35,648 bases of DNA from contig JAKAYT010000012.1 of assembly GCA_021826685.1 (NCBI GenBank), positions 1 to 35,648 on the forward strand, read 5' to 3'. A program made the translations under genes and the position numbers. The notes beneath the pieces were generated by a model. That model was not told where the DNA came from, made no database searches, and worked only from the letters and a program-made list of their open reading frames with translations. Shown here one piece after another: positions 1-35,648 of the stretch; within the stretch, counting starts at the first letter, position 1, and the number at the start of each line of letters is the position of its first letter. This DNA comes from Thermoplasmata archaeon. GTDB lineage: Archaea > Thermoplasmatota > Thermoplasmata > Lutacidiplasmatales > UBA184.

Positions 1-1153
1 TATCGTCCACGCGCACTTGGGCTTGGACGAGGACGACCGGCAGGGCCGCCAGCAGCGCTCGCGGGAGCGAGATCGGCGGGTTCTCCATCCTTTGGACCAT
101 CGCCCGGAGGCTCTCGGCATGGAAGGTCGCGCAGCAGGTCCGGCCGGTCGCCATCGCTTGGAACACGGTGTAGGCTTCTCGCCCTCGGACCTCGCCCACG
201 ACCAGGTACTGCGGGCGCTGGCGCAGCGCGGCGCTGAGCAGGTCGTACATGTCGATGGCCCCGACCTCCGGGCTCCCCGCCTCTTCGGCCCGGGGCGCGG
301 GGCCGCGGGTTACGAGCGGGACCCAGTTCTCGTGGGGCAGGTGGAGCTCCCGGGTGTCCTCGATCGAAACGATTTTGCGCTCGGCCGGGACGAAGTGGAG
401 GAGCGCGTTCAGCGTCGTCGTCTTGCCGCTGGCCGTTCCTCCGAGGACGACGAACGATCGGCCCGACTCGACCACGAGCCATAGGTAGGCCATCGTTTCG
501 GAGTCGATCGTGCCGGAGCGGACGAGGTCGACAGGGGTGAACGCTCGCTCCCGGAACCGGCGAATGGTAAACGTTGACCCGCGCGTCGTGATCTGCGTGC
601 CGAGGCTGGCCTCGAGGCGGGCACCCCCGGGAAGCGCTCCCTCCACGAGAGGCTCGGCCACCGATAGATGGCGGCCCGAGCGCTGCGCGAGGCTCCCTAC
701 GAAGAGGTCCAGCTCGGTCGGGTCGGGAAAGGAGAGGTTGGCGGCGAGCGAGCCCCAGCGGCGGTGGTGAACGAACAGAGGGATTCCCACCCCGTCGCAC
801 GAGATGTCCTCGATGTCGGGGTCGCGCATCGGTACGTCGATCGGTCCGAAGCCCACCAGGTCCCGGACCAGGTAGTACGTCATCCGGGCCCGACGGCCCG
901 GGTCCTGTAGACGGGGATCCACCCGCGCAAGGGCCTCGATCCGCTCGATGAGCCGCGCCTCTGCCTCCGTCGGATCCTCCGGTCGGATCAGGTCCACCGC
1001 GAAGAGCCGCCGACGGATCTCGCCGAGCCAACGGCGTTCTTCCGTAGAGAGCGCGGGCTCGAAGATCCGGTAGGAGAGTTCGCCCGAATCTTCTCCGGGA
1101 CGAACCTCGGCGGTCCCGCGGATCCGGGAATCGAGAGCCGGGAGCGCCGTCAC
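1..1153 (-). CDS. Type II/IV secretion (GspE/TadA-family) ATPase B, 3' end off the window
   Basis: This is a hexameric ATPase that would power assembly of a type IV filament or secretion machine at the inner face of the membrane. The frame runs from GTG at 1153 to the left edge without a stop (384 codons). Visible elements are the family N-domain (FGPIDVPMRDPDIEDISCDG, about residues 102-121), Walker A GGTASGKTT (238-246), the Asp box IEDTRE, the Walker B region LVVGEVRGREAY, and a His box ending in FHAES. The His box reads TGRTCCATFHAES, with two cysteines where the paralogue at 3021-4565 has the more usual residues. The start lies 3 bases after the stop of the upstream membrane gene, so it is the last visible gene of a five-gene operon. 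The family is clear; its exact role (assembly or retraction) is unknown. Confidence 0.9.
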   Translation of the reverse strand, partial: MTALPALDSRIRGTAEVRPGEDSGELSYRIFEPALSTEERRWLGEIRRRLFAVDLIRPEDPTEAEARLIERIEALARVDPRLQDPGRRARMTYYLVRDLVGFGPIDVPMRDPDIEDISCDGVGIPLFVHHRRWGSLAANLSFPDPTELDLFVGSLAQRSGRHLSVAEPLVEGALPGGARLEASLGTQITTRGSTFTIRRFRERAFTPVDLVRSGTIDSETMAYLWLVVESGRSFVVLGGTASGKTTTLNALLHFVPAERKIVSIEDTRELHLPHENWVPLVTRGPAPRAEEAGSPEVGAIDMYDLLSAALRQRPQYLVVGEVRGREAYTVFQAMATGRTCCATFHAESLRAMVQRMENPPISLPRALLAALPVVLVQAQVRVDD

Positions 1154-1156
1154 GGT

Positions 1157-2116
1157 CTACGCTCCTCCCGCGATCGGAGCGACCACGAAGCGCAGGACCA
1201 CCCAGCCGACCATCAGAAGTCCGGCGGAGAGCGTCAACCCCTCCGCGAACCGACCGCGGTACAGGAAGCCGGCAACGAGCCCGTCACCCACGCCGTGGGC
1301 GATCACCGCCACGAACAGCGCCAGGAACAGGCTCGCGACGACCGCCGTCCCGACGAGGTAGCCCGTCGACCCGAAACCCGACGAGGCGCCGGCGGCCAGG
1401 AGCTCGGGGAGGTAGACCGCGGCGAGGACGTAGACCGTCAGGAGGAAGACCGCGTAGGCGAGAGCGACCACGATGACGTAGGTGCGCATCATGTCGCGTC
1501 GACGCTCCCGCATGAGCTGGGTCGAACGGAGGTCGTGCGCGACCCGGCGAAGGACCTCGGGGTAGCGACCGCCGGTCGCCTGGGCGCGGCCCACGACCGC
1601 GAACGCCTCCTTCACGAGCGGGGTCGATAGGCGCTGCTCCAAGCCGGCGAGCACCTCTTCGGCGGGGATGCCCCAGTTGAGCTCGGTGGCCATGCGTCGG
1701 ATCTCTGGGGTGAGGGGTCCGTACTGCCCACGCGCGGCCGTCCGGATCGCATCGGGGAGCGTGAGCCCCTGGGAACCCGACTCCGCGACGTCTCCCAGGA
1801 AGTCGGGGAGGCGCCGCTCGATGCCTTCCACTGCACGGACGTGGTGGGCGCGAACGATCCCGTACGGCAGGAGCAGGGCGATGAGACCGAGGACCACGAA
1901 GTCGAGCGCGGGGTTCCACCCGGCGCCTTCGCCGGGGCGGATCTCGAGGGTGACCGTGCCCGCGGCGTTCAGTCCGGCGACGACCCACAGGGCCAGGGCC
2001 GCGGCGATCGAGACCCGGAGCGTCCGGCGATCGCGGCGCTGGGCCCGTTCCTCGGAGAAGGGGGTGGGAGGCCCCTGGAGGCGAGGCGACGCGGGGCTAT
2101 CCTTAGAACCGCTCAT
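1157..2116 (-). CDS. TadC-like T2SSF-domain membrane protein
   Basis: A 319-residue platform protein of the archaeal FlaJ/TadC type that would sit in the membrane and couple the ATPase to the filament. ATG at 2116 overlaps the stop of the upstream gene as ATGA, which fixes the start; the longer upstream frame overlaps that gene and is rejected. A charged N-terminal stretch is followed by two hydrophobic segments (about 32-50 and 63-83), a cytoplasmic T2SSF region of helices (about 85-200), and three or four C-terminal membrane segments. One T2SSF domain is present, whereas FlaJ carries two; here the platform seems to be split over this gene and its upstream neighbour. Family assignment is from domain layout and operon context. 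Confidence 0.85.
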   Translation of the reverse strand: MSGSKDSPASPRLQGPPTPFSEERAQRRDRRTLRVSIAAALALWVVAGLNAAGTVTLEIRPGEGAGWNPALDFVVLGLIALLLPYGIVRAHHVRAVEGIERRLPDFLGDVAESGSQGLTLPDAIRTAARGQYGPLTPEIRRMATELNWGIPAEEVLAGLEQRLSTPLVKEAFAVVGRAQATGGRYPEVLRRVAHDLRSTQLMRERRRDMMRTYVIVVALAYAVFLLTVYVLAAVYLPELLAAGASSGFGSTGYLVGTAVVASLFLALFVAVIAHGVGDGLVAGFLYRGRFAEGLTLSAGLLMVGWVVLRFVVAPIAGGA

Positions 2117-3024
2117 GTGTCCTCTCCGAGGCGTCGGAACAGAAGTCCGAAGGCGAGTTCGGCCGCCGGTATGATGCCGAGCGCGGTAAGCCATACGAAG
2201 GTCAACAGATGGTTCGCCGCTCCCTCGATGAGCGTGAAGACCGTCAGGATCACGAGCAGGAAGAGCGGGAACGCGACCGCGACCGTCACATAGGCCTCGG
2301 CGTAGGTCCCAAGCCGCTCGAGCTGACCCTGGACGCGCACCATACCGTCGCGTTCGTAGCGATCGGCCTGCGCGAGGAAGTACGAGCGTAGGTCGCCCCC
2401 GCTCTCGGAGGTCGTCACGAGCCCCTGGAGGAACTCCTCCCACCCCGGGGACGGGCTGCGGTGGGTCGCGTCGCGAACGGCCGTAAGGATATCCCGACCC
2501 AAGAGGTCCGTGTCCCGGACGATCCACGCAGCTTCGCTCGCGACCTCACCGTAGATCGGTTGATGGGAGAGTTCGCGGAAGATCTCGTCGAGGGGAACGT
2601 CAGCGCAGCTCATGGCCGCGACGAACCCGAGGGCTCGCGGCAGGTGTCGGTCGATCCCCTGCCGCCGGGCCAACGCTCGGGAGTTCGGGAGGTCGGAGAC
2701 GACCACGTAGCCGAGCCCGCCGGCGAGCCCGGCGGCGGCGAGGGCGACGCCCGCCACGACGAGCACCCCCATCGATCGGAGGGCCAGGTCCGCGACCACC
2801 GCTGATGCGACGCCCGCGGCGAGCGCGATCACCGTGGTCAGAAGGAGCGCGGAGGCCCGGAACTCGTCCGGCGTTCGAAGCCAGTGCGCCCGCGCCAGCG
2901 CATCGTCGGCGGTGCCCGTCGTCCCGGCCCACCGTCCGAACGCCTTCCCGGCCCAGCGATCGAATCGGGTGAGCCTCGGCCGGCCCCCCTCGGGAGCGAG
3001 GGTCGGCGCCGATCCGTCCGTCAC
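2113..3024 (-). CDS. TadB-like T2SSF-domain membrane protein
   Basis: A 303-residue membrane protein, the first half of a split FlaJ/TadBC platform. GTG at 3024 overlaps the stop of the ATPase gene as GTGA, which decides the start over an in-frame codon further upstream. Two hydrophobic segments lie at about residues 58-100, followed by a cytoplasmic T2SSF domain with GFVAAMSCADVPLDEIF and a VTTSESGGDLRSYF motif. The latter resembles the conserved E/S-G-G-D core of T2SSF proteins. Two further membrane segments close the protein. Its 3' end overlaps the TadC-like gene by 4 bases, so the two are probably made in equal amounts. I infer a heteromeric platform, not a secreted product. Confidence 0.85.
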   Translation of the reverse strand: MTDGSAPTLAPEGGRPRLTRFDRWAGKAFGRWAGTTGTADDALARAHWLRTPDEFRASALLLTTVIALAAGVASAVVADLALRSMGVLVVAGVALAAAGLAGGLGYVVVSDLPNSRALARRQGIDRHLPRALGFVAAMSCADVPLDEIFRELSHQPIYGEVASEAAWIVRDTDLLGRDILTAVRDATHRSPSPGWEEFLQGLVTTSESGGDLRSYFLAQADRYERDGMVRVQGQLERLGTYAEAYVTVAVAFPLFLLVILTVFTLIEGAANHLLTFVWLTALGIIPAAELAFGLLFRRLGEDT

Positions 3025-4565
3025 GGGACCTCCGCGGGTCCGCTCGCCCAGCGGCCGTTCTCGCGGATCCATTGCCACATGTCGGCCGGGCCGATCGGGC
3101 GCCCGGTGTCGGCGAGAGCCTGGATCGCCTCGGCGCGGCGCCGGAACTCCTCGTCGACCGCGCCGGTCGGGCGGCCGGTCGACGTCGCGATCCGCTCGAA
3201 AAGGTAGGAATGCCCGAGGTAGTGGAAGGTGTCGGCCGCTTCGTCCCACGTGAATACCGGCGTGCTCACGACCTCGCCGGTATCGGCATCGACTCCCCGC
3301 ACCTCGACCAGCTCCCGGACGCGACGTGCGGGTCCCGATGGGGTGCGGGTCAACGTCTCGATCAACACCTCCCGAAGCGCGGACAACAGTGCGCGAGGGA
3401 CTTGGATCGGCGGGCTCTCCAAACGCTGGACCAGAGCCCGGAGGGAGTCCGCGTGCATGGTCGCATACGTGGCGTGGCCGGTGTTCATCGCCTGGAACAT
3501 GGTGTAGGCCTCGCGGCCCCGTACCTCTCCGACGACGATGTGGCTCGGACGCTGTCGGAGCGCGGCGGTGAGGAGGTCAAAGAGATCGATGTCTTGGGCT
3601 CGGTCCGTTCCGATCCCGGCCATGGAGGCGCCGGTGCGGGTCGTCAACGGAACCCAGTTGGCGTGAGGGAGGTTGATCTCCCGCGTATCCTCGATCGAGA
3701 CGATCTTCGCCGAAGCCGCTACGAACAGGGCGATCGCGTTGAGCGTGCTGGTCTTCCCGGCCCCCGGCCCTCCCGCCACGATCATCGAGTCGCGGTGCTC
3801 GGCCGCCAACCACAGGTACGCGACCATCTCGGCGCTCCAGCTCCCGTTGCGGACGAGGTCGATCGGGGTGAAGGGTCGGTCGCGGAAGCGCCGCAGGGTG
3901 AAGGTCGAGCCGCGGCCGCTGACCGAACGACCGTAGGTGAGCTGCACGCGGTGACCTTCGGGGGTCGAGGCGTCCAGAAGCGGTCGCGCGACGCTCACCG
4001 ATCGAGCGCATCGCTGCGCGAGTCGAACCACGTAGCCGTTGAGGGCGCCCTCATCCGGGAAAACGACGTTCGTGCGTATCGACTCGAATCGCGCGTGATA
4101 GACGAAGACTGCGGACCCGACCCCGTCGCACGATACGTCCTCGATCTCGGGGTCGCGGAGGATCGCGTCAATCGGCCCGTAGCCGATCGCGTCGCGCCGT
4201 CGGAAGTACAGGATCCGCTCGCGGGATGCCGACGATAGCCCGGGGTAGCGCGCGGCCAAGAACTCGTTCGCCGTATGGCTCAAGTGGGCCGTGCGCCGCT
4301 CGGGAGTGGCAGGTCCCGAGAGGGGAGCTAGGATCCGGGGCAACGCCCGATCGAGCGCATCGCTCGCCTCCCGCTCTTCCTCGGTGAGCGCGGGTTCGTG
4401 CACCTCGTAGCGCAGAGAAGCTGAACCCGGATCGAAGGTGACCTCGACGTGGGCGAAGGGGGGCGTCACCTCGCGACGGTACGGGTAGGTGGATCGATCC
4501 GGGGTATCGCCGATCGCTACCGACGAGCGGGCGGACGCCCGGGTCGGATCCAGCGCGCTTTCCAT
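3021..4565 (-). CDS. Type II/IV secretion (GspE/TadA-family) ATPase A
   Basis: A complete 514-residue ATPase of the archaeal secretion/pilus family, expected to drive filament assembly in the cytoplasm. It has an extended N-domain with GYGPIDAILRDPEIEDVSCD (about 128-147), Walker A GGPGAGKT (265-272), the Asp box IEDTRE (291-296), the Walker B region HIVVGEVRG (342-350), and a canonical His box ending TMHADS (about 369-374). After the ATPase core it carries about 100 more residues, including VFTWDEAADTFHYLG. The ATG is 10 bases after the pilin-like gene and the stop overlaps the TadB-like gene. It is clearly paralogous to ATPase B in the same operon: long collinear stretches such as RGSTFT-RRFR-R-FTP-DLVR are shared. 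Confidence 0.92.
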   Translation of the reverse strand: MESALDPTRASARSSVAIGDTPDRSTYPYRREVTPPFAHVEVTFDPGSASLRYEVHEPALTEEEREASDALDRALPRILAPLSGPATPERRTAHLSHTANEFLAARYPGLSSASRERILYFRRRDAIGYGPIDAILRDPEIEDVSCDGVGSAVFVYHARFESIRTNVVFPDEGALNGYVVRLAQRCARSVSVARPLLDASTPEGHRVQLTYGRSVSGRGSTFTLRRFRDRPFTPIDLVRNGSWSAEMVAYLWLAAEHRDSMIVAGGPGAGKTSTLNAIALFVAASAKIVSIEDTREINLPHANWVPLTTRTGASMAGIGTDRAQDIDLFDLLTAALRQRPSHIVVGEVRGREAYTMFQAMNTGHATYATMHADSLRALVQRLESPPIQVPRALLSALREVLIETLTRTPSGPARRVRELVEVRGVDADTGEVVSTPVFTWDEAADTFHYLGHSYLFERIATSTGRPTGAVDEEFRRRAEAIQALADTGRPIGPADMWQWIRENGRWASGPAEVP

Positions 4566-4575
4566 GAGAGCTCAC

Positions 4576-5529
4576 TCACCCCGCGCCGGCCGCGAACGAG
4601 ACCGCCGCGTCGCTGACGGTGAGGTTCATCGACGCGATGGCATGGATCGAGAACGCGACGATGGCGAACGACGGTTGCGATCCGTTACAGCTCGTGGGCC
4701 CAGTCAGCGTGTACTCGGATGGGGAGAGCCCCGCGCTGGCAGCCGTCGCGGCGAGATAGCCGCCCCATGCGCACGAGTACTCGTTGCCGATCACGAAGGT
4801 GAATGCGCCCGCGGGCCCGGTCGAAGCGTTCGCGGTAGTGCGGAAGGTGGCGGAACTCACCAGCGTATCCACAATCTCTTGGGTACCGGGCCCACTGACG
4901 CTTTCCGAGACCCCTACCATCGAAACGACAGTGAGCGCGACCGAAGCGCCGCGCGGCCCCGGTAGGATCGAGAACGCGGGGGGATAGGCCATCATCGTGG
5001 GCTCGGTCCCTTGGGAGGCGAGAACCGCTCCATCTTCCATCGTAAGCGACTGCGGGGCGGTGTACCGATTCGGGAGGTGGACCTCGAGGGCGCCGAGCGA
5101 GACGTTGGCAAACTGCGACATCCCTGTCGTCGCGTTCGTCCAACTGATATTGAGGAACCCGGTCGGGGTGCCCGAAAGGAACTCGGCGGACCCCACCGTG
5201 GGAACTGCGAGGACCGGCACCGAGCCGGACCCGAGCGGAAGCGGCGTGAACGCCGTGCGCGGAGCTCCGGTCGAGGCTTGAACGGTGAGCGTGGACTGAA
5301 GGTCCGTGAGCGCGCCCGTTACGCCGCGGGAGAGCGCCCCCTCGTCCTGAGCCATCCACACGGGAACGGCCTCGGTGAGCACGAGGCCGAAGGCGACGAG
5401 GAAGATGAGAAGGGCCAGAAGCGCCCCGATGATCGATGCGACGCCGCGGCGGGACCGAGAGTTCCGACGCCGATGCCGCACCGCTCCGACAGTATTACGG
5501 CCCCGCATGGGGCATGCCTGCTCGGTCAC
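4576..5529 (-). CDS. Type IV pilin-like protein with class III signal peptide
   Basis: This looks like the filament or substrate subunit of the downstream secretion operon. The N-terminus is rich in arginine and is followed by RRGVASIIGALLALLIFLV (about residues 27-45), a short basic segment joined to a long hydrophobic helix, as in archaeal class III (type IV pilin) signals. Prepilin peptidase would cut near the RRG/VAS boundary. The remaining 270 residues are rich in Ser, Thr, Gly and Ala with few charges, typical of an exported archaeal surface protein. The first ATG is at 5529; an in-frame ATG at 5508 would give a shorter leader. A TATA box lies about 36 bases upstream of the first ATG. 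No named pilin family is recognised in the mature part. Confidence 0.75.
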   Translation of the reverse strand: MTEQACPMRGRNTVGAVRHRRRNSRSRRGVASIIGALLALLIFLVAFGLVLTEAVPVWMAQDEGALSRGVTGALTDLQSTLTVQASTGAPRTAFTPLPLGSGSVPVLAVPTVGSAEFLSGTPTGFLNISWTNATTGMSQFANVSLGALEVHLPNRYTAPQSLTMEDGAVLASQGTEPTMMAYPPAFSILPGPRGASVALTVVSMVGVSESVSGPGTQEIVDTLVSSATFRTTANASTGPAGAFTFVIGNEYSCAWGGYLAATAASAGLSPSEYTLTGPTSCNGSQPSFAIVAFSIHAIASMNLTVSDAAVSFAAGAG

Positions 5530-5563
5530 CTGACCCCGAGCAGCGTTTCGACCCGAGGCCGGC

Positions 5564-5571
5564 TATAAATA
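5564..5571. promoter_or_regulatory. TATA box, possibly shared by divergent genes
   Basis: The sequence TATAAATA stands out in the GC-rich gap between the pilin operon (minus) and the ACT-domain gene (plus). It is almost symmetric and could serve both directions. The minus transcript would start near 5542, 13 bases before ATG 5529. The plus transcript would start near 5594, about 50 bases before ATG 5646. Confidence 0.6.
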
Positions 5572-5645
5572 CGCACGGCGGCAAAGGAAACCCGCCGCAC
5601 CTCGCCGTCACCATTTTCTGGGATCGAGGGAGTGCGCCACCGTCG

Positions 5646-6134
5646 ATGACCCTCCACGAGATCTCGCTCTCGTTGCCGAACCGACCCGGCATGCTGGCGG
5701 GGGTCGCACGTCTTCTCGCGAAGGAGCGCATCAACCTCGCGGCCATCAGCGTGGACTCGACGCCGACCCGGGGCCGCATCCGGATGATCGTGAGCGATCC
5801 CGAGCGCGCCGAGGGGCTCCTCGCTCTGCGCGGCTACACGGTTGAGAAGCGAGAGATGATCGCGGTTCGCCTCGAGGACCGCGCCGGAAGCTTCCTCAAA
5901 GTGCTCGAGGCGCTCGCGCGCGCCAAGGTCAACATCTCGAGCGTCGCGATCCTCGTTACGAGGGACGGAGGGCGGGCCCTCGTGGCCCTCTCGTCGAGCG
6001 ATCCGGCTCGGGCCCGCAAGGTGCTCCTGCAGTCCGGGCTCGTTTCGCAGTCCGCCGAACGACTAATCTCCAATGCCGATGTCGTCGCCGGGTCTCCAAC
6101 GATCCCCTCCGAATCGGTGGGTCTCCTCTTCTGA
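5646..6134 (+). CDS. Double ACT-domain regulatory protein
   Basis: A 162-residue protein made of two tandem ACT domains and nothing else, so probably an amino-acid-sensing regulatory subunit. The first domain (about 1-66) starts HEISLSLPNRPGMLAGVARLL, with the N-R-P-G-M-L motif that binds ligand in ACT domains. The second (about 70-135) has the matching segment VRLEDRAGSFLKVLEALA. No catalytic or DNA-binding domain is present. ATG 5646 is used because the ACT fold begins immediately after it. The gene stands alone between the pilin operon promoter and tRNA-Gly. Ligand and partner cannot be told from sequence; stand-alone ACT proteins in archaea often relate to amino-acid biosynthesis. Confidence 0.82.
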   Translation: MTLHEISLSLPNRPGMLAGVARLLAKERINLAAISVDSTPTRGRIRMIVSDPERAEGLLALRGYTVEKREMIAVRLEDRAGSFLKVLEALARAKVNISSVAILVTRDGGRALVALSSSDPARARKVLLQSGLVSQSAERLISNADVVAGSPTIPSESVGLLF

Positions 6135-6162
6135 CGGAGAGCGACGTGGCCCGGCGTCCAAA

Positions 6163-6173
6163 GACTAATCTCG
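6163..6173 (+). promoter_or_regulatory. TATA-like element for tRNA-Gly(CCC)
   Basis: The AT-rich stretch AAAGACTAATC is centred about 28 bases before the first base of the tRNA, the expected spacing for an archaeal TATA box. Confidence 0.45.
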
Positions 6174-6196
6174 GGAACCTTCTCCGGGGTCTTCAC

Positions 6197-6268
6197 GCGG
6201 TTGTGGTCTAGTGGTTAGGACGGTAGCTTCCCAAGCTACCTACTCGGGTTCAAATCCCGACAACCGCA
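6197..6268 (+). tRNA. tRNA-Gly (anticodon CCC)
   Basis: A full cloverleaf can be drawn. The acceptor arm pairs GCGGTTG with CAACCGC, the anticodon stem pairs GTAGC with GCTAC around the loop TTCCCAA (anticodon CCC), and the T arm loop is TTCAAAT. The discriminator base is A at 6268. There is no intron and no encoded CCA. Confidence 0.96.
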
Positions 6269-6365
6269 CTCCCGCAGGATCCTCTATGGGCGCCTTCGTC
6301 TCCCAGGGCCCGGCTCCGTCGGAAGGATCGATCGCAAGCCCGCCTCTTGGCGGCCCTAGCGCCTC

Positions 6366-6373
6366 CGCTAAGA
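6366..6373 (+). promoter_or_regulatory. TATA-like element for the OsmC-family gene
   Basis: GCTAAGAG is centred 26-27 bases before ATG 6396, which would give a leaderless mRNA. It supports ATG 6396 over the in-frame TTG 15 bases upstream. Confidence 0.45.
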
Positions 6374-6395
6374 GAGGGGGTTGTCTTTGAGGGCG

Positions 6396-6884
6396 ATGGA
6401 GCGTGTTCACACCTATCGAGCCCGGATGGAGTGGACCGGTAACCGTGGACCCGGCACGGAACGCTACGACGCCTACGATCGAGCGTTCGCGGTACGCTCG
6501 CAGGGGAAGCCGACGCTATTCGGTTCCTCCGACCCCGGCTTCCGGGGGGACAGTTCTCGCTGGAACCCCGAGGAACTCCTGGTCGCCTCTCTCTCCTCCT
6601 GCCACATGCTCTGGTACCTTCACCTCTGCGCCGTGAACCAGATTCGGGTGGTCGAGTACGAGGATCGCGCCGAGGGGAGGATGCGCGAGGACCCTACCGG
6701 AGGCGGAAGGTTCGAGGAGGTCCGCCTGCGCCCCCGGGCCGTCATCGCCGGAGGGGACGCGGCGCGGGCGCGTGCGCTCCACGACGATGCGCACCGGAAA
6801 TGCTTCATCGCGGCCTCCGTGAACTTCCCCGTCGTCCACGAACCCGAGGTAATCATTCGAGGGACCGTCTCCGATTCCCGGTAG
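6396..6884 (+). CDS. OsmC/Ohr-family peroxide-detoxifying protein
   Basis: A 162-residue protein of the OsmC/Ohr fold, which reduces organic hydroperoxides through two reactive cysteines in a homodimer. The two cysteines are in the expected places: SLSSCHMLW (Cys69), after the family motif WNPEELLVAS, and HRKCFIAASV (Cys136). The tail NFPVVHEPEV matches the end of OsmC-like proteins. Residues 1-55 lack the long extension of some relatives. The gene stands alone, behind its own TATA-like element. The reductant (often lipoyl proteins for Ohr) is not shown here. OsmC versus Ohr subfamily is uncertain. Confidence 0.88.
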   Translation: MERVHTYRARMEWTGNRGPGTERYDAYDRAFAVRSQGKPTLFGSSDPGFRGDSSRWNPEELLVASLSSCHMLWYLHLCAVNQIRVVEYEDRAEGRMREDPTGGGRFEEVRLRPRAVIAGGDAARARALHDDAHRKCFIAASVNFPVVHEPEVIIRGTVSDSR

Positions 6885-7130
6885 TTTCCCTTGCCCCCAG
6901 GGGTCTAAAAGCCACCTCGATCTAAGTGGCCGGCGATGCGCTCGGAGAAGGCCCGACCGCCGTCACCAAACGATCGGCCTCGCGGTGCGACCGGATCCGA
7001 ACCCTGAGGTGCCGTGCGGGGAACCGTTCGTTGCGGCCCGGAGCGCTCATCCCACGAAGAGCTGGCGGATCCCCCATCTCCGGGGAAGGCACCTCGCTGC
7101 CTCGAAGTAGCGAGCCCTTCGTTCGGATAG
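6885..7130. other. Gene-free stretch with TATA-like element and inverted complementarity
   Basis: No convincing protein reads through this stretch on either strand. It holds TCTAAAAG at 6903-6910, a TATA-like box that would start plus-strand transcription near 6933. Downstream there is long-range complementarity (GAGGTGCC at 7006-7013 with GGCACCTC at 7088-7095) and a local 6-bp hairpin formed by CTCGCT and AGCGAG near 7093-7114. A structured small RNA is possible, but I recognise no known family: the RNase P and SRP RNA core motifs are not visible. Confidence 0.35.
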
Positions 7131-7237
7131 TCCCGGCTGCCTGACTCGAACAGGCGACCTGAGGATGTCCACGGGGGCCGCCGGAGGTCCGGCAGTCTCA
7201 CCTACAGTCCCCCGCTCTACCACTGAGCTAAGCCGGG
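7131..7237 (-). tRNA. tRNA-Tyr (anticodon GTA) with a 35-nt intron
   Basis: Read on the minus strand, the acceptor stem CCCGGCT pairs with AGCCGGG. The first pair, C1-G72, is the archaeal tRNA-Tyr identity pair. The D arm is GCTC-AGTGGTA-GAGC and the T arm has loop TTCGAGT. The anticodon loop CTGTAGA (GTA) and its stem form only after removing 35 bases inserted directly after position 37, the canonical archaeal site. The mature tRNA is 72 nt and the discriminator is A (position 7131). A TATA-like element at 7261-7269 lies about 28 bases upstream. Confidence 0.93.
7167..7201 (-). other. tRNA-Tyr intron (position 37/38)
   Basis: These 35 bases interrupt the anticodon loop after the base 3' of the anticodon. 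They are GC-rich and can fold on themselves (CCGGACC with GG-CGG-type pairings), as expected for a bulge-helix-bulge substrate of the archaeal splicing endonuclease. The exact bulge geometry was not computed. Confidence 0.85.
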
Positions 7238-7260
7238 ACGCTCGGCGAGACGAGCGGGCC

Positions 7261-7269
7261 TGCTATAAA
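7261..7269 (-). promoter_or_regulatory. TATA box for tRNA-Tyr
   Basis: On the minus strand this reads GTTTATAGC, centred about 28 bases before the 5' end of tRNA-Tyr at 7237. It is the only AT-rich word in this gap. Confidence 0.5.
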
Positions 7270-7294
7270 CGTAGCGAGGGAGCCGAGTCGTTCC

Positions 7295-7924
7295 TCAAGC
7301 GAGGGCGGCCCGGATGCGCTTCGCGACCTCGGCCGGGGTTCCGGTGGCATCGACGGAACGGAAGTTCCCCTTCTGCCGATAGTAGGCGAGGAGCGGTTCG
7401 GTCAGTTGGGCGTAGACCCTCAGGCGGGTCGTGATCGCCGCGGGCTGGTCGTCGGAGCGTTGGATCAGCTCGGCTCCGTCCTTGTCGCAGTGGCCCTCCA
7501 CTCTCGGCGGGTGCGTCGCCAAGTTGTACACCGTGTGGCATTGGGGGCATACCCGACGCTGGCTGAGTCGCTCAACGAGCACGACCTCCGGGAGATCGAA
7601 CCACACGACCCGGTCGATCGGCGTAAGACGTTCGAGCTCCTTCGCTTGGGCCAGGTTGCGCGGGTACCCGTCGAGGATGAACCCGTCGCGCGTGTCCGGA
7701 GCGCCTAGACGTGCGTGGAGGATCCGCAGGACGAGATCGTCGGGAACGAGCTTGCCCGCCCGCATATAGGCGTCCGCCTCCTGGCCGAGCGGGGTCCCTT
7801 CCGAAACGGCGTTCCGCAGCATATCGCCGGTCGACAGGTGCGCGATACGGAAGTCTCGGGCGAGTTCCGCCGCCTGGGTTCCCTTGCCGGCCCCGGGAGG
7901 GCCGAGAAAGACGATGCGTAACAT
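7295..7924 (-). CDS. adk: Adenylate kinase, long zinc-lid form
   Basis: A 209-residue kinase that converts ATP and AMP to two ADP in the cytoplasm. The P-loop GPPGAGKGT is at residues 8-16, the AMP-binding region has HLSTGDMLR, and DGYPR is the conserved NMP-domain segment. The lid carries a zinc site C126-x2-C129-x16-C146-x2-D149, the Cys3-Asp arrangement known from Bacillus subtilis-type enzymes. This is the bacterial-type long adenylate kinase, not the short trimeric archaeal AdkA. ATG 7924 places the P-loop at its usual distance from the N-terminus. It follows pyrH after 37 bases and is probably co-transcribed with it, which suits a nucleotide-phosphorylation unit. Confidence 0.96.
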   Translation of the reverse strand: MLRIVFLGPPGAGKGTQAAELARDFRIAHLSTGDMLRNAVSEGTPLGQEADAYMRAGKLVPDDLVLRILHARLGAPDTRDGFILDGYPRNLAQAKELERLTPIDRVVWFDLPEVVLVERLSQRRVCPQCHTVYNLATHPPRVEGHCDKDGAELIQRSDDQPAAITTRLRVYAQLTEPLLAYYRQKGNFRSVDATGTPAEVAKRIRAALA

Positions 7925-7961
7925 CGGCCGGCCCACGCAACCCTCCCTTCTTGGCGTTGGC

Positions 7962-8663
7962 CTAGTAGATCTCGGTGCCCAGGAACGGACGACCCAGGAG
8001 GGCCTTTTCCAGGTTGGGGAGGTCCCGCCCGAAGACGATAGCGGTCGGGATGCGGATGCGTGCGAGCTGATCGGCGCCCAGCCGATCGAATAGGAACTGC
8101 TGACCTGCCTGAGCCCCCGACCGCTCGTGCACCAGTACCCGGAATTTGGGCCAAGGGATCCGGCGGATGGGGACCGCCTTGGGGTCGAGCTTCGGATCGC
8201 GGTCGTAGAGAGCGTCGACGTTTGTGGCATTGACGAATCTCTCCGCGCGCAACCGCACGGCAAGCAGCGCGGCCACCCCGTCGGTGGTGTGCCCGGGCTC
8301 GGTGCCGCCGAGCACGACCGGCGAACCGTGACGGAGCTCGAGCACCGCCTCGGCCAGGGTCGTCGGAGGGTGGCTCGGTGTCGGAGACCCGATCCGACCC
8401 GCGAGGAGGCGAGCGTGCAGGCGCGTTACGTCGATCCCGATCTCGTCCAGCTCGATCTCGGTCAGGCCCAGCTCCCGGCCGATCCCGATGTACTCGCGGG
8501 CGGTGCGCCCGCCGCCGACCGTTACCGCGAGGGGGTGGCGCCGGCCGACGCGGCGCATGAGATCCGCGAGGCGGCCGAGGTAGGCTACATCATCCTCCCC
8601 GGTCCGGAACACCGAGCCGCCGACCGACAGCACGATTGCTCCCTTCGCCGGAGCGCTCGGCAT
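7962..8663 (-). CDS. pyrH: Archaeal UMP kinase
   Basis: A 233-residue amino-acid-kinase-fold enzyme that phosphorylates UMP to UDP. It opens IVLSVGGSVF, the nucleotide-binding strand and loop of the family, continues with TVGGGRTAREYI, and has the uridine-binding GGTEPGHTTDGVAA. The segment ATNVDALYDRDPKLDP is diagnostic, and the protein ends GTEIY, close to archaeal UMP kinases. The length suits the archaeal branch. A TATA-like element sits 27 bases before ATG 8663, so it is probably leaderless and heads the pyrH-adk pair. Confidence 0.95.
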   Translation of the reverse strand: MPSAPAKGAIVLSVGGSVFRTGEDDVAYLGRLADLMRRVGRRHPLAVTVGGGRTAREYIGIGRELGLTEIELDEIGIDVTRLHARLLAGRIGSPTPSHPPTTLAEAVLELRHGSPVVLGGTEPGHTTDGVAALLAVRLRAERFVNATNVDALYDRDPKLDPKAVPIRRIPWPKFRVLVHERSGAQAGQQFLFDRLGADQLARIRIPTAIVFGRDLPNLEKALLGRPFLGTEIY

Positions 8664-8686
8664 CGGACCTCCGAGAGCCGTGCGGT

Positions 8687-8694
8687 CTTATGGT
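8687..8694 (-). promoter_or_regulatory. TATA box for pyrH
   Basis: On the minus strand this reads ACCATAAG, centred 27 bases before ATG 8663, so transcription should begin at or next to the start codon. Confidence 0.5.
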
Positions 8695-8718
8695 TTGTGC
8701 GCGCGTTCGGGAAACCGA

Positions 8719-10032
8719 TCAGTCCCGGTCCACCGACACCGCGATGGCTTCGCGCGGGGCCGACGCCGGGACCCCGCCCCCTTCGGGCCGGGTAATCCCA
8801 CCGAGCGCGCGGGCGATGAGCCAGACGCTCGCGAACGACAGCGCGAAGACGACGGCCATGACCACGCCGGCCCCGAACACCTCGACCCCGAGCTGGTGCA
8901 CGGCCGCCCAGCCGCCACCAAAGAACAGGCCGTTCGGCAACGACGGGTACCCCGACGCCGCCGCGAACGGCGTCTGCGTGAAGAAGGCGATCATGCCGAG
9001 GCCGAACAGGCCCCCGAACAAGTGCCCGGGGAGCAGCCCGATCGGGTCCGAGAGCCACCGGAGCCGGCCGAAAAGCCACTCGCCGAGGAGGAAGAGCGGG
9101 CCGCAGGCGACGCCGAGGATTACCGCGCTCAGCGGGCTCACGAACCCCGCGAGCGGGGTGATGACGATCAGCCCCATCAGGATCCCGTTGGCGGAGTAGC
9201 GGTATCCGGGATCCTTGCGCGTTTGCCAGAAGCGGCATCCCATCAGCGACAAGAACGATAGCGAAGCGGCGAGGAACGTCGTCAGGACGACGACGGTTGT
9301 CTCGCTGTTGAAGGCGAGGACGCTCCCCGGGTTGAAGCCGAACCAGCCAATCCACAGGAGGAGGACCGCGAGCGTGAGCCACGTGGGATCGATACGGCTC
9401 GGTATCTGGGGACTGACGCGGAGCCCTCGGGCCTTCTCCTCGCGCCAGATCTGAAGGAGGACCGCGAGACCGGCGGCGCCGGCCGCCGCGTGGACGACGA
9501 GGCCCCCCGCGAAGTCGACCATGCCGAGCCGCGCAAGCCATCCTGAGGGGTTCCAGATCCACGCCGCGGGTAGCGTCCAGATGAGCAGGAAGTACGGGAT
9601 GGCGAAGAGCGCGACCGCACGCAGCTTCACCTTCCGGACCATCACGACGCCGACAAGGGCGAAGGTCACCGCGGCGAACGCTGCTTCGAACAGGAAGTAC
9701 GGGCCGAGCGCGAGGTCCGTGGTCGACGCGGTCGACCACCAGACCCCGGTCAGCAGGCCGGTGGTCGAGGTGCCGAACGCCCCGAGGAACGGCGGCAGGA
9801 ACGTCGGGTTGCCGATGATCCCGTTCCCGACGGTCGGGGCGAAGGCGAGGTCGAAGCCGAGGAACGCCATCAGCGCGAGCGCGGCGCACGTCATGACCGT
9901 CGTCTTCAGCAGGCTGCGCCACCGGTCCCCCCCGAGCTCCCCGACTTCGAGGAACCCGACCCCGATGGTCATCGTGAAGACGAGGAGGGCCGCGAGGAGG
10001 ACCCAGAGGCTGTTGAGGAGGTTCACCGCCAT
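8719..10032 (-). CDS. amt: Ammonium transporter (Amt family)
   Basis: A 437-residue polytopic membrane protein that takes up ammonium, with about 11 membrane segments. The family core is present: DFAGGLVVHAAAGAAG with Asp173 and the first pore histidine His181, the GFNPGSVLAFN segment, and LLPGHLFGGLFG with the second pore histidine His337. The residue context around both histidines matches the twin-His site of AmtB. The C-terminal tail is short and ends EAIAVSVDRD. No GlnB/GlnK gene is adjacent, unlike many amt loci. ATG 10032 gives an N-terminal membrane segment directly. A TATA-like element lies about 58 bases upstream, which implies a leader of about 30 bases. Confidence 0.95.
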   Translation of the reverse strand: MAVNLLNSLWVLLAALLVFTMTIGVGFLEVGELGGDRWRSLLKTTVMTCAALALMAFLGFDLAFAPTVGNGIIGNPTFLPPFLGAFGTSTTGLLTGVWWSTASTTDLALGPYFLFEAAFAAVTFALVGVVMVRKVKLRAVALFAIPYFLLIWTLPAAWIWNPSGWLARLGMVDFAGGLVVHAAAGAAGLAVLLQIWREEKARGLRVSPQIPSRIDPTWLTLAVLLLWIGWFGFNPGSVLAFNSETTVVVLTTFLAASLSFLSLMGCRFWQTRKDPGYRYSANGILMGLIVITPLAGFVSPLSAVILGVACGPLFLLGEWLFGRLRWLSDPIGLLPGHLFGGLFGLGMIAFFTQTPFAAASGYPSLPNGLFFGGGWAAVHQLGVEVFGAGVVMAVVFALSFASVWLIARALGGITRPEGGGVPASAPREAIAVSVDRD

Positions 10033-10085
10033 TCGAGGACACCGTAGCCCTCCGTCGAGGGCGTTGTCGCGCGAGCGCGGTCGGG

Positions 10086-10095
10086 GCTATTTGAA
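10086..10095 (-). promoter_or_regulatory. TATA-like element for amt
   Basis: The minus strand reads TTCAAATAGC in an otherwise GC-rich gap, 54-63 bases before the amt start. Confidence 0.45.
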
Positions 10096-10127
10096 CGCGT
10101 GTTCGAACGGAATCCACTCGCGCGTGG

Positions 10128-10136
10128 CTCTATACG
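10128..10136 (+). promoter_or_regulatory. TATA-like element for rpiA
   Basis: CTCTATACG is centred about 27 bases before ATG 10159, which implies a leaderless transcript. Confidence 0.45.
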
Positions 10137-10158
10137 CGCCGCGGACTAGCGGCCCGGC

Positions 10159-10884
10159 ATGCCCCGGGGTCCCGAGAGTCCCGAGATCGCCAAGGAGGCG
10201 GCGGCCCGGTTCGCCGTCGGTCGGATCGGGAGCGAGCGCCGCATCGCGCTCGGGACCGGCTCGACAGCCGCTTGGGCCGTACGCGCGCTTGCCGAGCGGT
10301 TCCCCGGGGCCCCAGGGTTCACCTTCGTAGCGAGCTCCCGGGCGACCGAAGACCTGGCGAAGGGCCTCGGTCTCCCGGTCCGGGCCCTACGCGAGGAGGA
10401 CCGATTCGACCTGATGATCGACGGCGCGGACGAGGTGAGTGCCGCGCTCGACCTCACGAAGGGAGGCGGCGGAGCGCTCTTCCGAGAGAAGCTCCTGGCG
10501 CAGCTCTCGCGCCGGCTCGTGATCATCGTCGACGAGGGGAAGCTCGTCGAACATCTGGGGGCCCGACGCCCGATCCCGATCGAGGTCGTCCCCTTCGCCC
10601 GCCCGGTCGTGGCGAACGAGCTCGCAGCCGAAGGGTGGACCGTCCGCGTTCGCGGGGACGCTTCCGGGTCGCCATTCCGGACGGACAACGGGAACGAGAT
10701 CCTGGACCTGACGCCGCGCCAACCGCTCGCCGACCCTCGAGCCACCCACGAGGCGCTCCGCTCCCACACGGGGGTGGTCGAGACGGGGATCTTCGCGGGC
10801 ATGGCCGAGCGCGTCCTCATCGGCCACCCCGACGGCCGCGTGGAAGAACGCCGCCGTCCCGACGTCGGCCACCGCCAGGATTAA
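10159..10884 (+). CDS. rpiA: Ribose-5-phosphate isomerase A
   Basis: A 241-residue cytoplasmic enzyme that interconverts ribose 5-phosphate and ribulose 5-phosphate. The family motifs are in order: phosphate-binding GTGST (32-36), DGADEV (88-93), and KGGGGALFREK (101-111), with Glu110 at the position of the catalytic base of E. coli RpiA. FRTDNGNEILD and ETGIFAGMA near the C-terminus are also typical. A transaldolase and a transketolase-like half lie 12 kb downstream, so this genome uses non-oxidative pentose interconversion. The last 15 residues are basic and not conserved. The start is set by the TATA element 27 bases upstream. Confidence 0.96.
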   Translation: MPRGPESPEIAKEAAARFAVGRIGSERRIALGTGSTAAWAVRALAERFPGAPGFTFVASSRATEDLAKGLGLPVRALREEDRFDLMIDGADEVSAALDLTKGGGGALFREKLLAQLSRRLVIIVDEGKLVEHLGARRPIPIEVVPFARPVVANELAAEGWTVRVRGDASGSPFRTDNGNEILDLTPRQPLADPRATHEALRSHTGVVETGIFAGMAERVLIGHPDGRVEERRRPDVGHRQD

Positions 10885-10924
10885 GCGCCCGGGCGCGTGC
10901 GAAGCGCCGAATCGGAGACGATCC

Positions 10925-11707
10925 ATGCAGGGCAAGTACATTCGAACCCGGATCGACGACGGAGTCGGCTACATTGAGATCTCGAAGCCGAAGGCCAACA
11001 CCTACGATCTCGAGATGATGGGCGAGCTCGACGTGGCGATCGAAGAGCTGCGGTTCGATGAGGCAGCGAAGGTACTCGTGGTCACGAGCGGGCTTCCCGG
11101 GTTCTTCAGCGCGGGCGCGGACATCGAGATGCTGAAGCGCTCCCAGCCCGACTACAAGGCGATGTTCTGCCTCCACTGCCAGGAAACGCTCAACAAGTTC
11201 GGCCAGACGCCCAAGATCGTGATCGCGGCGCTGCCGGGCCACACCGTGGGCGGCGGGCTCGAGATCGCGCTCGCCTGCGACCTGCGGATCATGGCGAAGG
11301 ACTCCGGGAAGATCGGCCTTCCCGAGGTGACCCTGGGCGTCCTCCCCGGTACCGGCGGGACCCAGCGGCTTCCCCGGTTGGTCGGCACCTCGCGCGCCCT
11401 CGACCTCATGGTCACCGGTCGACTCTTGACCCCCGATGAGGCTCTGGGGATCGGGCTCGTGAACTACGTCTTCCCGAAGGAGACCTTTGCGAAGGAGGTC
11501 CACGCGTTCGCGAGCAAGCTGGCCCACGGCCCGAGCCGCGCGATCAGCCTCATCAAGCGGTCCGTCGTCGAGGGAATCGAGATGCCGCTCACCGCCGGCC
11601 TCGCCTTGGAACGGGAGCTGCAGAACCGCCTGTTCATCACCGAGGACGCGAAGGAAGGGATCGCCGCCTTCGTTGAAAAGCGCCCGGCGACCTTTAAGGG
11701 CCGCTGA
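10925..11707 (+). CDS. Enoyl-CoA hydratase/isomerase (crotonase) family
   Basis: A 260-residue crotonase-fold enzyme acting on CoA thioesters, most simply hydrating a 2-enoyl-CoA. Both catalytic glutamates of the hydratase are present: Glu113 in GGGLEIALACD and Glu134 in GLPEVTLGV. The oxyanion-hole segments FSAGADIEML and PGTGGTQRLPR are also conserved. The end, KEGIAAFVEKRPATFKGR, is the usual finish of this family. It is followed after 24 bases by a PaaA-like di-iron protein, so its substrate may be an aromatic or ring-derived CoA ester (PaaF/PaaG-like role), but this is inference. rpiA ends 40 bases upstream; co-transcription with it is possible. Confidence 0.93.
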   Translation: MQGKYIRTRIDDGVGYIEISKPKANTYDLEMMGELDVAIEELRFDEAAKVLVVTSGLPGFFSAGADIEMLKRSQPDYKAMFCLHCQETLNKFGQTPKIVIAALPGHTVGGGLEIALACDLRIMAKDSGKIGLPEVTLGVLPGTGGTQRLPRLVGTSRALDLMVTGRLLTPDEALGIGLVNYVFPKETFAKEVHAFASKLAHGPSRAISLIKRSVVEGIEMPLTAGLALERELQNRLFITEDAKEGIAAFVEKRPATFKGR

Positions 11708-11720
11708 GCGCCTATTCCCG

Positions 11721-11725
11721 GGAGG
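11721..11725 (+). promoter_or_regulatory. Shine-Dalgarno site of the PaaA-like gene
   Basis: GGAGG lies 6 bases before GTG 11732. It supports that GTG as the start and translation from an internal position of a crotonase-oxygenase mRNA. Confidence 0.6.
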
Positions 11726-11731
11726 ACAACC

Positions 11732-12574
11732 GTGGGAACCCCTCCGATCTCCGTGCCGGACGGGAATCCGGCATCGAGCATGCCCACCACCATCCGGCAG
11801 GGGGGTACCGTCGAGCCGGTCCGGGAGATCCTCTGGGGCCAGTCGGCCGGGGTGCGCAAGTACGAGACCCCGACCGAGGTCCCCTCCGATATGCGCGAGC
11901 TGATTGTCAAACTCATGGTGGTGCAGGCTGACACCGAGTTCGCCTCGATCCAGCAGCATCGCCCGTGGCTCGACAAGGCTCCAACGCTCGAGGACCGATG
12001 GGTCGAGGCTCGCATCGTGGCCGACGAGGCCCGCCACGGTCTGCAGGCGTGCCGCATCCTTCGCGACTTCGGGGAGGAGGGGCAGCAGCTGATCGACGAT
12101 CTCCTTTCGCGACCCGAGGGTCACCACAAACTCGACGCCTTCAACATGAAGTTCGATCGCTGGAGCGACGTCGGCGCGTTCACCTGCTTCGTGGACCGAG
12201 TTGGGGTCTACCAGCTCCGCGCGTTCCAAGAGTGCAGCTACGGACCGCTCGCCCGCGCGATGCCGCTGATGCTGAGCGAGGAGCAGCTCCACCTCAACTT
12301 CGGGTACCACGTGCTCAAGCGCATCGCCCAGGAGACCCCCGGGTATCCCGGCACTCGGGAGGAGGCGCAGAAGGCGGTCTACAAGTGGTACCCGCGCGCG
12401 CTCGATATGTTCGGCCACTCGAACTCGGCCACGAGCCGCCGCGCGATTGAGTACGGACTGAAACGCTGGACCAACGAAGAGGCCCGGGCCCGCTACATCG
12501 AGGAGATCACACCCCTCGTGAAATCGATGGGGCTCGAGCTGCCGGCGACCGACTTCGATCGCCACGTCATGTAG
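11732..12574 (+). CDS. PaaA/BoxB-like di-iron CoA-ester oxygenase
   Basis: A 280-residue ferritin-like protein of the phenylacetic-acid-catabolism family. Members with known function (PaaA, BoxB) insert an oxygen atom into the aromatic ring of phenylacetyl-CoA or benzoyl-CoA. The six expected iron ligands can be proposed: Glu69 (QADTEFAS), Glu99 and His102 (DEARH), Glu167 (FQECSYGPLARAM), Glu184 and His187 (EEQLH). The phrases DEARHG and SYGPLARAM closely parallel PaaA. The first 45 residues look disordered. None of the partner subunits (PaaB, C, D, E or BoxA) lies in the window. The gene sits 24 bases after a crotonase. Substrate is unknown; PaaA and BoxB cannot be separated here. Confidence 0.85.
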   Translation: MGTPPISVPDGNPASSMPTTIRQGGTVEPVREILWGQSAGVRKYETPTEVPSDMRELIVKLMVVQADTEFASIQQHRPWLDKAPTLEDRWVEARIVADEARHGLQACRILRDFGEEGQQLIDDLLSRPEGHHKLDAFNMKFDRWSDVGAFTCFVDRVGVYQLRAFQECSYGPLARAMPLMLSEEQLHLNFGYHVLKRIAQETPGYPGTREEAQKAVYKWYPRALDMFGHSNSATSRRAIEYGLKRWTNEEARARYIEEITPLVKSMGLELPATDFDRHVM

Positions 12575-12595
12575 GGTGGCGACCGGCGTCCCCGT

Positions 12596-13450
12596 TCAGA
12601 AGCGCGCGATGCTGCCGGTCGACTTCGCCCGGTGCTCGAACGTACCCCAGAGCGCGATCGATAGGCCGTAGGCCGCCAATCCGCTCAGCGCGAGACCCAA
12701 CCAGAGGAGTTCCATGCCGGCGAGGCTCGTCCCGTCGATCGCCGAACGGATCGCCGCGACTCCCCACGTCAGGGGAAGCCCGTAGCTCACGACCTGGACG
12801 GGGTACGGTAGGGAGCTGAGCGGGAAGTTCACCCCCGAGAGCAAAAGCCCGATGAACAGGAAGATGTTCCCCAAGATGATCGACGTCCGTAGGTAGAGGG
12901 CGACCCCTCCCAGCAAGAGACCGAACCCGACCATCGAGAAGGCGGTCAGGACCACGGACACCCCGACGAACGGCACCGAGGCCGCCGAGATCGTGACGCC
13001 GAAGAAGAGGACGGCGTAGACGAGGCCCATCACCACGGATGCGACGCTGATCAGGATCGGGAGGAAGCCCCGGCCGAAGTAGAGCGCGGTGCGGTTGGCG
13101 GGGGAGACGAGCAGGTGTTCCATCGTGCCGAGCTGCTTCTCGCTGTCCGTCGTCTGGCACACCGAGAAGATGCTCGAGTACGCGACGGTCGCAACGGCGT
13201 TCCCGATCGCGACGAAGGCAATCTCGGAGGCAATCACGGTCGACGGGGAGCCGGCGTAGGAGAACGCGACGACGAAGACGAAGAAGACCATCTGCGTGAG
13301 AGGGATGATGAAGATCTCCCCGAGGATGAAGTCGATGCGCATGAACCCCAGGGTCGTTTTCGGCGCGACGATCGCGTTCGTCCAGAGCGTCCGCCAGAAC
13401 TTCGAGCGGTACGGCACGCTCGCCGGTTGCGCGGTCGGCAGAGCCCCCAT
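12596..13450 (-). CDS. ABC-2 type exporter permease (second)
   Basis: A 284-residue membrane protein of the ABC-2/DrrB kind, with six hydrophobic segments between about residues 45 and 275. The cytoplasmic segment QTTDSEKQLGTMEHLLVSP matches the E-x-G-T-x-E-x-L-x-x-xP hallmark before the third segment. Its start codon follows the stop of the other permease directly, with no gap. The two permeases differ in sequence and probably form a heterodimer with the ATPase encoded upstream. Substrate is not predictable; drugs, lipids or polysaccharides are all known for such exporters. Confidence 0.88.
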   Translation of the reverse strand: MGALPTAQPASVPYRSKFWRTLWTNAIVAPKTTLGFMRIDFILGEIFIIPLTQMVFFVFVVAFSYAGSPSTVIASEIAFVAIGNAVATVAYSSIFSVCQTTDSEKQLGTMEHLLVSPANRTALYFGRGFLPILISVASVVMGLVYAVLFFGVTISAASVPFVGVSVVLTAFSMVGFGLLLGGVALYLRTSIILGNIFLFIGLLLSGVNFPLSSLPYPVQVVSYGLPLTWGVAAIRSAIDGTSLAGMELLWLGLALSGLAAYGLSIALWGTFEHRAKSTGSIARF

Positions 13451-14263
13451 CTAGTACTCCTGGAGGTTGCCCACCTCGAGCACGTGGCGCTCGACGCGCT
13501 TGAAGACGATCCCGGCGATCAACAGGTAGATCGCGGTCGTCGCGACCCCGCCCACAACGTCCCAGCCGAGCCCCCAGCTGAACCCGACGTAGCCCGGTAT
13601 CGAAGCGTAGCGCAGCGCGTCCAGCGCCCAGCTCGGCGGGAAGAGCAAGGCGATCGGGTTCGTCCAGAACGGCAGGATGACGATCGGGAACATGCAACCG
13701 GTCCCGATGTAGAAGGCGAACTCGCCGACGTTCTGTATGAATCCGGCGTAGCGGGTGTAGACGTACGCCGCGGCGAAGACCGTGCCGACCGCCGCGAGCG
13801 TGAGCATCGTGAACACGAACAGCACGACGAACGCGACGGGGTTGTCGATGCTCGGTACGGTTCCCGTGGCCACGACTACGACCACGAAGACGAGCACGAT
13901 CCCGATGAGACCCGATACAACGTTCCACAGGATTCGGCCCAGTACGACGAAGACGTACGGCGTCGGGGCGCTGAGCGTTGGTTCGAGGGTGCCGATGTTG
14001 CGATCCTGCCCGGTCGCCCACCCGCTCCCGTAGAGCGTCTGGCCCCACATGCTCATCATCCCGGCGCCGAGGATCACGTAGACGACGAGGTCCGGCGTTC
14101 CGAGGAAGAGCTCGAACGAGACGAAGCCGAAGACGATTGGAGCGATCATCGAGGGGATCAACCACTGCGGATCGGCCAAGAACGTGAGGACGGCGAGCCG
14201 GATCGACGCCAGCGTCGAGCGGCGGCCGCTCCAGTGCGCTTTCGGAACCGACACCGTTGCCAT
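13451..14263 (-). CDS. ABC-2 type exporter permease (first)
   Basis: A 270-residue membrane protein with six hydrophobic segments and the ABC-2 hallmark GQDRNIGTLEPTLSAPTPY (about residues 75-93) after the second segment. It begins 3 bases after the stop of the ATPase gene and ends directly before the second permease, so the three genes are one transcript. Residues 1-30 are cytoplasmic and basic. The pair ends in a short basic tail (VFKRVERHVLEVGNLQEY). It is a transport partner of the ATPase; the cargo is not predictable. Confidence 0.88.
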   Translation of the reverse strand: MATVSVPKAHWSGRRSTLASIRLAVLTFLADPQWLIPSMIAPIVFGFVSFELFLGTPDLVVYVILGAGMMSMWGQTLYGSGWATGQDRNIGTLEPTLSAPTPYVFVVLGRILWNVVSGLIGIVLVFVVVVVATGTVPSIDNPVAFVVLFVFTMLTLAAVGTVFAAAYVYTRYAGFIQNVGEFAFYIGTGCMFPIVILPFWTNPIALLFPPSWALDALRYASIPGYVGFSWGLGWDVVGGVATTAIYLLIAGIVFKRVERHVLEVGNLQEY

Positions 14264-14266
14264 GGA

Positions 14267-15250
14267 CTACCGCGCTTCCTCCTCGACCAGGTCGAGGTAG
14301 ACATCCTCGAGGCTCGTGCGTCGCTCCCGTACCTGTAGCCCGCCGTGGCCGATGAGGCTCTGGCGCACTGTATCGATGGTGAGGTCCCCGGTGCGGACTC
14401 GGATCGTGAGGCGCGTCACCGGTCCGTACTCCTCGCTGACGACCTTCGAGACGCCGGGGAGGTGGCGGACCGCCGCGAGCTCGGAGTCCTCGAACCCGTA
14501 GTCCTCCGCCTCGAGCGTCCGGTCCCCGCCGACGAGTTCGCGCAGGCCGGCGACCGTGTCGATCGCCGCCAGCCGCCCGCGCGAGAGCACGCCGATCCGG
14601 TGGCAGAGCTCCTCCGCCTCGAACATGTAGTGGGTGGTCAGGAAGATCGTCACGCCTTCGCCCAAGAGGGAGCGGATCAGCTTGCGGGTCTCCCGCGCGG
14701 ACTTCGGGTCGAGACCGATCGTCGGCTCGTCGAGGAAGAGGACCTCGGGCCGGTGCAGAATCCCACGGGCGATGTGGAGCTTCTGCTTCATCCCGCGCGA
14801 GTACTCTTCGGTCCTCCGGTCGGCAGCCCACGTGAGACCGACCCACTCAAGGACCTCGTTGACCCGCTTTTCCCGCTCGGCGAGCGGAATCCCATAGAGG
14901 TCCGCGAAGTAGCGCAGGTTCTCCCGGGCGCTGATCCGGTTGTAGAGCCCCCGCTCCCCTCCGAGGACGAGCCCGATGCGGGCCCGGAGCCGCTCGGTGT
15001 CCTTCGTAACGTCCAGCCCTAGGACCCGTGCGGTCCCCGAAGTCGGCAGGAGCAGTGTGGTGAGGATCTTCGTGAGGGTGGTCTTCCCCGCCCCGTTCGG
15101 ACCCAAGAGCCCGAAGATCTCCCCGGTCTCGATGGTGAGGTCGACGCCCCGCAACGCCTCGGTGCGGGTGACGTCCTGGTAGAAGAATCCCTTCCGGGAC
15201 TGGAAGACCCGGGTGATCCCTCGTGCCTCGATAGCGGGTACGGACGACAT
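14267..15250 (-). CDS. ABC exporter ATPase, DrrA/NatA type
   Basis: A 327-residue nucleotide-binding protein that energises the two downstream permeases. Walker A GPNGAGKTT is at residues 50-58, the signature is YSRGMKQK (about 150-157) in place of LSGGQ, Walker B is VLFLDEPTIGLD, and the switch histidine is in TTHYMFEAE. The Q-loop region reads VLGGERGLYNR, as in the DrrA/NatA subgroup. About 85 residues after the core form the C-terminal domain common in this subgroup. An insertion near residues 17-31 precedes the first strand of the fold. ATG 15250 has a TATA box 25-32 bases upstream and an inverted repeat just beyond it, so it is probably regulated. Confidence 0.93.
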   Translation of the reverse strand: MSSVPAIEARGITRVFQSRKGFFYQDVTRTEALRGVDLTIETGEIFGLLGPNGAGKTTLTKILTTLLLPTSGTARVLGLDVTKDTERLRARIGLVLGGERGLYNRISARENLRYFADLYGIPLAEREKRVNEVLEWVGLTWAADRRTEEYSRGMKQKLHIARGILHRPEVLFLDEPTIGLDPKSARETRKLIRSLLGEGVTIFLTTHYMFEAEELCHRIGVLSRGRLAAIDTVAGLRELVGGDRTLEAEDYGFEDSELAAVRHLPGVSKVVSEEYGPVTRLTIRVRTGDLTIDTVRQSLIGHGGLQVRERRTSLEDVYLDLVEEEAR

Positions 15251-15274
15251 GGGCCGCGTCGGAGCTGGATGCCC

Positions 15275-15282
15275 TATTTAAT
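15275..15282 (-). promoter_or_regulatory. TATA box of the ABC exporter operon
   Basis: The minus strand reads TTAAATAG, centred about 28 bases before ATG 15250, the spacing seen for leaderless genes in this window. Confidence 0.65.
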
Positions 15283-15289
15283 CCATCGT

Positions 15290-15309
15290 CGTTTTAGCAA
15301 TCTAAAACG
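15290..15309. repeat. Perfect inverted repeat, candidate operator
   Basis: Arms CGTTTTAG and CTAAAACG are perfect 8-base complements separated by CAAT. The element begins 8 bases upstream of the exporter TATA box, where an archaeal transcription factor could help or block assembly of TBP and TFB. The AT-rich arms are unusual for this GC-rich DNA. The right arm could also act as a TATA-like box for plus-strand transcription. Confidence 0.6.
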
Positions 15310-15658
15310 TCGCGACGGCACCCTTCCCCCCTCCGGTGCAGGGGACGAGTGATCGGGGCTAAGCCACTCCGGCCGAGGGGTCGCGAAACGCTCCGTCACG
15401 AGAGCGTTTGCGCCGGCCGCGACAGGCCCCCATCGGCAGGCCGCGGTGTTTCGGCCGGCCGAGTCGCCTCCGCCGACACGAGGACGGGACCGATCGGTGC
15501 GTGCGAAGTGGTCCGGTGAACTCGGCTCTCGCCCATCTGGCTCAAAAGATGCGGTAGGGAGTGCATCGATCCCTCGAGCGATCGCATCGCGACGGGGGCT
15601 AGTCCCGGACGCCCCGCGAACGCTCACCGCCCGTGGGCACGCGGGGTGGGGAATCCGG
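15310..15658. other. Gene-free stretch with two hairpins
   Basis: No protein-like reading is visible on either strand between the exporter promoter and the end of the decarboxylase gene. Two hairpins stand out: a 5-bp stem of CCCCT and AGGGG at 15328-15344, and an 8-bp perfect stem of AAACGCTC and GAGCGTTT with an 8-base loop at 15386-15409. If the right arm of the inverted repeat at 15302-15309 acts as a TATA box, a plus-strand RNA would start near 15330, at the first hairpin. No known RNA family is recognised. Confidence 0.35.
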
Positions 15659-16675
15659 CTAGATCGGGTGTGCCGCCGCGCCTGCGGAGAGCTCCAGCGT
15701 GCGCCGGACCCCGGGGATCCGACGCAATCGCCGACGGATCGCTGCCGCCTCGCCGGCGAGCGCGAAGACGTGCACGTGCGCCCCAGCGTCGTGCGTGTAG
15801 GCCGCAATGGGCCGCCCGGCCGCGTCGTTCAGCGATCGTACCTCGGCGAGAACGGCCCGGGAGGAGGCGGTCAGGTAGTCCAGCGAAGGGACCGTGGTCT
15901 CGCACACCGAGCGGAAGCTGTCGCACTCTTCCATGATCAGCGGGAACAGCGTTCGAGCGTCGCGGAGGGAGATCGCCCGTCGGATACGAGCGAGGCGTCC
16001 CGGTATCTCGCGCAGGCGTTCGTGGTAGTACGGGCTCGTGCGGACCGTCGATTGCATCGCCTCCGCGGATCGAGTCTTCTTGGACGGAGCATCGTCGATG
16101 AGCACCACTACGTCTCGGAAGCTCGGCCAATGCCGGGGACCGGCGATCGGATGCGCGTAGCAATCGCGCCCGTCCGGCCGCGTCCCCGCGCGCCACTCCA
16201 CGAACCCTCCGAAGATCGATCGGGACGCGCTTCCCGAGCCGAGGCGGGCCAACTGAGAAAGGGCGCGGGGGGTCAACCGAAGGCCGGCGGCACTCGCCCC
16301 GGCACCCGCGAGCGCCGCGAACCCACTCGCGCTGCTCGCGAGCCCACTGGCCGTGGGAAAGTTGTTCGACGAGCGGATCTCCGCGAAGCTGGTGACGCCC
16401 GAGCGCTCGCGCACGTAATCCAGGAACCGGGAGGCATCCGCTCGCGCGGGACCGTCGATCCTCTCGCCGTTGAGGATCAGCTCGTCCCTCTCCTGCATCG
16501 GGTCGAAGCACACTGCCGTGCGGGTGCGCATGCGATCGAGCGTGAGGCTGAGCGAGGAATTGTACGGGAGACCGCGCGCCGGATCGCGCATCCCCCAGTA
16601 CTTCACCAAGGCGATGTTCGGTGCCGCTTCGAAGACCGCTCGCCCCTTTCCGTGGTGCGCCACGCCGCGCGACAT
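15659..16675 (-). CDS. Mevalonate-pathway decarboxylase (diphosphomevalonate or 3,5-bisphosphomevalonate decarboxylase)
   Basis: A 338-residue GHMP-fold enzyme of archaeal isoprenoid synthesis, making isopentenyl (di)phosphate by phosphorylation or elimination with loss of CO2. The family motifs are PNIALVKYWG (19-28), NSSLSLTL (39-46), the ATP loop FPTASGLASSASGFAAL (106-122) and SGSASRSIFGGFVEW. The decarboxylase triad is intact: Lys25, Arg152 and Asp296 (in THDAG). Mevalonate 3-kinases of Thermoplasma are reported to lack this triad, so a decarboxylase is favoured. Which phosphate form is used cannot be told. ATG 16675 is the listed start; GTG 16663 fits the promoter spacing better and would remove 4 residues. 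Confidence 0.88.
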   Translation of the reverse strand: MSRGVAHHGKGRAVFEAAPNIALVKYWGMRDPARGLPYNSSLSLTLDRMRTRTAVCFDPMQERDELILNGERIDGPARADASRFLDYVRERSGVTSFAEIRSSNNFPTASGLASSASGFAALAGAGASAAGLRLTPRALSQLARLGSGSASRSIFGGFVEWRAGTRPDGRDCYAHPIAGPRHWPSFRDVVVLIDDAPSKKTRSAEAMQSTVRTSPYYHERLREIPGRLARIRRAISLRDARTLFPLIMEECDSFRSVCETTVPSLDYLTASSRAVLAEVRSLNDAAGRPIAAYTHDAGAHVHVFALAGEAAAIRRRLRRIPGVRRTLELSAGAAAHPI

Positions 16676-16686
16676 CCCCCATCGGT

Positions 16687-16694
16687 CTTATTTT
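16687..16694. promoter_or_regulatory. Shared TATA element of divergent leaderless genes
   Basis: CTTATTTT (AAAATAAG on the minus strand) is the only AT-rich word between the two genes. Its centre is 25 bases from GTG 16715 on the plus strand and 27 bases from GTG 16663 on the minus strand, so it could direct leaderless transcription both ways. Confidence 0.5.
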
Positions 16695-16714
16695 CCGCCT
16701 CCCCTCCCCCCACC

Positions 16715-17230
16715 GTGGCGAACCCGCCCGCATCCCAAGAACCCCGGCCCCGCCACGCCCCCCGGAACCTCGCGATCGCCAATCGGATGCGGGGGTTCCA
16801 CCATGCGGTCGGGTTCACGATCGACCCGGCCCGCAGCGGCGAGGGCTACTGCACCGTGATCGGAACGATCCGAGAGATGCACCTGAACATCAACCGCATC
16901 GTGCACGGTGGCGTGTACGCGACGATCCTCGACACGGCGATGGGCGGCGCCGTGGTCACGACTCTCGGTGATGGCGAGACAACCGCGACCACGTCGCTGT
17001 ACCTGGAGTTCCTACGCTCGACGGGATTGGGGACGAAGATCGTCGCGCGAGGGGACATCCTGCGGCGCGGGCGGCACCTCGCGTTCGTACGGGGAGAGCT
17101 CAGCGATTCCGACGGCCGGCTCCTGAGCCAGGCCCACGGGACCTGGTACATCTGGTCCACCGAATCGGCCCCGATCAGCCGGGCGGTACCGAAGCGCCGA
17201 AGCGCCGGCGGAACTTCTCGGCGATCGTGA
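16715..17230 (+). CDS. PaaI-like hotdog-fold acyl-CoA thioesterase
   Basis: A 171-residue hotdog protein that would hydrolyse a CoA thioester in the cytoplasm. The central helix motif NRIVHGGVYATILDTAMGGA holds His64-Gly-Gly and Asp73, the PaaI/YdiI-type active-site arrangement, followed by TTSLYLEFLRS and later GRLLSQAHGTWYIW. The first 20 residues are proline- and arginine-rich and not conserved. GTG 16715 is chosen because a TATA element lies 25 bases upstream. The last 56 bases overlap the 3' end of the M1 peptidase gene on the other strand. PaaI-type enzymes clear stalled aromatic CoA esters in phenylacetate breakdown; a link to the PaaA-like gene 4 kb away is only a guess. Confidence 0.88.
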   Translation: MANPPASQEPRPRHAPRNLAIANRMRGFHHAVGFTIDPARSGEGYCTVIGTIREMHLNINRIVHGGVYATILDTAMGGAVVTTLGDGETTATTSLYLEFLRSTGLGTKIVARGDILRRGRHLAFVRGELSDSDGRLLSQAHGTWYIWSTESAPISRAVPKRRSAGGTSRRS

Positions 17231-19628
17231 GCATCTCGAGCCCCTGATCGATCCCTCTCTTCCCCTCGGGGAACGGATGTTCCGAGAAGTAGGCGCGTAG
17301 CGGATCCGGGTTCCGCAACCCGAGCGGAGGGATCGCGAGGCGCATCGTCTCCGCGAGTAAGGCGGATCCACGGAAGCTTGCGGCGAGCTCCTCCCCGTGG
17401 CGGGAAAGCCATTGCCACGTGGCGTCTCGCGCCACCGGATTGCGCGCGGCCTCGATGACGACCGTCGGTACGTGCCCCCGACCGATGATTCGGCCCGCGA
17501 GGGTGTCGTCCAAGAGGCGCGTCACCTCGGCCGGGTCCGACATCCAGGCGAGCCCGGTGGCGAGGCGGAACGCTTCTCCATCCGGCGGGTGGCGATCGAG
17601 CCGGCGACGCAGCTCGTCCCGGGCTAGGCCCGGGTCCGTTCGAGCGCGTCCGATCGCTACCGCCTCCCGCATCTCCGGGTCGAGCCTCTCCCACGCCACG
17701 AACAGCTCGGAGACCTCCCGGGCGAATCCCGCATCGACCCGGACCCGCGAGCCGGCGATACGCTCGCGCAGCACGCGGTTCCCAGGAACCTCCCCTGGAG
17801 TCGCCTGGGGTCCGATTCGCTGGAACTGGACCGCGAGATACGACCGGGCGAGATTCGTGACGAGCGGGACGTCGTACGCCCACTCTACAAGGCCGACCAA
17901 CTGGGTGCGGACGAGGTCCACGAGCGAAGGTTCCGGGGATTCGTGGATCCCGGAAACGAACGCCGCGTAGCGCTCGAACGGGACGTCTCCGCTCACCACG
18001 AACGCGCCGAGGTCGGCGAGCAGGCTCCATCGATCGCCGACCGAGAGACGGGAGAACGACCGGCGGAGACGGTCGTAGAGCTCGTCGTCGTACCGGACCC
18101 GGTAGAAACCGCACGCCTCCGGGTTCAGGTGGATCACCGCGTCGGTCGCGCCCGGGATCGTCCGTCGTTCGGTATCGAACCGGTACCGCTCGACCGCCCC
18201 GCCCCGCCGCACTCGCAGCGGGATTGGCCAGAGGGTCGGTTCCGCTCGGGGCGCGAAGAGGAATCGTCGCTGGACGACCTCGAGTCCCGACGGACCCAGG
18301 CGCGCCTCGACCACCGGATGGCCCGGCCGTTGGATCCAGGGCCCGGCGATCTCGGCGATCGGTTCTCCACTCGCTCCCGAGAGAGCCTCCCACAGGTCCG
18401 CCGTGGCGGCGGTGCCATTCGCGTGGGCGTTGAGGTAGTTCACGACCCCCTGCCGGAATATTTCTTCGCCGACGTAGGTCTCGAGCATGCGCAGCACGCT
18501 CGCGCCCTTCCCGTAGGTGATCGAGGAGTCGTAGACGTCCCCGGCCGTTTCGGAAGGATTACCGGGAGGAGCGACCGCCGGCGCGCTGGCGAGGCTATCG
18601 CTCGAGAGTCCCTGCGCCGTCCAGCGGGAGCGGAAGTCATCCCAGGGCTCTTGCGAGGGATCGACGCGGTCGACGGTGGCGTAGCCGACGAGCGTGGCGA
18701 AGCTCTCGTTGAGCCAGACATCGTCCCACCACTGCATCGTGACGAGGTCGCCGAACCACTGATGCGCGAATTCGTGGGCGACCGTAATGAAGACAAAGCG
18801 CCGGTCAAACTCTCCGGTCCGCTCGTCGACCAGGAGTTGCCTCTCCTGGAACGTGATCGCGCCCCAGTTCTCCATGGCCCCCCACGCCAGTTCGCCGACC
18901 GCGATGAGGTCGAGCTTGGCCAGGGGGTAGGGGATCTCGTAGTATCGCTCGTAGGACCGGAGGAGGGGTCCCGCGATCCCCAGGGCGAACCGGCCCGAGC
19001 CGGAGCGACCGGGGCTCGTCACTACGGAGATCGTGGTGGTCCCGGAGCGATCCGAGATCCGTTCGAATTTCCCGACGCCCAGATAGAACAGGTACGTGGC
19101 CATGGGAGGGGTTCGGGCGAAGGTCCAGCGACGGCGGCCTCCCTCCCCTTCCACCGAGGTCGCTACGGTATTCGCAACCACCTCCTCCTCGGCGTCGACG
19201 CTCACCGTCAGGGAAAATCGAGCCTTGCGATCGGGCCGGTCGATGCACGGGAAAATCCTGCGTGCACCCGTTGCGGCGCACTGGCTCGTCAGTACATGGC
19301 TCTCCCCCGAATGGCTCCGGTAGAGGCCGATCATCGCCTGGGGCTCGACGGCGCCGCGGAACCGAACATGGACCTTCGCGTTCGGGCGGCCTCGGCCCAG
19401 GGGCACCCGGACCTTCTCGGCCGACGGGTCGGGTGTCGCAGCCACGAGCTCCCCATCGACGAGAACCTGATCGAGTTCGAGTCCCACCGAGTTCAGTTCG
19501 AGCACCGGGGGGGCGGGCCGTATCTCGAACTCATTCGTTCCGGTCCAAGATCCGGCCGAAAAGTCGATGTCGAGGGTCAGTCGGTACTCCTCGACGTTGG
19601 GAACTTCGGATAGGGGGCTCGGGGACAT
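17175..19628 (-). CDS. M1 aminopeptidase, tricorn-interacting-factor F2/F3-like
   Basis: An 817-residue zinc aminopeptidase that trims peptides from the N-terminus, in Thermoplasma working downstream of the proteasome and tricorn protease. The exopeptidase motif GAMENWG is near residue 252 and the zinc site is HEFAH (His285, Glu286, His289) with Glu308 18 residues later in WLNESFA. A conserved tyrosine region TYGKGASVLRML follows. The length and the large C-terminal alpha domain (about 500-817) match F2/F3 and eukaryotic ERAP-type enzymes. ATG 19628 is preferred to GTG 19634. A TATA box about 70-80 bases upstream suggests a 45-base leader. The 3' end overlaps the thioesterase gene. Confidence 0.95.
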   Translation of the reverse strand: MSPSPLSEVPNVEEYRLTLDIDFSAGSWTGTNEFEIRPAPPVLELNSVGLELDQVLVDGELVAATPDPSAEKVRVPLGRGRPNAKVHVRFRGAVEPQAMIGLYRSHSGESHVLTSQCAATGARRIFPCIDRPDRKARFSLTVSVDAEEEVVANTVATSVEGEGGRRRWTFARTPPMATYLFYLGVGKFERISDRSGTTTISVVTSPGRSGSGRFALGIAGPLLRSYERYYEIPYPLAKLDLIAVGELAWGAMENWGAITFQERQLLVDERTGEFDRRFVFITVAHEFAHQWFGDLVTMQWWDDVWLNESFATLVGYATVDRVDPSQEPWDDFRSRWTAQGLSSDSLASAPAVAPPGNPSETAGDVYDSSITYGKGASVLRMLETYVGEEIFRQGVVNYLNAHANGTAATADLWEALSGASGEPIAEIAGPWIQRPGHPVVEARLGPSGLEVVQRRFLFAPRAEPTLWPIPLRVRRGGAVERYRFDTERRTIPGATDAVIHLNPEACGFYRVRYDDELYDRLRRSFSRLSVGDRWSLLADLGAFVVSGDVPFERYAAFVSGIHESPEPSLVDLVRTQLVGLVEWAYDVPLVTNLARSYLAVQFQRIGPQATPGEVPGNRVLRERIAGSRVRVDAGFAREVSELFVAWERLDPEMREAVAIGRARTDPGLARDELRRRLDRHPPDGEAFRLATGLAWMSDPAEVTRLLDDTLAGRIIGRGHVPTVVIEAARNPVARDATWQWLSRHGEELAASFRGSALLAETMRLAIPPLGLRNPDPLRAYFSEHPFPEGKRGIDQGLEMLTIAEKFRRRFGASVPPG

Positions 19629-19700
19629 GCGCACCGTTGTTTCGACCCCGGCGAAGCGCGAACTCCCTCCGGTGTCGGATCGCCGCCGCGAGACTCTCTC

Positions 19701-19710
19701 TCAATTATAG
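19701..19710 (-). promoter_or_regulatory. TATA box of the M1 peptidase gene
   Basis: The minus strand reads CTATAATTGA, the clearest AT-rich word upstream of this gene. Transcription would begin near 19679, leaving a leader of about 45-50 bases. Confidence 0.5.
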
Positions 19711-19812
19711 GCGGAGCGCCCGGTAACCGACCGAACTTACCGGGGCTCGGATCGAGATCTGGCGAGGACCTTACCCGGAGCGATGGGTGTCGAGCTCCCC
19801 CATCCGCCGGGG

Positions 19813-19820
19813 TTAAATAT
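19813..19820 (+). promoter_or_regulatory. TATA box of 5S rRNA
   Basis: TTAAATAT is centred about 24 bases before the first base of the 5S rRNA, the expected spacing for an independent promoter. Confidence 0.75.
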
Positions 19821-19840
19821 CACACTCGAGTCCGACCGAA

Positions 19841-19966
19841 CGGCTGACGGCCAAAGCGGTGGGGAAACACCCGGTCCCATTCCGAACCCGGCAGTTAAGC
19901 CCACTGGCGTTCCGCGCGGTACTGAAGTGCGCGAGCCTACGGGAACCGCGGAAAGCTGTCAGCCTC
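19841..19966 (+). rRNA. rrf: 5S ribosomal RNA
   Basis: The sequence has the 5S core: GGCCAAAGCGGTGGGGAAAC, then CCCATTCCGAACCCGGCAGT and the downstream TTAAGCCCACTGGCG segment. Helix I is closed by GGCTGAC (19842-19848) with GTCAGCC (19958-19964). It has its own TATA box and no 16S or 23S gene within reach, so it is unlinked. Ends are accurate to a few bases. Confidence 0.95.
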
Positions 19967-19996
19967 CGGGACCGGACTTCCGCATCGCACGGTTTC

Positions 19997-20004
19997 TCAA
20001 ATAG
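19997..20004 (+). promoter_or_regulatory. TATA-like element of the membrane protein gene after 5S
   Basis: TCAAATAG is centred 27-28 bases before ATG 20028. It supports ATG 20028 over the in-frame GTG at 20016 and suggests transcription separate from 5S. Confidence 0.5.
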
Positions 20005-20027
20005 CTCTGGGCCCCGTGAGAGTAGGG

Positions 20028-20801
20028 ATGACAGCAGTAGTACCCCCTCCTCACCCGGCATGGAAACGCGGTACGCAGTGGCTCTCCGCGGGCGGGCTCT
20101 TGGGGGCCGTCGGCGGGCTCGTCGCCCTCGGGCTGCCCATCACCTTCGTGTATCTCGCGAAGTATAACCCCGGTGGCTTCTTCGTCTTCGCGCCCGCACT
20201 CGTCCAGTTGACGAGCGTCGTCGTGCTCGTGGGCAGCGTCCTCGTCATGGCGTCGTTCTTCTGCTACTCTTGGTCCTACTCCGTGCTCCGCAGGGCGCAC
20301 CATGGGTTCTGGGGCCCCTACATCCTCTATTTCATCGGATCGAGCGGCCTCATCCTGATCGCCGTCGCGGCTGCGTTCGCGACCGGGGGACCCGCAGCGC
20401 TCGAGGCGTGTGTCAAGGGCTCCTATTCGAACGCCCTCTCGTGCATCGACTCGGCGAGCCCGATCGTGGCGTATGCCGGCACGCTGGGTTTCTGGCTCGG
20501 ATGGGTTGGCGGCATCGGACTCGCGGTGGGTCTCTTCCTCGCGTCGAGATCGTTCCGGTCGGTGGGCTACAGGGCGGCCGGCGCCCTCTACGCGCTCCTG
20601 TTGGTGGTCCTCGTGGGACCGTTCGTGGGCCTCCTCTATCCCGTGCCCTACGTGACCTATCTCCTCGCGGCCGTCCCTGTTCTGGCGATTCTCGCGCCGG
20701 CCCTCGTGGTCGGCGCACGTCCTACGATTCCCGCGTCCGTGGTCTCCCCGGAGCCCGGTGCGCCACCCACTTCCGGCCTTCGGGAGGGTCCGGACCGCTG
20801 A
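20028..20801 (+). CDS. Polytopic membrane protein of unknown function
   Basis: A 257-residue protein with about seven hydrophobic segments spread from residue 20 to 240 and short loops, so an integral membrane protein. The N-terminus (MTAVVPPPHPAWKRGTQW) is short and proline-rich. One loop carries two cysteines (EACVKGS and LSCIDS) that could form an external disulfide; the C-terminal 25 residues are soluble and proline-rich. No family motif is recognised. It is flanked by 5S rRNA and endonuclease IV, neither of which suggests a role. The start is set by a TATA-like element. Confidence 0.7.
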   Translation: MTAVVPPPHPAWKRGTQWLSAGGLLGAVGGLVALGLPITFVYLAKYNPGGFFVFAPALVQLTSVVVLVGSVLVMASFFCYSWSYSVLRRAHHGFWGPYILYFIGSSGLILIAVAAAFATGGPAALEACVKGSYSNALSCIDSASPIVAYAGTLGFWLGWVGGIGLAVGLFLASRSFRSVGYRAAGALYALLLVVLVGPFVGLLYPVPYVTYLLAAVPVLAILAPALVVGARPTIPASVVSPEPGAPPTSGLREGPDR

Positions 20802-20840
20802 ATCGGCAACCCTATCTCGCCGTTCGCGGGTCGGGTTCGG

Positions 20841-21746
20841 GTGTACCTCGGAGCTCACCTTGGAATTGCCCAAGGCTTGGACGTCGCCGCTGCGGAAGCC
20901 GAGCGGATCGGCTGCGAATCGCTGCAGATCTTCGCCAAAAGTCCTCAGATGTGGAAGGGCCCGCCGATCTCGCTCGAGGCTGCCGCCGGGTTTCGCGCCG
21001 CGGTCGTGGCCCACCACCTGAGAGCGACCGCCGTGCATCACGGGTACCTTCTCAACCTCGCCCACCCCTCCGACGCGCGTCGCGCGCAATCCGAGCGGGC
21101 CTTCCGGGACGAGCTCGACCGGGCGGAGCTGCTCGGGGTGGACGCGCTGATCTTCCACCCCGGCGCGCATCTGGGCTCCGGCGTGGAAGCCGGGGTGGCT
21201 CGAATCGCGGACGCGTTGAACGCCGCGATCGCCGCCACGCCCACCTACCGAGTGCGCGCCCTGCTCGAGAATTCGGCAGGACAAGGCACCACGGTCGGCT
21301 CGAGATTCGAGGAGCTCGCGGAGGTTCTGGACCGCGTCTCGAGACCAGATCGGGTGGGCGTGACCCTCGACACCTGCCATCTCTTCGCCGCGGGGTTCGA
21401 CTTCCGCACACCGGAGGGGTACGGCGAGATGATGGACCACGTTCGAGGGACGATCCGCATCGAGCGCGTGCGCGCCTTTCACCTCAACGACTCGAAGTCC
21501 GATCTCGGTGCGCATCTCGATCGTCACGAGAACATCGGAGCCGGCAAGATCGGACGGGAGGCGTTCCGCGCTCTCATCAACGACCCGCGCTGGGCCGCCG
21601 TCCCGGGATTCCTCGAAACCCCGCTGGACGACGACGATTACGTCCGCTACGCGCGAGACCTGCAGACGCTCCGCTCGCTCCGGAGCCGGCCGCGGAAGAC
21701 GGCCGCGCGACGCTCTCGCCCTCGACGCGCCTCAACCATCAAATAG
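20841..21746 (+). CDS. nfo: Endonuclease IV (AP endonuclease)
   Basis: A 301-residue TIM-barrel DNA repair enzyme that cuts the backbone 5' to abasic sites using three zinc ions. It opens YLGAHLGIAQGLDVAAAEA, and the metal ligands of the family are in place: His in AVHHGYLLNLA, His in FHPGAH, Glu in LLENSAGQG, Asp and His in TLDTCHLFAAG, the FHLNDSKSDLGAHLDRHENIG cluster, and Glu in GFLETPLD. The core ends near residue 275, and a basic tail (RSRPRKTAARRSRPRR) follows, perhaps for DNA contact. GTG 20841 is the start; a weak TATA-like CCCTATCT lies about 26 bases upstream. Confidence 0.95.
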   Translation: MYLGAHLGIAQGLDVAAAEAERIGCESLQIFAKSPQMWKGPPISLEAAAGFRAAVVAHHLRATAVHHGYLLNLAHPSDARRAQSERAFRDELDRAELLGVDALIFHPGAHLGSGVEAGVARIADALNAAIAATPTYRVRALLENSAGQGTTVGSRFEELAEVLDRVSRPDRVGVTLDTCHLFAAGFDFRTPEGYGEMMDHVRGTIRIERVRAFHLNDSKSDLGAHLDRHENIGAGKIGREAFRALINDPRWAAVPGFLETPLDDDDYVRYARDLQTLRSLRSRPRKTAARRSRPRRASTIK

Positions 21747-21882
21747 ATCGCGACGCCATGCGAACGCGTCGATGGGCGTCTCGCCGATGGAGGGCACTTT
21801 CGCGGCCCATGCGACGGCCGCGAACGCCGGCGGGACCGAACGTGCGGCCTCGCCGTCGGAGGGGCGGGCCTAGGGGCGCGTC

Positions 21883-22845
21883 ATGACCGATATGGCTCCC
21901 GTGGCGAGGAAAGAGAGCCTGCGCGATGCATACGGCGAGACGCTCGTGAGCCTTGGGGAAGCGGATGCGAACCTTGTCGTGCTGGATGCGGGCCCCACGG
22001 GGTTCGTCTACTCGAGAGCGTTTGCCGCGCGATTTCCCGACCGAGCCGTCGTCGTCGACCCGACGGGTCCAACGATGATGGCGAGGGCCGCCGAACTTTC
22101 CCGTTCCACCCGCACCGTTTTCGCAAACACGTACGCCGCCCTTGCGGCCGGCCCCGCTTACGACCCGATCCGTCGATCGATATGCACGGCCCATGCGAAC
22201 GTGAAGATCGTTGCTACCCACGGCCCGACCCCCGTCGATGCGAACGGAGGAACCCCCTCCATGATGGAGGACCTCGGCCTCATGCGGGGCCTCCCCGGTA
22301 TGACGGTGATCGTGCCGGGGGACGCGCCCACCACGCGCTCCGCGGTCCGCGCGGTCGCAGGATTCCACGGGCCGGCCTATCTCCGCCTCGCGCGCGAGGA
22401 CCTTCCCACGGTCACCGACGGGACGTTCGTCATCGGCCGAGCGAATGAGCTCCGCGGCGGCTCGGACCTCACGATCATCGCGATCGGCACCCTACTGGCG
22501 CGCGCGCTGGCCGTCGCGGACGAGCTCGGGCGGGTGGGGATCTCGGCCCGCGTCCTCGACCTCGCTTCGGTCAAGCCGGTAGACATCGCCGGGCTCGTGC
22601 GAGCCGCGCGGGACACCGGCGCGATCCTAGTGCTCGAGGAGCACACAGTCGAAACGGGGATCGGAGCGCTCGTCGCCGCTACGACGAGCGAGAACTACCC
22701 GGTCCCGGTGCGCCGGGTAGGGGTCCCGGACGTCTTTGCCGAGAATGGCGAGACCGAGGCGATCCTCGACCACCTCGGACTGTCGACATCCCGCATCATG
22801 GACGAGGCGTGGGAGCTCCTCGAGCTACGGGGCAAGGTTCAGTAG
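21883..22845 (+). CDS. Transketolase C-half-like protein lacking the catalytic glutamate
   Basis: A 320-residue homologue of the separate C-terminal subunit of archaeal transketolase, with the pyrimidine-binding domain first and the C-terminal domain after about residue 190. The scaffold is well kept: [49 protein letters not shown] and [12 protein letters not shown]. Two functional motifs are lost. Where relatives have GVAEQNMIG, with the Glu that activates thiamine diphosphate, this protein reads DPTGPTMMA (Gly62 at the Glu position). The G-EDG-SHQ segment reads VDANGGTPS (118-126). No N-terminal subunit gene is nearby. It is followed by transaldolase after 26 bases. It may be inactive, regulatory, or a different enzyme. 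Confidence 0.85.
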
Positions 22846-22871
22846 GGGGTCTGCGTTCGGTCGCCGATGCC

Positions 22872-23519
22872 ATGAAGCTGTTCCTCGACACCGCGAGCGT
22901 GAAAGAGATCCGCACGATGTGGGAGATCGGGATCCTGGACGGGGTCACGACGAACCCGACCCTCGTCGCGAAGGAAGGCCGCAAGTTCGAAGAGGTCCTC
23001 CGCGAGATCTGCGCGCTCGGCGTGCCGAGCGTCTCGGCAGAGGTCGTCGCGACCGACGTCGAAGGAATGCTCCGCGAGGGGCGGCACCTGCGCGGCCTAC
23101 ACCCTTCGATCTACGTCAAGGTCCCGATGACGCCCGCCGGGCTCCAGGCGACGAAGACCCTCGCGAGCGAAGGGACCCGGGTCAACATGACGCTCGTCTT
23201 CAGCGCCAACCAGGCTCTCCTCGCTGCCAAGGTCGGCGCCGCCTATGTGAGCCCGTTCATCGGACGCCTGGACGATCAGGGGGAGGTGGGCATGGAGCTC
23301 ATCCGGGACATCGTCGCGATCTACTCCAACTACCGCTTCTCGACCGAGATCCTCGTGGCCAGCGTGCGGCATCCGGTCCACGTGCTCGAGGCGGCAAAGC
23401 TCGGAGCCCACATCGCTACCATGCCCTACGCGGTGATGGAGAAGCTCGTCCAGCACCCGTTGACCGACCTCGGTCTCGCTCGGTTCCTGAAAGACTGGGA
23501 AAAGGTCCCGAGGGGCTGA
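22872..23519 (+). CDS. tal: Transaldolase (small, FSA-like subfamily)
   Basis: A 215-residue TIM-barrel enzyme of the non-oxidative pentose phosphate route that moves a dihydroxyacetone unit between sugar phosphates. It opens [13 protein letters not shown] and [13 protein letters not shown]; the Schiff-base lysine is Lys83 in YVKVP. Two positions separate transaldolase from fructose-6-phosphate aldolase: Glu57 in SAEVV (Gln in the aldolase) and Ser127-Pro-Phe129 in [10 protein letters not shown] (Ala-Pro-Tyr in the aldolase). Both are the transaldolase type. It probably shares a transcript with the transketolase-like gene 26 bases upstream. ATG 22872 begins the first strand of the barrel, as usual. 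Confidence 0.95.
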
Positions 23520-23565
23520 GCCGCGGCGCGGGGGTTATCGGCTCGGCCGCACTGCCCCCTTCGGC

Positions 23566-23850
23566 GTGAGCGACCCGGATCTGTTGGGCAAGTATCTGCG
23601 CGTGACCCGCGAGGCGCTCGCCCGCGTGGGACCCGCCCCTCCGTCGCGTTCGTTCCTCGCGACGGCGGCCGATGATGTCCTGCAGATGGCGCGCGCCTAC
23701 CTCGCCGACGCCGAGCACTTCGAGCGCTCGGGGGACCGGGAGCGTGCGCTCGCCGCCGTGAGCTACGCGCACGGATGGATCGACGCGGGGGTTCGGCTCG
23801 GCCTGCTGGACGGAGGCGACGATGACTCGAGGTTCACGCTCTACCGGTAG
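23566..23850 (+). CDS. DUF357 family protein
   Basis: A 94-residue, mostly helical archaeal protein. The segment MARAYLADAEHFERSGDRERALAAVSYAHGWIDAGVRLG has the D-A-x-x-F-x-x-x-G-D and Y-A-x-G-W-x-D-A-G pattern I associate with DUF357. Function is unknown. GTG 23566 is the start, with GGTTATCG about 30 bases upstream as a TATA-like box. Its 3' end overlaps the translin gene by 29 bases, and that gene overlaps the next by 4, so the three are translated from one message. Confidence 0.82.
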   Translation: MSDPDLLGKYLRVTREALARVGPAPPSRSFLATAADDVLQMARAYLADAEHFERSGDRERALAAVSYAHGWIDAGVRLGLLDGGDDDSRFTLYR

Positions 23851-24481
23851 GACCGGCTGGTCTCCCGGGATCCCGGAAGCCACCGTTCGCGCGATCGAGA
23901 CCCACCTCTCCGAACGCGAGGCGCGGCGGGAGCGGATCCACACCGACGCGCGCAACCTGCGCCGGGCCGCGCAGGGGGTGATGATCCTCTTGCACGAGGG
24001 AAAGCCGGCCGAAGGAGCCGCGCGGCGCCTCGGACGGGACCTGCGCGCGCTCGTCCGCGCGGCCCGGGCGGCGTGGGGCTCCGAGGCCGGGCTCGCCCGC
24101 GACGCAATCCAGGAAGCGGTGGAAGCACTCCTGCTCGTGGCCATCGATCGCGGCCGGCCGCTTCCGTCGCCCGCGGACATGGGGGTGGACCCCGAACCGT
24201 ACCTCCTCGGCCTCGGAGACGTCGTAGGGGAGGTCCGCCGGCGCGCGCTGCTGCAACTGGCTTCGGACGATCTCGAGTCGGCCGAGGCGTCGGTACGATT
24301 GATGGAACATCTGTACCAAACTCTAATGCGGTTCGACACCACGCGGGCGATCGTGCCGCTAAAGCCGAAGCAGGATACCGCCCGCTCGCTGCTCGAACGG
24401 ACCCGGGGCGAGGTCGTCCTCGCGCGAGTGCATGCCCGCTACCGCGGGGCATCGCTCCCCTCCGTTGCGGAGGAGCCGTGA
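23822..24481 (+). CDS. Archaeal translin-family protein
   Basis: A 219-residue all-helical protein of the translin/TRAX family, which in eukaryotes binds single-stranded RNA and DNA as a ring-shaped octamer and, with TRAX, acts as an RNase. The diagnostic end is present: RFDTTRAIVPLKPKQDTARSLLERTRGEV (about residues 173-201). The middle includes LGLGDVVGEVRRRALLQL, matching translin's central helices. Whether catalytic TRAX-type acidic residues are kept was not resolved. ATG 23822 lies inside the DUF357 gene; the first 15 residues look unconserved and a later start is possible. It overlaps the MTA phosphorylase start as GTGA. Its role in archaea is not established. Confidence 0.82.
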   Translation: MTRGSRSTGRTGWSPGIPEATVRAIETHLSEREARRERIHTDARNLRRAAQGVMILLHEGKPAEGAARRLGRDLRALVRAARAAWGSEAGLARDAIQEAVEALLLVAIDRGRPLPSPADMGVDPEPYLLGLGDVVGEVRRRALLQLASDDLESAEASVRLMEHLYQTLMRFDTTRAIVPLKPKQDTARSLLERTRGEVVLARVHARYRGASLPSVAEEP

Positions 24482-25272
24482 ACGACTCGGCCCGGACCAC
24501 GATCGCGGTCGTGGGGGGCTCGGGGGTCACCGGCATCTTCGAGAAGGGGGCGACCGTTCGCCACCGGGTCGGCACACCGTGGGGTCCCCCTTCCGGACCC
24601 ATCGAGGAGGGTACGGTCGGGGGCGTCCGAGTGCTCTTCCTGCCTCGTCATGGGCCGGGCCACACGATCCCGCCCCACATGGTGAACTACCGCGCCAACG
24701 TCGATGCGCTGATCGGCCTCGGAGCGCAGGCGATCGTGACCGTAAGCTCGGTCGGATCGTTGCGCGAGGACCTGTCTCCCGGGACGTTCGTGCTTCCCGA
24801 CCAGTTCGTCGATTTCACGAAGCGCCGGCCCACGACCTTCTATGACGGAGGACGCGTGATGCACGTCAGTCTCGCCGATCCGTTCTGTCCCGACCTCCTT
24901 TCGGCGGCGAAGGCCACGGGGGCTCAGCTCGGGATCCCGTTCGCCGAGAAACGGACGTACGTGTGCGTCGAGGGGCCGCGATTCTCTACCCGTGCGGAGT
25001 CGAAGTTCTTCCGAGGGTTCGCCGACATCATCGGGATGACCCTGGTTCCCGAGGTCACGCTCGCTCGGGAGCGGGGAATCTGCTACGCGTGCCTCGCGAT
25101 GGTCACGGACTTCGACGTGTGGGCCGATCGTCCGGTCGAGCTCGCGGAGATGCTGAAGGTCATGTCGAACAACGTCGAGCGGATGCAGAAGGTCCTTTCG
25201 AGCCTGATCCCGGCGCTCGCGCACCGTCCGACGTGCCAGTGCGCCCACGCGCTCGACAGCGCCGGGGTATGA
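24478..25272 (+). CDS. mtnP: S-methyl-5'-thioadenosine phosphorylase
   Basis: A 264-residue trimeric PNP-family enzyme that splits methylthioadenosine with phosphate to adenine and methylthioribose 1-phosphate, a polyamine and methionine salvage step. Phosphate contacts are GGSGV (13-17) and PRHGPGHTIPPHMVNYRAN; the substrate site has CVEGPRFSTRAES, IGMTLVPEVTLARE and MVTDFDVW. The Asp in TDFD favours adenine over hypoxanthine substrates. GTG 24478 overlaps the translin stop by 4 bases and starts just before the first strand; the frame continues upstream but that part overlaps translin. The C-terminus has CQCAHAL, with paired cysteines seen in thermophilic homologues as a disulfide site (recall, not checked). 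Confidence 0.94.
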   Translation: MNDSARTTIAVVGGSGVTGIFEKGATVRHRVGTPWGPPSGPIEEGTVGGVRVLFLPRHGPGHTIPPHMVNYRANVDALIGLGAQAIVTVSSVGSLREDLSPGTFVLPDQFVDFTKRRPTTFYDGGRVMHVSLADPFCPDLLSAAKATGAQLGIPFAEKRTYVCVEGPRFSTRAESKFFRGFADIIGMTLVPEVTLARERGICYACLAMVTDFDVWADRPVELAEMLKVMSNNVERMQKVLSSLIPALAHRPTCQCAHALDSAGV

Positions 25273-25278
25273 CCCGAC

Positions 25279-25530
25279 TCACTCGTTGCGGACGCGGCGT
25301 ACCGCGATCGGGATCACGCCGGCATCGAACTCGTGCTCGGCGATCTCCACGGGATCGATGAGCTCCGCGGGGACGTCGGTCAAGATGGGGGCTCCCAAGG
25401 AGATCTGCAACGCACGGGCGCCGAGTATCCGGGCCCGCTCGAAGCGGGTGAATTGTTCCGGTCCCTTGGGTTGGCTGTTGGTGAGCGACGGCACGGCCAA
25501 CTCCTCGGGGCCGCGCAAGCTCGCGGCCAT
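25279..25530 (-). CDS. rpo6: DNA-directed RNA polymerase subunit Rpo6 (K)
   Basis: An 83-residue subunit of archaeal RNA polymerase, the counterpart of bacterial omega and eukaryotic Rpb6, which helps assemble and stabilise the enzyme. The conserved core reads [22 protein letters not shown], followed by [22 protein letters not shown] at the end. ATG 25530 is chosen because a TATA box is centred about 29 bases upstream and the core follows after a short variable N-terminus; an in-frame ATG further up would add 28 unconserved residues across that box. It converges with the MTA phosphorylase gene, only 6 bases away. Confidence 0.95.
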
Positions 25531-25554
25531 TAGAGAGTCGCCCACCCGGGGGAA

Positions 25555-25564
25555 GGTATTTACG
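25555..25564 (-). promoter_or_regulatory. TATA box of rpo6
   Basis: The minus strand reads CGTAAATACC, centred about 29 bases before ATG 25530, which suggests a leaderless or nearly leaderless message. Confidence 0.6.
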
Positions 25565-25647
25565 GTTTGCTTGGACGTCAGCGTGTGGCGGCGCCCGTCG
25601 CCCCGCCCCGGCATCGGCCGGACCGTTCGTTCGCGAGCACCGGCACC

Positions 25648-25654
25648 AAATTAG
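25648..25654 (+). promoter_or_regulatory. TATA-like element of the K+ channel gene
   Basis: AAATTAG is centred 26 bases before GTG 25677. GGAAGGAG at 25660-25667 could also act as a ribosome site if the message has a leader. Confidence 0.45.
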
Positions 25655-25676
25655 ACTTGGAAGGAGTTCGGTCGGC

Positions 25677-26732
25677 GTGGCGCACCCGTCTCTCGACTAC
25701 TATCGACTGCTCCTGCGCCGGCTCTGGAAGTTCCTGCTGGCCTATGTGAGTCTGCTCGTTGCGGCGGCGGCAGGTTTCAACTACCTCGAGTACGACGGCC
25801 ACGATGCGTTCACATCGTTCTATTGGGCGGTCATCACGATATCCACCGTCGGGTACGGGGACGTCTATCCGACGACGACCTACGCCCGTGCGTTCACGAT
25901 TGCCGTCATCCTGATCGCCGTCTTCTTGGTCGCCTACCTAATCTCTATCATCATCAGCGTAGTGACGGAGTCCTCCCGCAACCGTTCCATGGGGATACTG
26001 GGTACCGACTTCAAGGGCCACACGGTCGTCATCGGGTACGGGTCGACCGGCCGCACGGCCGTGCGCGAGCTCCTCGCGACCGGCCAGCGGATTGCCGTCG
26101 TGACGAACGACGCGGACGAGGTGCCGAACATCCGCTCGCTGGCCGGCGAGGACCGCCTGTTCGTCACCTACTTCACGAGCGGCGAGCGCGAGGTACTGGA
26201 CCGCGTGTCGGTTGCGACCGCGAGCGCCGTCATCGTATGCACGGCCGATGACACCTCGAACCTCGTCATCGCGCTCGCCGTTCGCACCGCCGCGCCGAAC
26301 GCCCGACTGGTCGTATCGGTGAGCCGCTCGGAACTCAAGAAGACCCTGCTCTTGGCCGGCGTCACGTACGTCACGAGCCCGGCCGAGATGGGCGGCCGCC
26401 TGCTGGCGAACGCGTCGCTCAAGCCCGACGTCGCGAACGCCTTCGAGAACCTGACCACCGCGAGCTACGGCGTCGACATCGCCGAATTCTCCCTGACCGA
26501 GAACACGCCGATCTCCTCCGAGTCGCTGAGCGAGGCCGAGCGGCTCACGCGAGCCGCTTCCGATTGTCTCGTGGTCGGATACGCGCGCCGGGATCAGGGC
26601 GGCGAGTTTCACACGATCCTGAACCCGCCTTCAACGTTCGCGTTCCGGCCCGGCGACCAGATCCTGGTGATGGGTTCCCAGGAGAACTTGCGCAAGTTCC
26701 AACGATGGATGGGGGTTCCGCCCGGGCGCTGA
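25677..26732 (+). CDS. Potassium channel with RCK (TrkA-N/TrkA-C) domains
   Basis: A 351-residue MthK-like channel for K+ in the cell membrane, gated by a cytoplasmic ring. It has a first membrane segment (about 18-36), a pore helix, the selectivity filter TVGYGD (57-62) and a second segment (about 70-97). These are followed by an RCK N domain with the Rossmann motif GYGSTGRTAV (about 118-127) and a TrkA-C domain near the end (FRPGDQILVMG). No internal start for a separate RCK ring is evident. GTG 25677 is the start. It is followed by an ion transporter gene after 9 bases, so the two are probably one unit for ion balance. Confidence 0.94.
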   Translation: MAHPSLDYYRLLLRRLWKFLLAYVSLLVAAAAGFNYLEYDGHDAFTSFYWAVITISTVGYGDVYPTTTYARAFTIAVILIAVFLVAYLISIIISVVTESSRNRSMGILGTDFKGHTVVIGYGSTGRTAVRELLATGQRIAVVTNDADEVPNIRSLAGEDRLFVTYFTSGEREVLDRVSVATASAVIVCTADDTSNLVIALAVRTAAPNARLVVSVSRSELKKTLLLAGVTYVTSPAEMGGRLLANASLKPDVANAFENLTTASYGVDIAEFSLTENTPISSESLSEAERLTRAASDCLVVGYARRDQGGEFHTILNPPSTFAFRPGDQILVMGSQENLRKFQRWMGVPPGR

Positions 26733-26741
26733 GGGCCCCCG

Positions 26742-28019
26742 ATGTGGACCCTCTCGGCGGCGGCCGCGCTCACCGTCTTCGCGGTCGCGATCCTCTTCGT
26801 GGCACTGTTCGAGCGCTATCGGCTGGTCACGGTCGGCGTGGCCGCCGCGGCGTCGCTCGCGATCGGGTGGGTCACTCCGTCCGAGCTGATCCCGAGCGGA
26901 CTCGCCGCGAACGGTTCGCTGATCGAGTGGAACGCGATCGCGCTCCTCGCGGGCCTTCTCGTCTACGCGGCGTTGCTCGGGGCCATCGGCCTCCCTCGCT
27001 GGGCCGCGCTCCGCCTCATCACCCATCTGCGGGGAAGCCCGGTCGCCGTGTACCTCGCCCTCGCGGGGCTCGCCTTCGGGCTCTCGATGGTGCTCAACTC
27101 GCTCGCGGTCGTCCTGCTCCTCGTGCCGGTCTCGCTGGAGGCTGCGCGGGAGTTGCGTCTGAACCCCCTGCCGTTCCTGTTCGTCGAGATCATGAGCGCG
27201 AACCTCGGGGGCACCGCCACGCTCATCGGGAGCCCCCCGAATCTCGTCCTGGGCTCGGCGTTCTCCCTTCCGTTCGCCGGATTCCTAGAGCACGCCACGC
27301 TCCCGGCGCTGGCAGCGCTCGGGGTGAGCGTCGCTTGGTTCTTGGGCCGGATCCCGAAGCAACCCTCCGAAGGAGCGCTCCCTCTCACGCCGGCGCCTCA
27401 TCTCGACCGTGCGCACGCTGCGGTCGCGCTCGCCGGGCTCGTGGCCATCGTCGGCGCGCTCGTTGACGCGACCAACCTCGGGATCCCCCTCTGGACGATC
27501 GGTATCGCGGCCGGAGCGCTCGGTCTCGCGATTGCCGGCGGACGGTTCGCGCGGGGCCTGCTTCGGGACTTCGACTGGTCCACGGTGCTCTTCCTCCTCT
27601 TCCTGTTCGTCCTGGTCGGAGCGCTCGTGGAGACCGGGGTCATCGGCCAATTCGCTTCCGGCGTTGAGAGCGCGGGGATATCGAACCCCTACGAGCTCGG
27701 CCTCCTCCTCCTGTGGACGCTCGGATTCGCCTCCGCGTTCGTGGACAACCTCCCGCTGGCCGCGATCACCGTCCCTCTCCTTCGGAGCCTGGGGACCGCG
27801 AGCGGCGTGTCGACCTCTCCGCTCGCCTACTCGGCCGCGATCGGCATGGGCGTGGGCGGTAACGGCACTCCGATCGGCTCGATCTCGAACGTGACCGCGC
27901 TCACCGCGGCCGGTAGGGATGGAGTGAAGATCGGTTGGAGCGCGTATCTTCGCGCCGCACTGCCGGCCATGGTCCTCGGCCTTGCCGCCGCAAGCGCCGT
28001 CTGGCTGCTCGTCGGGTAG
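26742..28019 (+). CDS. Ion transporter superfamily (ArsB/NhaD/CitM-like) permease
   Basis: A 425-residue membrane protein with about 11-12 segments. It has the two-fold repeat of the ion transporter superfamily: SANLGGTATLIGSPPNLVLG in the first half and GMGVGGNGTPIGSISNVTAL in the second, each with the re-entrant helix-hairpin signature. DNLPLAAITVPLL between them matches the second half of ArsB/P-protein members. No arsR, arsC or partner ATPase is near, so arsenite export is not favoured; Na+/H+ exchange or anion transport are alternatives. ATG 26742 lies 9 bases after the K+ channel stop, which suggests a shared role in ion or pH balance. Confidence 0.85.
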   Translation: MWTLSAAAALTVFAVAILFVALFERYRLVTVGVAAAASLAIGWVTPSELIPSGLAANGSLIEWNAIALLAGLLVYAALLGAIGLPRWAALRLITHLRGSPVAVYLALAGLAFGLSMVLNSLAVVLLLVPVSLEAARELRLNPLPFLFVEIMSANLGGTATLIGSPPNLVLGSAFSLPFAGFLEHATLPALAALGVSVAWFLGRIPKQPSEGALPLTPAPHLDRAHAAVALAGLVAIVGALVDATNLGIPLWTIGIAAGALGLAIAGGRFARGLLRDFDWSTVLFLLFLFVLVGALVETGVIGQFASGVESAGISNPYELGLLLLWTLGFASAFVDNLPLAAITVPLLRSLGTASGVSTSPLAYSAAIGMGVGGNGTPIGSISNVTALTAAGRDGVKIGWSAYLRAALPAMVLGLAAASAVWLLVG

Positions 28020-28556
28020 CGCCCTCCCGGATAGCCGCTTGCCCCGACTCCCGCAGACTATGGCATCCGAGTTTCCGTAGAACCGCGCCTTATCTCCTCC
28101 TCGCTAGGAATCCTCGGGAGAATCGGCTTCGAAGGCGCCTCGTTCGGCGGGTACCCCGATCCGAGCTTCTCTTGGATGCTCAGCCCCACTATCCGGTAGC
28201 CGTATCGGGGGCCGGCCTCGTCCCTATCTCGCGGTCGGCTTATCTTTCCCGATCGGGCGCTCTCCTCTTCGCCCCGGTCGTGCAGGGGGCGTAGGTCCAT
28301 TTCGATATCGTCGCGCGATCCGCACCGGTACCCTCCTGCCGGGAGAACGGTGTGACCATGACCCGGGCGCGGACAACTTTCACCGAGGGCCCCCCTCCAC
28401 AGCGGCGTTGGCCAAACCGGGCCGTTATCGGCCGGCGGAGAACCCTTCGGGGAAGTGATCTCGGCGGGGACGAAGGCGAGCCTCGGTGACCGGATCGAGA
28501 ACTACGGAGGCACGAAGCAGATCGGGCCCGGCCGACATTCCCTGACGCGCTCCGCG
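28020..28556. other. Long gene-free stretch with TATA-like box and hairpins; candidate structured RNA about 28265-28565
   Basis: No reading frame here looks like a real protein; one minus-strand frame at 28058-28300 has mixed codon use and is doubtful. A TATA-like GCTTATCT at 28238-28245 would start plus-strand RNA near 28267. Downstream lie a 6-bp stem (CGCCCC at 28270-28275 with GGGGCG at 28286-28291), a 5-bp stem (GGCCG at 28420-28424 with CGGCC at 28429-28433), a CCC-TTCG-GGG tetraloop hairpin (28443-28452) and a strong terminal hairpin (28538-28564). RNase P and SRP signature motifs were looked for and not found. Confidence 0.4.
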
Positions 28557-28564
28557 TTAGGGAA
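28538..28564. repeat. 11-bp hairpin over the 3' end of the orphan gene
   Basis: TTCCCTGACGC pairs with GCGTTAGGGAA (one G-T pair) around a 5-base loop. It spans the TAA stop (28557-28559) of the minus-strand gene that follows. It could end or protect that transcript, or form the 3' end of a plus-strand RNA. Confidence 0.55.
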
Positions 28565-28976
28565 ACGAACCCGGCGGAGCGATGCCCGAGGGACCCCCGA
28601 TCGCGGTCCAGAAATTGTCCTGCCAGAAGTCAACCTCTTCTTGGACCCGGCGCAGCGGAACGATGCGAAGCCCGCCCCGCACGGCATCCTCCCGTCGATG
28701 GCGCAGTTCGTCGACGGACTCGTGGGAGAGCTCTTCGAGGACCTTCTCGAGGTCGGACTTGAACCCCAGATCCAGGATACGATCCGGATGCCGCAGCACG
28801 ATCCGAAAGTGATGCTGCGAGCCCGAGCCCTGGACCCGGAGCACCTGCCAGCTGAGATGCTCTTGGCGTTCGGCTGCGAGGCGGAAGGCGGCGAGGTTGC
28901 CGAGAGACTCCGCGATGAAGTTGTCGTCGGAGAGTCCCGGGCGCAGATAGATCCCGACTTCGATGCCCCGATGCAT
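28557..28976 (-). CDS. Orphan protein of unknown function (139 aa)
   Basis: I do not recognise this protein. It reads as a real gene: codon third positions are strongly G or C, as in its neighbours, the sequence alternates strands and charged helices (such as KSDLEKVLEELSHESVDEL), and a TATA box (GGAATAAGC on the minus strand, 28998-29006) is centred 26 bases before ATG 28976. It is soluble, with no membrane segment or cysteine. The start MHRGIEVGIYLRPGLSDDNFI and the middle HHFRIVLRHPDRILDLG look like beta strands of a small alpha/beta fold. The C-terminus contains VDFWQDNFWTAIGG. It stands alone, with its stop in a strong hairpin. Confidence 0.6.
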   Translation of the reverse strand: MHRGIEVGIYLRPGLSDDNFIAESLGNLAAFRLAAERQEHLSWQVLRVQGSGSQHHFRIVLRHPDRILDLGFKSDLEKVLEELSHESVDELRHRREDAVRGGLRIVPLRRVQEEVDFWQDNFWTAIGGPSGIAPPGSFP

Positions 28977-28997
28977 ACGTTGAGCCTTCCCTCCCGT

Positions 28998-29006
28998 GCT
29001 TATTCC
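28998..29006 (-). promoter_or_regulatory. TATA box of the orphan gene
   Basis: Minus-strand GGAATAAGC is centred 26 bases before ATG 28976. Confidence 0.5.
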
Positions 29007-29167
29007 AGCGGTCGTTCCGAACGAAGCGACGAGGGGTCTCCTACGGGGTTCGAAGGTCGACCGCGCCGCACTTCGTGGTCCCGGCTCGCCAACTTATCGT
29101 GCACCTCCAAGGCAGTCTCCTGGAGGCCGGGAACGCAAAAAGTGGGTCCGGTGACTTCGACGTGCAT
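29000..29167 (-). CDS. Possible 55-residue protein, doubtful
   Basis: A short frame starting MHVEVTGPTFCVPGLQETALEVH begins at ATG 29167, with a TATA-like GATATATC at 29199-29206 about 35 bases upstream. Codon use is less biased than in sure genes and the stop overlaps the next promoter. No family is recognised; it may be chance. Confidence 0.25.
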   Translation of the reverse strand: MHVEVTGPTFCVPGLQETALEVHDKLASRDHEVRRGRPSNPVGDPSSLRSERPLE

Positions 29168-29284
29168 ACTGCGTATCGAAGTAATCAGCCGTCTCGGGGA
29201 TATATCAGCGAGGCAGACTCCCTTCCATGGTCCGAACGGTCCGGCACGGAGCCGGGGGCCGGTCAGGGGCCACTCGCACGCGAG

Positions 29285-29358
29285 TGCGGGCACCGGGATT
29301 TGAACCCGAGTTATAGGCTTGGCAAGCCTATGTGATAACCAGACTACACTATGCCCGC
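29285..29358 (-). tRNA. tRNA-Gly (anticodon GCC)
   Basis: On the minus strand the acceptor GCGGGCA pairs with TGCCCGC, and the anticodon stem TAGGC pairs with GCCTA around loop TTGCCAA (anticodon GCC). The T loop is TTCAAAT and the discriminator is A at 29285. There is no intron and no encoded CCA. It is the second glycine tRNA in the window, the other having CCC. Confidence 0.96.
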
Positions 29359-29496
29359 AGCCGGCACGCGATGAGTGGCATTCCTACAAAAGACCTCTCG
29401 CCCGAACCCTGGGTCCGCTGCCGCGACCCGTTTCCGCCGTAGATTCCCTGGGGGAACGCTTGCCCGTGGCGACGAGGAGCCGCCGGCCGAGGAGTG

Positions 29497-29504
29497 TCTA
29501 ATAG
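29497..29504 (+). promoter_or_regulatory. TATA box of the trmI operon
   Basis: TCTAATAG is centred about 34 bases before ATG 29534, which leaves a leader of 8-10 bases and supports that ATG over a longer frame that begins before the promoter. Confidence 0.5.
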
Positions 29505-29533
29505 AAGTGCCCACTCGTCGCCTCGAGGCGCGG

Positions 29534-30307
29534 ATGTCCGAAGACGTATGGCGGGAGGGCGATGCGCTTGTGCTCAAACGGGTGGGGGAACCGCCCCTTC
29601 TCCTGCGACTCGACCGTGGCCCGATCCGGCTGGGCGACGCCGGACTGATCGATCTGACCTCCCTATTGGGCTCTCCCCCGGGCGGCTCGATCGACTGGCT
29701 GGGAACGCAGTACCGGGCGCTCCGCCCGAGCCTATCGGACCTGTTCGCGACGATGACGCGCGGAGCGCAGATCATCACGCCGAAGGATGGGGCTCGGATC
29801 CTGTCGCTCGCGTCGATCGCGCCGGGAGATCGGATCGGGGAGGCCGGGTCGGGCAGCGGAGCCTTGACGATCGCCCTCGCGTTCGCGGTTGGACCCTCGG
29901 GCATGGTGCTATCCTTCGATCGCCGTGCGGAAGCGATGCGGCTCGCGAAGGCGAACGTAGAACGCGCCGGACTGGGCCCCCGCGTCCGTTGGGTGGAGGG
30001 CGATGTGGTAAAGAGCGGGTGGCCCGAAGAGCATCTGGACGCGATCGTGCTCGACCTCCCCGAACCGTGGGCGGCGCTCGCCCCTTCTTATCGTGCGGTA
30101 CGGACCGGGGCGTGGATGGTTGCCTACACCCCTACCTATAACCAACTCGAGCGCACGGTCCGAACAATGCGCGAGATCGGGCTAGACGAGGTGCAGGCGC
30201 TGGAGGTGATCGAGCGCGCGCTGCACGTGGGTGAGGGCGGCACGCGCCCGAGCTTCGACATGTTGGGCCACACCGGATTCCTGTCCGCGGGGCGGAGGGT
30301 CGACTGA
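29534..30307 (+). CDS. trmI: tRNA (adenine-57/58-N1)-methyltransferase TrmI
   Basis: A 257-residue tetrameric SAM-dependent enzyme that methylates N1 of adenine 58 (and 57 in archaea) in the tRNA T loop. The N-terminal beta domain (about 1-70) precedes a Rossmann domain: GEAGSGSGALTIALA is SAM motif I, SFDRRAEAMRLAKANVE follows, and VLDLPEPWAAL is the motif with the catalytic Asp. The end HTGFLSAGRR is also typical. The frame extends 53 codons further up, but the family fold starts soon after ATG 29534. A membrane protein gene follows after 2 bases. Confidence 0.93.
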   Translation: MSEDVWREGDALVLKRVGEPPLLLRLDRGPIRLGDAGLIDLTSLLGSPPGGSIDWLGTQYRALRPSLSDLFATMTRGAQIITPKDGARILSLASIAPGDRIGEAGSGSGALTIALAFAVGPSGMVLSFDRRAEAMRLAKANVERAGLGPRVRWVEGDVVKSGWPEEHLDAIVLDLPEPWAALAPSYRAVRTGAWMVAYTPTYNQLERTVRTMREIGLDEVQALEVIERALHVGEGGTRPSFDMLGHTGFLSAGRRVD

Positions 30308-30309
30308 CC

Positions 30310-31050
30310 ATGGCCGTTGCGTTCGCCCTAACGATCGCCGCCGGGGTCGGGATCATCCTGACCGCGGTCTATGTGATGTGGGAGCTCGGCCACTTCACGA
30401 CGCCGTCGGTCGCCGAGAACCGGTTCGACGAGCGCCGGGAGATCTTCGCGTACACGGCCGGCCTATTCATCGGGATCGTCCTGGTCGTGCCGTTCTTGTT
30501 CTATCTCACGTACTTCTCTTACGGAACGCTGTACCCGACGCTGGTCTACCTCGTGGTCGTCGTCATCCTCGCCGAGGTCGCTCAGTGGGCGGTCCAACGG
30601 ACGCACTACTGGGGCCATGGCCCGTCGTTTCCCTTCTACGCTCTCGGACTTCGGGCCGGGTTCGCGGGCCTCCTCATCACGGGCCTCGTGGCGCAGTACC
30701 TGCAGGGCTCGGTCACCATCGAGGGCGCGACGGTGGTGGGCCTCGAATCGCTGGCCATCCTCTGGCTCTTCGTGACATCCGCACTGCTCTCGCTCCCGGC
30801 CGACCCTGTGGCCGGACGGACCGGCGGAGGCCCCGTCTCGGGCGGCGTGATCCTCGCCGTGGGCCTCTTCCTCGTCGGGTTCAACGTATTCGCCGGACCT
30901 TTGGTCGGGGCGGTCGCGGCGGTAATCGCCCTCGTCGGCGCCCTCTACTTGTATGCGAGGCTACGCCACCTTCTTGAGCGGATCCGACCGATGCCTCCCG
31001 GACCGGGGTCCGGCACGAAGATCCCGAGCCGCTACGCGCGCCAGGGTTAA
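30310..31050 (+). CDS. Polytopic membrane protein of unknown function
   Basis: A 246-residue protein with about seven hydrophobic segments, the first starting right at the N-terminus (AVAFALTIAAGVGIILTAVYV). A cytoplasmic or external loop NRFDERREIFAYT and the short segment QWAVQRTHYWGHGPSFP lie between segments; the tail is basic and proline-rich. No family is recognised. It begins 2 bases after the trmI stop, so it is almost surely co-transcribed, though nothing in its sequence links it to RNA modification. Confidence 0.72.
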   Translation: MAVAFALTIAAGVGIILTAVYVMWELGHFTTPSVAENRFDERREIFAYTAGLFIGIVLVVPFLFYLTYFSYGTLYPTLVYLVVVVILAEVAQWAVQRTHYWGHGPSFPFYALGLRAGFAGLLITGLVAQYLQGSVTIEGATVVGLESLAILWLFVTSALLSLPADPVAGRTGGGPVSGGVILAVGLFLVGFNVFAGPLVGAVAAVIALVGALYLYARLRHLLERIRPMPPGPGSGTKIPSRYARQG

Positions 31051-31105
31051 GCATCGGAGTCCGCCCTCCGTGCGGGAAGCCGGCCCGCGCCGGGGCCCGG
31101 CTAAG

Positions 31106-31113
31106 TTCATATC
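31106..31113 (+). promoter_or_regulatory. TATA-like element
   Basis: TTCATATC is centred 27 bases before ATG 31137, as for a leaderless gene. Confidence 0.4.
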
Positions 31114-31136
31114 GAGTCCGTCTTCCCTTCGTTCCG

Positions 31137-31574
31137 ATGGCCGGGGGCTCCTCATCGTCGTCGGGCTGGCCGCTAGCGGCCCGTCTCTGGTTGCGAACCT
31201 ATCGGTTCCCGCTCGCCGCGGTGGTCCTCGCGGTGGGCGTGGCGCTCTGCGTCCTCGCCTTCGCATCGTTCAGCCCTTTGGGCAGCGTCTGGCCGTTCTC
31301 CACGATCGACTACTACACCAACCAGGCCGGCCGGGGCGGAGTGAACTACAACCTCGCCTTCGCCATCGTCGGCCCGATCGTCCTGATCATCGGGGCCTAC
31401 CTCGTTGGCGCCTACCTGGTCGCTCGCGGCCGCTTCGAGCAGCTGATGCGCTCGAAGAGCAAGGCCGAGTTCCTGCGGAACCTTCCCGAGATGGAGGAGC
31501 TCTTGTGGGAACTCACACCCCAGGACCACACGCGCTACCTGGAGAAGTGCGCGGAGTTTCGCGTGCGCCGCTAG
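31137..31574 (+). CDS. Two-TM membrane protein with C-terminal helical tail
   Basis: A 145-residue protein with two membrane segments (about 24-46 and 73-95) joined by an aromatic loop (FSTIDYYTNQAGRGGVNYN), then a charged cytoplasmic tail (RSKSKAEFLRNLPEMEELLWELTPQDHTRYLEKCAEFRVRR). The tail is helical with regularly spaced Leu, which suggests a binding or coiled-coil role. I recall similar small membrane proteins in Thermoplasmata (DUF3198-like), but this was not checked. It stands alone between two promoters. Function unknown. Confidence 0.68.
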   Translation: MAGGSSSSSGWPLAARLWLRTYRFPLAAVVLAVGVALCVLAFASFSPLGSVWPFSTIDYYTNQAGRGGVNYNLAFAIVGPIVLIIGAYLVGAYLVARGRFEQLMRSKSKAEFLRNLPEMEELLWELTPQDHTRYLEKCAEFRVRR

Positions 31575-31589
31575 GCCCGGGCTCGAGGG

Positions 31590-31597
31590 TTAAGTAG
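31590..31597 (+). promoter_or_regulatory. TATA box of the GNAT gene
   Basis: TTAAGTAG is centred about 25 bases before ATG 31618, giving a leaderless transcript. Confidence 0.55.
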
Positions 31598-31617
31598 CTC
31601 GCCCCGGTGCGCGGGGG

Positions 31618-32544
31618 ATGTCGTCGCCGGAAAAGAAGGTGGAACCCTTCCGGTTCCGCCGTCTCGGCAAGCCCGAGGAGTTCCGACAGCTCGAGGAGGT
31701 GCAGAGCGCGGCGTTCGGCTCCGGCCCCGAAGGGTCGCTGACCATCCCCCTCCAGCGCGCCCTCCAGGATAACGGGGGCCTCGTCCTCGGAGCGTTCGTC
31801 GATATCCACCTCGTCGGATTCTCCGTTGGCTTCCTCGGGTGGGACGGCCACCGACTCTACCACTACTCCCACATGACTGCGGTCCGGCCGGAGTACCAGA
31901 ACCATCGCGTGGGCCTTCGACTAAAAGGGTACCAACGCGAAGAGGTGCTCGCGATGGGGCTCGAGGAGATCCGCTGGACGTTCGATCCCTTGCGGAGCCG
32001 CAACGCGATGCTCAACATCCGCCGGCTCGGCGGCCGGCCGACGTCCTACCTGCCGCACTACTACGGCCAGCTCCACGACGCCGCGAACGAGGGCCTCGAG
32101 ACCGATCGGCTAAAGCTCGTCTGGGCGATTACGAGCCCCGCCGTCGCGACTCGGCTGGAAGGCCGGTTCCCGACCAAGGAAGAGGACCATGATCGGTGGG
32201 CGTCGAGCTCGCCCCTCATCCGGTCCGAGCCCGGCGAGAGCGGGATCCGGCTTCCCATCGAGGTCACCGAGCCGACCGGACCCTCGGCCCATCTCGAGAT
32301 ACCGTTCGACGTCGAGCTCGTGCGGCAGCACGAGCCGAAGGGCCTGTGGCGATGGCGTCACGCTGTACGCGACGCCTTCCGCGCCGCCTACGATCTGCAC
32401 TACGTCGTGGATGACTTCGCGACGGTGAGCGCGGAGCACGAACGACGTAGCTTCTATTTCTTGCGGCCCGCCGGCCCGGACGCAGAGGAGCCCGCGGACG
32501 GGCGAACGACGATCGCCCGAGCCGCACCTGCGGCCCCTCGATAG
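31618..32544 (+). CDS. GNAT superfamily acetyltransferase, COG3375-like
   Basis: A 308-residue protein with an N-terminal GNAT fold (about 10-145). The acetyl-CoA loop is in MTAVRPEYQNHRVGLRLKGYQREEVLAMG, and the family-specific WTFDPLRSRNAMLNIRRLG follows, then YLPHYYG. These phrases match the COG3375 group of predicted GNAT proteins as I recall it. A second half of about 150 residues (VELVRQHEPKGLWRWRHAVRDAF) is typical of that group and may bind the substrate. The substrate is unknown. The last 20 residues are alanine- and proline-rich. ATG 31618 has a TATA box 25 bases upstream. Confidence 0.82.
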   Translation: MSSPEKKVEPFRFRRLGKPEEFRQLEEVQSAAFGSGPEGSLTIPLQRALQDNGGLVLGAFVDIHLVGFSVGFLGWDGHRLYHYSHMTAVRPEYQNHRVGLRLKGYQREEVLAMGLEEIRWTFDPLRSRNAMLNIRRLGGRPTSYLPHYYGQLHDAANEGLETDRLKLVWAITSPAVATRLEGRFPTKEEDHDRWASSSPLIRSEPGESGIRLPIEVTEPTGPSAHLEIPFDVELVRQHEPKGLWRWRHAVRDAFRAAYDLHYVVDDFATVSAEHERRSFYFLRPAGPDAEEPADGRTTIARAAPAAPR

Positions 32545-32559
32545 ACGGCGGGCAAAGAC

Positions 32560-32567
32560 GCATACGG
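32560..32567 (+). promoter_or_regulatory. TATA-like element of the DUF4129/DUF58 operon
   Basis: GCATACGG is centred 26 bases before GTG 32589. It is weak but in the position seen for other leaderless genes here. Confidence 0.35.
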
Positions 32568-32588
32568 GGCCCCGCGCTGGTACCTACC

Positions 32589-33491
32589 GTGTCTGCGTCG
32601 CCCCGGAGCCGCCCGGCGCGTTCCACGTTGTGGATCGCGGTGCTCGGCATCGCGCTCTTGGTCGGAGCAGCGGCCGCATTCCTGACCGGACCCCTCCCCT
32701 CCTCGAGTTCCGCGGGAGCTCCCACCTTCTACTTCGCCGGAACGATCGTCGCCTGGGTCCTCGCGGCGCTCCTGATCGGCGCGGTCGCGCTCTGGACCTG
32801 GGAGCGCTGGAACAGCGGTACGGTCCCACTGCCGACCCGGACGATCGTGTCGATCTTGATCGGCATTCTCGTCGTCATCGCCTTCGTCGCGCTCCTCCGC
32901 TTCTTCGGGGGGGGACCCATCCTTCCGCTCAGCCCGACCTCGGGCGGCGCGAACTCCACGGCCGCGAACCAGACCGTCACGTCTGGACCGAATGGAACGA
33001 ACGGGACCGGCGCCGGATCCGGAGGCGGACTGTTCGCGATCGCGTTTCCCTATTGGATCTTCTATGCCCTCGCGGCTTTAGGGCTAATCGGAGCGGGATT
33101 CGCCGTCGCTCGCCTCGTCCCGATCGGACGGAAAGGAGAGGGGGTGGGACGGGAGGACCGGGCCGCCACGCGATCCGCTTTCGCCCAAGCGGCCCGCGCG
33201 CTCGAACGGCCCGATGCCGACCCGCGCGAGGTACTGATCGCGCTCTACGCTCGCCTTCTCCAGCGCATCGAGCCGGTGGCCCCGGGGCTCGATGCATCGA
33301 CGCCGGAAGAGATCCGACGCCTCCACCTCGTGCCGCTCGGAGTAGGGCGCGAGAGTGCCGAGACGATCACGCGGGCCTTTGAGCGAGCGCGGTACTCTTC
33401 CCACCCGATCGATCGGGCGGACGTCGAGCGCGTGCGGGCCGCCCTCACCTCAGCGATCCACGACCTCGACCGCCCACGGACCCTCCCGTGA
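32589..33491 (+). CDS. DUF4129-like membrane protein
   Basis: A 300-residue membrane protein with four hydrophobic segments (about 13-34, 50-70, 84-105, 158-180) and a cytoplasmic C-terminal domain. That domain (EVLIALYARLLQRIEPVAPGLDASTPEEI with later ERARYSSHPIDRADVERVR) resembles DUF4129, the usual partner of DUF58 and transglutaminase genes. The external loop between segments 3 and 4 has four N-glycosylation sequons (NST, NQT, NGT, NGT), which fits an outward-facing archaeal protein. GTG 32589 is the start. The stop overlaps the next gene as GTGA. I infer a role in a surface or MoxR-type system. Confidence 0.75.
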   Translation: MSASPRSRPARSTLWIAVLGIALLVGAAAAFLTGPLPSSSSAGAPTFYFAGTIVAWVLAALLIGAVALWTWERWNSGTVPLPTRTIVSILIGILVVIAFVALLRFFGGGPILPLSPTSGGANSTAANQTVTSGPNGTNGTGAGSGGGLFAIAFPYWIFYALAALGLIGAGFAVARLVPIGRKGEGVGREDRAATRSAFAQAARALERPDADPREVLIALYARLLQRIEPVAPGLDASTPEEIRRLHLVPLGVGRESAETITRAFERARYSSHPIDRADVERVRAALTSAIHDLDRPRTLP

Positions 33492-33913
33492 TCTCGACGC
33501 GCGTCGCGACCGTCTTTGGACTCGCCGTGGTGGCGAGCGCGCTCGCGATCTACGCCTCCCTAAACCCCGCGGTCGAGGTCGGCGGAGCGACCGTGGCGAT
33601 CGTCTTGGCGAGCGTCGGCGGTGTGCTGTACTACTTCGAACGGATCCCCGTCGCACCTCCTCCCGAGCCATTGGATCGCCGAGAACCGGGGACCGCCGAA
33701 CTGAGCGCGCGCCGCATCGAGGCGGCCCTACGCGGGGGACGCCTCGACCGGGAGGGCCTCGTCCTTCTGCTGGACTCGATGGAACGCGACGCGTCCGGAT
33801 CCGATATCCCCTCCGCGCGCGCCGATGAGCTGCGTCGGGTCACGCAGCTCTCCCGGTCCGACTTCCGTTCCTACGTTCTCGCGCGCCTCGACCGTCTCGA
33901 AGGAGGGACATGA
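33488..33913 (+). CDS. Small membrane protein between DUF4129-like and DUF58 genes
   Basis: A 141-residue protein with two N-terminal membrane segments (about 6-25 and 30-50) and a soluble helical remainder (ELSARRIEAALRGGRLDREGLVLLLDSMERD). No family is recognised. It begins inside the stop of the previous gene (GTGA, 33488-33491) and ends in ATGA with the next (33910-33913), so its level is tied to both. By position it is a dedicated component of the DUF58 operon. Confidence 0.75.
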   Translation: MISTRVATVFGLAVVASALAIYASLNPAVEVGGATVAIVLASVGGVLYYFERIPVAPPPEPLDRREPGTAELSARRIEAALRGGRLDREGLVLLLDSMERDASGSDIPSARADELRRVTQLSRSDFRSYVLARLDRLEGGT

Positions 33914-35202
33914 GCGCGTCTCGGTCGGCCGGTCTCCGCCTAACGGCCCGATCATGGGCCTGCTACGGAGGCGCTGCCGCGTTGATTGCGGCCGCTGTGG
34001 CGTCCCGCGACCCCGTCCCTCTGTTCGGAGCGGTGCCGCTGCTGCTCGCCCCGATGGCGGCGCTCCTCGCCGCCCCCTCGAGCTCGGGACCCGCTCGCGT
34101 CGCGTGGCGGGAGAGCGGGAACGCGGGCACGGTGGCGATCGAGGGGACGATCGTCGTACCGCCCGAGATCGATGCTCGAGACCTCGAGATCTCCCTCCCG
34201 TGTCCTCCCGAGCTCCGCGAGCGCGCTGCGCTCCATGCGGCTTTGCAGTCCGACCGGGTCGGGTTCCGGGCCGAGTGGGAGGCGCACTCGCCGGCGCTCC
34301 TTCGTGTCGATCTCCCCGCGGTGGAGTGGTGCGACGCGCTCGGGCTGGCGGTGCGATCGCTCGACGTCGAGGGACCCCCGCTGACGATCGAGCGATATCC
34401 GCCCGAGGTCGGACGGCTCGGGGGGATCCGGCTGCAACGGACGATCCCGATGCCCGGAGAGAGCCGGTCGACGACGATGGGGGATGCCGGCGAGTTTCAC
34501 GGGGTTCGGCCCGCTCAAGCTCAGGACCCATGGCGACGGACGAACTGGCGAGCGTGGGCCCGGACGGGAACGCGTTACGTCAATGAGTTCTCGCTCGAGA
34601 GGACCGGTGACGTCCTCCTCTACCTCGATGCACGACCCACCTCGCTCGGCCGCGAGATCGATCGGGAGATCTTCGGGATCTCGCGGGCGACGGCGATCGG
34701 TATCGCGAACGCCTTCCTGCGCGAGAAGGTGCGGGTCGGCCTCGCGATTTTCGGAGAGTTCGTTGAAACGGTCCCGCTGGGCTCCGGTCGCTCGCACCGC
34801 CTCCGGTTGCGGGAGGCGCTGCTCGCGGCTCATATCTCTACGTCTGCGGCACCGGCCGAGCGAGGGGCGATAGGTCTGCGTCGGGACATCACGCCGGGTA
34901 CCACTACGATCCTCCTCAGCCCTCTCGCGGACGAGTCCTCATCCCTTCTCATCGTCCACTTGCGTCGGCGGGGCTATCCGACGATCGTCCTCAGCCCGTC
35001 ACCGATCTCAGCGCAGCTCGCGCTCGCCCCTCCGGTCCCCGAGGACCGGCAGATCGTCGCTCGGGTCGCTCGCCTGTATCGGCGTCAACAGGTTGCCCGG
35101 GCCTGGAGAGAAGCTCCCGTCGTGGACTGGAGCGAGTACTGGTCCCTGGCCGGGTTCGCCGCCTTCCTCCAACACGGGATGTACGCCCGGAGGCACACGT
35201 GA
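33910..35202 (+). CDS. DUF58 domain protein
   Basis: A 430-residue protein with two N-terminal membrane segments (about 15-58), a beta-rich domain, and a DUF58/vWA-like C-terminal domain. The DUF58 hallmark is EFHGVRPAQAQDPWRRTNWRAWAR (about 196-219), parallel to the E-x-x-x-x-R-x-Y-x-x-G-D-x-x-R-x-I-x-W pattern, although the Tyr and Gly positions are Ala and Gln here. FSLERTGDVLLYLDARP follows as the first vWA-like strand. DUF58 proteins work with MoxR AAA ATPases, probably as chaperone or membrane-assembly complexes; no MoxR gene is in the window. Translationally coupled on both sides. Confidence 0.86.
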   Translation: MSASRSAGLRLTARSWACYGGAAALIAAAVASRDPVPLFGAVPLLLAPMAALLAAPSSSGPARVAWRESGNAGTVAIEGTIVVPPEIDARDLEISLPCPPELRERAALHAALQSDRVGFRAEWEAHSPALLRVDLPAVEWCDALGLAVRSLDVEGPPLTIERYPPEVGRLGGIRLQRTIPMPGESRSTTMGDAGEFHGVRPAQAQDPWRRTNWRAWARTGTRYVNEFSLERTGDVLLYLDARPTSLGREIDREIFGISRATAIGIANAFLREKVRVGLAIFGEFVETVPLGSGRSHRLRLREALLAAHISTSAAPAERGAIGLRRDITPGTTTILLSPLADESSSLLIVHLRRRGYPTIVLSPSPISAQLALAPPVPEDRQIVARVARLYRRQQVARAWREAPVVDWSEYWSLAGFAAFLQHGMYARRHT

Positions 35203-35648
35203 TCCTGCGTCGGCGCCCCCTAGGGGGCGTTGCGCGAGCCGGCTGGTGGGGTTTCGCCGCGACGACCGCCGTCCTGGTCGCTCTCGGACTTCTTAGCCGC
35301 AGCCCGGGCCCCTACGTGGGGTTCGCCGTCGCCGTAGCGGCGAGCGCGGGGGCATTGGCGATCCGACTCATCGCGACCGAACAGCGGGGTTCGGTGCTAT
35401 TCCTCCTGCCGCTGATCGGGGCGTGGGCGTACCTCGGTCTCGCGGCCCCAATCACCCTGCTGACCGAGATCCTGGCAGCGTTGGCGGCACTGTCGGGGCT
35501 GGTGTGGATGGCGGAGCGCTCGACGGCCGGGTCGAGCGGGTTGCGTCGGGCCGCGAACGTGCTCCCGCTGCCCGCCGTGGGGGTCGCGATCGCGCTCGTC
35601 GCGGGACTGCTGATTCCGCCGGGCGAGCTGCGGGTCGGGATCGCCGCG
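35199..35648 (+). CDS. Membrane protein, 3' end off the window
   Basis: The frame opens with GTG 35199, overlapping the DUF58 stop as GTGA, and stays open to the right edge (150 codons). After a short basic start (ILRRRPLGG) it shows about five hydrophobic segments, including WWGFAATTAVLVALGLL and LLPLIGAWAYLGLAAPI. In DUF58 operons this place is often taken by a multi-pass or transglutaminase-type protein, but nothing seen here decides it. Confidence 0.7.
   Translation, partial: MILRRRPLGGVARAGWWGFAATTAVLVALGLLSRSPGPYVGFAVAVAASAGALAIRLIATEQRGSVLFLLPLIGAWAYLGLAAPITLLTEILAALAALSGLVWMAERSTAGSSGLRRAANVLPLPAVGVAIALVAGLLIPPGELRVGIAA

Follow-up and report, generated by a model that had tools for sequence, protein, structure and literature searches.

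An archaeal transketolase half without its catalytic residues

A gene for the C-terminal half of a transketolase lies beside a transaldolase gene in a 35,648-nucleotide stretch of DNA from a Thermoplasmata archaeon (the window). According to the original prediction, this gene is intact but has lost its active-site motifs and has no N-terminal subunit nearby, which raises the question of what the encoded protein is kept for. The features of the locus are:

20841 to 21746, + strand: nfo-like AP endonuclease (AP_endonuc_2), the conserved upstream neighbour
21747 to 21882, + strand: scar at the tktN slot, without residual similarity to tktN (about 0.8 kb in split-system relatives)
21883 to 22845, + strand: orphan tktC, transketolase C-subunit homologue of 320 aa, predicted to be catalytically dead (open reading frame, Pfam and alignment to 6yaj)
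21907 to 22425, + strand: PYR domain (residues 9-181) with a predicted intact fold; its active-site face is freed from selection
22057 to 22074, + strand: D-P-T-G-P-T (residues 59-64) where functional subunits have the catalytic-Glu motif, with Gly62 in the Glu column
22240 to 22260, + strand: A-N-G-G-T-P-S (residues 120-126) where functional subunits have the G-x-D-G-x-H-Q substrate loop; residues 116-122 are of low confidence in the model
22426 to 22842, + strand: transketolase C-terminal (TKC) domain, residues 182-320, the part conserved among orphans
22872 to 23519, + strand: transaldolase (TAL_FSA), native archaeal copy, starting 26 bp downstream of tktC
23566 to 23850, + strand: DUF357 protein, conserved neighbour
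23822 to 24481, + strand: translin-like protein, conserved neighbour

The tktC frame runs without frameshift from an ATG, and its junction with the transaldolase gene (tal) is as predicted. Pfam recognised Transket_pyr at residues 12-175 (E 3e-16) and Transketolase_C at residues 185-305 (E 7e-30) and no PP domain, which is the domain set of a split C-subunit. The best solved relative was 6yaj, the C chain of the Carboxydothermus split transketolase (E 6e-68). When aligned to this chain and to 29 intact members of the genus, D59-P-T-G62-P-T stood for G-I/V-x-E-x-x and A120-N-G-G-T-P-S for G-x-D-G-x-H-Q, so both replacements were as originally described and the protein has neither the catalytic Glu (Gly62) nor the substrate His/Gln (Pro125, Ser126). 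The fold had been called preserved, and an AlphaFold2 model (pLDDT 90.8, pTM 0.91, with low confidence right at the dead substrate loop) bore this out, its best PDB match being 6yaj (TM 0.86-0.93). That structure is an inactive TktC-only tetramer in which TktN is absent, and solved TktC alone in solution is likely a dimer (PMC7661550); by analogy, the window's TktC is probably a homodimer.

Transketolase activity is presumably supplied by a full-length enzyme

The window's genome (1.39 Mb, 60 contigs, ~90% complete) was searched for a TktN, and none was found; the sole Transketolase_N match in this ~90% complete assembly was a full-length transketolase on another contig, with the canonical motifs GVREHAM and THDSI..GEDGPTHQP. 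Incomplete assembly was rejected as the reason for the missing TktN, since nfo and tktC share a contig here with only a short scar separating them, as is also the case in relatives. To judge from its motifs, the full-length enzyme presumably supplies the transketolase activity of the cell. Although encoded in the same genome, it is only a distant homologue of the window's TktC, and the Pfam model that best fits its C domain (PF22613) differs from that of TktC.

The full-length gene stands at the head of a cassette (tkt - tal::pgi - HAD - 6PGD - G6PDH - 6PGL) that also encodes a transaldolase-glucose isomerase fusion, 6-phosphogluconate dehydrogenase, glucose-6-phosphate dehydrogenase and 6-phosphogluconolactonase. 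One archaeal locus (L214:6115-14794) holds the bacterial-type oxidative pentose-phosphate cassette in full, with tkt, a 918-aa tal::pgi, HAD, 6PGD, G6PDH and 6PGL; other species have a second cassette type, which matches the pgi part only. Among the matches listed from 283 genomes of the class, those of full-length grade (E < 1e-100) were confined to this family, a distribution that makes acquisition from bacteria likely. Contamination is an unlikely source of the full-length enzyme, as both genes lie on long contigs in two species (G018 and G025).

tktN was lost repeatedly and the active site of TktC eroded with it

We surveyed 78 species genomes of the genus, all of them assemblies and many incomplete. 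A relative of the window's TktC was present in 70 of the 78 (E < 1e-12) and a Transketolase_N domain in 72, and 75 TktC sequences, outgroups included, were aligned with their flanks. The gene order nfo-(tktN)-tktC-tal-DUF357-translin was maintained across the genus loci, and the genomes fell into four states. In the first, tktN-tktC is the only system, a complete full-length enzyme not being found (29 complete sequences). Both systems coexist in the second: TktC is intact in, for example, G032 and G096, the Glu is already gone from it in G008, G009, G020 and G089, and TktN is eroding in G094. The third consists of orphan tktC genes (30 complete sequences including the window's), in most of which the tktN slot is reduced to ~35-250 bp; the full-length enzyme accompanies 28 of the 30 and was not found in the other two, G075 and G081. 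An eroded TktN frame is still present in G026, which looks like a late stage of tktN loss. In the fourth state tktC has been deleted (G001, G002, G064 and apparently G031).

The catalytic Glu was present in 29 of 29 intact split-system TktC sequences versus 4 of 30 orphans (P=8e-13, without phylogenetic correction), and the Glu together with both His in 28 of 29 versus 1 of 30. The original prediction had reckoned with a local error should orthologues carry the normal Glu; split-system orthologues do carry it, yet it has truly been lost, and more than once, and a sequencing or assembly error was rejected because the Glu is also missing from the nearest species, G072, and from most other orphans. 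The idea that the D-P-T-G-P-T motif is itself conserved failed: a near-copy (DPTGPI) occurs in G072 only. Catalytic residues have eroded wherever tktN was lost, along a different path in each species; what is conserved in the protein is the C-terminal domain.

In a tree of the syntenic neighbour genes at this locus, tal included, species without tktN formed 11 clades among the split-system species (11-14 across 34 bootstrap trees), so that the excision of tktN from its slot behind nfo has taken place in no fewer than 11 separate clades. Of the split-system species, G071 is the nearest; it lies just outside the window's clade and has TktN together with a GVMEPTMM motif. tktC was retained in 10 of the 11 tktN-less clades and is gone in one. 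The reverse state, tktC deleted beside an intact tktN, was not found in any genome, G099 not being judgeable (no tktC found, tktN at a contig end). Were both genes equally dispensable, a 10:0 retention of tktC over tktN would have a probability of ~0.002 (two-sided sign test). If some species regained the split operon, the count of independent losses would shrink, but the conserved synteny makes this less likely.

Selection is retained on the protein and is strongest in the C-terminal domain

Mean identity among orphans was 34% in the PYR domain and 60% in the C domain, compared to 82% and 78%, respectively, among intact subunits and 61% and 45% in outgroups; orphans thus invert the customary order of the two domains. 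On the neighbour-gene tree, which served as the species tree, rates scaled to nfo gave an orphan/intact ratio of 14.0 (10.2-19.9) for PYR, 2.7 (2.0-3.7) for the C domain and 1.04 (0.76-1.43) for tal. Among columns that never vary in functional TktC, orphans retained 48% of those in PYR and 86% of those in the C domain. Losses concentrate at the catalytic motifs (L38, R43, G59, E62, F84, F87, D121, H125, Q126) and also at the C-domain loop FGESG. Pfam still recognised the C domain in 49 of 49 sequences and the PYR domain in 40 of 49.

In the window's genome and G072, the only close orphan pair, omega was 0.30 for PYR and 0.10 for the C domain (domains differ, P=0.009), and a neutral PYR domain was rejected (P=3e-5). 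Group omegas were 0.122 (PYR) and 0.079 (C) for orphans and 0.040 and 0.042 for intact subunits, values that are rough because most pairwise dS was saturated. No stop or frameshift was present in any of the 30 orphans despite their low mean PYR identity. A comparison of orphan with intact sequences for orphan-specific fixed or convergent residues hinting at a new function yielded nothing striking. Orphan tktC is under protein-level selection: dN/dS stays far below 1 in PYR and C domain alike and is lowest in the latter. The dN/dS check that had been proposed bears out the purifying selection foreseen for the gene, but this selection does not act on the dead active site, which is the fastest-evolving part.

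A binding or structural role is the most probable explanation for the orphan subunit

The window's tktC does not read as a pseudogene, and its product would no longer work as a transketolase. We put at roughly two in three the probability that it is a displaced half of a split transketolase, retained as a non-catalytic pseudoenzyme whose C-terminal domain would bind a partner or ligand. The job of the archaeal split enzyme (TktN and TktC) would have passed to the bacterial-type full-length transketolase, after which tktN was presumably deleted and TktC left to drift at its PYR active site, while the protein, its C-terminal domain above all, would have stayed under selection. Orphan TktC would then be a folded, non-catalytic protein, and because the catalytic face was released while fold and C domain were kept, a binding or scaffolding role appears likeliest. 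Of the new functions originally envisaged, a non-catalytic role is thus the best reading, and nothing points to other chemistry at the active site.

Since displacement happened separately in about ten lineages and the same domain was kept in each, we infer that this binding or structural function probably predates displacement. A broader proposal is tentative and falls a little short of an even chance: archaeal TktC would have in its C-terminal domain an ancient function that is independent of thiamine, can be separated from catalysis and was exposed by about ten displacements. Counting against a retained function in orphans, tktC was lost from the full-length-enzyme lineages G001, G002 and G064, apparently also G031, and alongside the full-length enzyme in sister genera (g24, most of g26, g27, part of g28), so any TktC function is conditional at best. 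Furthermore, the C domain too is somewhat relaxed in orphans, by the 2.7-fold noted above, which counts somewhat against a retained function, as does the lack of notable orphan-specific fixed substitutions. A literature search for a transketolase C-domain pseudoenzyme, or for a subunit retained after displacement, found nothing relevant among the accessible papers, and we know of no second role for the transketolase C-terminal domain.

The binding partner might be transaldolase, with the TktC C-terminal domain docking onto or stabilising Tal as a remainder of a former TktN/TktC/Tal complex. The adjacency of tktC and tal is conserved across the genus and outgroup genera, and the tktC-less species G001, G002 and G064 also have a broken tal. 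However, g24, g26, g27 and part of g28 have an intact tal without tktC, by which the partnership was rejected as a strict rule, and G079 has lost tal and kept tktC. Moreover, a broken or missing native transaldolase was seen only where the new cassette encodes a transaldolase domain of its own; tal loss may therefore follow the tal::pgi fusion, which explains its decay without invoking TktC. A read-through TktC-Tal chain gave no confident contact in AF2 (pTM 0.58, 14 sequences only). We regard this special form of the binding role as unlikely.

Several loci in related genomes bear on the fates of these two genes. In the tktC-less clade, native transaldolase is broken in three different ways (L215:6377-6826, L216:6008-6175 and L217:641-1280; internal deletion, 3' fragment only and frame breaks), all with the tal::pgi fusion, and in G079 (L134) tal is deleted beside a still-intact orphan tktC. 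A search with an orphan profile for an unrecognised, divergent tktC in the nfo-tal interval of g24, g26 and g27 found none, save a 46-residue remnant in G116. The nfo-tal space of tktC-less sister genera holds a conserved winged-helix-like plus coiled-coil frame (L277:457-1254, L280:576-1367, L284:322-1299 and L282:384-1439, L282 and L284 after reverse complement). Upstream of tal in genus g28, two species (G121, L272; G125, L264) have a more extreme orphan TktC, its first PYR half unrecognisable and its C domain kept. In genus g29 (G128, L237; G127, L238) both systems are present and the TktC motifs are starting to change; this genus is apparently at the start of the same displacement.

Orphan tktC could also be a slowly decaying relic, functionless and awaiting deletion, with merely residual constraint. 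PYR erosion is strong and progressive, the gene is lost in some lineages, and the remnant of ~46 codons in G116 is genuine. Against this stand the rejection of a neutral PYR domain and the C-domain omega of ~0.1 in the close pair, the open frames of all 30 orphans and the persistence of tktC in 10 clades that lost tktN. The marks of a pseudogene, dN/dS near 1, stops and frameshifts, were not what we found, and we rate this account as quite improbable.

A third possibility, another special form of the binding role, makes TktC a TKTL1-like modulator of the new full-length transketolase in mixed assemblies. The two co-occur in 28 of 30 orphan genomes and their folds are compatible, but they share only ~30% identity over a short stretch, the new enzyme is complete alone, and several genomes have it without TktC; such a pairing seems improbable. 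Slightly less credit still is due to translational coupling, by which the frame would stay open and foldable only since ribosomes reach tal through tktC. The 26-bp gap and fixed gene order fit, but G122-G124 have tal ~90 bp behind nfo without tktC, which makes coupling dispensable, and amino-acid selection differs by domain. Finally, a role as the beta subunit of some other thiamine enzyme, paired with another PP-domain protein, is barely conceivable: E1-type alpha and beta genes are present in the genome, but its own E1 beta adjoins E1 alpha, the pyrimidine-site motifs of TktC are lost, and its top family match is transketolase, not E1, with no linkage to E1 alpha.

Relation to known transketolase subunits and pseudoenzymes

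The non-catalytic pseudoenzyme favoured here shares domain order, fold and ~42% identity with ChTK-C of Carboxydothermus hydrogenoformans (6yaj/6yak) and archaeal TktC, and in archaeal split relatives, too, the gene adjoins transaldolase. It differs from both in having no catalytic Glu, ThDP-pyrimidine or sugar-phosphate motifs and no TktN in the genome. Human TKTL1 is a transketolase homologue for which a deletion-variant model was inactive and unable to bind ThDP (PMC3485151). Like TKTL1, orphan TktC is a transketolase homologue kept alongside an active transketolase; it has lost cofactor-site residues, its fold is predicted to be kept and its gene is under selection. In contrast, TKTL1 is a paralogue without a 38-residue stretch found in transketolase, whereas orphan TktC is the orthologous subunit left after displacement, its partner deleted and its PYR site eroded many separate times. 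Nor did it arise by duplication, since its locus is the functional tktC locus of relatives and the active enzyme is of another type.

Annotation would label such genes as transketolase, and pathway reconstruction would be misled. Altogether, the genus offers a repeated natural experiment, in which the enzymatic job of a subunit was lost in about ten lineages and its C-terminal domain kept every time, with intact, transitional, orphan and deleted stages all available within the system. This pattern points to a concrete second role for the C-terminal domain.
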